Assembly: GCA_903869365.1 (NCBI GenBank)
Contig: CAIPYV010000128.1
Location: 1 to 47,621, forward strand
Source of the DNA: an uncultured Chlorobiaceae bacterium
Lineage (GTDB): Bacteria; Bacteroidota; Chlorobiia; Chlorobiales; Chlorobiaceae
Length of the DNA stretch: 47,621 nucleotides
Reading direction: 5' to 3'
Both the position numbers and the translations under genes were made by a program. Numbering within the stretch: the stretch's first letter is position 1; each line of letters opens with the position of its first letter. A model generated the notes under the pieces. It was not told the origin of the DNA. It did not search any database and saw only the letters and a list, made by a program, of their open reading frames with translations. Positions 1 through 47,621 of the stretch are shown here, piece by piece.

Positions 1-216
1 GCCTGGAAACACCCCCACGTGCATGGGGAAGACATCGAGATAAGACTTCAGTTGACATCCTTCATGGAAACACCCCCACGTGCATGGGGAAGACCATCCT
101 CGACAGAGTGACACAGGGCGGAACTCGGAAACACCCCCACGTGCATGGGGAAGACTGTCGGTTGCATCATAGCCATCTCCCGTGATTGGAAACACCCCCA
201 CGTGCATGGGGAAGAC
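1..216 (-). CRISPR. Type I-E CRISPR array, cas2-proximal end
   Basis: Four identical 29-bp repeats lie at 5-33, 66-94, 127-155 and 188-216, separated by three 32-bp spacers (34-65, 95-126, 156-187). The array runs off the left edge of the window. Read on the minus strand the repeat begins GTCTTCCCC and ends GGGGTGTTTCC, with a hairpin made by the CCCC and GGGG arms. This is the usual type I-E repeat form, in which the last eight bases become the 5' handle of the crRNA. That orientation means the array is transcribed away from cas2, toward lower coordinates, so the repeat at 188-216 is the first, leader-side repeat. All four repeats are perfect, which fits the actively acquiring end. No spacer resembles another part of this window. 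Confidence 0.97.
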
Positions 217-235
217 GCTGGAATTTACTGGGCTC

Positions 236-556
236 TCAGGATTCTTTGGACGTTTTTGATGGTTGAATAGGTACAGAATTCTTCTCAATTACCAGCTGCA
301 TTCCTGATATCTCAATCAAATCCCTTCGAGTGTCGCCCATTCCATAGATCTCATATCCTGGAGAAGTATTGCTACTCTTGAAAACCATCAATCCGGATTC
401 TGATGGACAATGTTTGTACAAGTATTCAACAACTTTTTTGGCTACAGAATCCTTGATGCCGGAAACAAACATGTTGGCCCGAGGCTCGACAAACCAGAGT
501 TTCATTCGTCCACGCACAGCAGGTGGTAGGTCATTGGCGATTACAACAAGCATCAT
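236..556 (-). CDS. cas2: CRISPR-associated endoribonuclease Cas2 (type I-E)
   Basis: Cas2 forms the Cas1-Cas2 integrase complex that inserts new spacers at the leader-side repeat. The 106-residue product starts with two Met codons and then LVVIANDLPPAVRGRMKLW, the N-terminal beta strand and helix typical of the Cas2e subfamily. The first ATG overlaps the cas1 stop codon (ATGA), so translation is coupled. The protein is about 12 residues longer than the E. coli protein. The extra C-terminal tail (after QLVIEK) is polar and ends only 19 bp before the first CRISPR repeat, so this tail occupies DNA that is usually leader. Family assignment is firm. Whether the tail has a protein function is unknown. 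Confidence 0.95.
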   Translation of the reverse strand: MMLVVIANDLPPAVRGRMKLWFVEPRANMFVSGIKDSVAKKVVEYLYKHCPSESGLMVFKSSNTSPGYEIYGMGDTRRDLIEISGMQLVIEKNSVPIQPSKTSKES

Positions 557-1428
557 TGCCTCCCGAGCATTTCTTCAATATCCGGCCCTATACAGGCAAG
601 CAAATCCATGTCGATCACTCTCCGGCGAAACTCAGTAGCAGTCTTATGCCTGTCGTAAAAACCTGCCATTGGGGCCGTCAATGAAAAAGCAAGATCAATC
701 GAAAGTTCTTCTTTGTATAAATCTGCCATATCATAAACAAAGGGCAATGGACTGCCGGAGTGTATAAAACCAATATGCGGTGAATATCCCATACTGTGGA
801 CTGCAGAGCAAATAATAGCGTAGAGTGCCGCATTGGCTGATGTCAGGATTCTATTGGTAACATCTCCCATCTCAAACTTACCTGGGGTAAATTGACGCCC
901 TTTCCAACCAACTTTGTACTCTATTGCTTTTTTCTCATAGAGTTGACGAACGCGTAACCCCTCCATTCCCATCAATTGATGAAGGGTTTTGTTTTCCAGC
1001 TTTTCTCCCGGGAACCTGCGTTTAAACATACGTGTTGCAACCTTCAATGATTTATCTGGATCAGCCGAGAGCAGCATTTGTTGCCGAAAATTCCTGGTGT
1101 CACTGGTTGGTGTTTGCCCGGCTGCATAAAAAATAAGGCTGTCTTCGCCAACCCAGCATAACCCGCAATTTGATGCCGCCATAACTTTCACGGCCTCATG
1201 GGTAACGGTAGTACCTGGACCAAGAAGCAAACAATTGAGCATAGCGACGGGTAACCTGACGACATTACCATCGCAGTCTATCCATTTGATGCTGCTATCA
1301 TCAATTTCCAGCCTGCCTCGTTCCAGGTAGATAAACGGATATTTATCTTTGACTTGCGGCAATGTGTCGCGGGTAATTTTTATCAACAACCGTTGAGCAG
1401 CGCTCTCTTTTTCCGGTATTTCAGACAT
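553..1428 (-). CDS. cas1: CRISPR-associated endonuclease/integrase Cas1 (type I-E)
   Basis: Cas1 is the catalytic subunit of the spacer integrase. The 291-residue protein carries the metal-binding triad at E156 (in MGMEGLRV), H223 (in GFIHSG) and D236 (in DMADLYK). The spacing of 67 and 13 residues between them equals that of E. coli Cas1 (E141, H208, D221), so the enzyme should be active. The start overlaps the end of cas5e by 8 bp and the end overlaps cas2. The first 15 or so residues are a short extension ahead of the usual N-terminus. The position next to cas2 and the array is standard for type I-E. Confidence 0.96.
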   Translation of the reverse strand: MSEIPEKESAAQRLLIKITRDTLPQVKDKYPFIYLERGRLEIDDSSIKWIDCDGNVVRLPVAMLNCLLLGPGTTVTHEAVKVMAASNCGLCWVGEDSLIFYAAGQTPTSDTRNFRQQMLLSADPDKSLKVATRMFKRRFPGEKLENKTLHQLMGMEGLRVRQLYEKKAIEYKVGWKGRQFTPGKFEMGDVTNRILTSANAALYAIICSAVHSMGYSPHIGFIHSGSPLPFVYDMADLYKEELSIDLAFSLTAPMAGFYDRHKTATEFRRRVIDMDLLACIGPDIEEMLGRQ

Positions 1429-2122
1429 TGTCGCCCATGGTAATTATTGTTACCCTGCGTTCCCTGTACACCTTGTTTTCACCAAATTGGATTGGTACAT
1501 CGTTCAGAATAATGGTTTCGCCCTTATGTTCTCCATCCAAAACTCTGAAATCCTCCAGCAACTTTTTATCTTTTGCAATTTCCTTTGACTTTTCAATTGC
1601 GGAAGATTCAGTTGCAAAGGATCCACGATAAATCCAATCTGTAGGAGCACAGCATTTTCGTCCGAAATAGATATCCCAGCAGGGATTCACCAGAGCTTCG
1701 GCAAAGATGGCCGATTTATTGGTTGGCACTTCCACAATAGCAGCAAAAGCGGCATCCTGAAGGTAGTACCGGTAGGTTATTTTTGAACCACCACCAACAG
1801 CCGGCTTACCATCACTTTTTTTGGGAATCAGAAGAGTTTCCCAAGGATTTTTGTCGTCATAGCCACTCCCAACCATTTGAAAATCTCGCAACAAGGCTTC
1901 CCTCTCTTTTGATCTGCGGTAGGAGAGTACCGTCTGATGGAGTGACCCCATTTCCAGCAACAGTTCTTTCTGCTCTCCGCCAGCACCGAGGGCACAACAT
2001 AGCAAGCCAAGAACACCTGATTTTGTCGGGAAATTGAGGGTTCCTCTTCGCCCGAATCTTGAGTCGGCACCCCACGACTGCAATGGCGCTTCAAGCCATA
2101 GTAAAAGATAGGCGTTACTCAT
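1421..2122 (-). CDS. cas5e: Cascade subunit Cas5e (CasD)
   Basis: Cas5e is the Cascade subunit that holds the 5' handle of the crRNA. The 233-residue protein opens with a RAMP ferredoxin-like strand and the family signature LEAPLQSWGADSRFGRR, followed by TLNFPTKSGVLGLLCCALG, which is the diagnostic N-terminal block of Cas5e. The ATG overlaps the cas7e stop codon (ATGA at 2119-2122) and the 3' end overlaps cas1 by 8 bp, so all three are translated from one message. The length matches the family (about 220-240 residues). Confidence 0.95.
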   Translation of the reverse strand: MSNAYLLLWLEAPLQSWGADSRFGRRGTLNFPTKSGVLGLLCCALGAGGEQKELLLEMGSLHQTVLSYRRSKEREALLRDFQMVGSGYDDKNPWETLLIPKKSDGKPAVGGGSKITYRYYLQDAAFAAIVEVPTNKSAIFAEALVNPCWDIYFGRKCCAPTDWIYRGSFATESSAIEKSKEIAKDKKLLEDFRVLDGEHKGETIILNDVPIQFGENKVYRERRVTIITMGDNV

Positions 2123-3162
2123 TGAACCTCCGCTACATATTTTACCAATTCTTCGATTAGAGTGTCGATACTGAAACTTGCATCTTCTCCGAAGGTAAAA
2201 TCCCGTTGCTTTCCGAATAATGAACCTGCTAATGCTTCTTTTTTTGTCAGATAGTCAGAAAGAGCTGTTATGCTTGGTTGCAGATATCCACCATCTTTTG
2301 CTTTAACCGCTGTCTCAAATGGTACTTGTAATCTCTGCCCTTTGCGGATAAAGATTTTTGCAAACTCCCAGGGAGAAGCCCCTGACTGGGTGGTTTGACG
2401 CGCACTTGGTACAGCAACAAAAAGAGCTTTTGTAAACACCTCAATTGCTTTTTCGAGTCCTTCTCCAGAGAGTGAGTACCAAAGTTGTCCAAGATCAAGG
2501 CTGATATAACGATAATAGGTTGCCGAGTTGAACTCGAGGCTTCCCATGTGAGCAGATCCCTGCTCTTCACTGAGGTCATCAAGAGCTGTAAAAAACTCCA
2601 CCTCGTTACTGACTTTATGCGTTGAGATGGCGTGAGAGAAAGAAGCCGCAGCCTCGATATCAAGCTCATTTGCTTGTGCAACCATGCGACCGAAAAGGGC
2701 AATGTCCAGTCCATCAATAGCTGGGTTAAGGGTTTTCTTGGCTACTTTCTGGAGTTCCTTATCGTTGAGTTTTGCGCCGACAAAACTTTTTTCCTGAGCA
2801 TAGTCTGCAAAAGCTTGTGCTTCGGATTCACTGAAAAAGAAAAGGGTATCTTTGCTGAATGCATCCGAAATAACTTTGCCGCATTCGGTTCCCTGTTCTT
2901 CTGAGGCACCTCTTTCAAGGCAGGCTTTAACAATGAAATCAGCTATCTTTTTCGTGCGGATGCCGAGCTTGACATCAAAATCCTGCATGGCCAGTCGTAC
3001 CTGGCGTTTCCAACATTGAGAGCTGACACGGGCACGGGTGTTACCCCCAACGATTGCGGTTTTTGGTGCACCTACATCATCACGGTTCAGACAGGTGACA
3101 GGGAAGGACTGCAGAATGTGGTATTCAATGCGGGTATTTCTGAAAGGATTGGAGCTGCTCAT
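2119..3162 (-). CDS. cas7e: Cascade backbone subunit Cas7e (CasC/Cse4)
   Basis: Cas7e forms the six-subunit filament that coats the crRNA spacer. The 347-residue product begins with a strand containing IEYHILQSFPVTCLNRDD and then GGNTRARVSSQCWKRQVR, the conserved RNA-binding block of the Cse4/CasC family. A later segment, EFNSATYYRYISLDLGQL, is also typical. The gene starts 13 bp after the cas6e stop. In E. coli cas7 directly follows cse2; here cas6e lies between them. Confidence 0.95.
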   Translation of the reverse strand: MSSSNPFRNTRIEYHILQSFPVTCLNRDDVGAPKTAIVGGNTRARVSSQCWKRQVRLAMQDFDVKLGIRTKKIADFIVKACLERGASEEQGTECGKVISDAFSKDTLFFFSESEAQAFADYAQEKSFVGAKLNDKELQKVAKKTLNPAIDGLDIALFGRMVAQANELDIEAAASFSHAISTHKVSNEVEFFTALDDLSEEQGSAHMGSLEFNSATYYRYISLDLGQLWYSLSGEGLEKAIEVFTKALFVAVPSARQTTQSGASPWEFAKIFIRKGQRLQVPFETAVKAKDGGYLQPSITALSDYLTKKEALAGSLFGKQRDFTFGEDASFSIDTLIEELVKYVAEVQ

Positions 3163-3175
3163 GATGATTAGGTGA

Positions 3176-3802
3176 TTAGTTGTTGATTAAAACTTTTGAT
3201 GGGGCTAACTGAAGCAGCCCAAAACCGAAAGCACGTCCACGTCCGATACCTTGCTGAAAACTTTTTATGAACTGAGGGCGGTCAACCACTTCAAGTTCGC
3301 CGGATATCTCCGCTCCACCATGTGTAACACTGTGATTTTCTTTGACGAATTGTTTGACCTGTAGACTTTTGACCTGGAGTGTCGAAGAATGAACAGTGAA
3401 CCCCCATGAAGCCGGTGCTTTGTCGACAAACCAGCTTGCTATCTCTTCACGATCTCGAAGGGCTATAATTTTACGACTTTTGTTGTCACGTTTGGTGGGA
3501 TTGATAATCACCTCAAAGCGATAACGATCAAAGGTCAGAAATTTATCACCAACCGATTTTGATTCCAGAACTCCGTGCTCTGGTTTACGAGGTTCCCTGT
3601 CTGAAAGCAAGAGTATCAACCGCCCATGGTGGTCTCCTCCTTTATCGGCATAGAGAAAGCCGCTTGGAACGCTTGCGTTTTTCTCAGCTTCACTTCTCCG
3701 GTCTTCAAACAAGCTGAAAACAACCTTGTGCAACGAGTAGTCATCAGTGACACGCAGGGTTTTGATATCTTTAGGTCCAAGTCTGAGTATGCTTGCTATC
3801 AT
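3176..3802 (-). CDS. cas6e: crRNA-processing endoribonuclease Cas6e (CasE/Cse3)
   Basis: Cas6e cuts the repeat hairpin of the precursor crRNA and stays bound to its 3' end in Cascade. I chose the ATG at 3802, which overlaps the cse2 stop as ATGA; the reading frame is open 27 codons further upstream, but that would run deep into cse2. The 208-residue product starts MIASILRLGP, has a conserved His at residue 25 in DYSLHKVVFSLF, the position of the catalytic His of the family, and ends with the glycine-rich RNA-binding loop GIGRGRAFGFGLLQL. The gene sits between cse2 and cas7e rather than after cas5e, a variant order. Confidence 0.92.
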   Translation of the reverse strand: MIASILRLGPKDIKTLRVTDDYSLHKVVFSLFEDRRSEAEKNASVPSGFLYADKGGDHHGRLILLLSDREPRKPEHGVLESKSVGDKFLTFDRYRFEVIINPTKRDNKSRKIIALRDREEIASWFVDKAPASWGFTVHSSTLQVKSLQVKQFVKENHSVTHGGAEISGELEVVDRPQFIKSFQQGIGRGRAFGFGLLQLAPSKVLINN

Positions 3803-4332
3803 GCCGCCTCCAGTTTTGCCGATGATGAACTTTGATGATAGAACTCCTGTGCCCACTGGCTTTTTATTCTTTCGCTCTCCCAATGGAATTTCAGCAGTTG
3901 CTCGAGTAGACGGGCATAGTCTATTGATGAGTTCCCTCTTGATGCAATCAGGCTGAAAAGAGGACGAAGAATTCTGCAGGCCTCTTCGACTGAATCACAG
4001 GCAACCAGACGACGCAATTTTGCTTTTGCCTGATCGCTTTGACTACCATCGTCATAACATTTGGCAATAGCCTTGCCGATTCCCTCACTACCATTGTGAG
4101 CACTTTTTTCCTTAGCAATTGCTGCTGCAATTGTGGCAAATGGCAGACGTTCCCATGGCTTTTCCAGATCAATGTTGAATGCAGCCAGATATTCCCAACA
4201 CTGGTATTCAGTTGCAGGGTTGTCGGCCCGCTTTAGAGCTGCAGCAACACCTTTGTTCTTTGCAATCAAGGCAATGATGGATTGCACAAATGCCTGCGAC
4301 CTGCTGATTTTCGTTCCGGCTTCATTATTCAT
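3799..4332 (-). CDS. cse2: Cascade small subunit Cse2 (CasB/Cas11e)
   Basis: Cse2 is the helical small subunit present as a dimer on the belly of Cascade, where it stabilises the R-loop. The 177-residue protein is all-alpha in appearance and contains KNKGVAAALKRADNPATEYQ, the N-terminal block with RRA/KRA followed by an aromatic stretch that is typical of CasB. Its ATG overlaps the cse1 stop (ATGA) and its stop overlaps the cas6e ATG. The family is weakly conserved, so the assignment rests partly on position between cse1 and cas6e. The 177-residue length is near the usual 160-180. Confidence 0.9.
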   Translation of the reverse strand: MNNEAGTKISRSQAFVQSIIALIAKNKGVAAALKRADNPATEYQCWEYLAAFNIDLEKPWERLPFATIAAAIAKEKSAHNGSEGIGKAIAKCYDDGSQSDQAKAKLRRLVACDSVEEACRILRPLFSLIASRGNSSIDYARLLEQLLKFHWESERIKSQWAQEFYHQSSSSAKLEAA

Positions 4333-5894
4333 GGCTGTTTATTTTCCGTGTTGAGATAATTGATGAGATTTGGCCGGTTTTTTGCCCATGCATCAATCTG
4401 CCGGGCACTCTCTTTGGGGCAAAAAGTGTCGTAGGCTTTTTTGGCTGACTGCGCTAATATTTTTCTTACTCTTACGATATCATGCGGGGGGGCGCATGCG
4501 TCAACCAGATCCTGGAAACGACGTTCACAGAGTTCCCAAAACAGGGTTGATGCATGCCCTGCCAAGTTGGTATCGGTCATGTTCTGTGTCTTAAAATAAC
4601 CGTTTGTTGCAGCCCAAACCGTCTTGGACAATTGGTCGAGTGCGTCCATTTCTACCTGCAGTTGATGGTACCATAACTCCCCGAGAATGGCACAATCAAG
4701 AAAAATAAGCGATTCAACAAAATCATCATCTTGCTTGACCGATTGATCACCTGCGTTTGTGCTTACCTTAAGGCCTCCCGACCAGACACCAATCCGTTTA
4801 TACCTGCTGCGGAAATGCACAAGACCGTACCGGATGAACTGGCAATCATAACCTTGCACGCCACTTGCACTCATAAATGCAAGCAAGGCGGGCAGTTCCC
4901 GCCAGGGGCGCTTGTTTGTATTAATCCACTTGATTTTTGGAGTTGCGCCATGTGCATTTACTGCCATGCTTGGTTCACGCCATCCCTCTTTGTGGCTCGG
5001 ATATTGCAAGCCCTCGATGTAATAGATGCCATCTCCCTCAAGCAACACAAAGCGAGATATTGAGATGAGCGTTGCCATATAGGAACTTTTCAGCTTTCTG
5101 GCTATGGAACAATCTTCCCCTGTCGGCATTTCTTCCCATGGAGCAGTTCCCAGTTCCGTCGTCCAGTATGCGTTTTCCGTTATCCGATCGTGTGACAGGA
5201 GATTCAGGAGAATGGTGTCGATGAGGGTTTCACCAACAAGCATAGAGTGGAGATACCCGGTATAATTTCCAATACTTGGAGCTGCTTTTGCAGATCCTGT
5301 TTTACCGGTATATCCATCAGTTAATGTATCAAGGTTTTTTTCGGTGCGCTTTCCTCCCAAAGCAAAGTTCATGAGTGAGACAATGAATAATGCCTTGTCA
5401 GCATCGGACAAAACTTTTGGTACCTGATACTGAGTGAGTATGGTATTGTTGTCTGCAGGAAGGTCCGGATAGAATCCCATCCCTAATGATTTGGGTAGTG
5501 CGCTTGCTTCGGCATTCCGCTGACCCGCCTTGTTGGTGGCAGTATTAAGATCATGTCGTTTTCTTCGTTCTATGAGGCTGTTTATGACTGGCATTTGCAG
5601 AAACGGTTTTTCGCCATAGAGCCAAAATCTGTCGTACCATGTTTCAAGGTACTCAAGACACTTTTTGGCAAGTTCAGAAGTCTCGATACTTTCCAGATCA
5701 TCGTCGTCTTCTGGAGTAAATGCGGCCTGTGCAATAGCGAGCAAAAGCTTTGTCAAGGCTAATTTCTGTAAAGGGTTGCCGCCGAGGCCTCGATTGTCGG
5801 TTTTACTGAATACCTGCCTCAGGCTTAATCGCCCTTTGTCAATAACAGGTATCCATGGCTCGTCAATCAGATTGAATCGATTTTCAAGGGTCAT
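4329..5894 (-). CDS. cse1: Cascade large subunit Cse1 (CasA/Cas8e)
   Basis: Cse1 is the large Cascade subunit that recognises the PAM and recruits Cas3. The 521-residue protein opens with RFNLIDEPWIPV, the hallmark start of the CasA family, and keeps the expected length (about 500-520). The C-terminal part, from about residue 380, is predicted to form the four-helix bundle. It starts 18 bp after cas3 stops and overlaps cse2 by 4 bp. Nothing looks truncated. Confidence 0.95.
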   Translation of the reverse strand: MTLENRFNLIDEPWIPVIDKGRLSLRQVFSKTDNRGLGGNPLQKLALTKLLLAIAQAAFTPEDDDDLESIETSELAKKCLEYLETWYDRFWLYGEKPFLQMPVINSLIERRKRHDLNTATNKAGQRNAEASALPKSLGMGFYPDLPADNNTILTQYQVPKVLSDADKALFIVSLMNFALGGKRTEKNLDTLTDGYTGKTGSAKAAPSIGNYTGYLHSMLVGETLIDTILLNLLSHDRITENAYWTTELGTAPWEEMPTGEDCSIARKLKSSYMATLISISRFVLLEGDGIYYIEGLQYPSHKEGWREPSMAVNAHGATPKIKWINTNKRPWRELPALLAFMSASGVQGYDCQFIRYGLVHFRSRYKRIGVWSGGLKVSTNAGDQSVKQDDDFVESLIFLDCAILGELWYHQLQVEMDALDQLSKTVWAATNGYFKTQNMTDTNLAGHASTLFWELCERRFQDLVDACAPPHDIVRVRKILAQSAKKAYDTFCPKESARQIDAWAKNRPNLINYLNTENKQP

Positions 5895-5912
5895 ATCAGT
5901 TCTAATGCTGGT

Positions 5913-8492
5913 TTATTTTTTTGGGGAACAATATCCAAGTCTTTGATTGTAACTGAGTCGATATTTCACTGAAGGGTCTTGGCCGCCAAGGCCTTTAAGT
6001 TCACCATCCTTACTGACAATGGCTACTCGAAGAAGACTTTCGTCATACTCCCGATCCCCGAGGTAGAAATAGCCCTTGAGCCAACCAATATTTTTAAGCG
6101 GCTGTGCTTCCGGTGCAAGGTAGTCGGCAACTTGCAGGGTTTGTTGCACAAGAGAGGCGGCTAACACTCGTTGCTGCTTTTTGCATTTTTGGGAAGATTT
6201 TAACGGCAGAAAAAGTTCATTTCCATCGAGGAGTTTCACCGTTGTGCCATTCCTGTCTGGTTCAAGGCGATAAGATTGCAAAAGCAATACCTCAACACTC
6301 TCCTGGTCGCTGTATCGAGTACTTGCTTTGCTTTCAGGCAGGGTTCTGGTACCAACTGATATACCTCCCAAGGCTAACCGTTCAAGCATCTCCTGCCTTT
6401 TTTTGAGGAAATCTTTATGGTTTCGCATAAGTGGGCCCTCCTCTTTTTCGCGGTAGGTAGCCTCAATCAAGCTCCGTATCTGGTCAGGCAGCACCAACTC
6501 AGTAATGTTGCTCCATACCTCAAGGGTGCGCAGCAACACATAAGGACTATAGACTTTTGCTGTCGGGCCGAATTCTTTTTCCGGGTGTGCCTGAGCATTA
6601 GTGATTTCTGGTTTTATAATCCATACTTCGCATTGAGATCCATCCGGTCGAACAGTATCACTGTGCCGCCATAACCGGCCGATTCTTTGGAGAAGCATAT
6701 CTGTCGGACAAATCTTGGTTACCAGAAAATCTGCATCAATATCCAATGACTGCTCAAGTACCTGTGTGCCGACAAGTATTCTACCGCTTTGACGGCGCAG
6801 TTCGCCATTACCCTTCCCATACCGGGTTACCCAGTAATCCTCATTGCGGCCACGATCACTTTTCAAAAAACGGGAATGCAAAAGACCGCACTCAATATTA
6901 AGACCATCAGCACGAGCTGCAAGTATACTGTATGTACTTTGTGCCTCAGCAACGGTATTCTCTATCCAGAGTACCTGCTGCCCTTCTTCAGCCCGCTTTA
7001 GAGCCTCATTCAAGGCCGTGTCGGGATTTAAAAATGATTGGATAGTGATGTTGATTTTATCAGGAACTGTAACAGGTTTTTCTATTGGGGAAGCTTTAAA
7101 ATCCCTGCTGACGGTGATGAGCGGATATGATTCATTGTAAACCTCTTGTTTTAAAAGTTGTTCACGTTTCTCTCTGGTCAATGTGGCGCTAAGGATGATA
7201 ACGGTACACTGTAGGGCACGAAGGGTTTCAACAAGTTTATCCAGAATGGTACCCGTATAAGCATCATAAGAGTGTACCTCGTCAAGAATGACTACTTTTC
7301 CTGCAAGTCCGAAGGCTCTGACAAAGCCGTGTTTGACATTCATCACAGCCATCAATGCCTGATCAATTGTACCGACAGCAAATGGAGCAAGAATACCCCG
7401 CTTGCCTGAATGGAACCAGCCGCCCCCCGGACCGCCATCTTCGCCCATCTCGATCTCTTTCAACCATGCATTGCTGTGAAGCAAAAGCGCCCGACGATGG
7501 ATGCATTCAATCGACAATATTTTTTCCAAAAAATCATTGACCCGGTCGTGAATCCTGTTTGAGGTTAGCTGGGTAGGCAAAGCAAAGTATAAGCCTGTCG
7601 CCCCCCCAGAAGCCATGATGGAATATGCGGCATAAAGCGCAGCTTCAGTTTTGCCGATGCCCATGGGAGCTTCAAGAATATAAGTGCCAGGTTTATTTGC
7701 TTGCTGAATGAGCAAATCCTGAATACTTCGCGGTTCAAAACCAAATATTTTACTGAATGCAAGACCTTTGATAAGTTCCGGTGTCACAAACCCTGCCGCA
7801 TCAACTGCTTTCTTGATGAGTGGTTGCCAACATTCGTCTGGATTATCAAAGCTTGGGCCAGATCCGATCCAGTCCGCTACTGTGGTTAGCCCCGCAATAG
7901 CTTTTGCCTGCAATGGGTTCGCGATTACAGGATACTTCAACCCCATTGCAGCTTTGAGATTGTGTACAAGTTCAGTCCGCCTTGCCTGCCAAAGTGTACC
8001 TCCAAAAACCTTGTCTTCTGCCACAAGCCCATTCAATTCGGGTGAGTAACCGTGATGCTGGCCAATAATTTGAGGAATATGTTTTCCTGTTTTCAAGTAC
8101 TGTGCAGCAGCCATGCTTATACCTGCATGATAGCCCCAGTTCCTCTCAAGACCAGGATTGATATGTGCAAGACTATCTAATGAATTTGGAACATAGCCAT
8201 CTATGCCACGGTATATCTTTTCCTGAAAAGTAGGGCTGACTTTACCAATATCATGAAGAGCAGCAACAAGTTCGGAAGCATCAGGGAAAAGAGATGATCG
8301 CAAAAATGAAGGCATTCGCGACAAGAGTTCCTTTGCAATCTCTCCCACTATAGAACAGTGATCGAAGACATTTCGCCCAGCCTGATGTAATTGTTTTTCA
8401 GTGATACGAGTTTTTGCAAGACACTTCTTGAGCGGTAAGGCTTCAGCATCCTCAAAAGAAGAACTCGTGTTTTGCGTTTTAGGGGAAAGCAT
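5913..8492 (-). CDS. cas3: CRISPR-associated helicase/nuclease Cas3 (type I-E)
   Basis: Cas3 unwinds and degrades target DNA after Cascade binding. The N-terminal HD nuclease domain contains DHCSIVGE and LVAALHDIGK. The helicase part has Walker A MGIGKTEAALY, the DEVH box in VVILDEVHSYDAYTG, motif III LSATLT, and the C-terminal motif QRIGRLWRH. I give the first ATG (8492, 859 residues). A TTG at 8570 in the same frame would add 26 residues; neither has a clear ribosome binding site. The gene is first in the cas operon, 18 bp before cse1, which suggests co-transcription. All catalytic motifs are intact. Confidence 0.94.
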   Translation of the reverse strand: MLSPKTQNTSSSFEDAEALPLKKCLAKTRITEKQLHQAGRNVFDHCSIVGEIAKELLSRMPSFLRSSLFPDASELVAALHDIGKVSPTFQEKIYRGIDGYVPNSLDSLAHINPGLERNWGYHAGISMAAAQYLKTGKHIPQIIGQHHGYSPELNGLVAEDKVFGGTLWQARRTELVHNLKAAMGLKYPVIANPLQAKAIAGLTTVADWIGSGPSFDNPDECWQPLIKKAVDAAGFVTPELIKGLAFSKIFGFEPRSIQDLLIQQANKPGTYILEAPMGIGKTEAALYAAYSIMASGGATGLYFALPTQLTSNRIHDRVNDFLEKILSIECIHRRALLLHSNAWLKEIEMGEDGGPGGGWFHSGKRGILAPFAVGTIDQALMAVMNVKHGFVRAFGLAGKVVILDEVHSYDAYTGTILDKLVETLRALQCTVIILSATLTREKREQLLKQEVYNESYPLITVSRDFKASPIEKPVTVPDKINITIQSFLNPDTALNEALKRAEEGQQVLWIENTVAEAQSTYSILAARADGLNIECGLLHSRFLKSDRGRNEDYWVTRYGKGNGELRRQSGRILVGTQVLEQSLDIDADFLVTKICPTDMLLQRIGRLWRHSDTVRPDGSQCEVWIIKPEITNAQAHPEKEFGPTAKVYSPYVLLRTLEVWSNITELVLPDQIRSLIEATYREKEEGPLMRNHKDFLKKRQEMLERLALGGISVGTRTLPESKASTRYSDQESVEVLLLQSYRLEPDRNGTTVKLLDGNELFLPLKSSQKCKKQQRVLAASLVQQTLQVADYLAPEAQPLKNIGWLKGYFYLGDREYDESLLRVAIVSKDGELKGLGGQDPSVKYRLSYNQRLGYCSPKK

Positions 8493-8909
8493 AGGCAATA
8501 TGGTTGAAATTGGTATTTCCCTGGCATAAACCTCATTGAGAAAAGACGTAGCACTAAAACCTTCTGACAATTAAACCAAGTATCTTGGGGGTAACAAAAG
8601 ATATAATAAACCAAATCAACAGCTTAAGAATAGTTTGAACATTTACCCCGAATATTAAGATTTCAATCATCTTAATCTACAATCTATTCACTCTACTGGG
8701 ACAAAAGTTGTCCGATGTGTAAAAATAAATCGATCAGTGACAGATTTTTTTTGCTTCCCGCCTCAATAGAACATTTATCACCTCCCAACAAATGTTTATT
8801 TGATGATACGCTCCAATTACTCCGAATAATACTTCAGATTATGGCCTTTAATAATATTTTCTTTACTTCTCTGAGGGTCATCATTGAACAACCATTTCTC
8901 TATAATCCG
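8493..8909. other. Intergenic region between divergent cas3 and the YjbQ gene
   Basis: This gap of about 420 bp should hold the promoter of the cas operon on the minus strand and that of the downstream gene on the plus strand. It is AT-rich. It contains two short perfect inverted repeats: CCAAG-TAT-CTTGG at 8576-8588 and GGACAA-AAG-TTGTCC at 8699-8713. I could not pick a convincing -35/-10 pair. The second dyad has operator-like geometry. The plus-strand frame is open from 8715, but that 5' part does not resemble the YjbQ family. Confidence 0.5.
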
Positions 8910-9329
8910 ATGAAATCATACCACAAGGAACTCTGGATGCAGGTGCCTGCAAGAATGGATTTTGTGAATATTACCGGTGAAGTCGAGTATGCGCTCAGGG
9001 AAAGCAGCATTCAGGAAGGGCTCTGCCTGGTCAATGCGATGCACATTACAGCATCGGTCTTTATCAACGATGATGAATCCGGACTGAAGCAGGACTATAA
9101 GCGATGGCTTGAAGAACTTGCGCCACATGAGCCTATCAGCCGATACCGCCACAACATGACTGGTGAGGATAATGGCGATGCGCATCATAAACGTCAGATC
9201 ATGGGTCGGGAGGTCGTTATAGCGGTAACAAAAGGAAAACTGCATTTCGGTCCATGGGAACAGATTTTTTATGGTGAGTTTGATGGTATGAGAAAAAAGA
9301 GGGTGCTGATTAAAATTATTGGGGAATGA
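8910..9329 (+). CDS. YjbQ/UPF0047 family protein (secondary thiamine-phosphate synthase-like)
   Basis: The 139-residue product matches the UPF0047/YjbQ family: [15 protein letters not shown], then a late block [19 protein letters not shown] and IFYGEFDG. Some members show weak thiamine-phosphate synthase activity, but the natural role is not established. The start is placed at the ATG giving [15 protein letters not shown], because homologues I know begin there; the open frame upstream (from 8715) is low-complexity and AT-rich. It stands alone between the cas operon and the chlorosome genes, and nothing links it to either. Confidence 0.85.
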
Positions 9330-9469
9330 AAAAAAAGTACTGAGAAAGAAAGAGAGAAAGGTGCTTCGGGTAGGAAACATTATTGACTATACATCGCAAC
9401 TTTTGCAACAATTTTGCTGTTCATAATAAGCGGACAAAATTAGTCTTATAAATTATAAACTATCGGATT

Positions 9470-10081
9470 ATGAACATCTCTATAAATAACCACCTCTATG
9501 AAGCAAAGAAGGGTGAGAGGTTGCTTGATATTGCTCGCGGAAACCAGGAACATATTGGTTATTTCTGCGGTGGAAACACTATATGTCAGACATGTTACGT
9601 CAAGGTTCTTGAAGGCGGAGAGCTGCTTTCACCGCTCAGTGCAGAGGAAAAAGCCATTCTTTCTGATAAGCTGGTCAAGGAAGGAACAAGAATGGCTTGC
9701 ATGACCACTGTTGAAAAAGAGGGTACTCTAAAGGTCGTATCGTTAGTTGAGGAGCTCAAACAGGTTTTTGAAACTAATCCTCTGCAATTGACTGAATATG
9801 CCGCAACAATGGGCTGGGAGTCGGTGGTCAAGCTTCCTGATACCATGCGTATGCAGGCGGGAAGAGATTTTGATCTGTGGCTGATCATCTCAGATATCAT
9901 CAGTGGTATTGGGGATGCCCTGCAGTTGGTTTTCAATGCTTTTGTACCGTCATATTCAGAGAAGCAGCATCAGAACGGCAAGGATAATTCGGGGACATGC
10001 ACTCCGTTTCAACTCTCAGCCCTCTGCTCCAGAGGTCCAGAACAAGATATGCAGCAAGCGAGAAAACATAGAGCTGCATAG
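9470..10081 (+). CDS. Chlorosome envelope protein with [2Fe-2S] ferredoxin domain (CsmI/CsmJ/CsmX family)
   Basis: The N-terminal 90 residues form a plant-type ferredoxin domain with cluster cysteines in YFCGGNTICQTCYVKV and RMACMT (C-x5-C-x2-C and a distal Cys). The following 70 residues resemble the C-terminal half of the CsmI/J/X chlorosome envelope proteins, which sit in the chlorosome monolayer and are thought to control the redox state of the antenna. It is followed by a paralogue at 10240. The last 40 or so residues (after NAFVPSYSEK) are polar and have no counterpart in the paralogue, so the 3' end may be altered. Which of csmI, csmJ or csmX this is cannot be said. Confidence 0.85.
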   Translation: MNISINNHLYEAKKGERLLDIARGNQEHIGYFCGGNTICQTCYVKVLEGGELLSPLSAEEKAILSDKLVKEGTRMACMTTVEKEGTLKVVSLVEELKQVFETNPLQLTEYAATMGWESVVKLPDTMRMQAGRDFDLWLIISDIISGIGDALQLVFNAFVPSYSEKQHQNGKDNSGTCTPFQLSALCSRGPEQDMQQARKHRAA

Positions 10082-10239
10082 TGCGGTTGGTGATGGGAAG
10101 AAGATGCTGGTAGGTCAAACCTTGTTCTTTGAAAGAGGAGAGCAAGGTTTGATTGAAGCTGCTGGTAATTTTTTTATATTTTGTAAAGAAGAGTTCAATG
10201 ATTTGGTTTAATTACATTCACCTCTAATTGCATAAACCC

Positions 10240-10863
10240 ATGATCATCTCTATTAACGATAAACCTTGCGAAGCAAAGGTCGGTGATTTGCTTCTGAAGG
10301 TTGCACAGAACCATAAGAGCCATGTAGGCTGTGTTTGCGGCGGAAACGCTATTTGTCAGAGTTGTTTTGTGTATGTCAAGGAAGGGAGTGAGTGCCTTTC
10401 GGCGCCAAGTGAAGAGGAGAAGGCTTTTCTTTCAGACAAGCTTTTCAAGGAGGGCGGACGACTGGCGTGCCGTAGTATCATTGTCAAGGAGGGGACGCTT
10501 CGGGTGCTTTCAAGGGCTGAATATGTCAGGCGACTTGTTTTAGGCTTGAATGTTCCGGGATTTATCACCTATGCGCAGACTATTGGATATAATGTGGTCA
10601 ACAAACTGCCTGATGGTGTATCAAATCTTTTCTCGCGGGTAAAAAATGGCACCGTGAGCCCTGGTGATTCTCTTGGAAAAATAGGAAGTGGATTGGCTTA
10701 TGGATCGCTTCTGGCGACAACAACGTTTATGGAAACATTCCCTTTCCTTCAGTATCCGGTATCAATTATTACTGAAGGTGCGAAAGGTGTCTTCAAGGGT
10801 ACGGCGGATTGCGGAGCGAATAAAAATCCGGTTATTGAGTCGGTAAAAATATCTGTAAAGTAG
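10240..10863 (+). CDS. Chlorosome envelope protein with [2Fe-2S] ferredoxin domain, second copy
   Basis: This 207-residue paralogue of the upstream gene has the same cluster pattern, CVCGGNAICQSCFVYVKEG followed by RLACRS. The C-terminal half contains a glycine-rich hydrophobic stretch (GSGLAYGSLLATTTFME) likely to interact with the chlorosome envelope. The start is the ATG at 10240 giving MIISINDKP, which aligns with MNISINNH of the first copy; a TTG at 10228 is possible but less likely. The pair is a tandem duplication in one direction with 158 bp between. The protein should be an electron carrier of the chlorosome envelope, as known for CsmI/J/X. Confidence 0.87.
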   Translation: MIISINDKPCEAKVGDLLLKVAQNHKSHVGCVCGGNAICQSCFVYVKEGSECLSAPSEEEKAFLSDKLFKEGGRLACRSIIVKEGTLRVLSRAEYVRRLVLGLNVPGFITYAQTIGYNVVNKLPDGVSNLFSRVKNGTVSPGDSLGKIGSGLAYGSLLATTTFMETFPFLQYPVSIITEGAKGVFKGTADCGANKNPVIESVKISVK

Positions 10864-10911
10864 TTTTTCCCTTTTTTTGCACAGGGCAAACACACCAACC
10901 ATGAACTCCTG

Positions 10912-12132
10912 ATGGGGTATTCTTCTGAGATTGAAAGTATTGAGTTTGAGCTTGGCGCAAAAACCCTTGAACGCTGGTTGATCAGACCTGAGAAAACCAT
11001 GCATATTGTTCTTGGTATACCGAAAGAGCGGGCTCAGGATGAGAGGCGTGTGGCTCTTTCACCTCCAGGAGTTCAAATACTTATAGAGCAGGGAATTAAA
11101 GTTACTGTTGAGCGATCTGCCGGTGATTTCTGCAACTTTACTGATACCGCATACGCAGAAGCTGGGGCAACAATTGCTGAAAGTCCAGAAGAGTTGTACG
11201 AGCAATCCAACGTTATTGTTAAAGTCTCTCCCCCTCAACCTGATGAACTTCCGCTTTTTATGCCGGGCCAGATGCTTATTTCCGCCCTGCATCTGGGAAC
11301 AATCACGCCTCAGTTGATAAAAGCTTTGCTTGAAAAAAATATCACTGCATTAGGATTTGAATTTATTGAAACAAGGGATGGTGAACTGCCAATAGTAAGA
11401 ACGCTGAGTGAAATAGCCGGTTCGCTTGCCATCCAGACAGCAGCTAAGTACCTTGAAACCGGTTATGGTGGCAGCGGAATCCTCCTTGGAGGAATAGCTG
11501 GAGTTCCGCCTGCCCATGTCACTATTATCGGCGCTGGAACCGTAGGGCTTTTTGCTGCGCAGGACGCACTTGGACTTGGGGCACAGGTAACAGTCATCGA
11601 CAAGGAGATTAACCGGCTGAGAAGATTCGAAGCCTTTTTCAACCGTCATCTTGTCACCGCAATAGCCAACGATCATTACATTGCGGAACTTGCAAAGATG
11701 TCGGATGTCTTGATCGGCGCGTTAAGCCCAAGGCAGAAAATAAACAAACCGTTAGTCAGTGAACAGGTAGTAAAATCCATGAAGCCCGGTTCGGTCATTA
11801 TTGATGTCTCCATTGATCAAGGGGCCTGCTTTGCAACCAGCCGTCACACCTCGCATACCAATCCGATTTATGTCAAGCATGGTGTTACGCATTACTGCGT
11901 TCCAAATATTCCTTCCGCTGTAGCAAAAACAGCCTCTTTCGCTCTTACCAATACCTTGCTCCCCTTTTTGCTGAAACTTACCTCGCATGAGACTATTTCG
12001 GATATTCTCTGGAAAAACCATAGTCTGAGACGAGGAACCTATATTTTCAAAAGCTACGTCACCAAGAAAATTCTTGCCGAACTTACCGATCTTCCTTTCA
12101 GGGAGATTGATATGCTGCTTGCTGCAAGCTAA
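10912..12132 (+). CDS. ald: Alanine dehydrogenase (AlaDH/PNT family)
   Basis: The product interconverts L-alanine with pyruvate and ammonia using NAD. The 406-residue protein has the substrate-binding residues of the family at R46 (RRVALS), K104 (VIVKV) and H127 (SALHLG), and the Rossmann motif IIGAGTVGLFAAQ. A late block DVSIDQGACF carries the catalytic Asp. The first 30 residues are an extension before MHIVLGIPKER; similar extensions occur in AlaDH of Bacteroidetes and Chlorobi, so I keep the ATG at 10912 rather than the one at residue 30. It converges on crtH with only 9 bp between the stops. Confidence 0.9.
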   Translation: MGYSSEIESIEFELGAKTLERWLIRPEKTMHIVLGIPKERAQDERRVALSPPGVQILIEQGIKVTVERSAGDFCNFTDTAYAEAGATIAESPEELYEQSNVIVKVSPPQPDELPLFMPGQMLISALHLGTITPQLIKALLEKNITALGFEFIETRDGELPIVRTLSEIAGSLAIQTAAKYLETGYGGSGILLGGIAGVPPAHVTIIGAGTVGLFAAQDALGLGAQVTVIDKEINRLRRFEAFFNRHLVTAIANDHYIAELAKMSDVLIGALSPRQKINKPLVSEQVVKSMKPGSVIIDVSIDQGACFATSRHTSHTNPIYVKHGVTHYCVPNIPSAVAKTASFALTNTLLPFLLKLTSHETISDILWKNHSLRRGTYIFKSYVTKKILAELTDLPFREIDMLLAAS

Positions 12133-12141
12133 GGCGGAACG

Positions 12142-13656
12142 TTAGAGCAACTCATCAAGCGGCTTTCCAAATTGTCGTGCAATATAGGATGCGCATGAGA
12201 TTCCTGAATAGGTAACAGCGATAACTCCCTGTCCGGGAAAGGTGCTGTCTCCTGCCGCAAAAAGATTTTTTATAGCGGTCGTATTCTGTGGTTTTTGAAG
12301 AATATACTGGCCTGGTTTCAAAAGCGGCCCGTAGCTTCCTTTGTAACGGTTAAGATAGCGCTGATGGGTCAATGGCGTGGCAAGTACTTTCAGTTCGATT
12401 GCATTTGACAATCCAGGCAGAATTCTTTCTGTACGGGAGAGTATACTTGCTGCTAACGCTTCTTTTGTGTTACGGTATGCACCATTTTCCCTGTCGTACT
12501 GTTGCCATTGGTCGGCCTCGGCGGTAACAAAGGCATGCACAATATGCTTGCCTTGAGGAGCCAGAGATGGATCAAGCATAGTCGGGACTGACAAATAAAT
12601 GGTTCCGCCAGGTTTATTGTAGTCATCCCAGTTATCGACAAGAATGTGATGAACATAAAAATCTTCGGGAATGACGGAGGCATCCACACCAAGATAGAGT
12701 TGAAACCAGCTTGGTGCTCTCAAAAATCTGTTTTCATCCACACTGTAGCGAGAATCGGTGATCAGACGGTTGAATGTATCCCATACGGTGGCATTGCTTA
12801 TGACTGCTTTTGCATAATACTCATTGCCATCAGCAAGCCTGACTCCTCGAGCTTCTCCATGTTCAAGAAGAATAGAGGTAACCTCGGATTGATAGCAGAT
12901 TCGACCTCCAAACTTTTCAATGCCTTGACATAACGCTTTTGGAATTGCGCCAGAACCCCCTACAGGGTAGTTGATGCCGCCGTAATGCCGATCCGCAAGA
13001 CAGATGCCTGCATTGACCAGCGGCGTTGCAACTGCGTCCTGAACAGCCCAGGCATAAGCTTCTATATCAATAAATCGAAGAAGCTCCTCATCACGGATAT
13101 ACCTCCTGGCCGTTTTACCCATTGAACGAAAGGTCTTTATCGCAAGTGCAATGGCTTTAGCAGGAAAAGATACACCTATGGTGGCAAGATGGACGAGATC
13201 CTCAAGCGAACCGGCGGGTAGTGAACTCAGAATATCAAAAACATCATCAAGTTCGCTGTAAAACTTTTCTATGCCTTCACGTTCGTGTGGAAAACGCAAG
13301 GCAAGAGCATCGAGAAATGTCTGGCGATCATAGTAAGCCGGGAGAGAAAAACCGTTTGGCAAATGATAGTGAATCTGTACCGGATCATGTATCGTAGGAA
13401 GCTCAATCCCCAGTTTTCTGAATATCCGCGTATGCAGGTTAAGGGTTCCACTTTTGCTGTTTTCACCAAAACCGTAAAAAACTGACGCTCCGGCATCAAA
13501 ACAGTACCCCTCCCGTTGAAAAGAAGAACAACTTCCTCCAGGATAGCGATTCTTTTCAAAAACAAGAGTGGAAAAACCTCGTTCCTGAAGCAAAGCTGCA
13601 GAAGTCAGGCCACCAATACCGGATCCGATAACAATAACATCGACAGATTCATTCAT
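12142..13656 (-). CDS. crtH: Carotenoid isomerase/prolycopene isomerase CrtH
   Basis: The 504-residue flavoprotein starts with the FAD-binding motif VIVIGSGIGGLTSA and FEKNRYPGGSCSSF, and ends with the phytoene-desaturase family C-terminal block LFAAGDSTFPGQGVIAVTYSG. The central and C-terminal segments fit the CrtH/CRTISO branch, which converts poly-cis lycopene to all-trans lycopene after CrtP and CrtQ in green sulfur bacteria. This links it to isorenieratene or chlorobactene synthesis. It is convergent with alanine dehydrogenase and divergent from the sigma factor gene, so it is probably transcribed alone. Confidence 0.9.
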   Translation of the reverse strand: MNESVDVIVIGSGIGGLTSAALLQERGFSTLVFEKNRYPGGSCSSFQREGYCFDAGASVFYGFGENSKSGTLNLHTRIFRKLGIELPTIHDPVQIHYHLPNGFSLPAYYDRQTFLDALALRFPHEREGIEKFYSELDDVFDILSSLPAGSLEDLVHLATIGVSFPAKAIALAIKTFRSMGKTARRYIRDEELLRFIDIEAYAWAVQDAVATPLVNAGICLADRHYGGINYPVGGSGAIPKALCQGIEKFGGRICYQSEVTSILLEHGEARGVRLADGNEYYAKAVISNATVWDTFNRLITDSRYSVDENRFLRAPSWFQLYLGVDASVIPEDFYVHHILVDNWDDYNKPGGTIYLSVPTMLDPSLAPQGKHIVHAFVTAEADQWQQYDRENGAYRNTKEALAASILSRTERILPGLSNAIELKVLATPLTHQRYLNRYKGSYGPLLKPGQYILQKPQNTTAIKNLFAAGDSTFPGQGVIAVTYSGISCASYIARQFGKPLDELL

Positions 13657-13791
13657 AGAAATTATGCATCTGGATTTTGTTCCAAAGTTCTTAAATGCCT
13701 TAAAATATATTGTTTTAAATTCATTATTTTAGGGAGGTGAGGCCTCTGCATCAAAAAAACAATGTTATTTGAACCAGGAAGATTTCAGCTC

Positions 13792-14421
13792 ATGGATAAA
13801 CCAGATCCAACCCGTCATGTTAAAACCAGGACAAAAAAAGAGTCCCTGTCACGTGAGGAGCGTCAGAAGCAACTTGAATTTCAGAAAGAAGCAGTAGTTC
13901 ATCTCAATTCGCTTTATAATTATGCTCTTCATTTAACCATGAATCCGAGTGATGCCGAAGATTTGGTGCAGGAAACCTATCTGAAAGCTTATAGATTTTT
14001 TAATTCTTTTGAGCGGGGAACAAACTGTAAAGCATGGCTGTTTAAAATCCTGAAAAACAATTACATCAACCGGTTTCGTAAAAACTCGAAAGAACCGGGA
14101 AAGGTTGATTATGATCTGATAAAGGATTTTTACCACTCTATTAAAGATATTCAGAATGACACCAGTGAAGCTGAAAGCGATTATTTCCATTCATTGCTGC
14201 ACGAAGAGGTCTATCAGGCCCTTCACTCGTTACCAGAAGAGTTCAGAGAGGTGATACAGCTGTGTGATATTGACGGGTTTACCTATGAAGAAATTGCAAA
14301 TATGGTTGAAAGTCCTATCGGTACCGTCAGATCAAGATTATACAGAGGGAGAAAGCTGCTTCGAGAACAACTTGAGGGGTACGCTAAAAAATACGGCATA
14401 AACACGGATAACCATCAATAA
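13792..14421 (+). CDS. RNA polymerase ECF sigma factor
   Basis: This extracytoplasmic-function sigma-70 factor has region 2 in [17 protein letters not shown] followed by [17 protein letters not shown], and region 4 in [21 protein letters not shown] place the start at 13792 (209 residues) because AGGAAG lies 10 bp upstream; an ATG at 13762 would add ten residues, and the strong AGGAGGTGA-like stretch at about 13733 is too far from either. The gene is followed 18 bp later by a zinc anti-sigma gene, so it is probably held inactive until oxidative or other stress. Its regulon is not visible here. Confidence 0.88.
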
Positions 14422-14439
14422 GCACAAACTATAATTACT

Positions 14440-14697
14440 ATGAACTGCCAAAAGGCCTGCGTTCTTATGAGTGCCGCGGTAGATAGTGAGCTTTCACTTA
14501 AGGAAGAACAGGGGTTTTTTCTGCACCTCTCGGAATGCAAAGAGTGCAAAGATGAGTTTGAAGAGGCAAAAAAAACAAAGCTGATCATAAAAGAGAAAAT
14601 TGTCCAGTTTAAAGCCCCCAAGACTCTGATTAATTCAATCATGGAACTTACCAGCCTCAGCACCATGGAGCATGAGGAGACTCTTCTTTTTGAATAA
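14440..14697 (+). CDS. Zinc-binding anti-sigma factor (ZAS family)
   Basis: The 85-residue protein has the ZAS motif H29-x3-C33-x2-C36 in HLSECKECKDEF, with another Cys pair at C3 and C7. Such proteins bind their cognate ECF sigma factor and release it when the zinc thiolates are oxidised, as in RsrA. The position directly after the sigma gene (18 bp) indicates a sigma/anti-sigma pair. There is no membrane segment, so it is cytoplasmic. The redox-sensing role is inferred from the motif. Confidence 0.85.
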   Translation: MNCQKACVLMSAAVDSELSLKEEQGFFLHLSECKECKDEFEEAKKTKLIIKEKIVQFKAPKTLINSIMELTSLSTMEHEETLLFE

Positions 14698-14745
14698 CCG
14701 TTCAGGAATATTTGTTATGGTAATCGCTTAACCATTATTTATCCT

Positions 14746-14775
14746 TTGATTAGCATAAGTTAATACCTATATAAA
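14746..14775 (+). promoter_or_regulatory. Probable sigma-70 promoter of the ArsR-family gene
   Basis: TTGATT at 14746-14751 and TATATA at 14768-14773 are separated by 16 bp; choosing TATAAA at 14770-14775 gives 18 bp. This is the best -35/-10 pair between the anti-sigma gene and the regulator. The downstream leader to the chosen ATG is about 70 bp. Confidence 0.5.
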
Positions 14776-14811
14776 GGGGCGGTCTCGAAAACTATTATTA
14801 TCACTGCGAAG

Positions 14812-14830
14812 CGGATATCATGATTATCCG
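14812..14830. promoter_or_regulatory. Inverted repeat around an upstream ATG of the ArsR gene, possible operator
   Basis: CGGATA and TATCCG (14812-14817 and 14825-14830) flank the 7-bp centre TCATGAT. The centre itself is close to a palindrome. ArsR/SmtB proteins usually bind dyads like this near their own promoter or start, so autoregulation is plausible. No binding evidence is available. Confidence 0.35.
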
Positions 14831-14849
14831 GAGCAGCAACAAGGTTATC

Positions 14850-15230
14850 ATGAACAAAACGGTTACCATCACTGAAGAGGAAGTAAAAAAGTGGAATCTC
14901 AATATGCCTGATGAAATGCTTGAAGCTGTAGCCAATCGATTCAAGCTGCTCTCCGAGCCGATGAGACTTAAAATTTTGCGTGTTCTCTGTGAACGGGAGC
15001 ATACCGTTCAGGAGATTGTGAATAAAGTTAATGCCACACAGGCAAACATTTCGAAACATCTTGCCCTGTTGCATGACAATGGTATCGTGAACCGTCGAAA
15101 AGAGGGCTTGAAGTGCTATTACCGCATTGCTGATGACAGTATTATCTATTCGTGCTATCTGAGTTCGAGGAGTGTTGTTGAAAACCTTCAGGACCGACTC
15201 AACTGGTTACAGAAAGTCAACACCAAATAG
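14850..15230 (+). CDS. ArsR/SmtB-family transcriptional regulator
   Basis: The 126-residue protein has the winged helix-turn-helix of the family: [25 protein letters not shown], then the recognition helix region [22 protein letters not shown] (each given in part), and a wing [12 protein letters not shown]. No obvious metal-binding CVC motif is present on the recognition helix, so the signal is unknown. I chose the ATG at 14850 (AAGG lies 5 bp upstream); an in-frame ATG at 14820 would add ten residues. It lies between the ECF/ZAS pair and the hsp20-dnaK genes. Confidence 0.85.
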
Positions 15231-15255
15231 CTTCTTTCAGGTATTCTGCATACTC

Positions 15256-15310
15256 TGTCATTTTTGACACTATCTAACAATCTGTCATACAAGAAAAAGC
15301 CAGTGTGACA
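15256..15310. promoter_or_regulatory. Paired TGTCA/TGACA elements, possible sigma-54 enhancer sites
   Basis: TGTCA-TTTT-TGACA forms a perfect dyad at 15256-15269. A second pair, TGTCA at 15283-15287 and TGACA at 15306-15310, uses the same half-sites with an 18-bp gap. They lie about 65-130 bp upstream of a sigma-54 promoter, the normal distance for the binding sites of an NtrC-type activator. The cognate activator is not in the window. Confidence 0.5.
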
Positions 15311-15373
15311 TTTTTACTATTCCCCCTGTCTTTTATAGCTCCCCAAAAGAACAAAATCATGGTATAGAGACTT

Positions 15374-15389
15374 TGGCACGCTTATTGCA
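15374..15389 (+). promoter_or_regulatory. Sigma-54 (RpoN) promoter of hsp20
   Basis: TGGCACG at 15374-15380, four bases, then TTGCA at 15385-15389 is an exact match to the -24/-12 consensus TGGCACGN4TTGCW. It points toward hsp20, with about 60 bp between the predicted start of transcription and the ATG. Confidence 0.8.
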
Positions 15390-15461
15390 AATTATTGACA
15401 GTAAGGCGTTAAACTCTTACAATTGATCAAATAACATGACAAGCGTAAAAAGGAGAAGACC

Positions 15462-15860
15462 ATGCTCGTAAAATTATCTCAAGATCCCCTAAGGCTGTTT
15501 GATGATATCCGTACAAGTGCCAAAACACCTGCAGTGCCGGCTTTCAACGTTGATATTTTTGAAGATGAGACAGGATTCCATATTGATGCTGAACTTCCGG
15601 GTGTCGCCAAAGAAGAGATTGCTCTCAATGTTGAGGATGATGTATTGACCATCAAAGCGGAAAGAAAAAAGAGTAGTGAAGAAAACAAAAAAGATTACCT
15701 GCGTATTGAGAGAACCTATGGCAGTTTGCAGAGAAAATTCAGCCTTGGCGAAACGATTGATCAGGATCATATCAATGCAGGGTTTGACAATGGAATACTT
15801 CATGTCACTCTGCCGAAAGCTCAGATGATAAAAAAAACAAAGGAAATTTCGATTAATTAA
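15462..15860 (+). CDS. Small heat-shock protein Hsp20 (alpha-crystallin family)
   Basis: The 132-residue protein consists almost entirely of an alpha-crystallin domain: [20 protein letters not shown] near residue 25, the conserved [10 protein letters not shown], and the closing motif GILHVTLPK. It holds unfolding proteins for refolding by DnaK, whose gene follows 81 bp downstream. A strong ribosome binding site AAGGAG lies 8 bp before the ATG. Transcription appears to depend on sigma-54. Confidence 0.93.
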
Positions 15861-17864
<2,004 letters not shown>

Positions 17865-17892
17865 TCTGATGCATCGTGGTGCCGGTATTTTA

Positions 17893-17923
17893 AACAAAGG
17901 GATTCATCATGAATCCCTTTGTT
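17893..17923 (+). terminator. Terminator hairpin after dnaK
   Basis: Perfect 15-bp arms (17893-17907 and 17909-17923, starting AACAAAGGG) with almost no loop follow the dnaK stop. Only a weak T-rich tail follows, so it may act as a pause or mRNA-stabilising structure as well as a terminator. Confidence 0.75.
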
Positions 17924-17999
17924 ATTTAACCTTGTTTTGCTAATTTATCATCTATTGAAGGTAGAACACCAGAGAGTGTTATTTTTGCAAATTTTAACC

Positions 18000-18443
18000 A
18001 TGCAAACAATGCAACCTCAGCTCAGCCGTCCCAACACCGGCACAAACCAAGTCAGAATCAGTACATCAGGGCCATGGTCAGGCAATGCGGTTCATAAAGC
18101 AGAAAAGTATTTTATCACTTCTGCAAAAAGGGATAGTAAGGATAACCTTCACATCCAGATAAGCCCGAGCTCAGGACGCAGAAAGCTGTCACCGACCAAG
18201 GAGATAGTCAATAAAGTCATAACCGGCGAAATCGAGCTGTTTGTTTTAACAACGCAGCCGGATATCGGTATTGACCTGAAGAAGAAAGTACTTGACAATG
18301 AGAATCGTTATGTCATTGACTTTGACAAGAGAGGAGTAAAATGGACTATGAGGGATATTCCTGTCTTTTATGATTCTCTGCAACAAAAGCTCTGTGTCGA
18401 AATTGATAGGCGTACCTATACTCTTAATGAGTTTTTCAAGTAA
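18000..18443 (+). CDS. Hypothetical protein, 147 residues
   Basis: I do not recognise this protein. The open frame extends upstream to 17919, inside the dnaK terminator, so I place the start at the ATG at 18000 ([14 protein letters not shown]). There is no signal peptide or membrane segment. The N-terminal 30 residues are rich in Ser, Asn and Gly; the rest alternates charged strands and helices (for example [17 protein letters not shown]), suggesting a small folded soluble protein. It ends before a bidirectional terminator. It may be specific to green sulfur bacteria. Confidence 0.7.
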
Positions 18444-18482
18444 GCCTGATCTCTTTACACTCCGCCGAACAAACTTAACATG

Positions 18483-18527
18483 AAAAAAGCTGAAAGCTTG
18501 GATTATTCCATTGATTTCAGCTTTTTT
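18483..18527. terminator. Bidirectional terminator between convergent genes
   Basis: Arms AAAAAAGCTGAAA (18483-18495) and its complement (18515-18527) form a 13-bp stem. Runs of A on the left and T on the right give a U-tract on either strand, fitting the convergent gene ends at 18443 and 18551. Confidence 0.85.
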
Positions 18528-18550
18528 ATTATTTCCTGATGTAACGAAAG

Positions 18551-19318
18551 CTATTTCATTTTCTTGCGAGCCTGTGCGGCTTCAGGAGATTTTGGATAAA
18601 CATTGACAAGGGTCTTAAACCTTGCTTTCGCATTGACCGTATCGCCTATTTTTTCAAAAGAGACGGCCTGTTTGAAGAGCGCTGCCGGACGCATGCTGCT
18701 TTTGGTATACTTAGCAATCACAACCTGATACTCAAGAATGGCTTTTTCATACCATTTTTCACTAAAGTAGCTTTCGGCAAGATAAAACTGAGCCTGATCG
18801 AGCAGGTTAGATTTAGGATAGGTCTTCAAAAGAGCGCTGAAACTCTCCCTTGCAGACTCAAAACCATGTTTGCCAAGCCTCTCCAACCCTTCTTTAAGCA
18901 ATGCCGCATCATCAGTAACAACTGAAGCTTTAGAAGAGCCCTCAACTGATTCATTAGAGTGCGGTAAGGCTGATGGTGACTTTTCCTTTGTGTCTAAGGC
19001 AAGATAGCGTTCGATTTTCTGCAGTCTCAAGTCCAGATCATCAATCTTGTGGACCAGCAGAGAATCTTCCATACCAAGACGCCCGAAAAGTTCACGGTTT
19101 TTATGAGCAGCCTCTTCAATGCTGCCCTGCAAACGCGCAATCTCATCGTTAACCTTTTGAACATCAGAATAGGAACCGGCAGATTGCGTTTTAATGGTTT
19201 CCGATTCCGTTTTCAGTTTTCGAAGGTCATCTTCCACAACGATAAGATCCTGTCTTGTCGCACAAGATGACAGAACAAGAAACGGCAATAAAAGAAAAGA
19301 TTTAATCTGTTTATTCAT
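18551..19318 (-). CDS. cpoB: Tol-Pal system lipoprotein CpoB/YbgF-like
   Basis: The 255-residue protein has a lipoprotein signal ending in the lipobox LSSC (Cys at about residue 19), then a coiled-coil region with Leu/Glu/Lys-rich heptads to about residue 110, a low-complexity linker, and a C-terminal TPR region (FESARESFSALLKTYPKS and following repeats). This is the architecture of CpoB (YbgF), which coordinates outer-membrane constriction with peptidoglycan synthesis. E. coli CpoB is periplasmic rather than a lipoprotein, so membrane anchoring is a difference. It lies last in the tol-pal operon. Confidence 0.85.
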   Translation of the reverse strand: MNKQIKSFLLLPFLVLSSCATRQDLIVVEDDLRKLKTESETIKTQSAGSYSDVQKVNDEIARLQGSIEEAAHKNRELFGRLGMEDSLLVHKIDDLDLRLQKIERYLALDTKEKSPSALPHSNESVEGSSKASVVTDDAALLKEGLERLGKHGFESARESFSALLKTYPKSNLLDQAQFYLAESYFSEKWYEKAILEYQVVIAKYTKSSMRPAALFKQAVSFEKIGDTVNAKARFKTLVNVYPKSPEAAQARKKMK

Positions 19319-19397
19319 GGAAAATAAAGAGTTATGAATAATAAGCCGTTTTTCAGTGGTACCATTTCTTTCATCGCCGCCCTTTCAGGAATAATTG

Positions 19398-19910
19398 TTA
19401 CTTGACAACAAAGTGTGCCCGACGGTTTTTGGCCCAGGCTTCTTCGTTCTGACCAAGATCAAATGGTCGCTCTTCACCGAAACTGACTGATTCAAGACGG
19501 GATGATGAAACACCTAGCTTGACCAGATATTCCTTTGCACTCGCTGACCTGCGATCTCCGAGGGCAAGATTGTATTCAGATGTTCCTCTCGAATCACAGT
19601 GTCCTTCAATAACAGCTTTCTTAGCAGCATTATTTTCAAGCCATGCTGCATTCTGCTTCAGTTGTCCCTGTGCATCGTTACTGAGAAAAGAGCTGTCAAA
19701 ATCAAAAAACACATCACCCAGCGGTCCTCTTTGCCATCTGTCGAATCCATATCCGGTAGGCCCTGTCGGCAATGAAGAACTCTCTGTTACCGGCGCAATA
19801 GATGGCTCATGGATTTTAGGTACTTCACTAGGTTTCACAGTACTTTTTGATGAACATCCCGCAGTGATCATCAAGGCAAGAACAAGCATGCCGTTCATTT
19901 GCTTTTTCAT
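19398..19910 (-). CDS. pal: Peptidoglycan-associated lipoprotein Pal
   Basis: Pal anchors the outer membrane to peptidoglycan. The start is the ATG at 19910, preceded by AAAGGAG at the right distance; an earlier in-frame ATG at 19931 would place that RBS inside the gene. The 170-residue product has a lipobox ITAGC (Cys at about residue 19), a proline/serine-rich linker, and a C-terminal OmpA-like domain with [27 protein letters not shown] and NRRAHFVVK, the peptidoglycan-binding residues. The gene follows the tol genes without a tolB between. Confidence 0.94.
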
Positions 19911-19930
19911 CAATTTGGCTCCTTTGAACA

Positions 19931-20143
19931 TTAATTAAAAAGGGGCAATACATAACAGAGGGTGCCCCACCGGTCGTTTTCACTCAGGTTTATAACATCA
20001 TAAAACACATCACCTTCTACAGGCTGAGCAATCTGATATCGGTATGAAGGTGGAAGCGTATCATTTTCAGAAAATATATTGTTTTCAATATTATTTTCCC
20101 ATGCAGTATATGCAATTTTTCCCTTACGGGAGGCTATAAACAT
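19931..20143 (-). CDS. Small ORF in the tolB position, possible tolB remnant
   Basis: A 70-codon frame starts 6 bp after the tolA stop and ends just before pal. In most operons tolB lies here, but TolB has about 430 residues. This ORF has no signal peptide. Its first segment [13 protein letters not shown] is reminiscent of the start of a TolB beta-propeller blade, and nothing after it is recognisable. It may be a small unrelated gene, a relic, or a chance frame in the spacer. No independent support is available. Confidence 0.3.
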
Positions 20144-20149
20144 TTGCTT

Positions 20150-21097
20150 TTATTGCTTTTCGATACCTTGCGGAGTAAACACAAATCCAATCCATACATC
20201 CTTTGTACCTTCTTCTTTCGGCAGAACCGGAAGAGGAGATGATTTTTCAAGGGCTTTTTTTACTGAATTGTTGAGATATTCGCTTGGGGCTCTTTTGTCA
20301 AATTTGATCTGATTAATCGTTCCGTTAGCAAGAATGTTAATACGAACATAGACTTCCATACCGTAACTGTTTTTAAGCAGTAACTTTGAAAACTCCCAGT
20401 TCTGCATAATAATTGATGCAATTTCTGCTTTATAAGGGGCTGAAGAGCCACCAACACCATAGCCTTTTCCTGCTCCGCTTTGTCCTGTTGAAGCACTTTC
20501 CCTGCCGGTTCTGGCGCCTGCTGTATTCGGACTGCCTTCAGATTTGACTTTCTGCTGCAACTGTGCAAGTGCATTGTTTAAACTGCTCGCGGATGGCGGT
20601 GGCGTGGCTGCCGTTTTTTTGTCAACATTTTGTTTGAGACGCTCAAGCGCTTTACTTATATCAGCCGGCTTATCAATGACTTTGGGTTTCGGCTTTGGCG
20701 GTAAAGGTTCGATTACAACTTTCTTCGTGGTAACCGATGCTACTTCCGGAACCTTTTTCTTGGCCTTAACGGGCTTTGTCACTTTTGTCGGTGTAACCAG
20801 TGCACTTTCTGGAAGTGTTTTTTTAACCTTAGCGCTTGGGGGGGGATTTGGAGTCACGCGGGAAGGAGCGGGAGTTGCTTCATTATCTCCCTGCTTTTCA
20901 GAAAACTTAGGAGAACCCCCTGAACCGGGGAGCGAAACGAGACTGACACTGACAATTTTTGGTTTGACTACTCTCCTTGCATCGAGAATCTGGAGATAGA
21001 TTGCAACAAAAATCACAATGGCATGCATTGCTGCGGCTGCAACAAGCCAATACGAAAATTTTTTTTCAGCACCTTTGAGCTTCTGACCTTTTTCCAT
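20150..21097 (-). CDS. tolA: TolA/TonB-like energy-transducing protein
   Basis: The 315-residue protein has one N-terminal membrane helix (about residues 14-37), a long Pro/Lys/Val-rich periplasmic spacer with repeated KPK/PKP and KVKK elements, and a C-terminal TonB/TolA-type domain (SIIMQNWEFSKLL, MEVYVRINILANGTINQI). It would couple the TolQ-TolR proton motor to the outer membrane through Pal. TolA and TonB are hard to separate on sequence alone; the position between tolR and pal supports TolA. It starts 10 bp after tolR. Confidence 0.85.
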   Translation of the reverse strand: MEKGQKLKGAEKKFSYWLVAAAAMHAIVIFVAIYLQILDARRVVKPKIVSVSLVSLPGSGGSPKFSEKQGDNEATPAPSRVTPNPPPSAKVKKTLPESALVTPTKVTKPVKAKKKVPEVASVTTKKVVIEPLPPKPKPKVIDKPADISKALERLKQNVDKKTAATPPPSASSLNNALAQLQQKVKSEGSPNTAGARTGRESASTGQSGAGKGYGVGGSSAPYKAEIASIIMQNWEFSKLLLKNSYGMEVYVRINILANGTINQIKFDKRAPSEYLNNSVKKALEKSSPLPVLPKEEGTKDVWIGFVFTPQGIEKQ

Positions 21098-21107
21098 ACT
21101 CCCTTAC

Positions 21108-21530
21108 TTATCTCCTGCCTGACTTATGAACGGGCGCTTGTTCAGTCACCATACCAATCTTTTCAATCCCTGCATCTCTGATCTGAGCCATAACATCCAT
21201 GACCAGACCATAAGGCAGAGATTTGTCGGCTTTAAGATAGACATCGCCAGTACGTTTTACATCCAGAATTTTTGGCAATTTTTCGCGTACCTCTGAGATA
21301 TTCAGTTGATATTTATTTATAAAGACACGTTGTGAAGCATCAATGCTGATCACAAGAGCCTTTTCATCCACATCCATACGCTGATGGGTAGTTTGCGGCG
21401 TTTCAACCTTGACGCCACTAGTCATCATTGGAGCGGTTACCATGAAAATAATAAGCAGTACAAGCATGACATCAACGAAAGGAGTTACATTAATGTCACT
21501 CATCAACCTGCCTTTGCCTGAAGTTATCAT
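21108..21530 (-). CDS. tolR: TolR/ExbD family proton-channel protein
   Basis: The 140-residue protein has a single N-terminal membrane helix in DVMLVLLIIFMVTAPMM, preceded by the family signature INVTPFVD with the membrane Asp that takes up protons. The remaining part is the periplasmic domain. It starts 14 bp after tolQ. The start could also be the second Met (residue 10); both precede the helix. Confidence 0.92.
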   Translation of the reverse strand: MITSGKGRLMSDINVTPFVDVMLVLLIIFMVTAPMMTSGVKVETPQTTHQRMDVDEKALVISIDASQRVFINKYQLNISEVREKLPKILDVKRTGDVYLKADKSLPYGLVMDVMAQIRDAGIEKIGMVTEQAPVHKSGRR

Positions 21531-21544
21531 ATCCTGAGTGATCT

Positions 21545-22204
21545 CTATGGTTCTTTAATGAATGCCGCTACAAATTCAGGGGTGAACTCTTCAAGATCCC
21601 GCTCGATGATACTGATCTGATGCGTAAAATAGTTATAGGCCATAACGGCGGGAATGGCTGCAGCAAGACCGGCTGCGGTAGCGATCAAAGCTTCTGAAAT
21701 ACCGGGTGCTACTGCTGCAAGCGAAGCTGACTGGGTAGTGCCAATATTATGAAATGAGGTCATAATGCCCCATACGGTACCAAAAAGCCCAATGAAGGGT
21801 GCGGTATTACCGACTGTTGCAAGAAACGGCACGAGGGAGGAAAGCCGTTTGCTTTCTGCATTGGCCTCACGCTTTACAGCTCTGGCTATCCGCACCCTGA
21901 GTTGCCGAATATCCGCCTTATCACCGACAGCACGATATTCGATATACCCGGAACGGAACACGCGCGGAAGAGAGCCTTTCCGGAACTTTTCGCTTGCAGA
22001 AAAAGCTTTGTCTACATTGTACATCTCGAAAAAAAAGTCCAGAAACGCTCTGGACTCACTCAAAGATTTTCTGATGTAATCAAATTTGAAAGCAATGATT
22101 GCCCACGAAACAATAGAGAATGAAAGCAGTACAGAAAGCACAAACAATACAATAGGTCCAGCATCCGAAAGCAGGCCAAAAATTCCAAGTTTAGAATCAA
22201 CCAT
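21545..22204 (-). CDS. tolQ: TolQ/ExbB family proton-channel protein
   Basis: The 219-residue membrane protein has the three helices of the family: the first near residues 12-35, then two after residue 125 in the conserved stretches FLATVGNTAPFIGLFGTVWG and GISEALIATAAGLAAAIPAV. It forms the proton channel of the Tol motor together with TolR. It is the first tol gene, 21 bp after the kinase fusion gene, so the kinase is likely on the same transcript. Confidence 0.94.
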   Translation of the reverse strand: MVDSKLGIFGLLSDAGPIVLFVLSVLLSFSIVSWAIIAFKFDYIRKSLSESRAFLDFFFEMYNVDKAFSASEKFRKGSLPRVFRSGYIEYRAVGDKADIRQLRVRIARAVKREANAESKRLSSLVPFLATVGNTAPFIGLFGTVWGIMTSFHNIGTTQSASLAAVAPGISEALIATAAGLAAAIPAVMAYNYFTHQISIIERDLEEFTPEFVAAFIKEP

Positions 22205-22225
22205 ACCGATAGAATCAATTATAGT

Positions 22226-23809
22226 TCAATGAAACAAATGCACATTCTCAATCACCATATAGGCCAGGGCTGAACCAGAAAGGGCACAGAGCGTATTGAC
22301 AAGGTCGTTATTGACCAAAGGGGTCCCTTTGATAAGGCGGTTTGCTACAAGTGAGCCATCAGGAGCAGCACTATGGGTCCTTTCTGTTACCTTTTCGCGA
22401 ATCGGGTCAAAATACTGAGCCTGAACCGTTGCACCAAAAAAACTGTCAACCAAACTGGCCAGAAGTCCGGAAAATCCTATGAGAAGCAGTGATTGAAGCA
22501 ACCCGAAATCAGAGAGCCATTTGACATTGATCATCATTGCACTTGCACAGATAAAAAGCGAACCGAGGAATGCGCCTGAAGTACCTGGCACTGACACACC
22601 TCCAGAGGTACCTACTGGCACCTCCTTGAAGGTCGTCACCAGCCATGCCTTTGGGTTTGGCCACATGGTACCGATTTCTGTAGCCCAGGTATCAGCCTGC
22701 ACGGCCGCAAGCGTTCCGAGATAGGCAAAATAAACAGCCGGATTGTTGGTGAGTGAAAAAATAATCATCAAAATCCATGCTATCCCTCCATTGGCGTAGA
22801 CTTGACCCGCATCCCGCTGTGAACCTTTTTCAAAAACAAGATCAAATTTCGCCTTACGTTTTTTGCCGACCTTCGACAGCACAGATGACAACAGATAAAA
22901 AGTCAAGAGAGGTACCGTCCAGGTCATTCCTCCAATACCAAAAATTGTTGTGCCGAGCAAAAATGTAGCGGTTGCTCCACTGTTGTTGAGAAACTTGACC
23001 TTAATCGAAAAAACCGCAAGAAGAAACGCAAAGAGTCCTCCAACAAGGAAACTCTCAAGAAGAATAGTGTGGTTCATTTCGAGAACATAGAGCACATAGG
23101 CTATCGACACAGGGATAAAAAAATTATCGAGACCATGTGATAACAGCGCTTCAACAGCTGTAGCAACAATTGCAAGAAGAAGTGCAAGCGCAAGAAGCAG
23201 CAACAACGGCTTCCCTGCCAAGCCTCCGCTGAAATCTTTACTGAACACCAGAAGAGTGGAGCTCAGCAGAATAAATGCGCTGAAAAACATCGTCAACGAT
23301 CCCTCTACGGTTTTAGGGTTTTTCGTCAGATGCTCAATATGTTTTTTCCCTACAGAACTGCCCACAAGTGCAGCAAGCGAGTCACTGACTCCCATGACCA
23401 GCATGGATGTCTGCAGTATCCACTTATGGGACTCCCACAGAAAAAGCACCTGAAGCAGAAAAACAAGCGGGAAAAAAAGGGATCCGTAACTTTTCACAGC
23501 TGGTGACTGAGCGTTATTGTCTTCGGGTAGAGCAAGCAAAGAACCAAACCATTTGAATCGGATATTCAGTCCGTTAAACAGCAGAAACACTGCAGCTGTC
23601 AATGCGGGATAAAAACCGGAATGGAAATAGGCTGGAACAAAAAAAATCACTACTCCCATACAAAGATGGATGATTTTTCTGACGACCAGACTGCTGATGC
23701 TGAATTTTCGTGTAAGCAATTCAGCCAGGAGCACGAACAGCAGAACAAGAGATAGGGTCAGTAAAAAAGCAGGTAAATCCTGGGGCAATGGAGCTTGGAG
23801 GTTCAGCAT
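22226..23809 (-). CDS. Prenol kinase fusion: VTE5-like phytol kinase domain plus VTE6-like (DUF92) domain
   Basis: This 527-residue integral membrane protein joins two families. Residues about 1-240 resemble the phytol/dolichol kinase (CTP-dependent) family: VRKIIHLCMG, VMGVSDSLAALVGSSVGKK and NPKTVEGSLTM. Residues about 250-525 match DUF92 (plant VTE6, phytyl-phosphate kinase): NSGATATFLLGT, AAVQADTWATEIGTM, TSGGVSVPGTSGAFLGS and NDLVNTLCALSG. Together the two would turn a prenol such as phytol into its diphosphate in two steps, for reuse in chlorophyll or quinone tails. More than ten hydrophobic segments are visible. The substrate is inferred, not shown. Confidence 0.85.
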   Translation of the reverse strand: MLNLQAPLPQDLPAFLLTLSLVLLFVLLAELLTRKFSISSLVVRKIIHLCMGVVIFFVPAYFHSGFYPALTAAVFLLFNGLNIRFKWFGSLLALPEDNNAQSPAVKSYGSLFFPLVFLLQVLFLWESHKWILQTSMLVMGVSDSLAALVGSSVGKKHIEHLTKNPKTVEGSLTMFFSAFILLSSTLLVFSKDFSGGLAGKPLLLLLALALLLAIVATAVEALLSHGLDNFFIPVSIAYVLYVLEMNHTILLESFLVGGLFAFLLAVFSIKVKFLNNSGATATFLLGTTIFGIGGMTWTVPLLTFYLLSSVLSKVGKKRKAKFDLVFEKGSQRDAGQVYANGGIAWILMIIFSLTNNPAVYFAYLGTLAAVQADTWATEIGTMWPNPKAWLVTTFKEVPVGTSGGVSVPGTSGAFLGSLFICASAMMINVKWLSDFGLLQSLLLIGFSGLLASLVDSFFGATVQAQYFDPIREKVTERTHSAAPDGSLVANRLIKGTPLVNNDLVNTLCALSGSALAYMVIENVHLFH

Positions 23810-24010
23810 GATTCTGTTTTATTTTTGTTAGTCCGAAACAATCGGCGCCCAACAGCACTCTGAATACTTCAAAAAATATAACGGTAACTGTACAGAATAA
23901 ACAGTAAATTTCCTTCGAATTTTAACATTTTTAATTTTTGTTTTAATAAAACAATAAATGTAATTTATTTGGAATTATTTGTTTAATACTGAAGAAACTT
24001 GTTTGCTTCA

Positions 24011-24157
24011 ATGTCTGCATTCAATCTCTATACCTGCAGTACCTGCCGCAATGTTGAGACATCTGCGCAGCCATCATCAGCTCTTTTCGGCTGGAATGCC
24101 GAGCATGTTGTGAACGCCCTCTATTCCATGAACGGAATCTTTGTCACTGTGCTCTGA
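24011..24157 (+). CDS. 48-codon leader ORF upstream of ilvD
   Basis: An ATG at 24011 opens a 48-codon frame ending in TGA at 24155-24157, 111 bp before ilvD. The last 16 residues (VVNALYSMNGIFVTVL) hold seven branched-chain residues, as expected for a peptide that senses Ile, Val or Leu supply. Weak competing stems follow. The peptide also contains an N-terminal CSTC motif, so it could instead be a small conserved protein. No clear ribosome binding site was seen. Confidence 0.35.
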   Translation: MSAFNLYTCSTCRNVETSAQPSSALFGWNAEHVVNALYSMNGIFVTVL

Positions 24158-24268
24158 ACCCAAAGCCGTCCCCAAGTCTATTTTCTCTCTTTCAGACCTT
24201 TCATCAGCGCGGCTTCGGGAACAGCGGTCTTGGAGGTTTCTTTTAATTGCATAAAAAATTTAACGGCA
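24158..24268 (+). promoter_or_regulatory. Possible attenuator in the ilvD leader
   Basis: AAGCCG at 24163-24168 can pair with CGGCTT at 24210-24215, and CCAAG (24172-24176) with CTTGG (24229-24233). The alternative pairing of AGACC (24194-24198) with GGTCT (24226-24230) shares bases with the second of these and is followed by a T-rich stretch (to about 24244). The stems are short (5-6 bp), so this is suggestive only. Confidence 0.3.
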
Positions 24269-25966
24269 ATGAGATCTGATACTATCAAAACAGGGTTTGA
24301 AAAAGCGCCTCACCGCAGCCTTCTTAAAGCTACGGGCTCGATTGTTTCAAACGATGACTTCAGAAAACCCTTTATCGGTATATGCAACTCCTATAACGAG
24401 CTTATCCCTGGTCATGCTCATCTTCAGGAACTGGGCAAAATTGCAAAAGAAGAGGTGCGCAAAGCCGGGGGGGTGCCTTTTGAATTCAATACCATAGGAG
24501 TTTGCGACGGTATCGCTATGGGCCATATCGGCATGCGATACTCTCTTGCAAGCCGTGAACTTATTGCTGACAGTGTCGAGACCGTTGCTGAAGCACATCG
24601 ACTCGATGGACTTGTCTGTATTCCAAATTGTGACAAGATCACCCCTGGTATGATGATGGCCGCGCTTCGCATCAACATTCCTGTTATTTTTGTGTCCGGG
24701 GGACCCATGAAGGCTGGCCATACTCCTGCAGGAAAAACAATCGACCTCATTTCTGTCTTTGAAGCAGTCGGACAGTACAGTACCGGAAAAATCAATGACC
24801 TTGAGCTGGAGTCAATAGAAGACAATGCCTGCCCGGGTTGCGGCTCATGTTCCGGTATGTTCACCGCAAACTCGATGAACTGCCTCAGTGAAGCACTTGG
24901 TTTTGCACTGCCCGGAAACGGAACAATTCTTGCAATTGATCCTCGACGCAATGAATTAGTCCAAGAGGCTTCACGCCGGATTATTGATCTGGTCAACAGG
25001 AATATCAGGCCGAGAGATATCTTTACACGAAAAGCACTGCTGAATGCTTTTGCACTTGATTTTGCGATGGGAGGGAGCACCAATACCATCCTGCATACTC
25101 TTGCACTTGCAAATGAAGCTGAACTGGATTTTGATTTTTCAGAACTTAATGCCCTTTCTGCCAGAACTCCCTATATCTGCAAGGTGAGCCCTGCAACCAT
25201 GGCCGTCCATATCGAGGATGTCGATCGCGCAGGTGGAGTATCGGCGATCCTTCATGAACTCAGCAAGATCGAGGGCCTTCTTGACCTTTCAGCGCTGACT
25301 GTAACCGGAAGAACACTTGGCGAAAATATAAGCGACGCAGAGATCATGGATAGCTCTGTGATAAGAAGTGTCGAAGACCCATACTCATTTTCTGGTGGTC
25401 TTGCTGTTCTGTACGGCAATCTGGCTCCATTGGGAGCAGTTGTCAAAACCGGGGCGGTCTGTGCGGAAATGATGAAACACACAGGCCCGGCAAGGGTCTA
25501 TGACTGTCAGGATGATGCCATCAAAGGTATTATGGAGGGGGATGTCAAGACGGGGGATGTCGTGGTCATTCGTTATGAAGGTCCAAAAGGCGGCCCCGGA
25601 ATGCCGGAAATGCTCTCCCCCACCAGTGCCATTATGGGACGTGGTCTTGGAGAGTCTGTTGCGCTCATTACCGATGGACGGTTTTCAGGAGGATCGAGAG
25701 GGGCCTGCATCGGACACATTTCTCCCGAAGCTGCTGAGCAAGGGCCAATTGCAGCATTAGAAAACGGTGATATCATCACCATCGATATTCCGAACAGAAG
25801 CATCTCTGTTGCCCTGTCAGAAAAGGTTATCGGCGAACGGCTGGCGTTGCTGAAACCGTTTGTGCCGAAAATAACAAAAGGCTATCTGGCAAGGTACGCC
25901 CAAATGGTTACATCAGCCAATACCGGGGCGATACTGAAAAGTACAGTTTCCTGTGAACCTAAATAA
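24269..25966 (+). CDS. ilvD: Dihydroxy-acid dehydratase
   Basis: IlvD dehydrates the dihydroxy acids to the 2-oxo acids of valine and isoleucine. I use the ATG at 24269 (565 residues, [12 protein letters not shown]), where the family normally begins; an alternative start at 24230 would add 13 residues. Iron-sulfur cluster residues lie in [12 protein letters not shown] and [12 protein letters not shown], and the C-terminal domain has [20 protein letters not shown]. The gene is full length and opens the operon. It ends 7 bp before the ilvB ATG. Confidence 0.96.
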
Positions 25967-25973
25967 CCACGCT

Positions 25974-27695
25974 ATGCATGTATCAGGGCACACTCTCAAT
26001 GGCTCAGAGATATTTTTTGAATGTCTGCGACGAGAACACGTTGAATATATTTTCGGGTATCCGGGCGGATCACTCTTGAAAGTTTACGAGACCCTTTACG
26101 ATGTAAAAGATATCACGCATATCCTTGTCCGTCATGAACAGGGTGCAACTCACATGGCTGAGGGGTACGCCCGCGCCACTGGAAAACCAGGAGTTGTTCT
26201 TGTCACGTCCGGACCCGGTGCGACAAACACCGTCACCGGCATTGCCAACGCCTATATGGACTCCTCGCCTATGGTTGTCTTTACCGGTCAGGTTCCAAGC
26301 TCGCTCATTGGAAACGATGCCTTTCAGGAAGCAGATATTGTCGGTATTACCCGGCCTATAACGAAACACAACTTTCTTGTCAAGGATGTCAAGGAGCTTG
26401 CTATAACCATCCGCAAGGCATTTTTTCTTGCTACGACCGGCAGACCGGGACCGGTGCTTATCGATATGCCGAAAGATGTTCTGAATTCATCATGCGCATT
26501 TCATTGGCCTGAGATTGTTGATATCCGTGGATTCAAACCAACAATCAAATGCCACATCAACCAGGTACAGAAAGCCGCGCATAAAATTGCGAAGGCTAAA
26601 CGTCCCCTGCTCTACATCGGAGGCGGTGTTATCAGTGCTGAAGCATCTGAAGAGCTTCGGGCTTTTGCGATAAAACAGAATATACCGGTCACTATGACGC
26701 TGCAGGGGCTTGGAGCTTTCCCGGGCAACCATCCTCTCAGCATGGGTATGCTTGGCATGCACGGTACCTACTGGTCCAATCAGGCGGTGAATGCCTGTGA
26801 TGTCCTGATTGCTGTCGGTGCACGCTTCGACGACCGGGTCACTGGAAAAATCGATACCTTTGCACCGCATGCATTCAAAATTCACAATGACATTGATCCT
26901 ACCAATGTTGATAAAAACATCAAGGTCGAATTACCGATTGTCGGCGATGCCAAAGACTTTCTTGCCGCACTCCTTGAAGAGACACCGAAAACTGTCGAAA
27001 ACCGAGAGCCCTGGCTTGCAGAGATTCAATCATGGCGTGAACAATGCCCGCTGACCTACAACATGGAAGATGGTGCTCTGAGAACTGAATTTGTTATCGA
27101 TGAGGTATCAAAACAGACCGAGGGGAATGCCGTTGTGGTCACCGATGTCGGCCAGCATCAGATGTGGACATCACAATATTATATCTTCAGAAATCCGCGT
27201 TCCATCATCACAAGCGGCGGACTCGGCACTATGGGGTTCGGTCTGCCTGCGGCCATCGGCGCGGCTTTCGGCATTACCGATCGTCCGGTCGTCCTGTTCT
27301 GCGGAGATGGCGGCATTATGATGAACATTCAGGAGCTTGTCACGGCCGTCCACTGTAAAACACCGATCAAGATATTTCTGATCAATAACAGCTTTCTCGG
27401 GATGGTCCGGCAATGGCAGGAGCTGTTCCATAAGGAAAAATACTCATTTACCGATCTTGCCGAAAGCAACCCCGATTTTGTCAAGGTTGCCGAAGCCTTC
27501 GGATGCAAGGCGCTCGTGGCTGAAACCCCAGATGCGGCAAAAGCTGCCATCAAAGAGGCACTTGCCTATAATGAGGGCCCGATCCTTGTCGATTTCAGGG
27601 TTGTGAAAAAAGATATGGTTTTCCCTATGGTGCCGGCTGGAGGCTCGATCTCTGATATGCTCCTGGCAAGGTTGAGCCCTAAAACTATGGTTTGA
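25974..27695 (+). CDS. ilvB: Acetolactate synthase, large subunit
   Basis: The large subunit makes acetolactate or acetohydroxybutyrate with thiamine diphosphate. I use the ATG at 25974 (573 residues); a GTG at 25953 that overlaps ilvD is possible. TPP-activating Glu lies in VRHEQGATHMAEGYARATG, FAD and TPP regions follow, and the metal/TPP motif is GDGGIMMNIQELV with the closing LINN. The regulatory subunit ilvN normally follows directly but here is 1.5 kb away, behind a terminator and unrelated genes. Confidence 0.95.
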   Translation: MHVSGHTLNGSEIFFECLRREHVEYIFGYPGGSLLKVYETLYDVKDITHILVRHEQGATHMAEGYARATGKPGVVLVTSGPGATNTVTGIANAYMDSSPMVVFTGQVPSSLIGNDAFQEADIVGITRPITKHNFLVKDVKELAITIRKAFFLATTGRPGPVLIDMPKDVLNSSCAFHWPEIVDIRGFKPTIKCHINQVQKAAHKIAKAKRPLLYIGGGVISAEASEELRAFAIKQNIPVTMTLQGLGAFPGNHPLSMGMLGMHGTYWSNQAVNACDVLIAVGARFDDRVTGKIDTFAPHAFKIHNDIDPTNVDKNIKVELPIVGDAKDFLAALLEETPKTVENREPWLAEIQSWREQCPLTYNMEDGALRTEFVIDEVSKQTEGNAVVVTDVGQHQMWTSQYYIFRNPRSIITSGGLGTMGFGLPAAIGAAFGITDRPVVLFCGDGGIMMNIQELVTAVHCKTPIKIFLINNSFLGMVRQWQELFHKEKYSFTDLAESNPDFVKVAEAFGCKALVAETPDAAKAAIKEALAYNEGPILVDFRVVKKDMVFPMVPAGGSISDMLLARLSPKTMV

Positions 27696-27723
27696 GTTTG
27701 TTGGATATGGAACACATTATTTT

Positions 27724-27769
27724 CCCGGCAGTCCCTGAAGCAATTCAAACTGCCGGGTTTCGTTTTTTT
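27724..27769 (+). terminator. Rho-independent terminator after ilvB
   Basis: CCCGGCAGT at 27724-27732 pairs with ACTGCCGGG at 27749-27757 (nine perfect pairs), followed by TTTCG and a run of T to 27769. It would end transcription from ilvD-ilvB before ilvN. Confidence 0.88.
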
Positions 27770-27808
27770 CAGGGGTAGGGATTCTGCCGTCTATAAGTAT
27801 GATTGACT

Positions 27809-28303
27809 TTACTTTTTTGTATTCTTTCCAGGTAACTCAAATTTTAACTCACAAAAGCTTTTCGCTGAGTTGTAAATTTTTATCAGGTCGTCACTTACTG
27901 TGAATATTCTATTGATGGCATTTACAATTTCACCAGCATTGAATGAATATTCATGAGCAATCTCATTTCTTGATTCTCTAAGTTGCAGCCATTTTATTTT
28001 ATCTACAATTCCCAGCTCTTCTATCCTGTTAAGGATATCGATAAACGTTTTTTTCTTGACTTCCTCACCAGACAAGATCAGTATGGCTGGAAAAATTTTT
28101 TCACCTAATGAATCTTGAAGTTTTGAAAACCTGAATATCAGTTGGTCTATAAAACTGACATCAACATCATTAAGAGCACAATATTTCTCCTCACTGAGGG
28201 GAATCAGAGCCGATAAATTTTTTTTCGCTATCTGGATTTTTTCTTCATGCCTGTCGCATTCGTATAATTTCTCAGCAATAAATATATTATTGGGCTTTTT
28301 CAT
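27809..28303 (-). CDS. HEPN-domain protein, probable toxin of an MNT/HEPN pair
   Basis: The 164-residue helical protein has the HEPN ribonuclease motif R-x4-H in SRNEIAHEYS (R112 and H117). Genes of this kind pair with a nucleotidyltransferase antitoxin that AMPylates the HEPN protein near the active site. Here the nucleotidyltransferase gene lies directly upstream with an ATGA overlap, so the two form one operon on the minus strand. It stands inside the ilv operon in the opposite direction. RNA cleavage is inferred from the motif. Confidence 0.85.
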   Translation of the reverse strand: MKKPNNIFIAEKLYECDRHEEKIQIAKKNLSALIPLSEEKYCALNDVDVSFIDQLIFRFSKLQDSLGEKIFPAILILSGEEVKKKTFIDILNRIEELGIVDKIKWLQLRESRNEIAHEYSFNAGEIVNAINRIFTVSDDLIKIYNSAKSFCELKFELPGKNTKK

Positions 28304-28590
28304 AACTCAATACCATTTTTTATGGCTTCCTGCTCAATAGAACGCGATTGATCCTGAGCAATAACAAGATCTATTTTTTGATCACCAAGCGCTAATTTCA
28401 ACGCGACTAAATAATTAATTTTATGTTCAGCAGCCTTCACATAATCAGAGGTCTGAAGATAAAGGTCAATATCCCCACCTTTTATATCATCATAAACTCT
28501 ACTCCCAAACAAAATGACCTTACAATCTTCCCCGAAAATATCACGAGTTAAAGATTTGATTGCATTTATTTCATACTGTTGAAGTCTCAT
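28300..28590 (-). CDS. MNT-type nucleotidyltransferase, probable antitoxin
   Basis: The 96-residue protein is a minimal nucleotidyltransferase with GS and DxD in FGSRVYDDIKGGDIDLYL (G29, S30, D40, D42) and a third carboxylate D74 in QKIDLVIAQ. I use the ATG at 28590 (MRLQQYEINAIK); the frame extends to 28656, but that would run into the transposase remnant. The stop overlaps the HEPN start. Such proteins are antitoxins that add AMP groups to the HEPN toxin. The catalytic residues are intact. Confidence 0.85.
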   Translation of the reverse strand: MRLQQYEINAIKSLTRDIFGEDCKVILFGSRVYDDIKGGDIDLYLQTSDYVKAAEHKINYLVALKLALGDQKIDLVIAQDQSRSIEQEAIKNGIEL

Positions 28591-28665
28591 AAAAAAAGTG
28601 CTAAGTTCTAAGTTATGAGTTGCCCTATGTGTTACTATAGATGGCGCCTCAACCAAGGAGACAAG

Positions 28666-28827
28666 ATGGGCTATTCAAGATCAATAAAGGTAAGCATTTT
28701 AAGACGGATTTTACCCCCTAATAACGCAAGCATTACCAAGGTGAGTGAGGAAATTGGTCTTAATGATCAAACGATTCGGAACTGGATCAAGCAGGCGTCA
28801 GGTAGTCAGTTGCTCGCGATGGAATAG
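28666..28827 (+). pseudogene. Truncated transposase (helix-turn-helix N-terminal part)
   Basis: A 53-codon fragment begins MGYSRSIKVSILRRILPPNN and has a helix-turn-helix ending GLNDQTIRNWIKQA, as in OrfA-type transposases. An AAGGAGA ribosome binding site precedes it. It stops after LLAME, where a full transposase would go on for hundreds of residues; no continuation was found in other frames. It is a relic beside the toxin-antitoxin pair. The exact IS family is not certain. Confidence 0.6.
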
Positions 28828-29180
28828 GGCGGATAGGTCTTATAGGCCTAATGGGCTCTTATAAAAATTGGTGTTGGTGGGAATGGAGCCCTCACGGGAG
28901 TTCGGGATGAGTGGGAGCGGAGTGACGGGCTGGAGGTGGTTGAGTGGGAATTGGGAGGAAAGGAGATGTATGGTTTACCTGCCCTGCAGTACCATTCAAA
29001 AAAAACTTTATATTATTGTTTTTCTTAAGGTAATGCAATGCTCTTTTTTCTTACCTTCAGGGTGTTTTTTTTAGAGCGTGTTTGTGAATTTTGTTTAAAA
29101 AAATACTATCAGCCGATATACAAATATCCGTATAAAGATTTTTAAAATATTAGTTTATAGCGATTCAACCAATATCTTTC
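28828..29180. other. Non-coding debris between the transposase fragment and ilvN
   Basis: The first half is G-rich and of unusual composition (28870-28975, GTGGG/GGGAG-like runs), unlike the rest of the window. The second half is AT-rich. AGAGCGTGTTTGTGAATTTTG at about 29074 is reminiscent of a transposon end, without a visible partner. GATAT-ACAA-ATATC lies at 29115-29128. A promoter for ilvN should lie here, since a terminator separates it from ilvB, but I could not define one with confidence. Confidence 0.45.
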
Positions 29181-29657
29181 ATGAAACACATCATATCTGT
29201 ACTCGTTGAAAACAAGTTTGGAACCCTTAACAGGGTTGCTACGATGTTCAGCGCCCGTGGTTTTAATCTTTCAAGTATTTCCATTGGTGAAACGGAGGAT
29301 CCGGAAATTTCACGGATGACCATTGTGACCTTTGCTGACGACCAGATCATCAATCAGGTCATCAAGCAGTTGAACAGACTGATTGATACCATTAAAGTTA
29401 CTGACCTGACAACGCAGCCTCATGTTGAGCGGGAACTGCTTCTTATGACTCTGAAACTCAGCAAGACGCAACAGCATGAGATTTTCGAACTTATCAATGT
29501 TTTTAAAGGAAAAGTCGTGGATATAAAACAAAAATCCATTACTATTGAGGTCATCGGTTCGCCGGATAAGATCAACACAACTATTGATATCTTCAAGCCC
29601 TACGGAATAAAGGAGTTAGCCCGTTCAGGCGCTGTTGCAATACACCGTGGAGAGTGA
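29181..29657 (+). CDS. ilvN: Acetolactate synthase, small (regulatory) subunit
   Basis: The 158-residue protein starts with an ACT domain (ISVLVENKFGTLNRVATMFS and SSISIGETEDPEISRM), which binds valine for feedback inhibition, and a C-terminal ALS_ss domain. It activates and regulates IlvB. It begins the second half of the pathway operon, 39 bp before ilvC. Its separation from ilvB by 1.5 kb of foreign genes is unusual. Confidence 0.95.
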   Translation: MKHIISVLVENKFGTLNRVATMFSARGFNLSSISIGETEDPEISRMTIVTFADDQIINQVIKQLNRLIDTIKVTDLTTQPHVERELLLMTLKLSKTQQHEIFELINVFKGKVVDIKQKSITIEVIGSPDKINTTIDIFKPYGIKELARSGAVAIHRGE

Positions 29658-29696
29658 CACCATTTTACTGTATTATCAATCAAAACCATTTTACTG

Positions 29697-30689
29697 ATGA
29701 ATGTTTATTACGATAAGGATGCCGATCTGGGTTATCTCCAGGGAAAGAATATTGCAGTACTCGGTTACGGCAGCCAGGGCCATGCTCATGCTCTTAACCT
29801 TAAGGACAGCGGCTTGAATGTACGAGTCGGTCTTCGCACAGAGAGTGCTTCGTCCGACAAAGCAAGAGAAGCCGGCCTGGAAGTCGACACCGTTGCTGAA
29901 GCGGTTAAATGGGCAGACATCGTCATGGTGCTTCTTCCTGACCAGAACCAGAAGGCAATCTATGATGCTGAAATTGCTCCGAACCTTGTGCCGGGCAACA
30001 CCCTTGCTTTTGCTCATGGTTTCAATATCCATTACAAACAGATCATTCCGGCTGAGACAATCAACGTTATCATGATTGCTCCTAAAAGCCCGGGTCACCT
30101 TGTGCGCCGTACCTTTACTCAGGGCAATGGTGTCCCCTGCCTTATCGCAGTCCATCAGGATGCTACCGGAGAGGCAAAACAGCAGGCACTTGCATGGGCG
30201 AAAGCTCTTGGCGGTACCAAGGCCGGCGTTATCGAGACATCAATTAAAAATGAAACTGAAACCGATCTCTTCGGTGAACAGGCTGTACTCTGCGGCGGAT
30301 CAGCCGAGCTTATCAAGGCTGGGTATGAAACCCTTGTTGAGGCTGGTTACCCTGAAGAACTCGCCTACTTCGAATGTATGCACGAGTTGAAACTGATTGT
30401 TGACCTTTATTATGAAGGTGGTCTGTCGAGAATGAACTATTCGGTCAGTGATACCGCCGAGTATGGTGGCATGACACGCGGACCGCGTCTTATTACTCCT
30501 GCAGTAAAGGCTGAAATGAAAAAGATCCTTGAAGAGGTCCAGGATGGTCGTTTTGCCAAGGAGTTCATTGATGAGTGCAACGGCGGCTACAAAACACTGA
30601 GCAAACTCAGAGAGGATAACCGCAACCATTCAATTGAAACGGTAGGGGCAAAGCTCCGCAACATGATGAGCTGGCTGATCAAAAAATAA
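29697..30689 (+). CDS. ilvC: Ketol-acid reductoisomerase
   Basis: IlvC isomerises and reduces acetolactate to dihydroxyisovalerate. The 330-residue length marks the class I (short) form. The Rossmann motif is [15 protein letters not shown]; the following loop [14 protein letters not shown] suggests NADPH use. Metal-binding and catalytic residues are in the [13 protein letters not shown] block. The direct repeat CCATTTTACTG occurs at 29660 and 29686, just before the ATG. It is followed by leuB 17 bp later. Confidence 0.96.
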
Positions 30690-30706
30690 CCGACCCTGAT
30701 AAAGTA

Positions 30707-31765
30707 ATGTACAAAATTGTATCAATACCGGGTGACGGTATCGGCCCGGAAGTAGTTGCAGGAGCTGTTGCAGTAATGGAACAGCTCTCGAAAAAACATG
30801 GCTTTGACATAGAGATTGAGGAGCACCCGTTTGGTGGTGCTTCTTATGATCTGCATGGTGAGATGCTCACTGTCGGGACCCTTGATGCCTGTAAAAAATG
30901 TGATGCGGTCTTGCTTGGTGCGGTCGGCGGTCCGAAATGGGAAAAGCTGCCGCATGAACACAAGCCGGAAGCCGCACTCCTGAAAATCCGTAAAGAGCTT
31001 GAGCTGTTTGCCAACCTCAGACCAGCAAAAGTCTATGATGCCCTGCTTGGAGCATCTTCTCTCAAGCCTGACGTTGTTCGCGGCACGGATTTCCTTGTCT
31101 TTCGTGAACTGACCGGCGGCATTTACTTTGGCCAGCCGCGTGGCTACGATGAAAACAGGGGTTGGAACACCATGGTGTATGAGCGCTATGAAGTTGAGCG
31201 TATTGCTCGTTTAGCGTTTGAAGCTGCACGGAAACGCGATAAAAAAGTCATTTCGATCGACAAGGCAAACGTTCTTGAAGTTTCACAGTTCTGGAGAAAT
31301 GTTGTCCACGAGGTCCATAAGGATTTCCAGGATATTGAGCTGAGCGACATGTATGTGGATAACGCCGCAATGCAGATTGTACGGAACCCAAAACAGTTTG
31401 ATGTCATCGTTACCAGCAACCTTTTTGGTGATATTTTAAGCGATATCGCAGGGATGATTACCGGAAGCCTCGGCATGCTGCCCTCTGCAAGCATTGGCAC
31501 AAACCATGCTTTGTATGAGCCCATCCACGGCAGTGCTCCCGATATTGCAGGACAGAACAAGGCAAACCCTATTGCCACAATCGCATCAGTAGCAATGATG
31601 TTTGACTACAGCTTCTCTTTACCGGAGATTGCTGCTGAAATTTATCAGGCAATCGAGGCTACACTTGCTTCCGGACTACGGACAGCCGACATAGCAAATC
31701 CAGGAGAGAGTACTGTTTCAACAACAGTTATGACAGAGGCAATTGTCAGGCAACTGGGCGCTTGA
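30707..31765 (+). CDS. leuB: 3-isopropylmalate dehydrogenase
   Basis: LeuB oxidises and decarboxylates 3-isopropylmalate, and in the citramalate route 3-methylmalate. The 352-residue protein has the start motif IPGDGIGPEVV, the substrate-binding stretch ELTGGIYFGQPRG, and the metal/NAD block NLFGDILSDIAGMITGSLG with HGSAPDIAGQNKANPIA. It is full length and lies between ilvC and leuA. Confidence 0.96.
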   Translation: MYKIVSIPGDGIGPEVVAGAVAVMEQLSKKHGFDIEIEEHPFGGASYDLHGEMLTVGTLDACKKCDAVLLGAVGGPKWEKLPHEHKPEAALLKIRKELELFANLRPAKVYDALLGASSLKPDVVRGTDFLVFRELTGGIYFGQPRGYDENRGWNTMVYERYEVERIARLAFEAARKRDKKVISIDKANVLEVSQFWRNVVHEVHKDFQDIELSDMYVDNAAMQIVRNPKQFDVIVTSNLFGDILSDIAGMITGSLGMLPSASIGTNHALYEPIHGSAPDIAGQNKANPIATIASVAMMFDYSFSLPEIAAEIYQAIEATLASGLRTADIANPGESTVSTTVMTEAIVRQLGA

Positions 31766-31788
31766 TTAATTAAAGGCGGGCAGATAAT

Positions 31789-33357
31789 GTGAAAGAAAGA
31801 ATTCTTGTATTTGATACAACACTGCGCGATGGGGAGCAATCCCCCGGCGCATCTCTGAATGTTCAGGAAAAAGTTGAAATTGCCAGGCAGCTTGAAAAGC
31901 TTGGAGTGGATGTTATCGAAGCCGGCTTCCCCGCTTCGTCGCCTCTCCAGCTTGAAGCCGTTCAACGGATATGCGCAGAATCCTCATCTATTGTAGCCGC
32001 ATTAGCCCGAGCGGTTGAAAACGATATTACTGCTGCATGGAAAGCTCTTCAGCAGGCTAGCAAACCCCGTATTCACACCTTCATCGGTACGTCTGACATC
32101 CATATTGCAGGGAAATTCGGCAGTGACCGTTACGGAGCCAGTCTGAAGGAGAAGCGACAGACAATTCTGAACATGGCTGTCAATGCTGTAACCTTTGCCA
32201 GAACGTTCACGTCTGATATTGAGTTTTCCGCTGAAGATGCAGGTCGTACGGATCAAGGCTATCTGGCTGAAATCATTGAAGCTGTTATTGAAGCTGGAGC
32301 AACGACCGTCAATATCCCGGACACGACCGGTTATACCTGGCCTTCGGAGTTCGGCATAAAAATAGCCGATCTTCACAGCCGCGTGCCGAATATCGCTAAA
32401 GCCGTCATCAGCGTGCACTGCCATAACGACCTTGGCCTTGCCGTGGCAAACAGTCTCAGCGCGCTGGAACATGGTGCAAGGCAGGTTGAGTGCTCCATCA
32501 ACGGCATCGGAGAGCGTGCAGGAAATGCTTCGCTTGAAGAGATTGTCATGGCACTGAAAGTCAGGAGTGACCTGCACAACTTTTATTCCGGTATTGTCAC
32601 TGAAGAGCTGTACAATACCAGCCGGATGGTCTCGACCTTTACCGGTATCATCATCCAGCCCAACAAGGCAATTGTCGGCGACAATGCATTTTCGCACGAA
32701 TCAGGCATCCATCAGGACGGTATGCTGAAAAACCGGCAGACTTATGAAGTGATGACACCGGAATCGGTCGGTGTACCACAAACAAGTATCGTGCTCGGTC
32801 GCCATTCAGGAAAGCACGGCCTTACATCCCGCCTGCAGACTCTCGGCTACGATCTGCAGGAGGCAGAACTTGATGCTGTGTACAAGCGGTTTGTTGAGAT
32901 TGCCGACAAAAAGAAAGAGGTCTATGACGATGACCTGAGGGTACTGATGGGCGATGAACGAAGCAAGCCCATGAACGCTTATGAACTTGACTACCTGCAT
33001 ATCAACAGCGGAACAGCGTCGATTCCGACCGCAACCATAAGGATTCGCCACAAAGAGCAGATATTTGAAGAATCCGCAACAGGCGATGGCCCGGTGGATG
33101 CCTGTTTCAGGGCTATTGAACGAGCCCTTGGCATCGAATCGATGGTCACGTCCTACTCTGTCCGCTCTACCACTGCCGGACGCCAGGCTATCGGAGAGGC
33201 ACTGGTACGAATCAAGGACAAAAATATCTCTTTTAATGGAAGAGGTATATCGACGGATATTATAGAGGCCAGCGCCAAAGCATATCTGCAGGCTCTCGGC
33301 CAGCGCCAGCATCATTTTGAAAACATCACTCCTGAAACCATAGAAAGCGGGGTTTAA
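31789..33357 (+). CDS. leuA: 2-isopropylmalate synthase
   Basis: LeuA condenses acetyl-CoA with 2-oxoisovalerate, the first step of leucine synthesis. The 522-residue protein has the DRE-TIM barrel motif FDTTLRDGEQSPGASL, the metal-binding VHCHNDLGLAVANSL, and a C-terminal LeuA dimer regulatory domain (from about residue 390) for leucine feedback. Translation starts at GTG 31789, with AAAGGCGGG upstream; an ATG two bases earlier is out of frame and is followed at once by TGA. It ends 5 bp before leuC. Confidence 0.95.
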   Translation: MKERILVFDTTLRDGEQSPGASLNVQEKVEIARQLEKLGVDVIEAGFPASSPLQLEAVQRICAESSSIVAALARAVENDITAAWKALQQASKPRIHTFIGTSDIHIAGKFGSDRYGASLKEKRQTILNMAVNAVTFARTFTSDIEFSAEDAGRTDQGYLAEIIEAVIEAGATTVNIPDTTGYTWPSEFGIKIADLHSRVPNIAKAVISVHCHNDLGLAVANSLSALEHGARQVECSINGIGERAGNASLEEIVMALKVRSDLHNFYSGIVTEELYNTSRMVSTFTGIIIQPNKAIVGDNAFSHESGIHQDGMLKNRQTYEVMTPESVGVPQTSIVLGRHSGKHGLTSRLQTLGYDLQEAELDAVYKRFVEIADKKKEVYDDDLRVLMGDERSKPMNAYELDYLHINSGTASIPTATIRIRHKEQIFEESATGDGPVDACFRAIERALGIESMVTSYSVRSTTAGRQAIGEALVRIKDKNISFNGRGISTDIIEASAKAYLQALGQRQHHFENITPETIESGV

Positions 33358-33362
33358 ATCCA

Positions 33363-34658
33363 ATGGCACAAACAATAACCCAGAAAATTCTTGCAAAAGC
33401 AGCAAACAGAGCATTTGTCGACGCCGGTGAAAGCGTCTGGCTGAATGTCGACATTCTGCTTACCCATGATGTCTGCGGTCCACCGACCTTTGATATTTTC
33501 AAAGAAGAGTTCGGTGCTGACGCAAAGGTATGGGATCCAAAAAAAATTGTCGTTCTTCCCGACCATTATATTTTTACAGCGAACGAGCATGCCCATCGCA
33601 ACATAGATCTCTTGAGACAGTTTGCAAAAGAACAGGGACTGGAGAACTATTATGATGTTGGAACGGATCGATACAAAGGGGTCTGTCATGTCGCATTAGC
33701 CGAAGAGGGCTTCAATCTGCCGGGAACCGTTCTCTTTGGAACCGACTCTCACACCTGCACTTCAGGGGCATTCGGCATGTTCGGCACAGGTATCGGCAAT
33801 ACAGATGCCGCATTCATTCTCGGTACAGGCAAACTCTGGGAAAAAGTACCTGAATCGATGAAGTTCACCTTCGACGGCCCTATGCCTGAATACCTTACGG
33901 CTAAAGACCTTATTCTGCAGATTCTCGGCGATATAACCACCGATGGAGCAACCTACCGGGCTATGGAGTTTGACGGAGAGGCTATTTTTTCACTTCCTAT
34001 GGAAGAGAGAATGACCCTGACCAACATGGCTATCGAGGCCGGAGGCATGAACGGCATCATTGCTGCTGACGAGATCACCGAACGTTATGTCCGTGCAACA
34101 AGCAGCAAGCCTTATGAACTATTCATAAGCGATCCTGATGCAACATACCACAGCAAATACCGTTATGATGTCCGTAAACTTGAACCCGTGGTTGCCCAGC
34201 CGCACAGCCCTGATAACCGTGCCACGGTCAGAAGTGTCCAGGGAACGAAAATCACAAAGTCTTATATCGGTTCCTGCACCGGCGGCAAACTGACTGATTT
34301 TGTCATGGCGGCAAAGATCCTGAAGGGACAGAAGGTGTCGGTTACGACAAATATTGTACCGGCAACCGTTAAAGTGGCCCTTGACCTTGAGTGTGAACGT
34401 TACGATGGACAGACCCTGAAACAGATTTTTGAAGATGCGGGATGCACCATTGCACTGCCTTCATGCGCTGCATGTCTTGGCGGACCTGCTGATACGGTTG
34501 GACGTTCGGTTGACAATGATGTTGTTGTCTCGACAACCAACCGCAACTTCCCTGGCCGGATGGGCAGTAAACACGCAGGTGTCTACCTTGCCTCTCCACT
34601 GACAGCAGCTGCATCGGCAATTACCGGAAAACTTACCGATCCGAGGGATTTCCTCTGA
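33363..34658 (+). CDS. leuC: 3-isopropylmalate dehydratase, large subunit
   Basis: LeuC with LeuD isomerises 2- to 3-isopropylmalate and can also serve citramalate. The 431-residue size and sequence fit the archaeal-type, shorter large subunit. The [4Fe-4S] ligands are Cys in YIGSCTGGKLTDF and in PSCAACLGG; FGTDSHTCTSGAFG is the substrate-binding block. It is followed 37 bp later by leuD. Confidence 0.95.
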   Translation: MAQTITQKILAKAANRAFVDAGESVWLNVDILLTHDVCGPPTFDIFKEEFGADAKVWDPKKIVVLPDHYIFTANEHAHRNIDLLRQFAKEQGLENYYDVGTDRYKGVCHVALAEEGFNLPGTVLFGTDSHTCTSGAFGMFGTGIGNTDAAFILGTGKLWEKVPESMKFTFDGPMPEYLTAKDLILQILGDITTDGATYRAMEFDGEAIFSLPMEERMTLTNMAIEAGGMNGIIAADEITERYVRATSSKPYELFISDPDATYHSKYRYDVRKLEPVVAQPHSPDNRATVRSVQGTKITKSYIGSCTGGKLTDFVMAAKILKGQKVSVTTNIVPATVKVALDLECERYDGQTLKQIFEDAGCTIALPSCAACLGGPADTVGRSVDNDVVVSTTNRNFPGRMGSKHAGVYLASPLTAAASAITGKLTDPRDFL

Positions 34659-34695
34659 TCGGCACATAAGGACTAACTTATTCGCTTCATACAAC

Positions 34696-35262
34696 ATGGA
34701 AAAAATAATTCAGGGCAAAGCCTATGTTTTAGGTAAAAATATTGATACCGACCAGATTATTCCGGCCGAGCATCTTGTTTACAGCCTCTCCAATCCTGAA
34801 GAGGTGAAACTCTACGGGAAGTATGCCCTTTCGGGGGTGCCGCCAGATCAGGGAGGGCTTCCTGCCGGCAATATTCCTTTCATTCAGGAAGGACGTTTCG
34901 ATTCAGACTTTACCATTATCATCGGCGGCCCGAACTTCGGTTGCGGTTCGTCAAGGGAGCACGCGCCATTTGCCTTGAAAGTTGCTGGAATTAAAGCCAT
35001 TATTGCAGAGTCTTACGCAAGAATTTTTTATCGCAACTCGGTCGATGGCGGTTTTGTTATTCCTTATGAAACCTCAGAGCAACTCAACCAGCTCATCAAT
35101 ACCGGTGATGAGCTGAAGATTGATGTGGAATCCAATACCCTCGAAAACCTGACCAGCAAGGCCACTTATACCCTCAAACCGCTTGGTGATGTCTTTAGCA
35201 TCGTCGAGGCCGGAGGTATTTTTGCTTATGCCAGACAGGAAAACTTAATGGCTCAACCTTGA
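34696..35262 (+). CDS. leuD: 3-isopropylmalate dehydratase, small subunit
   Basis: The 188-residue small subunit has NIDTDQIIPAEHL near the start and the swivel-domain signature GPNFGCGSSREHAPFALK. It supplies part of the active site of the LeuC enzyme. It ends three bases before cimA, so translational coupling is likely. Confidence 0.95.
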   Translation: MEKIIQGKAYVLGKNIDTDQIIPAEHLVYSLSNPEEVKLYGKYALSGVPPDQGGLPAGNIPFIQEGRFDSDFTIIIGGPNFGCGSSREHAPFALKVAGIKAIIAESYARIFYRNSVDGGFVIPYETSEQLNQLINTGDELKIDVESNTLENLTSKATYTLKPLGDVFSIVEAGGIFAYARQENLMAQP

Positions 35263-35265
35263 TTT

Positions 35266-36876
35266 ATGACTGTTACCATAACGCCTATAGAGCTTTACGA
35301 TACCACCCTGCGTGATGGCACTCAAGGTGAACATATCAACCTTTCTGTGCAGGACAAGCTCCTTATTGCTGAAAAGCTCGATGAGTTCGGCATGGACTAT
35401 ATTGAAGGTGGATGGCCGAGCAGTAACCCCAAGGACGAAGAGTTTTTTATCAAGGCACGCCAGCTTAAGTTCAAGCATGCTCAACTTAGCTCGTTCGGCT
35501 CGACAGCCCGAACAGTAGCTACCGTTGAGAGTGACCCTAACCTGCTCGGACTGCTTCACTCTGAAACTCCGGTCATCACGATTTTCGGAAAAACGTGGAA
35601 AGCTCACTCCGTAAAAAGCCTTGGCATAACTGATGATGAGAATGCTGAACTGATTTTCCGCTCTGTTGCCTTTCTGAAGGCAGAGGGAAGAGAGGTTTTT
35701 TTTGATGCCGAACATTTTTTTGACGGATTCAAGGACAACCGTGAGTTTGCCTTGAAAATGCTGCTTGCAGCAGTTCAGGCCGGTGCTTCAAAAATTGTGC
35801 TCTGTGACACCAACGGTGGCTCACTGCCTCATGAAGTAACCGAAATTGTAGCACAGGTATTGGCAGTTACAGGGGTGCCGGTAGGCATCCACAGCCACAA
35901 TGACAGCGATCTGGCTGTGGCGAACTCCATTGCAGCCGTCATGGCGGGCGCAACCCATATACAGGGCACTATCAACGGAATCGGCGAACGATGCGGGAAC
36001 GCCAACCTCATCAGCATTATTCCCAATATTATTCTGAAGCTCCAACGATCATTCACGCATGTAGATCATCTCAAACAACTTACCTCCCTGTCGAAGTTTG
36101 TCTATGAGATTCTGAATATGCCTTCGAATACCAGAGCACCTTTTGTTGGAAAATCAGCATTTGCCCATAAAGGCGGCATCCATGTCAGCGCCGTTATGAA
36201 AGAGAGTTCGCTTTACGAACATATTGATCCTGCACTTGTCGGAAACCGTCAACGGGTTCTTGTTTCAGAGCTTGCCGGACAAAGTAATATCCGATACAAG
36301 GCTCAGGAACTCGGTATCGGCATTCCGGAGCAGAAAGATCTTATCAAGAATATCGTACACCATATCAAGGAGCTCGAACACGAAGGCTATCAGTTTGACG
36401 GAGCTGAAGCTTCTTTTGAACTGATCCTGCACAGGGAACTTGGCAATTTTAAACCGTTCTTTGAAGTCCTTGAAACCAAAGTGCATATTGAATCGAGCAA
36501 AAATGCGAAAAATGTTGATCAGGCTGTTCTAAAGGTCAAGGTTGGCGAAGAGATCGAGCATATTGCCGCTGATGGTGACGGACCGGTCAATGCACTTGAC
36601 AAAGCTCTTCGTAAAGCACTGATCCATTTTTACCCTGAAATAAAGAGTATCAAACTGATTGACTACAAAGTCCGTGTACTTGAAGAAAAACGGGGAACAA
36701 GCGCCAAAGTGCGAGTATTGATAGAGTCAAGCAATGGTCGCTATACCTGGGGTACGGTAGGGGTATCAACGAACATCATCGAAGCGAGCCTTCATGCCCT
36801 TCAGGACAGTATGAACTATCACCTGTTCACCCTAAAAGCATCAGCTCCACAAGCTGAAACCACTCCACAGGCATAA
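35266..36876 (+). CDS. cimA: (R)-citramalate synthase
   Basis: CimA joins acetyl-CoA and pyruvate to citramalate, the entry to isoleucine without threonine deaminase. The 536-residue protein has the barrel motif YDTTLRDGTQGEHINLS, IHSHNDSDLAVANS, and a regulatory domain from about residue 400. The QGEH in place of QSPG in the first motif and the length fit the CimA/LeuA-like subgroup rather than LeuA. Its place at the end of an operon with leuBCD, with no ilvA in the window, supports the role. Confidence 0.9.
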   Translation: MTVTITPIELYDTTLRDGTQGEHINLSVQDKLLIAEKLDEFGMDYIEGGWPSSNPKDEEFFIKARQLKFKHAQLSSFGSTARTVATVESDPNLLGLLHSETPVITIFGKTWKAHSVKSLGITDDENAELIFRSVAFLKAEGREVFFDAEHFFDGFKDNREFALKMLLAAVQAGASKIVLCDTNGGSLPHEVTEIVAQVLAVTGVPVGIHSHNDSDLAVANSIAAVMAGATHIQGTINGIGERCGNANLISIIPNIILKLQRSFTHVDHLKQLTSLSKFVYEILNMPSNTRAPFVGKSAFAHKGGIHVSAVMKESSLYEHIDPALVGNRQRVLVSELAGQSNIRYKAQELGIGIPEQKDLIKNIVHHIKELEHEGYQFDGAEASFELILHRELGNFKPFFEVLETKVHIESSKNAKNVDQAVLKVKVGEEIEHIAADGDGPVNALDKALRKALIHFYPEIKSIKLIDYKVRVLEEKRGTSAKVRVLIESSNGRYTWGTVGVSTNIIEASLHALQDSMNYHLFTLKASAPQAETTPQA

Positions 36877-36889
36877 CCAGGCTTTTTCG

Positions 36890-36912
36890 GGCAGCATCTG
36901 CATGGTGCTGCC
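36890..36912 (+). terminator. Hairpin after cimA
   Basis: GGCAGCA (36890-36896) and TGCTGCC (36906-36912) form a seven-pair stem with a nine-base loop. A weak, interrupted T-rich tail follows. It probably marks the end of the leu-cim operon. Confidence 0.5.
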
Positions 36913-37043
36913 TCTCCCCAGATTCTTTCCGTTTGTTTGCAAAAAGGCATGTTTACTCCGTGTTTTTTTGTATCTTTCTTTTTTACGTTATTATTGCTTT
37001 TATAATATCGCGATTATCGAAACCCATGACTAACTCATGAAGA

Positions 37044-37712
37044 ATGCGAATCCATGATCTTGATCCTGAAAACAGACCGCAGGAACGATTTCTCCGATCA
37101 GGGCCTGCGTCCCTCAGTCCGGCTGAATTGCTCTCACTTATTCTGCGTTCGGGAACAAGAAACCTGAATATTGTTGATACCTGCAATAAGATCATCAGTG
37201 AATTCAGCCTTGAAAAGCTTGCCGATATAACACAAAGTGAACTTCAGAACATCAAGGGAATCGGCAAGGTGAAAGCAATGCAGATCATTGCCATTTTTGA
37301 ACTGAACAAGCGGCTGCATTATGCACGAAATTTCAACAAAAAAATTACAGCCGCACGAGATATTTTTGAATACATGGCCTGCAGAATACCGGATGAAACA
37401 AAGGAGCATCTCTTCGTTCTGCACCTGAACACCAAAAACCAGATTATTAAAACCGAGGTGGTTTCAGTAGGAACGCTCAATGCCGCGCTTATCCATCCCA
37501 GGGAGGTTTTCAAGTCAGCAATCAGAGAAAGTGCTCATGCAATCATCCTGGTACACAACCATCCCTCAGGTGACGTTGAGCCAAGCAATGCCGACAAACA
37601 GGTCACCACGTTGCTTAAACAGGCAAGTGCCATCATCCAGATCGATCTGCTTGACCATATCATTATAGCAAAAACAGAATGGTTCAGCTTTCGGGAACGC
37701 TCTCTGCTTTAA
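37044..37712 (+). CDS. radC: RadC/JAMM-domain protein
   Basis: The 222-residue protein has a helix-hairpin-helix segment ([15 protein letters not shown], residues about 70-85) and the JAMM metal-binding motif [14 protein letters not shown] near the C-terminus. RadC was named a DNA-repair protein, but its biochemical role is not settled. It is convergent with the cold-shock gene 17 bp away. Confidence 0.9.
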
Positions 37713-37729
37713 TTTCAACCAAATGATTC

Positions 37730-37972
37730 TTAGCTAAACGAAAGGGTTTCGGTAAAGCCATCAACAGAAAGTACCCTGACATTTTTTGCCTGAAATCCTT
37801 TCTGAGTTTTGTCAAGTTCGAATTCAACGGCAGCATCTTGATTAAGCACCTTAAAACTTCGATCTGACTGGATAGCCGAAAAATGGACAAAAATGTCCTC
37901 TCCTCCCTCTGGATTTACAAGAAACCCATAGCCTTTTTTACCATCAAACCATTTAACTTTGCTTACAGCCAT
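37730..37972 (-). CDS. Cold-shock-like protein (CspA family)
   Basis: The 80-residue protein is a single cold-shock domain with RNP1 KKGYGFL and RNP2 DIFVHFSAI, starting [16 protein letters not shown]. It binds single-stranded RNA or DNA, as an RNA chaperone. A 14-bp inverted repeat lies about 40-85 bp upstream of the start and may shape its 5' leader. Confidence 0.93.
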
Positions 37973-38010
37973 AATAAACAGTAAGAGTTACCATTGTTAA
38001 CGATTTGCAA

Positions 38011-38057
38011 TGCACTATATGAACCGGAGTGTAAATTGGGGTAGTTTATATAGTGCA
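38011..38057. repeat. Inverted repeat upstream of the cold-shock gene
   Basis: TGCACTATATGAAC (38011-38024) and GTTTATATAGTGCA (38044-38057) can form 13 of 14 pairs plus a G-T wobble, around a 19-base loop. TATAGTGC occurs again at about 38120. It lies between the divergent cold-shock and sepiapterin reductase genes and could be an operator, a 5' UTR hairpin, or both. Confidence 0.5.
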
Positions 38058-38189
38058 ATGTATATTTTTTTCTCCGTTATTTTTTGTTTAATAATAAAAC
38101 ACACGCCAACAATAACGTTATAGTGCTTTGCTTAACAGCATAATTTAGATACTTATACAGGAAACCATTTCATAACCGAAAATGAATAC

Positions 38190-38924
38190 ATGAAACCGAT
38201 CATTATCATAACCGGTGCAGGCAAAGGAATCGGAAAGAGCATTGCTCTTGATTTTGCAAAAGCAGCCAGCCAGAAAAACGACTTTAAACCAGTGCTGATT
38301 CTCGCCTCCAGAACAGCTTCCGATCTTGAGTCTGTTGCAGACAAGTGCCACGCTTACGGTGCAGCATCGGATATCATTCAGACAGATATTGCCGATATTG
38401 CCCAGATTGACCGACTTGTTACTACAACCCTCAAACGCTACGGCTCAATCGACTGCCTTGTCAATAATGCCGGCGTTGGAAGGTTCAAGGCGATCGGCGA
38501 AATGACAGAGGAGGATTTCGATTATACCATGGGAACGAACCTGAAGGGAACTTTTTTTCTCACACAAAAGGTCTTTGCAATCATGGAAAAGCAGAGATCT
38601 GGTCATATTTTCTTTATCACCTCCATTGCGGCTGAAACGGCATTCAAGAGCTCTTCGCTCTACTCAATGTCGAAGTTTGGACAGAAAGGGCTGGTTGAAA
38701 CACTACGCCTCTACGCGAAAAGCTGTAATGTCAGGATCACCAATGTCATGCCAGGAGCAGTCTATACACCTATGTGGGGAGAAGAGATTCCCGATAGTAT
38801 GAAAAATGTGATGATGATGCCTGAGGATATTTCAGCTCCTGTGGTGCAAGCATTTCTTACGGCGTCGCGAACAACGGTGGAAGAGCTTGTCATAAGGCCG
38901 GTTTGCGGGGATATCAATGAGTAA
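38190..38924 (+). CDS. Sepiapterin reductase (short-chain dehydrogenase)
   Basis: The 244-residue protein is a classical SDR with IITGAGKGIGKSIALDFA, the LVNNAGVGRF motif, catalytic Ser in FFITSIAAE, and Y-x3-K in YSMSKFGQ. The whole length and many local blocks (for example TNLKGTFFLTQ, RLYAK, PGAVYTPMWG) match what I recall of the Chlorobaculum tepidum sepiapterin reductase (also 244 residues). That enzyme makes L-threo-biopterin, a pterin found as a glycoside in green sulfur bacteria. Activity here is inferred from that similarity. Confidence 0.87.
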   Translation: MKPIIIITGAGKGIGKSIALDFAKAASQKNDFKPVLILASRTASDLESVADKCHAYGAASDIIQTDIADIAQIDRLVTTTLKRYGSIDCLVNNAGVGRFKAIGEMTEEDFDYTMGTNLKGTFFLTQKVFAIMEKQRSGHIFFITSIAAETAFKSSSLYSMSKFGQKGLVETLRLYAKSCNVRITNVMPGAVYTPMWGEEIPDSMKNVMMMPEDISAPVVQAFLTASRTTVEELVIRPVCGDINE

Positions 38925-39015
38925 ACAATGCAAAAGCTCTTGTGGGAAAGCCGCATTTTTTCCTGTATTTTCATTTACTCCATTTTAGAAAAACCAATTT
39001 GAATGATAAACGACC

Positions 39016-39474
39016 ATGAGTCTGAAAGAAAGAATAGACCAGGATCTTAAAGATACCATGAAAAGCGGTGATAAAGACCGCCTTAATGCCATTCGCTCTA
39101 TCCGTGCCGCTTTTCTTGAAAAAGAGGTATCAATTCGCGTGGGCGGCAAAGCTGTGCTGAGTGACGAACAGGAACTCGAAGTATTAGTCAGTATTGCCAA
39201 AAAACGCCGCGACGCCATTGAGCAGTTCACTGCTGGAAACCGTCCCGACCTTGCAGCTACAGAGCTTTCAGAGCTCAGCGTTATAGAAGAGTATCTCCCT
39301 GAACCGGTATCCGATGATGAAGTGATTGGCATTGTGAAGGATGTGATCGCAAAAACAGGCTCTACCTCCATGAAAGATATTGGTAAAGTGATGGGTGAAG
39401 CCATGAAAGCGCTCAAGGGAAAAGCTGACGGTACCAAGGTTCAGCAGATCGTCAAATCACTGCTTTCAGCATAA
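39016..39474 (+). CDS. GatB/YqeY domain protein
   Basis: The 152-residue protein belongs to the YqeY family, related to the tail domain of Gat[21 protein letters not shown] at the start, EKEVSIR, and the C-terminal [19 protein letters not shown]. It may help tRNA binding or charging, though this is not shown. It lies 20 bp before serS, another tRNA-related gene, in the same direction. Confidence 0.9.
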
Positions 39475-39494
39475 CCTCATTTTTTTTTATCATC

Positions 39495-40790
39495 ATGCTT
39501 GATATCAATGTTATCCGTCAGAATCCGGAAGAGGTGATCGATATGCTGCGCAAGCGCCAGCTCTCTTCCGAAGAACCAAAACTCGCCGAACTCCTTGAAC
39601 TCGACAAAAAGCGCAAGGAGCTGGTACAGCACTCAGATGAACAGAAAGCCCTGCGAAACAAGGTATCCAAAGAGATCGCCGAGATTAAAAAAAGCAGAAC
39701 CGGGTCTGGAGATGAGCTGATCCTTGAGATGAAGAGAGTCTCCGAGGATATCTCAGGGATGGACACACTGCTCAGCGGTCTGGAAGAGGCTATTGAAAAT
39801 ATCCTTTTGTGTCTCCCCAATAAACTTCACCACTCGGTACCTGCCGGTAGGTCAGCTGAAAATAACGTCGTATTCAAAGAGCCGGTGACTTTTGTGCATG
39901 ATCTGAACTTTCCTGTAAAAAACCACCTTGAGCTGGGCAAATCCCTCGGTATCCTCGATTTTGAACGGGGTGCAAAGGTATGCGGAGCGGGATTCCCCGC
40001 CTATATCGGTAAGGGCGCACGCCTTGAACGTGCATTGCTCAACTTCATGCTTGACCTTCATACTGAGAACCATGGATATACCGAAGTGTTTCCTCCCTTT
40101 TTTGTTAATCAGGAGTCGCTCAGGGGGACTGGACAGTGGCCGAAATTCGCCGATCAGGTTTACCATATCCAGGAGGACAACCTTTACGCCATCCCGACAG
40201 CTGAAGTGCCGATAACCAATCTGCACAGGGGAGAAATGCTGGATCAGAAGGCCCTGCCGATATCCTATGCCGCCTATTCAGCATGTTTCCGACGCGAAGC
40301 GGGCAGTTACGGCAAGGACACCAGAGGTTTCCTGAGGGTCCATCAGTTCAACAAGGTCGAAATGGTCAAGTTTACCCGACCCGAGGAGTCATACAAGAGT
40401 CTTGAACAGATACGCGAGAACGCCGAAGCGATTCTTATCGCCCTGAAGATACCTTACCGCGTTCTTTTGCTCTGCAGTGGCGATATCAGTGCCAACGCAA
40501 CAAAATGTTACGATATTGAAGTGTGGTCACCGGCGGAAGAGAGATATCTTGAAGCTTCAAGCTGTTCTAACTTTGAGGATTACCAGGCAAGGCGCGCCAA
40601 TATTCGCTTCAAGCCTGACAGCAAGTCGAAACCTGAGTTTGTTCATACCCTGAATGGTTCAGGGCTGGCAACCTCCCGACTGATGGTTTCACTTCTGGAG
40701 CACTACCAGACTCCAGAAGGAAACATAAGAGTGCCAGAAGTGCTGCGACACTATACGAGATTTGACGAGATCACTCAGGCTGCAGGATGA
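39495..40790 (+). CDS. serS: Seryl-tRNA synthetase
   Basis: SerS charges tRNA-Ser. The 431-residue protein has the N-terminal coiled-coil arm (about residues 30-100, rich in Lys/Glu), class II motif 2 in [19 protein letters not shown], and motif 3 in [19 protein letters not shown]. It is full length. Its last 16 bases overlap the end of the convergent metX gene. Confidence 0.96.
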
Positions 40791-41854
40791 GCTTCCAATG
40801 CTCTGCCATCCATAAAATCGCGAACCATACGGCTGACTTTTTCAACGTCGATGAGAAAAGAGTCGTGGCCGTATGGCTCATCGAGATAGAGTATGCTTGA
40901 TTTCGGTATAAACCTTGCCAGTTCTTCCTGCTCCTCTTTGGGATAGAGGACATCGGAGTTGATCGAGAGTATCTCGACAGGGATCTGCAGGGAACGAAGC
41001 ACCTCTTCATACTCTCCCCTGCCCCGGCTGAGATCGTGCAAATCCATAGCCTTGGTAAGCGTAATATAGGCATTGGCATCAAACCGCTCGACCAGCTTTT
41101 TTCCCTGATGATGGAGGTAGCTTTCAACCTTGAAAGAACCTTTACCACTCTGGACTTCACGACCGAACCTTGATTGAAAGTTCTCGAAACTTCGATAGGT
41201 GCACATGGCCATCATCCTTGCCGCTGCAAGCCCTCGTGCAGGAAGATGACTCTCGTCATACCATCCATTATTCCAGTCTCGATCGGCATAAATCGCCTGC
41301 CGTTGCGCTTCACTCTGACCTATGCACCATGCTGAATGACGTCCGGAAGCGCCCATGGGCATCAGAGCCTGAACAACATCCGGATAGAGAAATCCCCACT
41401 CCAGGACCTGCATGCCCCCAAGGGAGGCTCCAACCGCCAGTTTAACCCTGTCAATGCCGAGACCGACAAGCAGACGACGCTGTACATGAACCATATCCCT
41501 GATTGTTATCAACGGAAAATCAGGACCGTAATGTGTTCCGCTAAGGGGATTTAAAGAGAGCGGACCTGTCGTACCGTAACAACTGCCCAGCACATTGCTG
41601 CAGATAATAAAATCGGCAGTTTCATCGAAAGCACCTCCAAAGGAAAACATTCCTTCCCACCAGGCATCCGCATCAGCAGAACCTGTCAAGGCTTGACAGA
41701 TCAGTACCACATTGTTTTTTTGCGAATTCAGCTTTCCCCATGTCCTGTAAGCTACTCGTATCGATGGCAGCAGAGCACCAAGCTCTGTGATAAACGGTTC
41801 ACTTGATTCGAAATAGCGCGTATTTTTTGAAATAATCTCTTTATATGCTCTCAT
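40775..41854 (-). CDS. metX: Homoserine O-acetyltransferase
   Basis: MetX acetylates homoserine in methionine synthesis. The start is the ATG at 41854 (359 residues), with GGAG 5 bp upstream; a GTG at 41875 is less likely. The alpha/beta-hydrolase triad is Ser in [13 protein letters not shown], Asp in [10 protein letters not shown] and His in YGHDSFLID. Other family blocks are [14 protein letters not shown] and [23 protein letters not shown] riboswitch lies in its 5' leader, so it is repressed when S-adenosylmethionine is plentiful. Confidence 0.96.
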
Positions 41855-41882
41855 GCGTCTCCGCTCATTGTACACAATGGTT

Positions 41883-41903
41883 GAAAAAGAGAGCTATCGC
41901 TCC
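41883..41903 (-). terminator. Expression-platform terminator of the metX riboswitch
   Basis: On the minus strand GAGC-GATA-GCTC (41891-41902) is followed by TCTTTTTC, a small intrinsic terminator between the aptamer and metX. AACC-rich stretches between it and the aptamer could form the alternative structure. Confidence 0.6.
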
Positions 41904-41993
41904 ACGAAAACGGGAGGTAACCTCTTTATAAAAAAAGGTTTAAGCGAAATATGTCTGAAGAAAGGTATGAACCTGCAGAAAGGCATGCATACC

Positions 41994-42098
41994 ATCATCA
42001 TTCCCGGTTATATTTCCGGGATGGAATTGGCACCACTCATCGTGTAATGACGGTTGCCAAGGCTTCTCAGGGCCAGTCCCTCCACCTTTCTGGATGAT
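41994..42098 (-). promoter_or_regulatory. SAM-I (S-box) riboswitch of metX
   Basis: On the minus strand the conserved core GGTGGAGGGACTGGCCC is followed by GCCTTGGCAACC, the signature of the SAM-I aptamer. The P1 stem is ATCATC (42098-42093) with GATGAT (41999-41994). A CCGG-loop-CCGG-like hairpin (about 42003-42020) makes the fourth arm. Binding of SAM should favour the terminator downstream and lower metX expression. Confidence 0.93.
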
Positions 42099-42208
42099 AG
42101 CTTAAAAACTTGAAAAGAACATTTAGTTACGTTAATCTACAACAGGGAATAGTATTTTACAAACAGCCTGAAGAGGGCATGCCCTTAAATAGTTTTTATT
42201 TTTATCTA

Positions 42209-43567
42209 ATGATCACAGCACGAGAACTTGCCCTGAACGTCCTGCAGGCACTTGAGACCGACAACAAAAAATCAGATCAGGTGCTCCACCGGATGCTGCA
42301 TCACACAGGGCTTAACCGCATCGACCGGGCACTGACGACCGGGTTGGTCAATGGAATCCTTCGCTACCGGCTTCAGCTTGACTTCATCATCACCCGCTTC
42401 TACCACCACAAGCTGGAAAAGGCTGCACCGGTCATGCGAAACATACTCCGCCTCGGCGTCTATCAGATTCTCTTTTTTGACAAAGTACCTGACTGGGCGG
42501 CTGTCAACGAATGTGTCAAGCTTGCTCGGAAGTATAAAGGCGAGAGGATGTCGAAACTTGTCAACGGTGTCTTAAGAAAGATTACTCCGGAGAGTGTAAC
42601 CCTTGAAGAGTGGCTGAAGAATAAAAGCGTTGTGGAGCTGCTTGCTGTAACATACTCTCATCCGCAGTGGCTGGTCGAGCGCTGGCTTAAAGCGTACGGA
42701 AAAGAGCAGACTGAGGCAGTACTCACCTATAATAACCAGTTTCCGCTTTTTGGATTCAGGATTAACCGGCTCAGAACATCGAACAGGGAGTTTTTTTCCG
42801 ACCCGCTTCTTGAGGCTGCTGCGCATGAAGAGTGCGGTATTGAATACTTTTTTCTTTCTAAGGAGTTCAACAGCTTTGAACCGGCGGTGACTGAAGGAGT
42901 CTGTACGGTACAGAACCCTACTCAGGCACTTGCCTGCCTGCTGCTGAATCCTGCGCCTGGGACAAGAGTACTCGACCTTTGTGCAGCACCGGGAGGAAAA
43001 TCGACCTTTTTAGCTGAGCTGATGCAGAACAGCGGAGAGATCACCGCAGTAGATCTATACGAGCAGAAACTGCTGAAAACAGAGAGTCATTCCCATGCTC
43101 TTGGCATCACCATCATCAAGACGGTGACGGCGGATGCCCGCACCTACACGAATGAAAAACAACCTGACATCATTCTTCTTGATGTTCCCTGCTCCGGTAC
43201 AGGCGTCCTTGGCCGGCGAGCTGAACTTCGCTGGAAACTGACCCCTGAGACGTTGCTGGAGCTCCAAGGGCTGCAGGCGGAACTGCTTGACCATTCGGCA
43301 GAGCTGCTTGGCGAGGGAGGGATCCTGGTCTATTCAACCTGCTCCATCGAACCTGAAGAGAACGCTCTGCAGATAGAGGCATTTCTTCTGAGACATCCTG
43401 AGTTTATTGCTGATCCTGACAGCGGGATCCTGCCTGAAGCCTTCCTGCAGGAACAGGATAGCAAGGGTGCCATCCTCACCCTCCCGGGAAGACATCCAGG
43501 TTTTGATGGAGGATTCTGCCAGCGGCTGCGCAAAACCAGAGAGTTGACTGATGCACACGCTGCATAG
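42209..43567 (+). CDS. rsmB: 16S rRNA (cytosine(967)-C5)-methyltransferase RsmB
   Basis: RsmB methylates C967 of 16S rRNA. The start is the ATG at 42209 (452 residues, MITARELALNVLQAL), where the NusB-like RNA-binding domain begins; the upstream frame to 42110 is not family-like. The methyltransferase domain has SAM motif LDLCAAPGGKSTFL, motif IV DVPCSGTGVLGRRAELRW and motif VI YSTCSIEPEEN with the catalytic Cys. The gene is divergent from metX and overlaps the recombinase by 17 bp. Confidence 0.93.
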   Translation: MITARELALNVLQALETDNKKSDQVLHRMLHHTGLNRIDRALTTGLVNGILRYRLQLDFIITRFYHHKLEKAAPVMRNILRLGVYQILFFDKVPDWAAVNECVKLARKYKGERMSKLVNGVLRKITPESVTLEEWLKNKSVVELLAVTYSHPQWLVERWLKAYGKEQTEAVLTYNNQFPLFGFRINRLRTSNREFFSDPLLEAAAHEECGIEYFFLSKEFNSFEPAVTEGVCTVQNPTQALACLLLNPAPGTRVLDLCAAPGGKSTFLAELMQNSGEITAVDLYEQKLLKTESHSHALGITIIKTVTADARTYTNEKQPDIILLDVPCSGTGVLGRRAELRWKLTPETLLELQGLQAELLDHSAELLGEGGILVYSTCSIEPEENALQIEAFLLRHPEFIADPDSGILPEAFLQEQDSKGAILTLPGRHPGFDGGFCQRLRKTRELTDAHAA

Positions 43568-44465
43568 CCAGTTCAGGAGTGTTCTTGACAATTTCCTGAA
43601 CTATATGCTCATAGAACGCAACTTTGCACAGAACACAAGGGAGGCATACTGTAACGATCTCAAACGTTATCTGTTTTTCATGCAGGAAAGCGCCGGAGAT
43701 ATGGAATCCATAACAGCCCATCATATCGAGCGCTTCATCGGCGAGCTTGATGCAACGGGACTGGAGGCCAGTTCAATGGCCAGAAACATATCAGTAATAC
43801 GATCATTTCACAAATTTCTGGTGATTGAACGCACACTTGAAACCAATGCGTCGGAAAACCTCCATCTGCCCAAACAGGCCAGATACCTTCCCACCGTTTT
43901 GACTGTCGATGAAACCATGCGCCTGCTTGAGGTACCGATGAGCACTACCCCGCAAGGCAAATTCTGCACAAGGGACAAGGCAGTGCTTGAACTGCTTTAC
44001 GCAACAGGGGTAAGGGTAAGCGAGCTCGTGAACCTGCAACAGCAGAGTCTTTATCTGGAAGCCGGTTTTGTAAGGATCTTCGGGAAGGGATCGAAAGAGA
44101 GGCTCGTACCGGTCGGCAACTCCGCCATCAACTGGATCGGACAGTACCGGTCGGGGCTTCGTCTGTTGCTGGTGAAACGCGACTCGGATGACTATCTCTT
44201 TCTTAATTCGAGAGGAAAAAAGCTCTCAAGGATGGCGATTTACAGCATGGTTCAGCACTATGCGAAGCTCGCAGGCATTGAAAAAAATATCAGCCCGCAT
44301 ACCTTTCGCCATACGTTTGCAACCCATCTTCTCGAAGGCGGGGCTGACCTGCGGGCCGTGCAGGAAATGCTCGGCCACAGTTCAATTGTCACTACCCAGA
44401 TTTACACGCATATTGACCGTTCCTTCATCAAGGAGGTCCATAAAACCTTTCATCCGAGAGGATGA
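43551..44465 (+). CDS. Tyrosine recombinase XerC/XerD
   Basis: The 304-residue enzyme resolves chromosome dimers. All catalytic residues are visible: R155 (ATGVRVSEL), K179 (GKGSKER), H250-x2-R253 (SPHTFRHTF), H276 (LGHSS) and nucleophile Y285 (TTQIYTH). The SAM-like N-terminal domain begins at LDNFLNYM. Length and sequence are closest to XerD-type chromosomal recombinases, not phage integrases. The start lies in the end of rsmB. Confidence 0.92.
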   Translation: MHTLHSQFRSVLDNFLNYMLIERNFAQNTREAYCNDLKRYLFFMQESAGDMESITAHHIERFIGELDATGLEASSMARNISVIRSFHKFLVIERTLETNASENLHLPKQARYLPTVLTVDETMRLLEVPMSTTPQGKFCTRDKAVLELLYATGVRVSELVNLQQQSLYLEAGFVRIFGKGSKERLVPVGNSAINWIGQYRSGLRLLLVKRDSDDYLFLNSRGKKLSRMAIYSMVQHYAKLAGIEKNISPHTFRHTFATHLLEGGADLRAVQEMLGHSSIVTTQIYTHIDRSFIKEVHKTFHPRG

Positions 44466-44480
44466 AACTATTTTTTTCGT

Positions 44481-44960
44481 TCAATATCCTTTAGTTTCAA
44501 GAATAAGCCTTTTCTTATCGTGGCTATCCATCTCTATTCTGAATGCAGCGAGGTTCATATTGACATCAAGAAAGAAAAAGAGCAAAGAACAGCTCAAACA
44601 GAGCATACTGCCAATAAAGACAGCCGATAAAACCATCGGCAGGTCAATATTGACCAAGGCGCTGAGAAAGAGCATGATAATCAGCAATGAAGCGCCAAAA
44701 CAGGTCATACAGGCAAGCAGAATAGCAACACGGATATAACGGGCCCGTTTCCAGAGAATAGCGACCTCCTTGTTTATCCGCAGAACATAGGACTCAGGAT
44801 TGGATTCAAGGTCATCAAGCAGTGATCTTGAGCGGTCTATAATACGACCAAGCCTGTTTGTCATGGTCAGAAGAAGAAGACCAAGACCGGAGATAAGAAT
44901 CATCGGGCCGATTGAGGTCTGAAGAATAGGGACAAGCTCCCTGAACGAAGTAACTGACAT
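44481..44960 (-). CDS. DUF2721 family membrane protein
   Basis: The 159-residue protein starts with a hydrophobic helix (about 17-33) followed by TNRLGRIIDRSR, a cytosolic helix pair, and two more membrane helices (about 78-100 and 110-132). The N-terminal block through TNRLGRIIDR is characteristic of DUF2721. The function is unknown. It converges on the recombinase gene with 15 bp between. Confidence 0.75.
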   Translation of the reverse strand: MSVTSFRELVPILQTSIGPMILISGLGLLLLTMTNRLGRIIDRSRSLLDDLESNPESYVLRINKEVAILWKRARYIRVAILLACMTCFGASLLIIMLFLSALVNIDLPMVLSAVFIGSMLCLSCSLLFFFLDVNMNLAAFRIEMDSHDKKRLILETKGY

Positions 44961-45098
44961 AATATCTTTGTTAATAACATAAAAAAACGATCGTCATCAT
45001 CATCAATGCGGTACTGAAACCGATAACCATCACCTGTAACACACTGTTAAAATAGGAATTGTTCCAACACACGCAACCCCTGTACAGTTTTTTGCATT

Positions 45099-46493
45099 TT
45101 ATGTACCAAAGTTGATCACATCACCCGGTGCAGGAATTGTGGCCTTCAGATGTAAACGATCTTCAATTGCATCGCGGAATATTTTTTTAACCGGCTCATC
45201 GCCATGAACGACAAATATTTCCGGATTATTGACAAATCCACCCGCCCAGCGAAGCAGATCATGCTGATCCCCATGCGCTGATAAACCACCAATAGTATGG
45301 AGAGCTGCCTTGACCTGACAATTCCTGCCGTGGATAATCACTTCTCTCTCTCCATCAACAAGGGAACGGCCAAGGGTTCCTTCAGCCTGGAAACCAGTCA
45401 TGATCAAAGTACATTCGGGACGTTCAATATTGTGTTTAAGATGATGTAATATTCTACCTCCATTGCACATGCCGCTGCCGGCAATAATAATTGCACCGCT
45501 TTTTACAGCATTGATGGCCTTCGACTGCTCCGGTTGCGGGGTAAAATGGAGGTTCTTCAAATGTGGCATAATGCTTTTATCATTACGAAACGCAACCGCC
45601 TCCTCATCATACAATTCCGGATAGTCCCAATAGATGTTGCTGGCTTCTATCGCCATAGGACTGTCAAGAAAAACCTGCCACTGATCAAGCCCCCACTCTT
45701 CATAATACTGTCCAAACAGGTAGAGCAACTCCTGGCTTCTGCCGATTGCAAAAGCAGGAATAAGAATATTGCCGTTTCGACTACTGGCCGACTTGATAAT
45801 TTCCCCTATTTCAGCAAGGGTAAGCTTAAGTTCCCTGTGCAATCGATCGCCATAGGTACTCTCAAGAATAACGGCATCTGCTTCCATAATGGTTTCGGGA
45901 TCCTTCAAAATAGGAGTACCATACTGCCCTACATCACCACTGAAAACAAGTTTCTTTGCAATACCATCTTCTTTCAGCCATACCTCAACAAGAGCTGATC
46001 CAAGAATATGCCCGGCATCGCGAAAGCATATCACTATGCCAGGATGAATTTCATGCTTTTCGCCATAAGGCAAACCTGTCATGGTATTGAGAGATCTCAA
46101 TGCGTCATCACGAGTATAGAGTGGCTCGGCATGTTTATCAGCCCGCGTTTCGGGATACTTTCGTCGATACTCTGCATCACGCTCACCAAGAGAGGCAGAA
46201 TCCAGCAACAGTACCTTGCAAAGATCAATCGTTGCTGGTGTTGTATAAACCGGCCCTTGAAATCCTTGTTTTACCAGTAATGGCAGACGTCCCGAGTGAT
46301 CTATATGTCCATGAGTAAGCACAACAGCATTGATGGATGAAGGATCAAAAGGAAATGGCAGACGATTAAGCGCTTCATCTTGTCGAGACCCCTGTATAAG
46401 ACCGCAATCGATTAAAACAGTAACACCGTTCACTCTGAGAATATGAGAGGAGCCGGTCACCCGTTCCGTTGCACCGTAGAATTGGAGTTCCAT
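45099..46493 (-). CDS. Metallo-beta-lactamase/beta-CASP RNase family protein
   Basis: The 464-residue protein has the metallo-beta-lactamase motif LTHGHIDHSGRLP, later metal ligands in FRDAGHILGSALVE and VFSGDVG, the beta-CASP insert with AFAIGRSQELLY and GSGMCNGGRILHHL, and a C-terminal RMMBL part (LSAHGDQHDLL and VHGDEP). Such enzymes process RNA, as exo- or endonucleases. The exact substrate is unknown. It probably forms its own transcription unit. Confidence 0.92.
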   Translation of the reverse strand: MELQFYGATERVTGSSHILRVNGVTVLIDCGLIQGSRQDEALNRLPFPFDPSSINAVVLTHGHIDHSGRLPLLVKQGFQGPVYTTPATIDLCKVLLLDSASLGERDAEYRRKYPETRADKHAEPLYTRDDALRSLNTMTGLPYGEKHEIHPGIVICFRDAGHILGSALVEVWLKEDGIAKKLVFSGDVGQYGTPILKDPETIMEADAVILESTYGDRLHRELKLTLAEIGEIIKSASSRNGNILIPAFAIGRSQELLYLFGQYYEEWGLDQWQVFLDSPMAIEASNIYWDYPELYDEEAVAFRNDKSIMPHLKNLHFTPQPEQSKAINAVKSGAIIIAGSGMCNGGRILHHLKHNIERPECTLIMTGFQAEGTLGRSLVDGEREVIIHGRNCQVKAALHTIGGLSAHGDQHDLLRWAGGFVNNPEIFVVHGDEPVKKIFRDAIEDRLHLKATIPAPGDVINFGT

Positions 46494-46791
46494 TATTTGT
46501 CTCCCTGATATGCGAAATTTTACTTATCCCTCAACATCACAATATGTTGGGAAAGATGAATCGATTACAATATAGAACTATTGCGGGTACCCGTGAAATT
46601 GTCTATAGAGCCTTTTACCCAACCACTTCCATCAGCTTCCATCAGCTTCCAAAATCGCTCACAACATCATCCTTGATCTTATCAACGTCGATGCACTTCC
46701 GTGGGGAATTGCTCTTCGATCAGGACAAAAAAATGAGGCCTCTATCGAAGCCTCATTGAAGAAAGTGTTACTGTGATAATAATATTCACCC
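46494..46791. other. Intergenic region with short tandem repeat and terminator
   Basis: No supported gene. A frame is open on the plus strand, but it looks like chance sequence. Two copies of CTTCCATCAG stand in tandem at about 46626-46645. The 3' part holds the terminator of the H-NS-like gene. Confidence 0.5.
46724..46757 (-). terminator. Terminator of the H-NS-like gene
   Basis: On the minus strand AATGAGGC (46757-46750) pairs with GCCTCATT (46739-46732) around a ten-base loop and is followed by seven T. It lies 35 bp after the H-NS-like stop. Confidence 0.8.
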
Positions 46792-47091
46792 TTAAACTCT
46801 GTACTGCTCGAGGCTTTCACCGTTTGCTTCCAAAGTTTTTACCCATTGAGGTTTTGGTCCTCGTCCAACCCAAACCAGATATGCATCTTTTCTGTATTTT
46901 ATCACAGAAGGACTCTTTGAAGCAACCGGCTTCGTTATACGGTGAAGTTCATCAACCGTTATGTTGTAGGTGTTCATTTTATCATGAATATCCTTGATAA
47001 CGTCAATTCTTTCGTTCCTGATGATTTCATCTGCCTCTTGTTGAAGTTGAGCAATTTGTGCTTTTAGTTCAGATAGTTGTGTCGATGGCAT
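46792..47091 (-). CDS. H-NS-family nucleoid protein
   Basis: The 99-residue protein has a coiled-coil N-terminal half (LSELKAQIAQLQQEADEI) for dimerisation and a C-terminal DNA-binding motif WVGRGPKPQWV (residues 74-84), matching the H-NS consensus W-x-G-R-G-x-x-P-x-W. H-NS proteins silence AT-rich foreign DNA. They are best known from Proteobacteria, so this copy beside broken accessory genes may have been acquired. It has its own terminator. Confidence 0.82.
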   Translation of the reverse strand: MPSTQLSELKAQIAQLQQEADEIIRNERIDVIKDIHDKMNTYNITVDELHRITKPVASKSPSVIKYRKDAYLVWVGRGPKPQWVKTLEANGESLEQYRV

Positions 47092-47290
47092 ATTTATTCA
47101 ATTTTTATAGTTAAACACCTTACCAATTTGGTGTTATCTTGAATGTAATAAAAAAATAGAATTTGAAAAGTTTCTTTTTATTGAAGGCAAAACACTTTTC
47201 TTATGTGGTGATAAGTTATGAATCCATAGAAATGACTTTCGGGAAGATATTACTCTGTTCAGTGTTGTTTGACAAAACCAACAACGAAAT

Positions 47291-47479
47291 TCAGCCTTTC
47301 ATTTCATAAATTTTCTTTACTAACATCTTCACATAATCAATATCATTGTCATTGCTTATAATAAGCTCGTAATCTCCATTTCCCCAGTGACCCGTTCTAC
47401 TAACATCACGGGAAATTCTTTCTGAATCAATCATAGTTCCCTTTTTTGCGTTTAACCAAATTTTAACACTTTTTTTTAT
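47291..47479 (-). pseudogene. C-terminal remnant of a DUF5655-domain protein
   Basis: The minus-strand frame from about 47479 to the stop at 47291 reads KIWLNAKKGTMID, then RDVSRTGHWGNGDYEL, the signature of the DUF5655 domain, and ends in a helix. A stop at 47480-47482 cuts it off upstream, so only some 60 residues remain; an ATG at 47434 would give 47 residues. The rest of the protein, often a restriction endonuclease-like region, is missing. Confidence 0.65.
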
Positions 47480-47532
47480 TCAGCCACTGAAGAGCGTGGC
47501 GTTTTCTTGTAAATTAAAAAATATTTTTTCAT
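47476..47532 (-). other. 18-codon ORF, possible antitoxin fragment
   Basis: ATG at 47532 opens MKKYFLIYKKTPRSSVAE and then stops. The first ten residues resemble the start of HicB-like antitoxins. It overlaps the end of the preceding frame (TGATG). It may be a broken gene; nothing downstream continues it. Confidence 0.25.
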
Positions 47533-47621
47533 CAGTCAATACCATGGACTTGAATGATTTTCACTGTATTATTTTTTATAATAACTTTATACAGTCTATT
47601 TCCTTCATATTGATATTTTGA
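47532..47621 (-). CDS. C-terminal end of an unidentified small protein, cut by the window edge
   Basis: The last 29 codons of a minus-strand gene enter at the right edge, with YEGNRLYKVIIKN then VKIIQVHGID and a TGA. The alternating strand pattern is seen in RelE/ParE-like or related toxins, but I cannot name a family. It overlaps the next short ORF by one base, as is common in toxin-antitoxin operons. Confidence 0.4.
   Translation of the reverse strand, partial: SKYQYEGNRLYKVIIKNNTVKIIQVHGID

Follow-up and report, generated by a model that had tools for sequence, protein, structure and literature searches.

Control of chaperone genes by sigma-54 has already been reported in Bacteroidota (PMC9723704, PMC12316311), hence the mechanism itself is not new. 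In Flavobacterium psychrophilum, mapped sigma-54 starts precede groESL, dnaK, grpE-dnaJ, htpG, clpB and lon (motif SM4), and the available text of that study counts three PF00158 proteins and leaves the sigma-54 activators of the chaperones unassigned (PMC9723704). According to the predictions of a survey published in 2025, sigma-54 controls chaperones, among them IbpA, in Bacteroidota and Planctomycetota; Chlorobiia appear in the available main text with nitrogen fixation only (PMC12316311). Searches of the open-access literature found nothing direct on sigma-54 and hsp20 in Chlorobi, on a shared enhancer box or on an activator. How chaperones are switched on in Bacteroidota, Chlorobiota and relatives that lack sigma-32 is poorly known.

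Here, we analysed a stretch of 47,621 nucleotides (the window) from an uncultured Chlorobiaceae bacterium with a 2.93-Mb genome. As in the chaperone regulon of F. psychrophilum, -24/-12 promoters are predicted before chaperone genes. Unlike in that regulon, as far as the available text describes it, the sigma-54 site in this sister lineage belongs to hsp20(-dnaK) and groESL keeps a CIRCE element. We further propose enhancer boxes and a candidate activator, neither of which is described in the available texts of PMC9723704 and PMC12316311. The promoter in Chlorobiales is a further case of known sigma-54 control, to which we add the enhancer box and the candidate activator. With a shared box and a single candidate activator, the question can be put to direct test in a tractable laboratory strain of Flavobacterium or Bacteroides, and in Chlorobaculum tepidum.

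The hsp20 promoter region

The features of the region are as follows.

15256-15269, + strand: enhancer-like dyad TGTCATTTTTGACA, the outer boxes (TGTCA 15256-15260, TGACA 15265-15269)
15283-15287, + strand: TGTCA half-site
15303-15313, + strand: GTGTGACATTT box (TGACA 15306-15310), about -65 from the -24 element
15372-15392, + strand: predicted sigma-54 promoter TTTGGCACGCTTATTGCAAAT (-24 TTGGCACG, -12 TTGC; predicted start near 15400)
15395-15423, + strand: sigma-70-like TTGACA-N17-TACAAT, 11/12 matches, possible strain-specific second promoter
15462-15860, + strand: hsp20 (PF00011), 132 aa
15861-15941, + strand: gap of 81 bp between hsp20 and dnaK; forms hairpins and resembles a terminator in several relatives
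15942-17864, + strand: dnaK, probably the downstream member of the unit

The first-pass annotation had claimed a full match to the RpoN consensus upstream of hsp20, and this perfect site was found: TGGCACGCTTATTGCA at 15374-15389 (+) is the single sigma-54 match without mismatch in the window. The core TTGGCACG-N4-TTG occurs once in these 47.6 kb against 0.06 expected, and the site TTTGGCACGCTTATTGCAAAT lies 88 bp 5' of hsp20. The GC of the -12 element is present here and is replaced by GA or GT in some relatives. Four TGTCA/TGACA boxes lie 64-118 bp 5' of the -24 element, and the dyad TGTCATTTTTGACA was observed once in the window against 0.11 expected. Two pairs of half-sites had been described upstream; their position is borne out and the first pair is a dyad, but the second consists of two looser half-sites. 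The position near -65 is the one most often occupied in the aligned hsp20 promoters of Chlorobiaceae.

From this arrangement and its conservation, we consider it very probable that the segment 15256-15392 combines a sigma-54 (RpoN) promoter with an enhancer upstream of it and drives hsp20; this estimate refers to the sigma-54/enhancer mechanism at hsp20. We infer the function of the promoter, its signal, the identity of the activator and read-through into dnaK as follows. RNA polymerase with sigma-54 would wait in the closed state at -24/-12, and a bacterial enhancer-binding protein would bind the TGACA boxes 64-118 bp upstream. Switched on by proteotoxic or envelope stress, this activator would hydrolyse ATP and open the promoter; it would most likely be a REC-less AAA+-Fis protein encoded at G000:C105:31767-32915. 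Transcription of dnaK would follow by partial read-through from the hsp20 promoter.

Alternatively, hsp20 could be transcribed mainly from the sigma-70-like TTGACA-N17-TACAAT at 15395-15423, with sigma-54 playing a minor part. This element, which the first-pass annotation did not mention, has 11/12 matches and ideal spacing, but it is not conserved: the best match in relatives is 9/12 and most relatives have none, whereas -24/-12 is invariant. We therefore regard a main role of the sigma-70-like promoter as improbable, and here it may add a basal level of transcription as a second promoter.

Upstream of hsp20 and its neighbouring ArsR gene lie an ECF sigma factor and, next after it, a small anti-sigma-like protein with a zinc finger (zf-HC2) (window 13762-14696). 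On the other side, pscD of the P840 reaction centre lies 3' of dnaK (window 17919-18443).

Conservation of promoter and boxes

Genes for hsp20 were collected from 40 related genomes, and 29 promoters from three families of Chlorobiales were aligned; genome G017 was excluded, as it carries a paralogous hsp20 only (L038). TGGCA(C/T)G-N4-TTG is kept in 29/29 hsp20 promoters, with GG, GCA, TTG and the spacing invariant, at 67-122 bp before the hsp20 ATG. The site recurs in another five Chlorobiales (L153-L157), which bring in a fourth family, and before the lead hsp20 of several other Bacteroidota from other classes. Comparison of upstream regions in relatives had been proposed as a test that could overturn the promoter assignment, and the assignment came through it. 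One-mismatch matches to the sigma-54 consensus are common, most of them within genes, which might suggest a functionless chance match at hsp20; conservation refutes this reading, and we give it a negligible probability. Second, paralogous hsp20 copies carry no sigma-54 site in the nine cases read, and they provide a within-genome control.

Most aligned hsp20 promoters contain 2-4 TGACA/TGTCA boxes. In the 150 bp 5' of the -24 element, 23 Chlorobiaceae regions hold 86 boxes, compared with 11.4 +/- 3.2 (maximum 22) in dinucleotide shuffles, which overstate the significance because the sequences are related. Boxes likewise exceed the shuffles in two sister families, whose six promoters hold 14 (2.7 +/- 1.5 in shuffles), and in 20 sigma-54 chaperone promoters outside Chlorobiales (33 vs 7.4 +/- 2.5). 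Occurrence across phyla argues more strongly for the boxes than the shuffle statistics do. In Chlorobiaceae and the sister families, boxes concentrate at about -95, -65, -45 and -36 relative to the -24 element and are mostly 20-31 bp apart, a spacing that would set them on roughly the same side of the helix; in relatives, one box cluster lies about 94-107 bp 5' of the -24 element.

These boxes might bind another regulator, for example the ArsR-family protein encoded at 14820-15230, with the sigma-54 activator bound elsewhere. The ArsR gene adjoins the hsp20 promoter here, and sequence resembling the 3' end of this gene was seen by eye upstream of hsp20 in several relatives. However, the boxes recur in the sister families and, beyond them, in further classes and phyla, and they also stand before dnaK, groES and grpE. 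We regard a different regulator as improbable.

Other sigma-54 sites and heat-shock controls in the genome

Genome-wide counts were obtained from pattern searches of the 2.93-Mb genome, using the reversed pattern as control. TTGGCACG-N4-TTG was found five times and the reversed control not at all, and all five sites are intergenic. They precede nifH, which is a classic sigma-54 gene, two similar exported proteins, a small RNA and hsp20. Only the hsp20 site has a cluster of TGACA boxes. When one mismatch was allowed, the extra sites in the genome were mostly within genes and none had a clear box cluster. The gene for sigma-54 itself, rpoN, is present (G000:C5:15721-16197) and was found in 39/41 genomes searched.

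The small RNA is Chlorobi-1 of Rfam (RF01696, 77 bits), which starts at L050:1529; L050:1501-1595 corresponds to about 17381-17475 of G000:C105 in the same genome. A perfect sigma-54 site, TTGGCACGGGAGTTG (L050:1501-1515), ends about 14 bp 5' of this start, and therefore the RNA is probably sigma-54 dependent. The two exported proteins are near-identical (MKNKIIALSC...) and each stand behind a perfect site TTGGCACGATAATTG (L049:1501-1515 and L051:1501-1515); these sites have no TGACA boxes, and a pilus-chaperone-like gene follows one of the two proteins.

RpoH (sigma-32) and HrcA/CIRCE serve the same purpose in other systems; in the present genomes, RpoH was over the cut-off in 0/41 searched, and a match below threshold is probably the primary sigma factor. 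No CIRCE lies near hsp20-dnaK, as the first-pass annotation had reported, and the sole CIRCE found in the genome, a perfect one, precedes groESL. None of the exact sigma-54 sites of the genome precedes groESL. With CIRCE before groESL and a sigma-54 site before hsp20, control of the chaperones is therefore split. Several other Bacteroidota groESL also carry CIRCE, hence sigma-54 cover of groESL is not universal in this phylum.

Relation of hsp20 and dnaK

All Chlorobiaceae in which both genes were read have dnaK 74-89 bp 3' of hsp20 (81 bp in the window); the gap widens to 261-532 bp in sister families. Ca. Chlorobium antarcticum (L239) lacks hsp20 and has the sigma-54 site 96 bp 5' of dnaK. 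Because the genes are adjacent and the L239 site stands directly before dnaK, the sigma-54 promoter likely also controls dnaK. Many hsp20-dnaK gaps fold into a hairpin, in some followed by a T run, which argues against full read-through and suggests partial termination; the gap in the window itself gave no terminator-like call.

A strongly conserved element was noticed in the sister families, consisting of a hairpin GCGCTTTCGCAG...CTGCGAAAGCGC followed by AAAAAGGAGAATAACTATGAAC and by a reading frame that is very short. It occurs at L032-L037, L154, L155, L157 and L254; its copies in L032-L037 sit on the opposite strand within the hsp20-dnaK gap. The loci scanned gave no Rfam match for it at the gathering cut-off.

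Candidate activator

Eight sigma-54 activators are encoded in the genome. Across the nine Chlorobiales genomes compared, one ortholog group is complete, a REC-less AAA+-Fis protein of 374-402 aa, with AAA+ from near the start, a Fis-type HTH and no receiver domain. The member in our genome (G000:C105:31767-32915) has 383 aa, and the helix ERTLYRK is conserved in the group. For NifA, no reciprocal match above thresholds was obtained in G025, a genome that keeps the hsp20 promoter. In the phylum, 46/61 genomes have one match each to the candidate, and grouping by E-value threshold into genomes with and without the activator is not fair because a miss may be a diverged ortholog. On this argument from distribution, we favour the REC-less protein as the putative activator of the hsp20 promoter by a modest margin over even chances.

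Sigma-54 and the boxes may be right and another activator may act on them, either a response regulator (group L004, group L006 or a lineage-specific one) or several interchangeable ones. Recognition helices of similar sequence (TLYRK/TLYRR) are found in several activators of the genome. In bacterium AUK196, hsp20-dnaK and a REC-containing activator are divergently oriented, and TGACATTTTGTCA dyads lie beside a REC activator in L251. However, the promoter and the boxes span all Chlorobiales families compared and no other activator group does so, and we regard a different activator as a serious but lesser possibility.

The gene of the REC-less candidate lies away from hsp20 and lacks a box cluster upstream of itself. 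The first-pass annotation had suggested looking for an NtrC-family gene with the same dyad in its own promoter; no activator group shows such boxes consistently. A GAF-type activator (L002) has three boxes upstream in our genome, which are not conserved. Moreover, the box is not unique to the candidate, because such boxes also precede sigma-54 sites beside other activators (L251, L352) and hsp20-dnaK of AUK196 has a divergent REC-containing activator next to it (L242).

Outside Chlorobi, the match of the candidate is often next to lptE and miaB (gene names assigned by eye). A SPOR-like gene lies upstream of the candidate in Chlorobi and in some deep Bacteroidota, and miaB and lptE are not adjacent in Chlorobi. 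The candidate is a putative ortholog of an lptE-linked Bacteroidota activator, which is often also linked to miaB or a SPOR-like gene. Assignment as PspF (TIGR02974) was rejected at 283 bits vs a cut-off of 444. Like the candidate, PspF of the phage-shock system is a REC-less AAA+-Fis protein that acts with sigma-54 on stress genes; unlike PspF, the candidate has a long linker before the HTH, and no psp genes were seen nearby. It shares PF00158, the Fis-type HTH and the GAFTGA loop with two-component activators of NtrC type, but it lacks their receiver domain, and the NtrC-type assignment was rejected as well.

Distribution beyond green sulfur bacteria

A composite pattern (TGACA, 20-30, TGACA, 42-72, TTGGCACG-N4-TTG) was searched in one genome per species of 84,980 species. 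At least 118 loci were obtained, and about half of the matches listed precede chaperone genes: about 30 hsp20, 21 dnaK, 3 groES/groEL, 4 grpE and 3 Clp ATPase. Targets were named by comparison with hsp20 and dnaK of the window and groES/groEL of the same genome, and GrpE and Clp ATPases by eye. As hsp20 promoters of Chlorobiales served to build the pattern, matches within this order are not independent; without these matches, about 24/64 precede a chaperone gene (80 titled loci among the matches listed). Among the matches listed, the chaperone matches outside Chlorobiales belong to Bacteroidota, Verrucomicrobiota/Kiritimatiellota, Gemmatimonadota, Zixibacteria and others, and many of the remaining ones fall within genes and look like chance.

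The same layout before chaperone genes in many related phyla suggests a shared heat-shock activator. A dedicated activator for chaperones in green sulfur bacteria had been proposed at the outset; the sigma-54/enhancer layout behind this proposal is supported, but it extends beyond green sulfur bacteria to other Bacteroidota and to other phyla. That one TGACA enhancer code and a single ancient one-component activator would do the job of sigma-32 with sigma-54 across FCB and PVC phyla is a more speculative extension, which we consider rather unlikely.

Some loci combine such boxes with other activators. In bacterium AUK196 (L242), the divergent REC-containing sigma-54 activator shares the box-bearing region with hsp20-dnaK. 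In a Bacillaceae MAG (L251:47-159), a response-regulator activator gene with the helix NLYRKIDQY is closely followed by two dyads of TGACATTTTGTCA type and a sigma-54 site, whose target gene falls outside the locus. TGACA/TGTCA boxes and a sigma-54 site also occur at a Phocaeicola tolC-like gene, beside another activator (L352).
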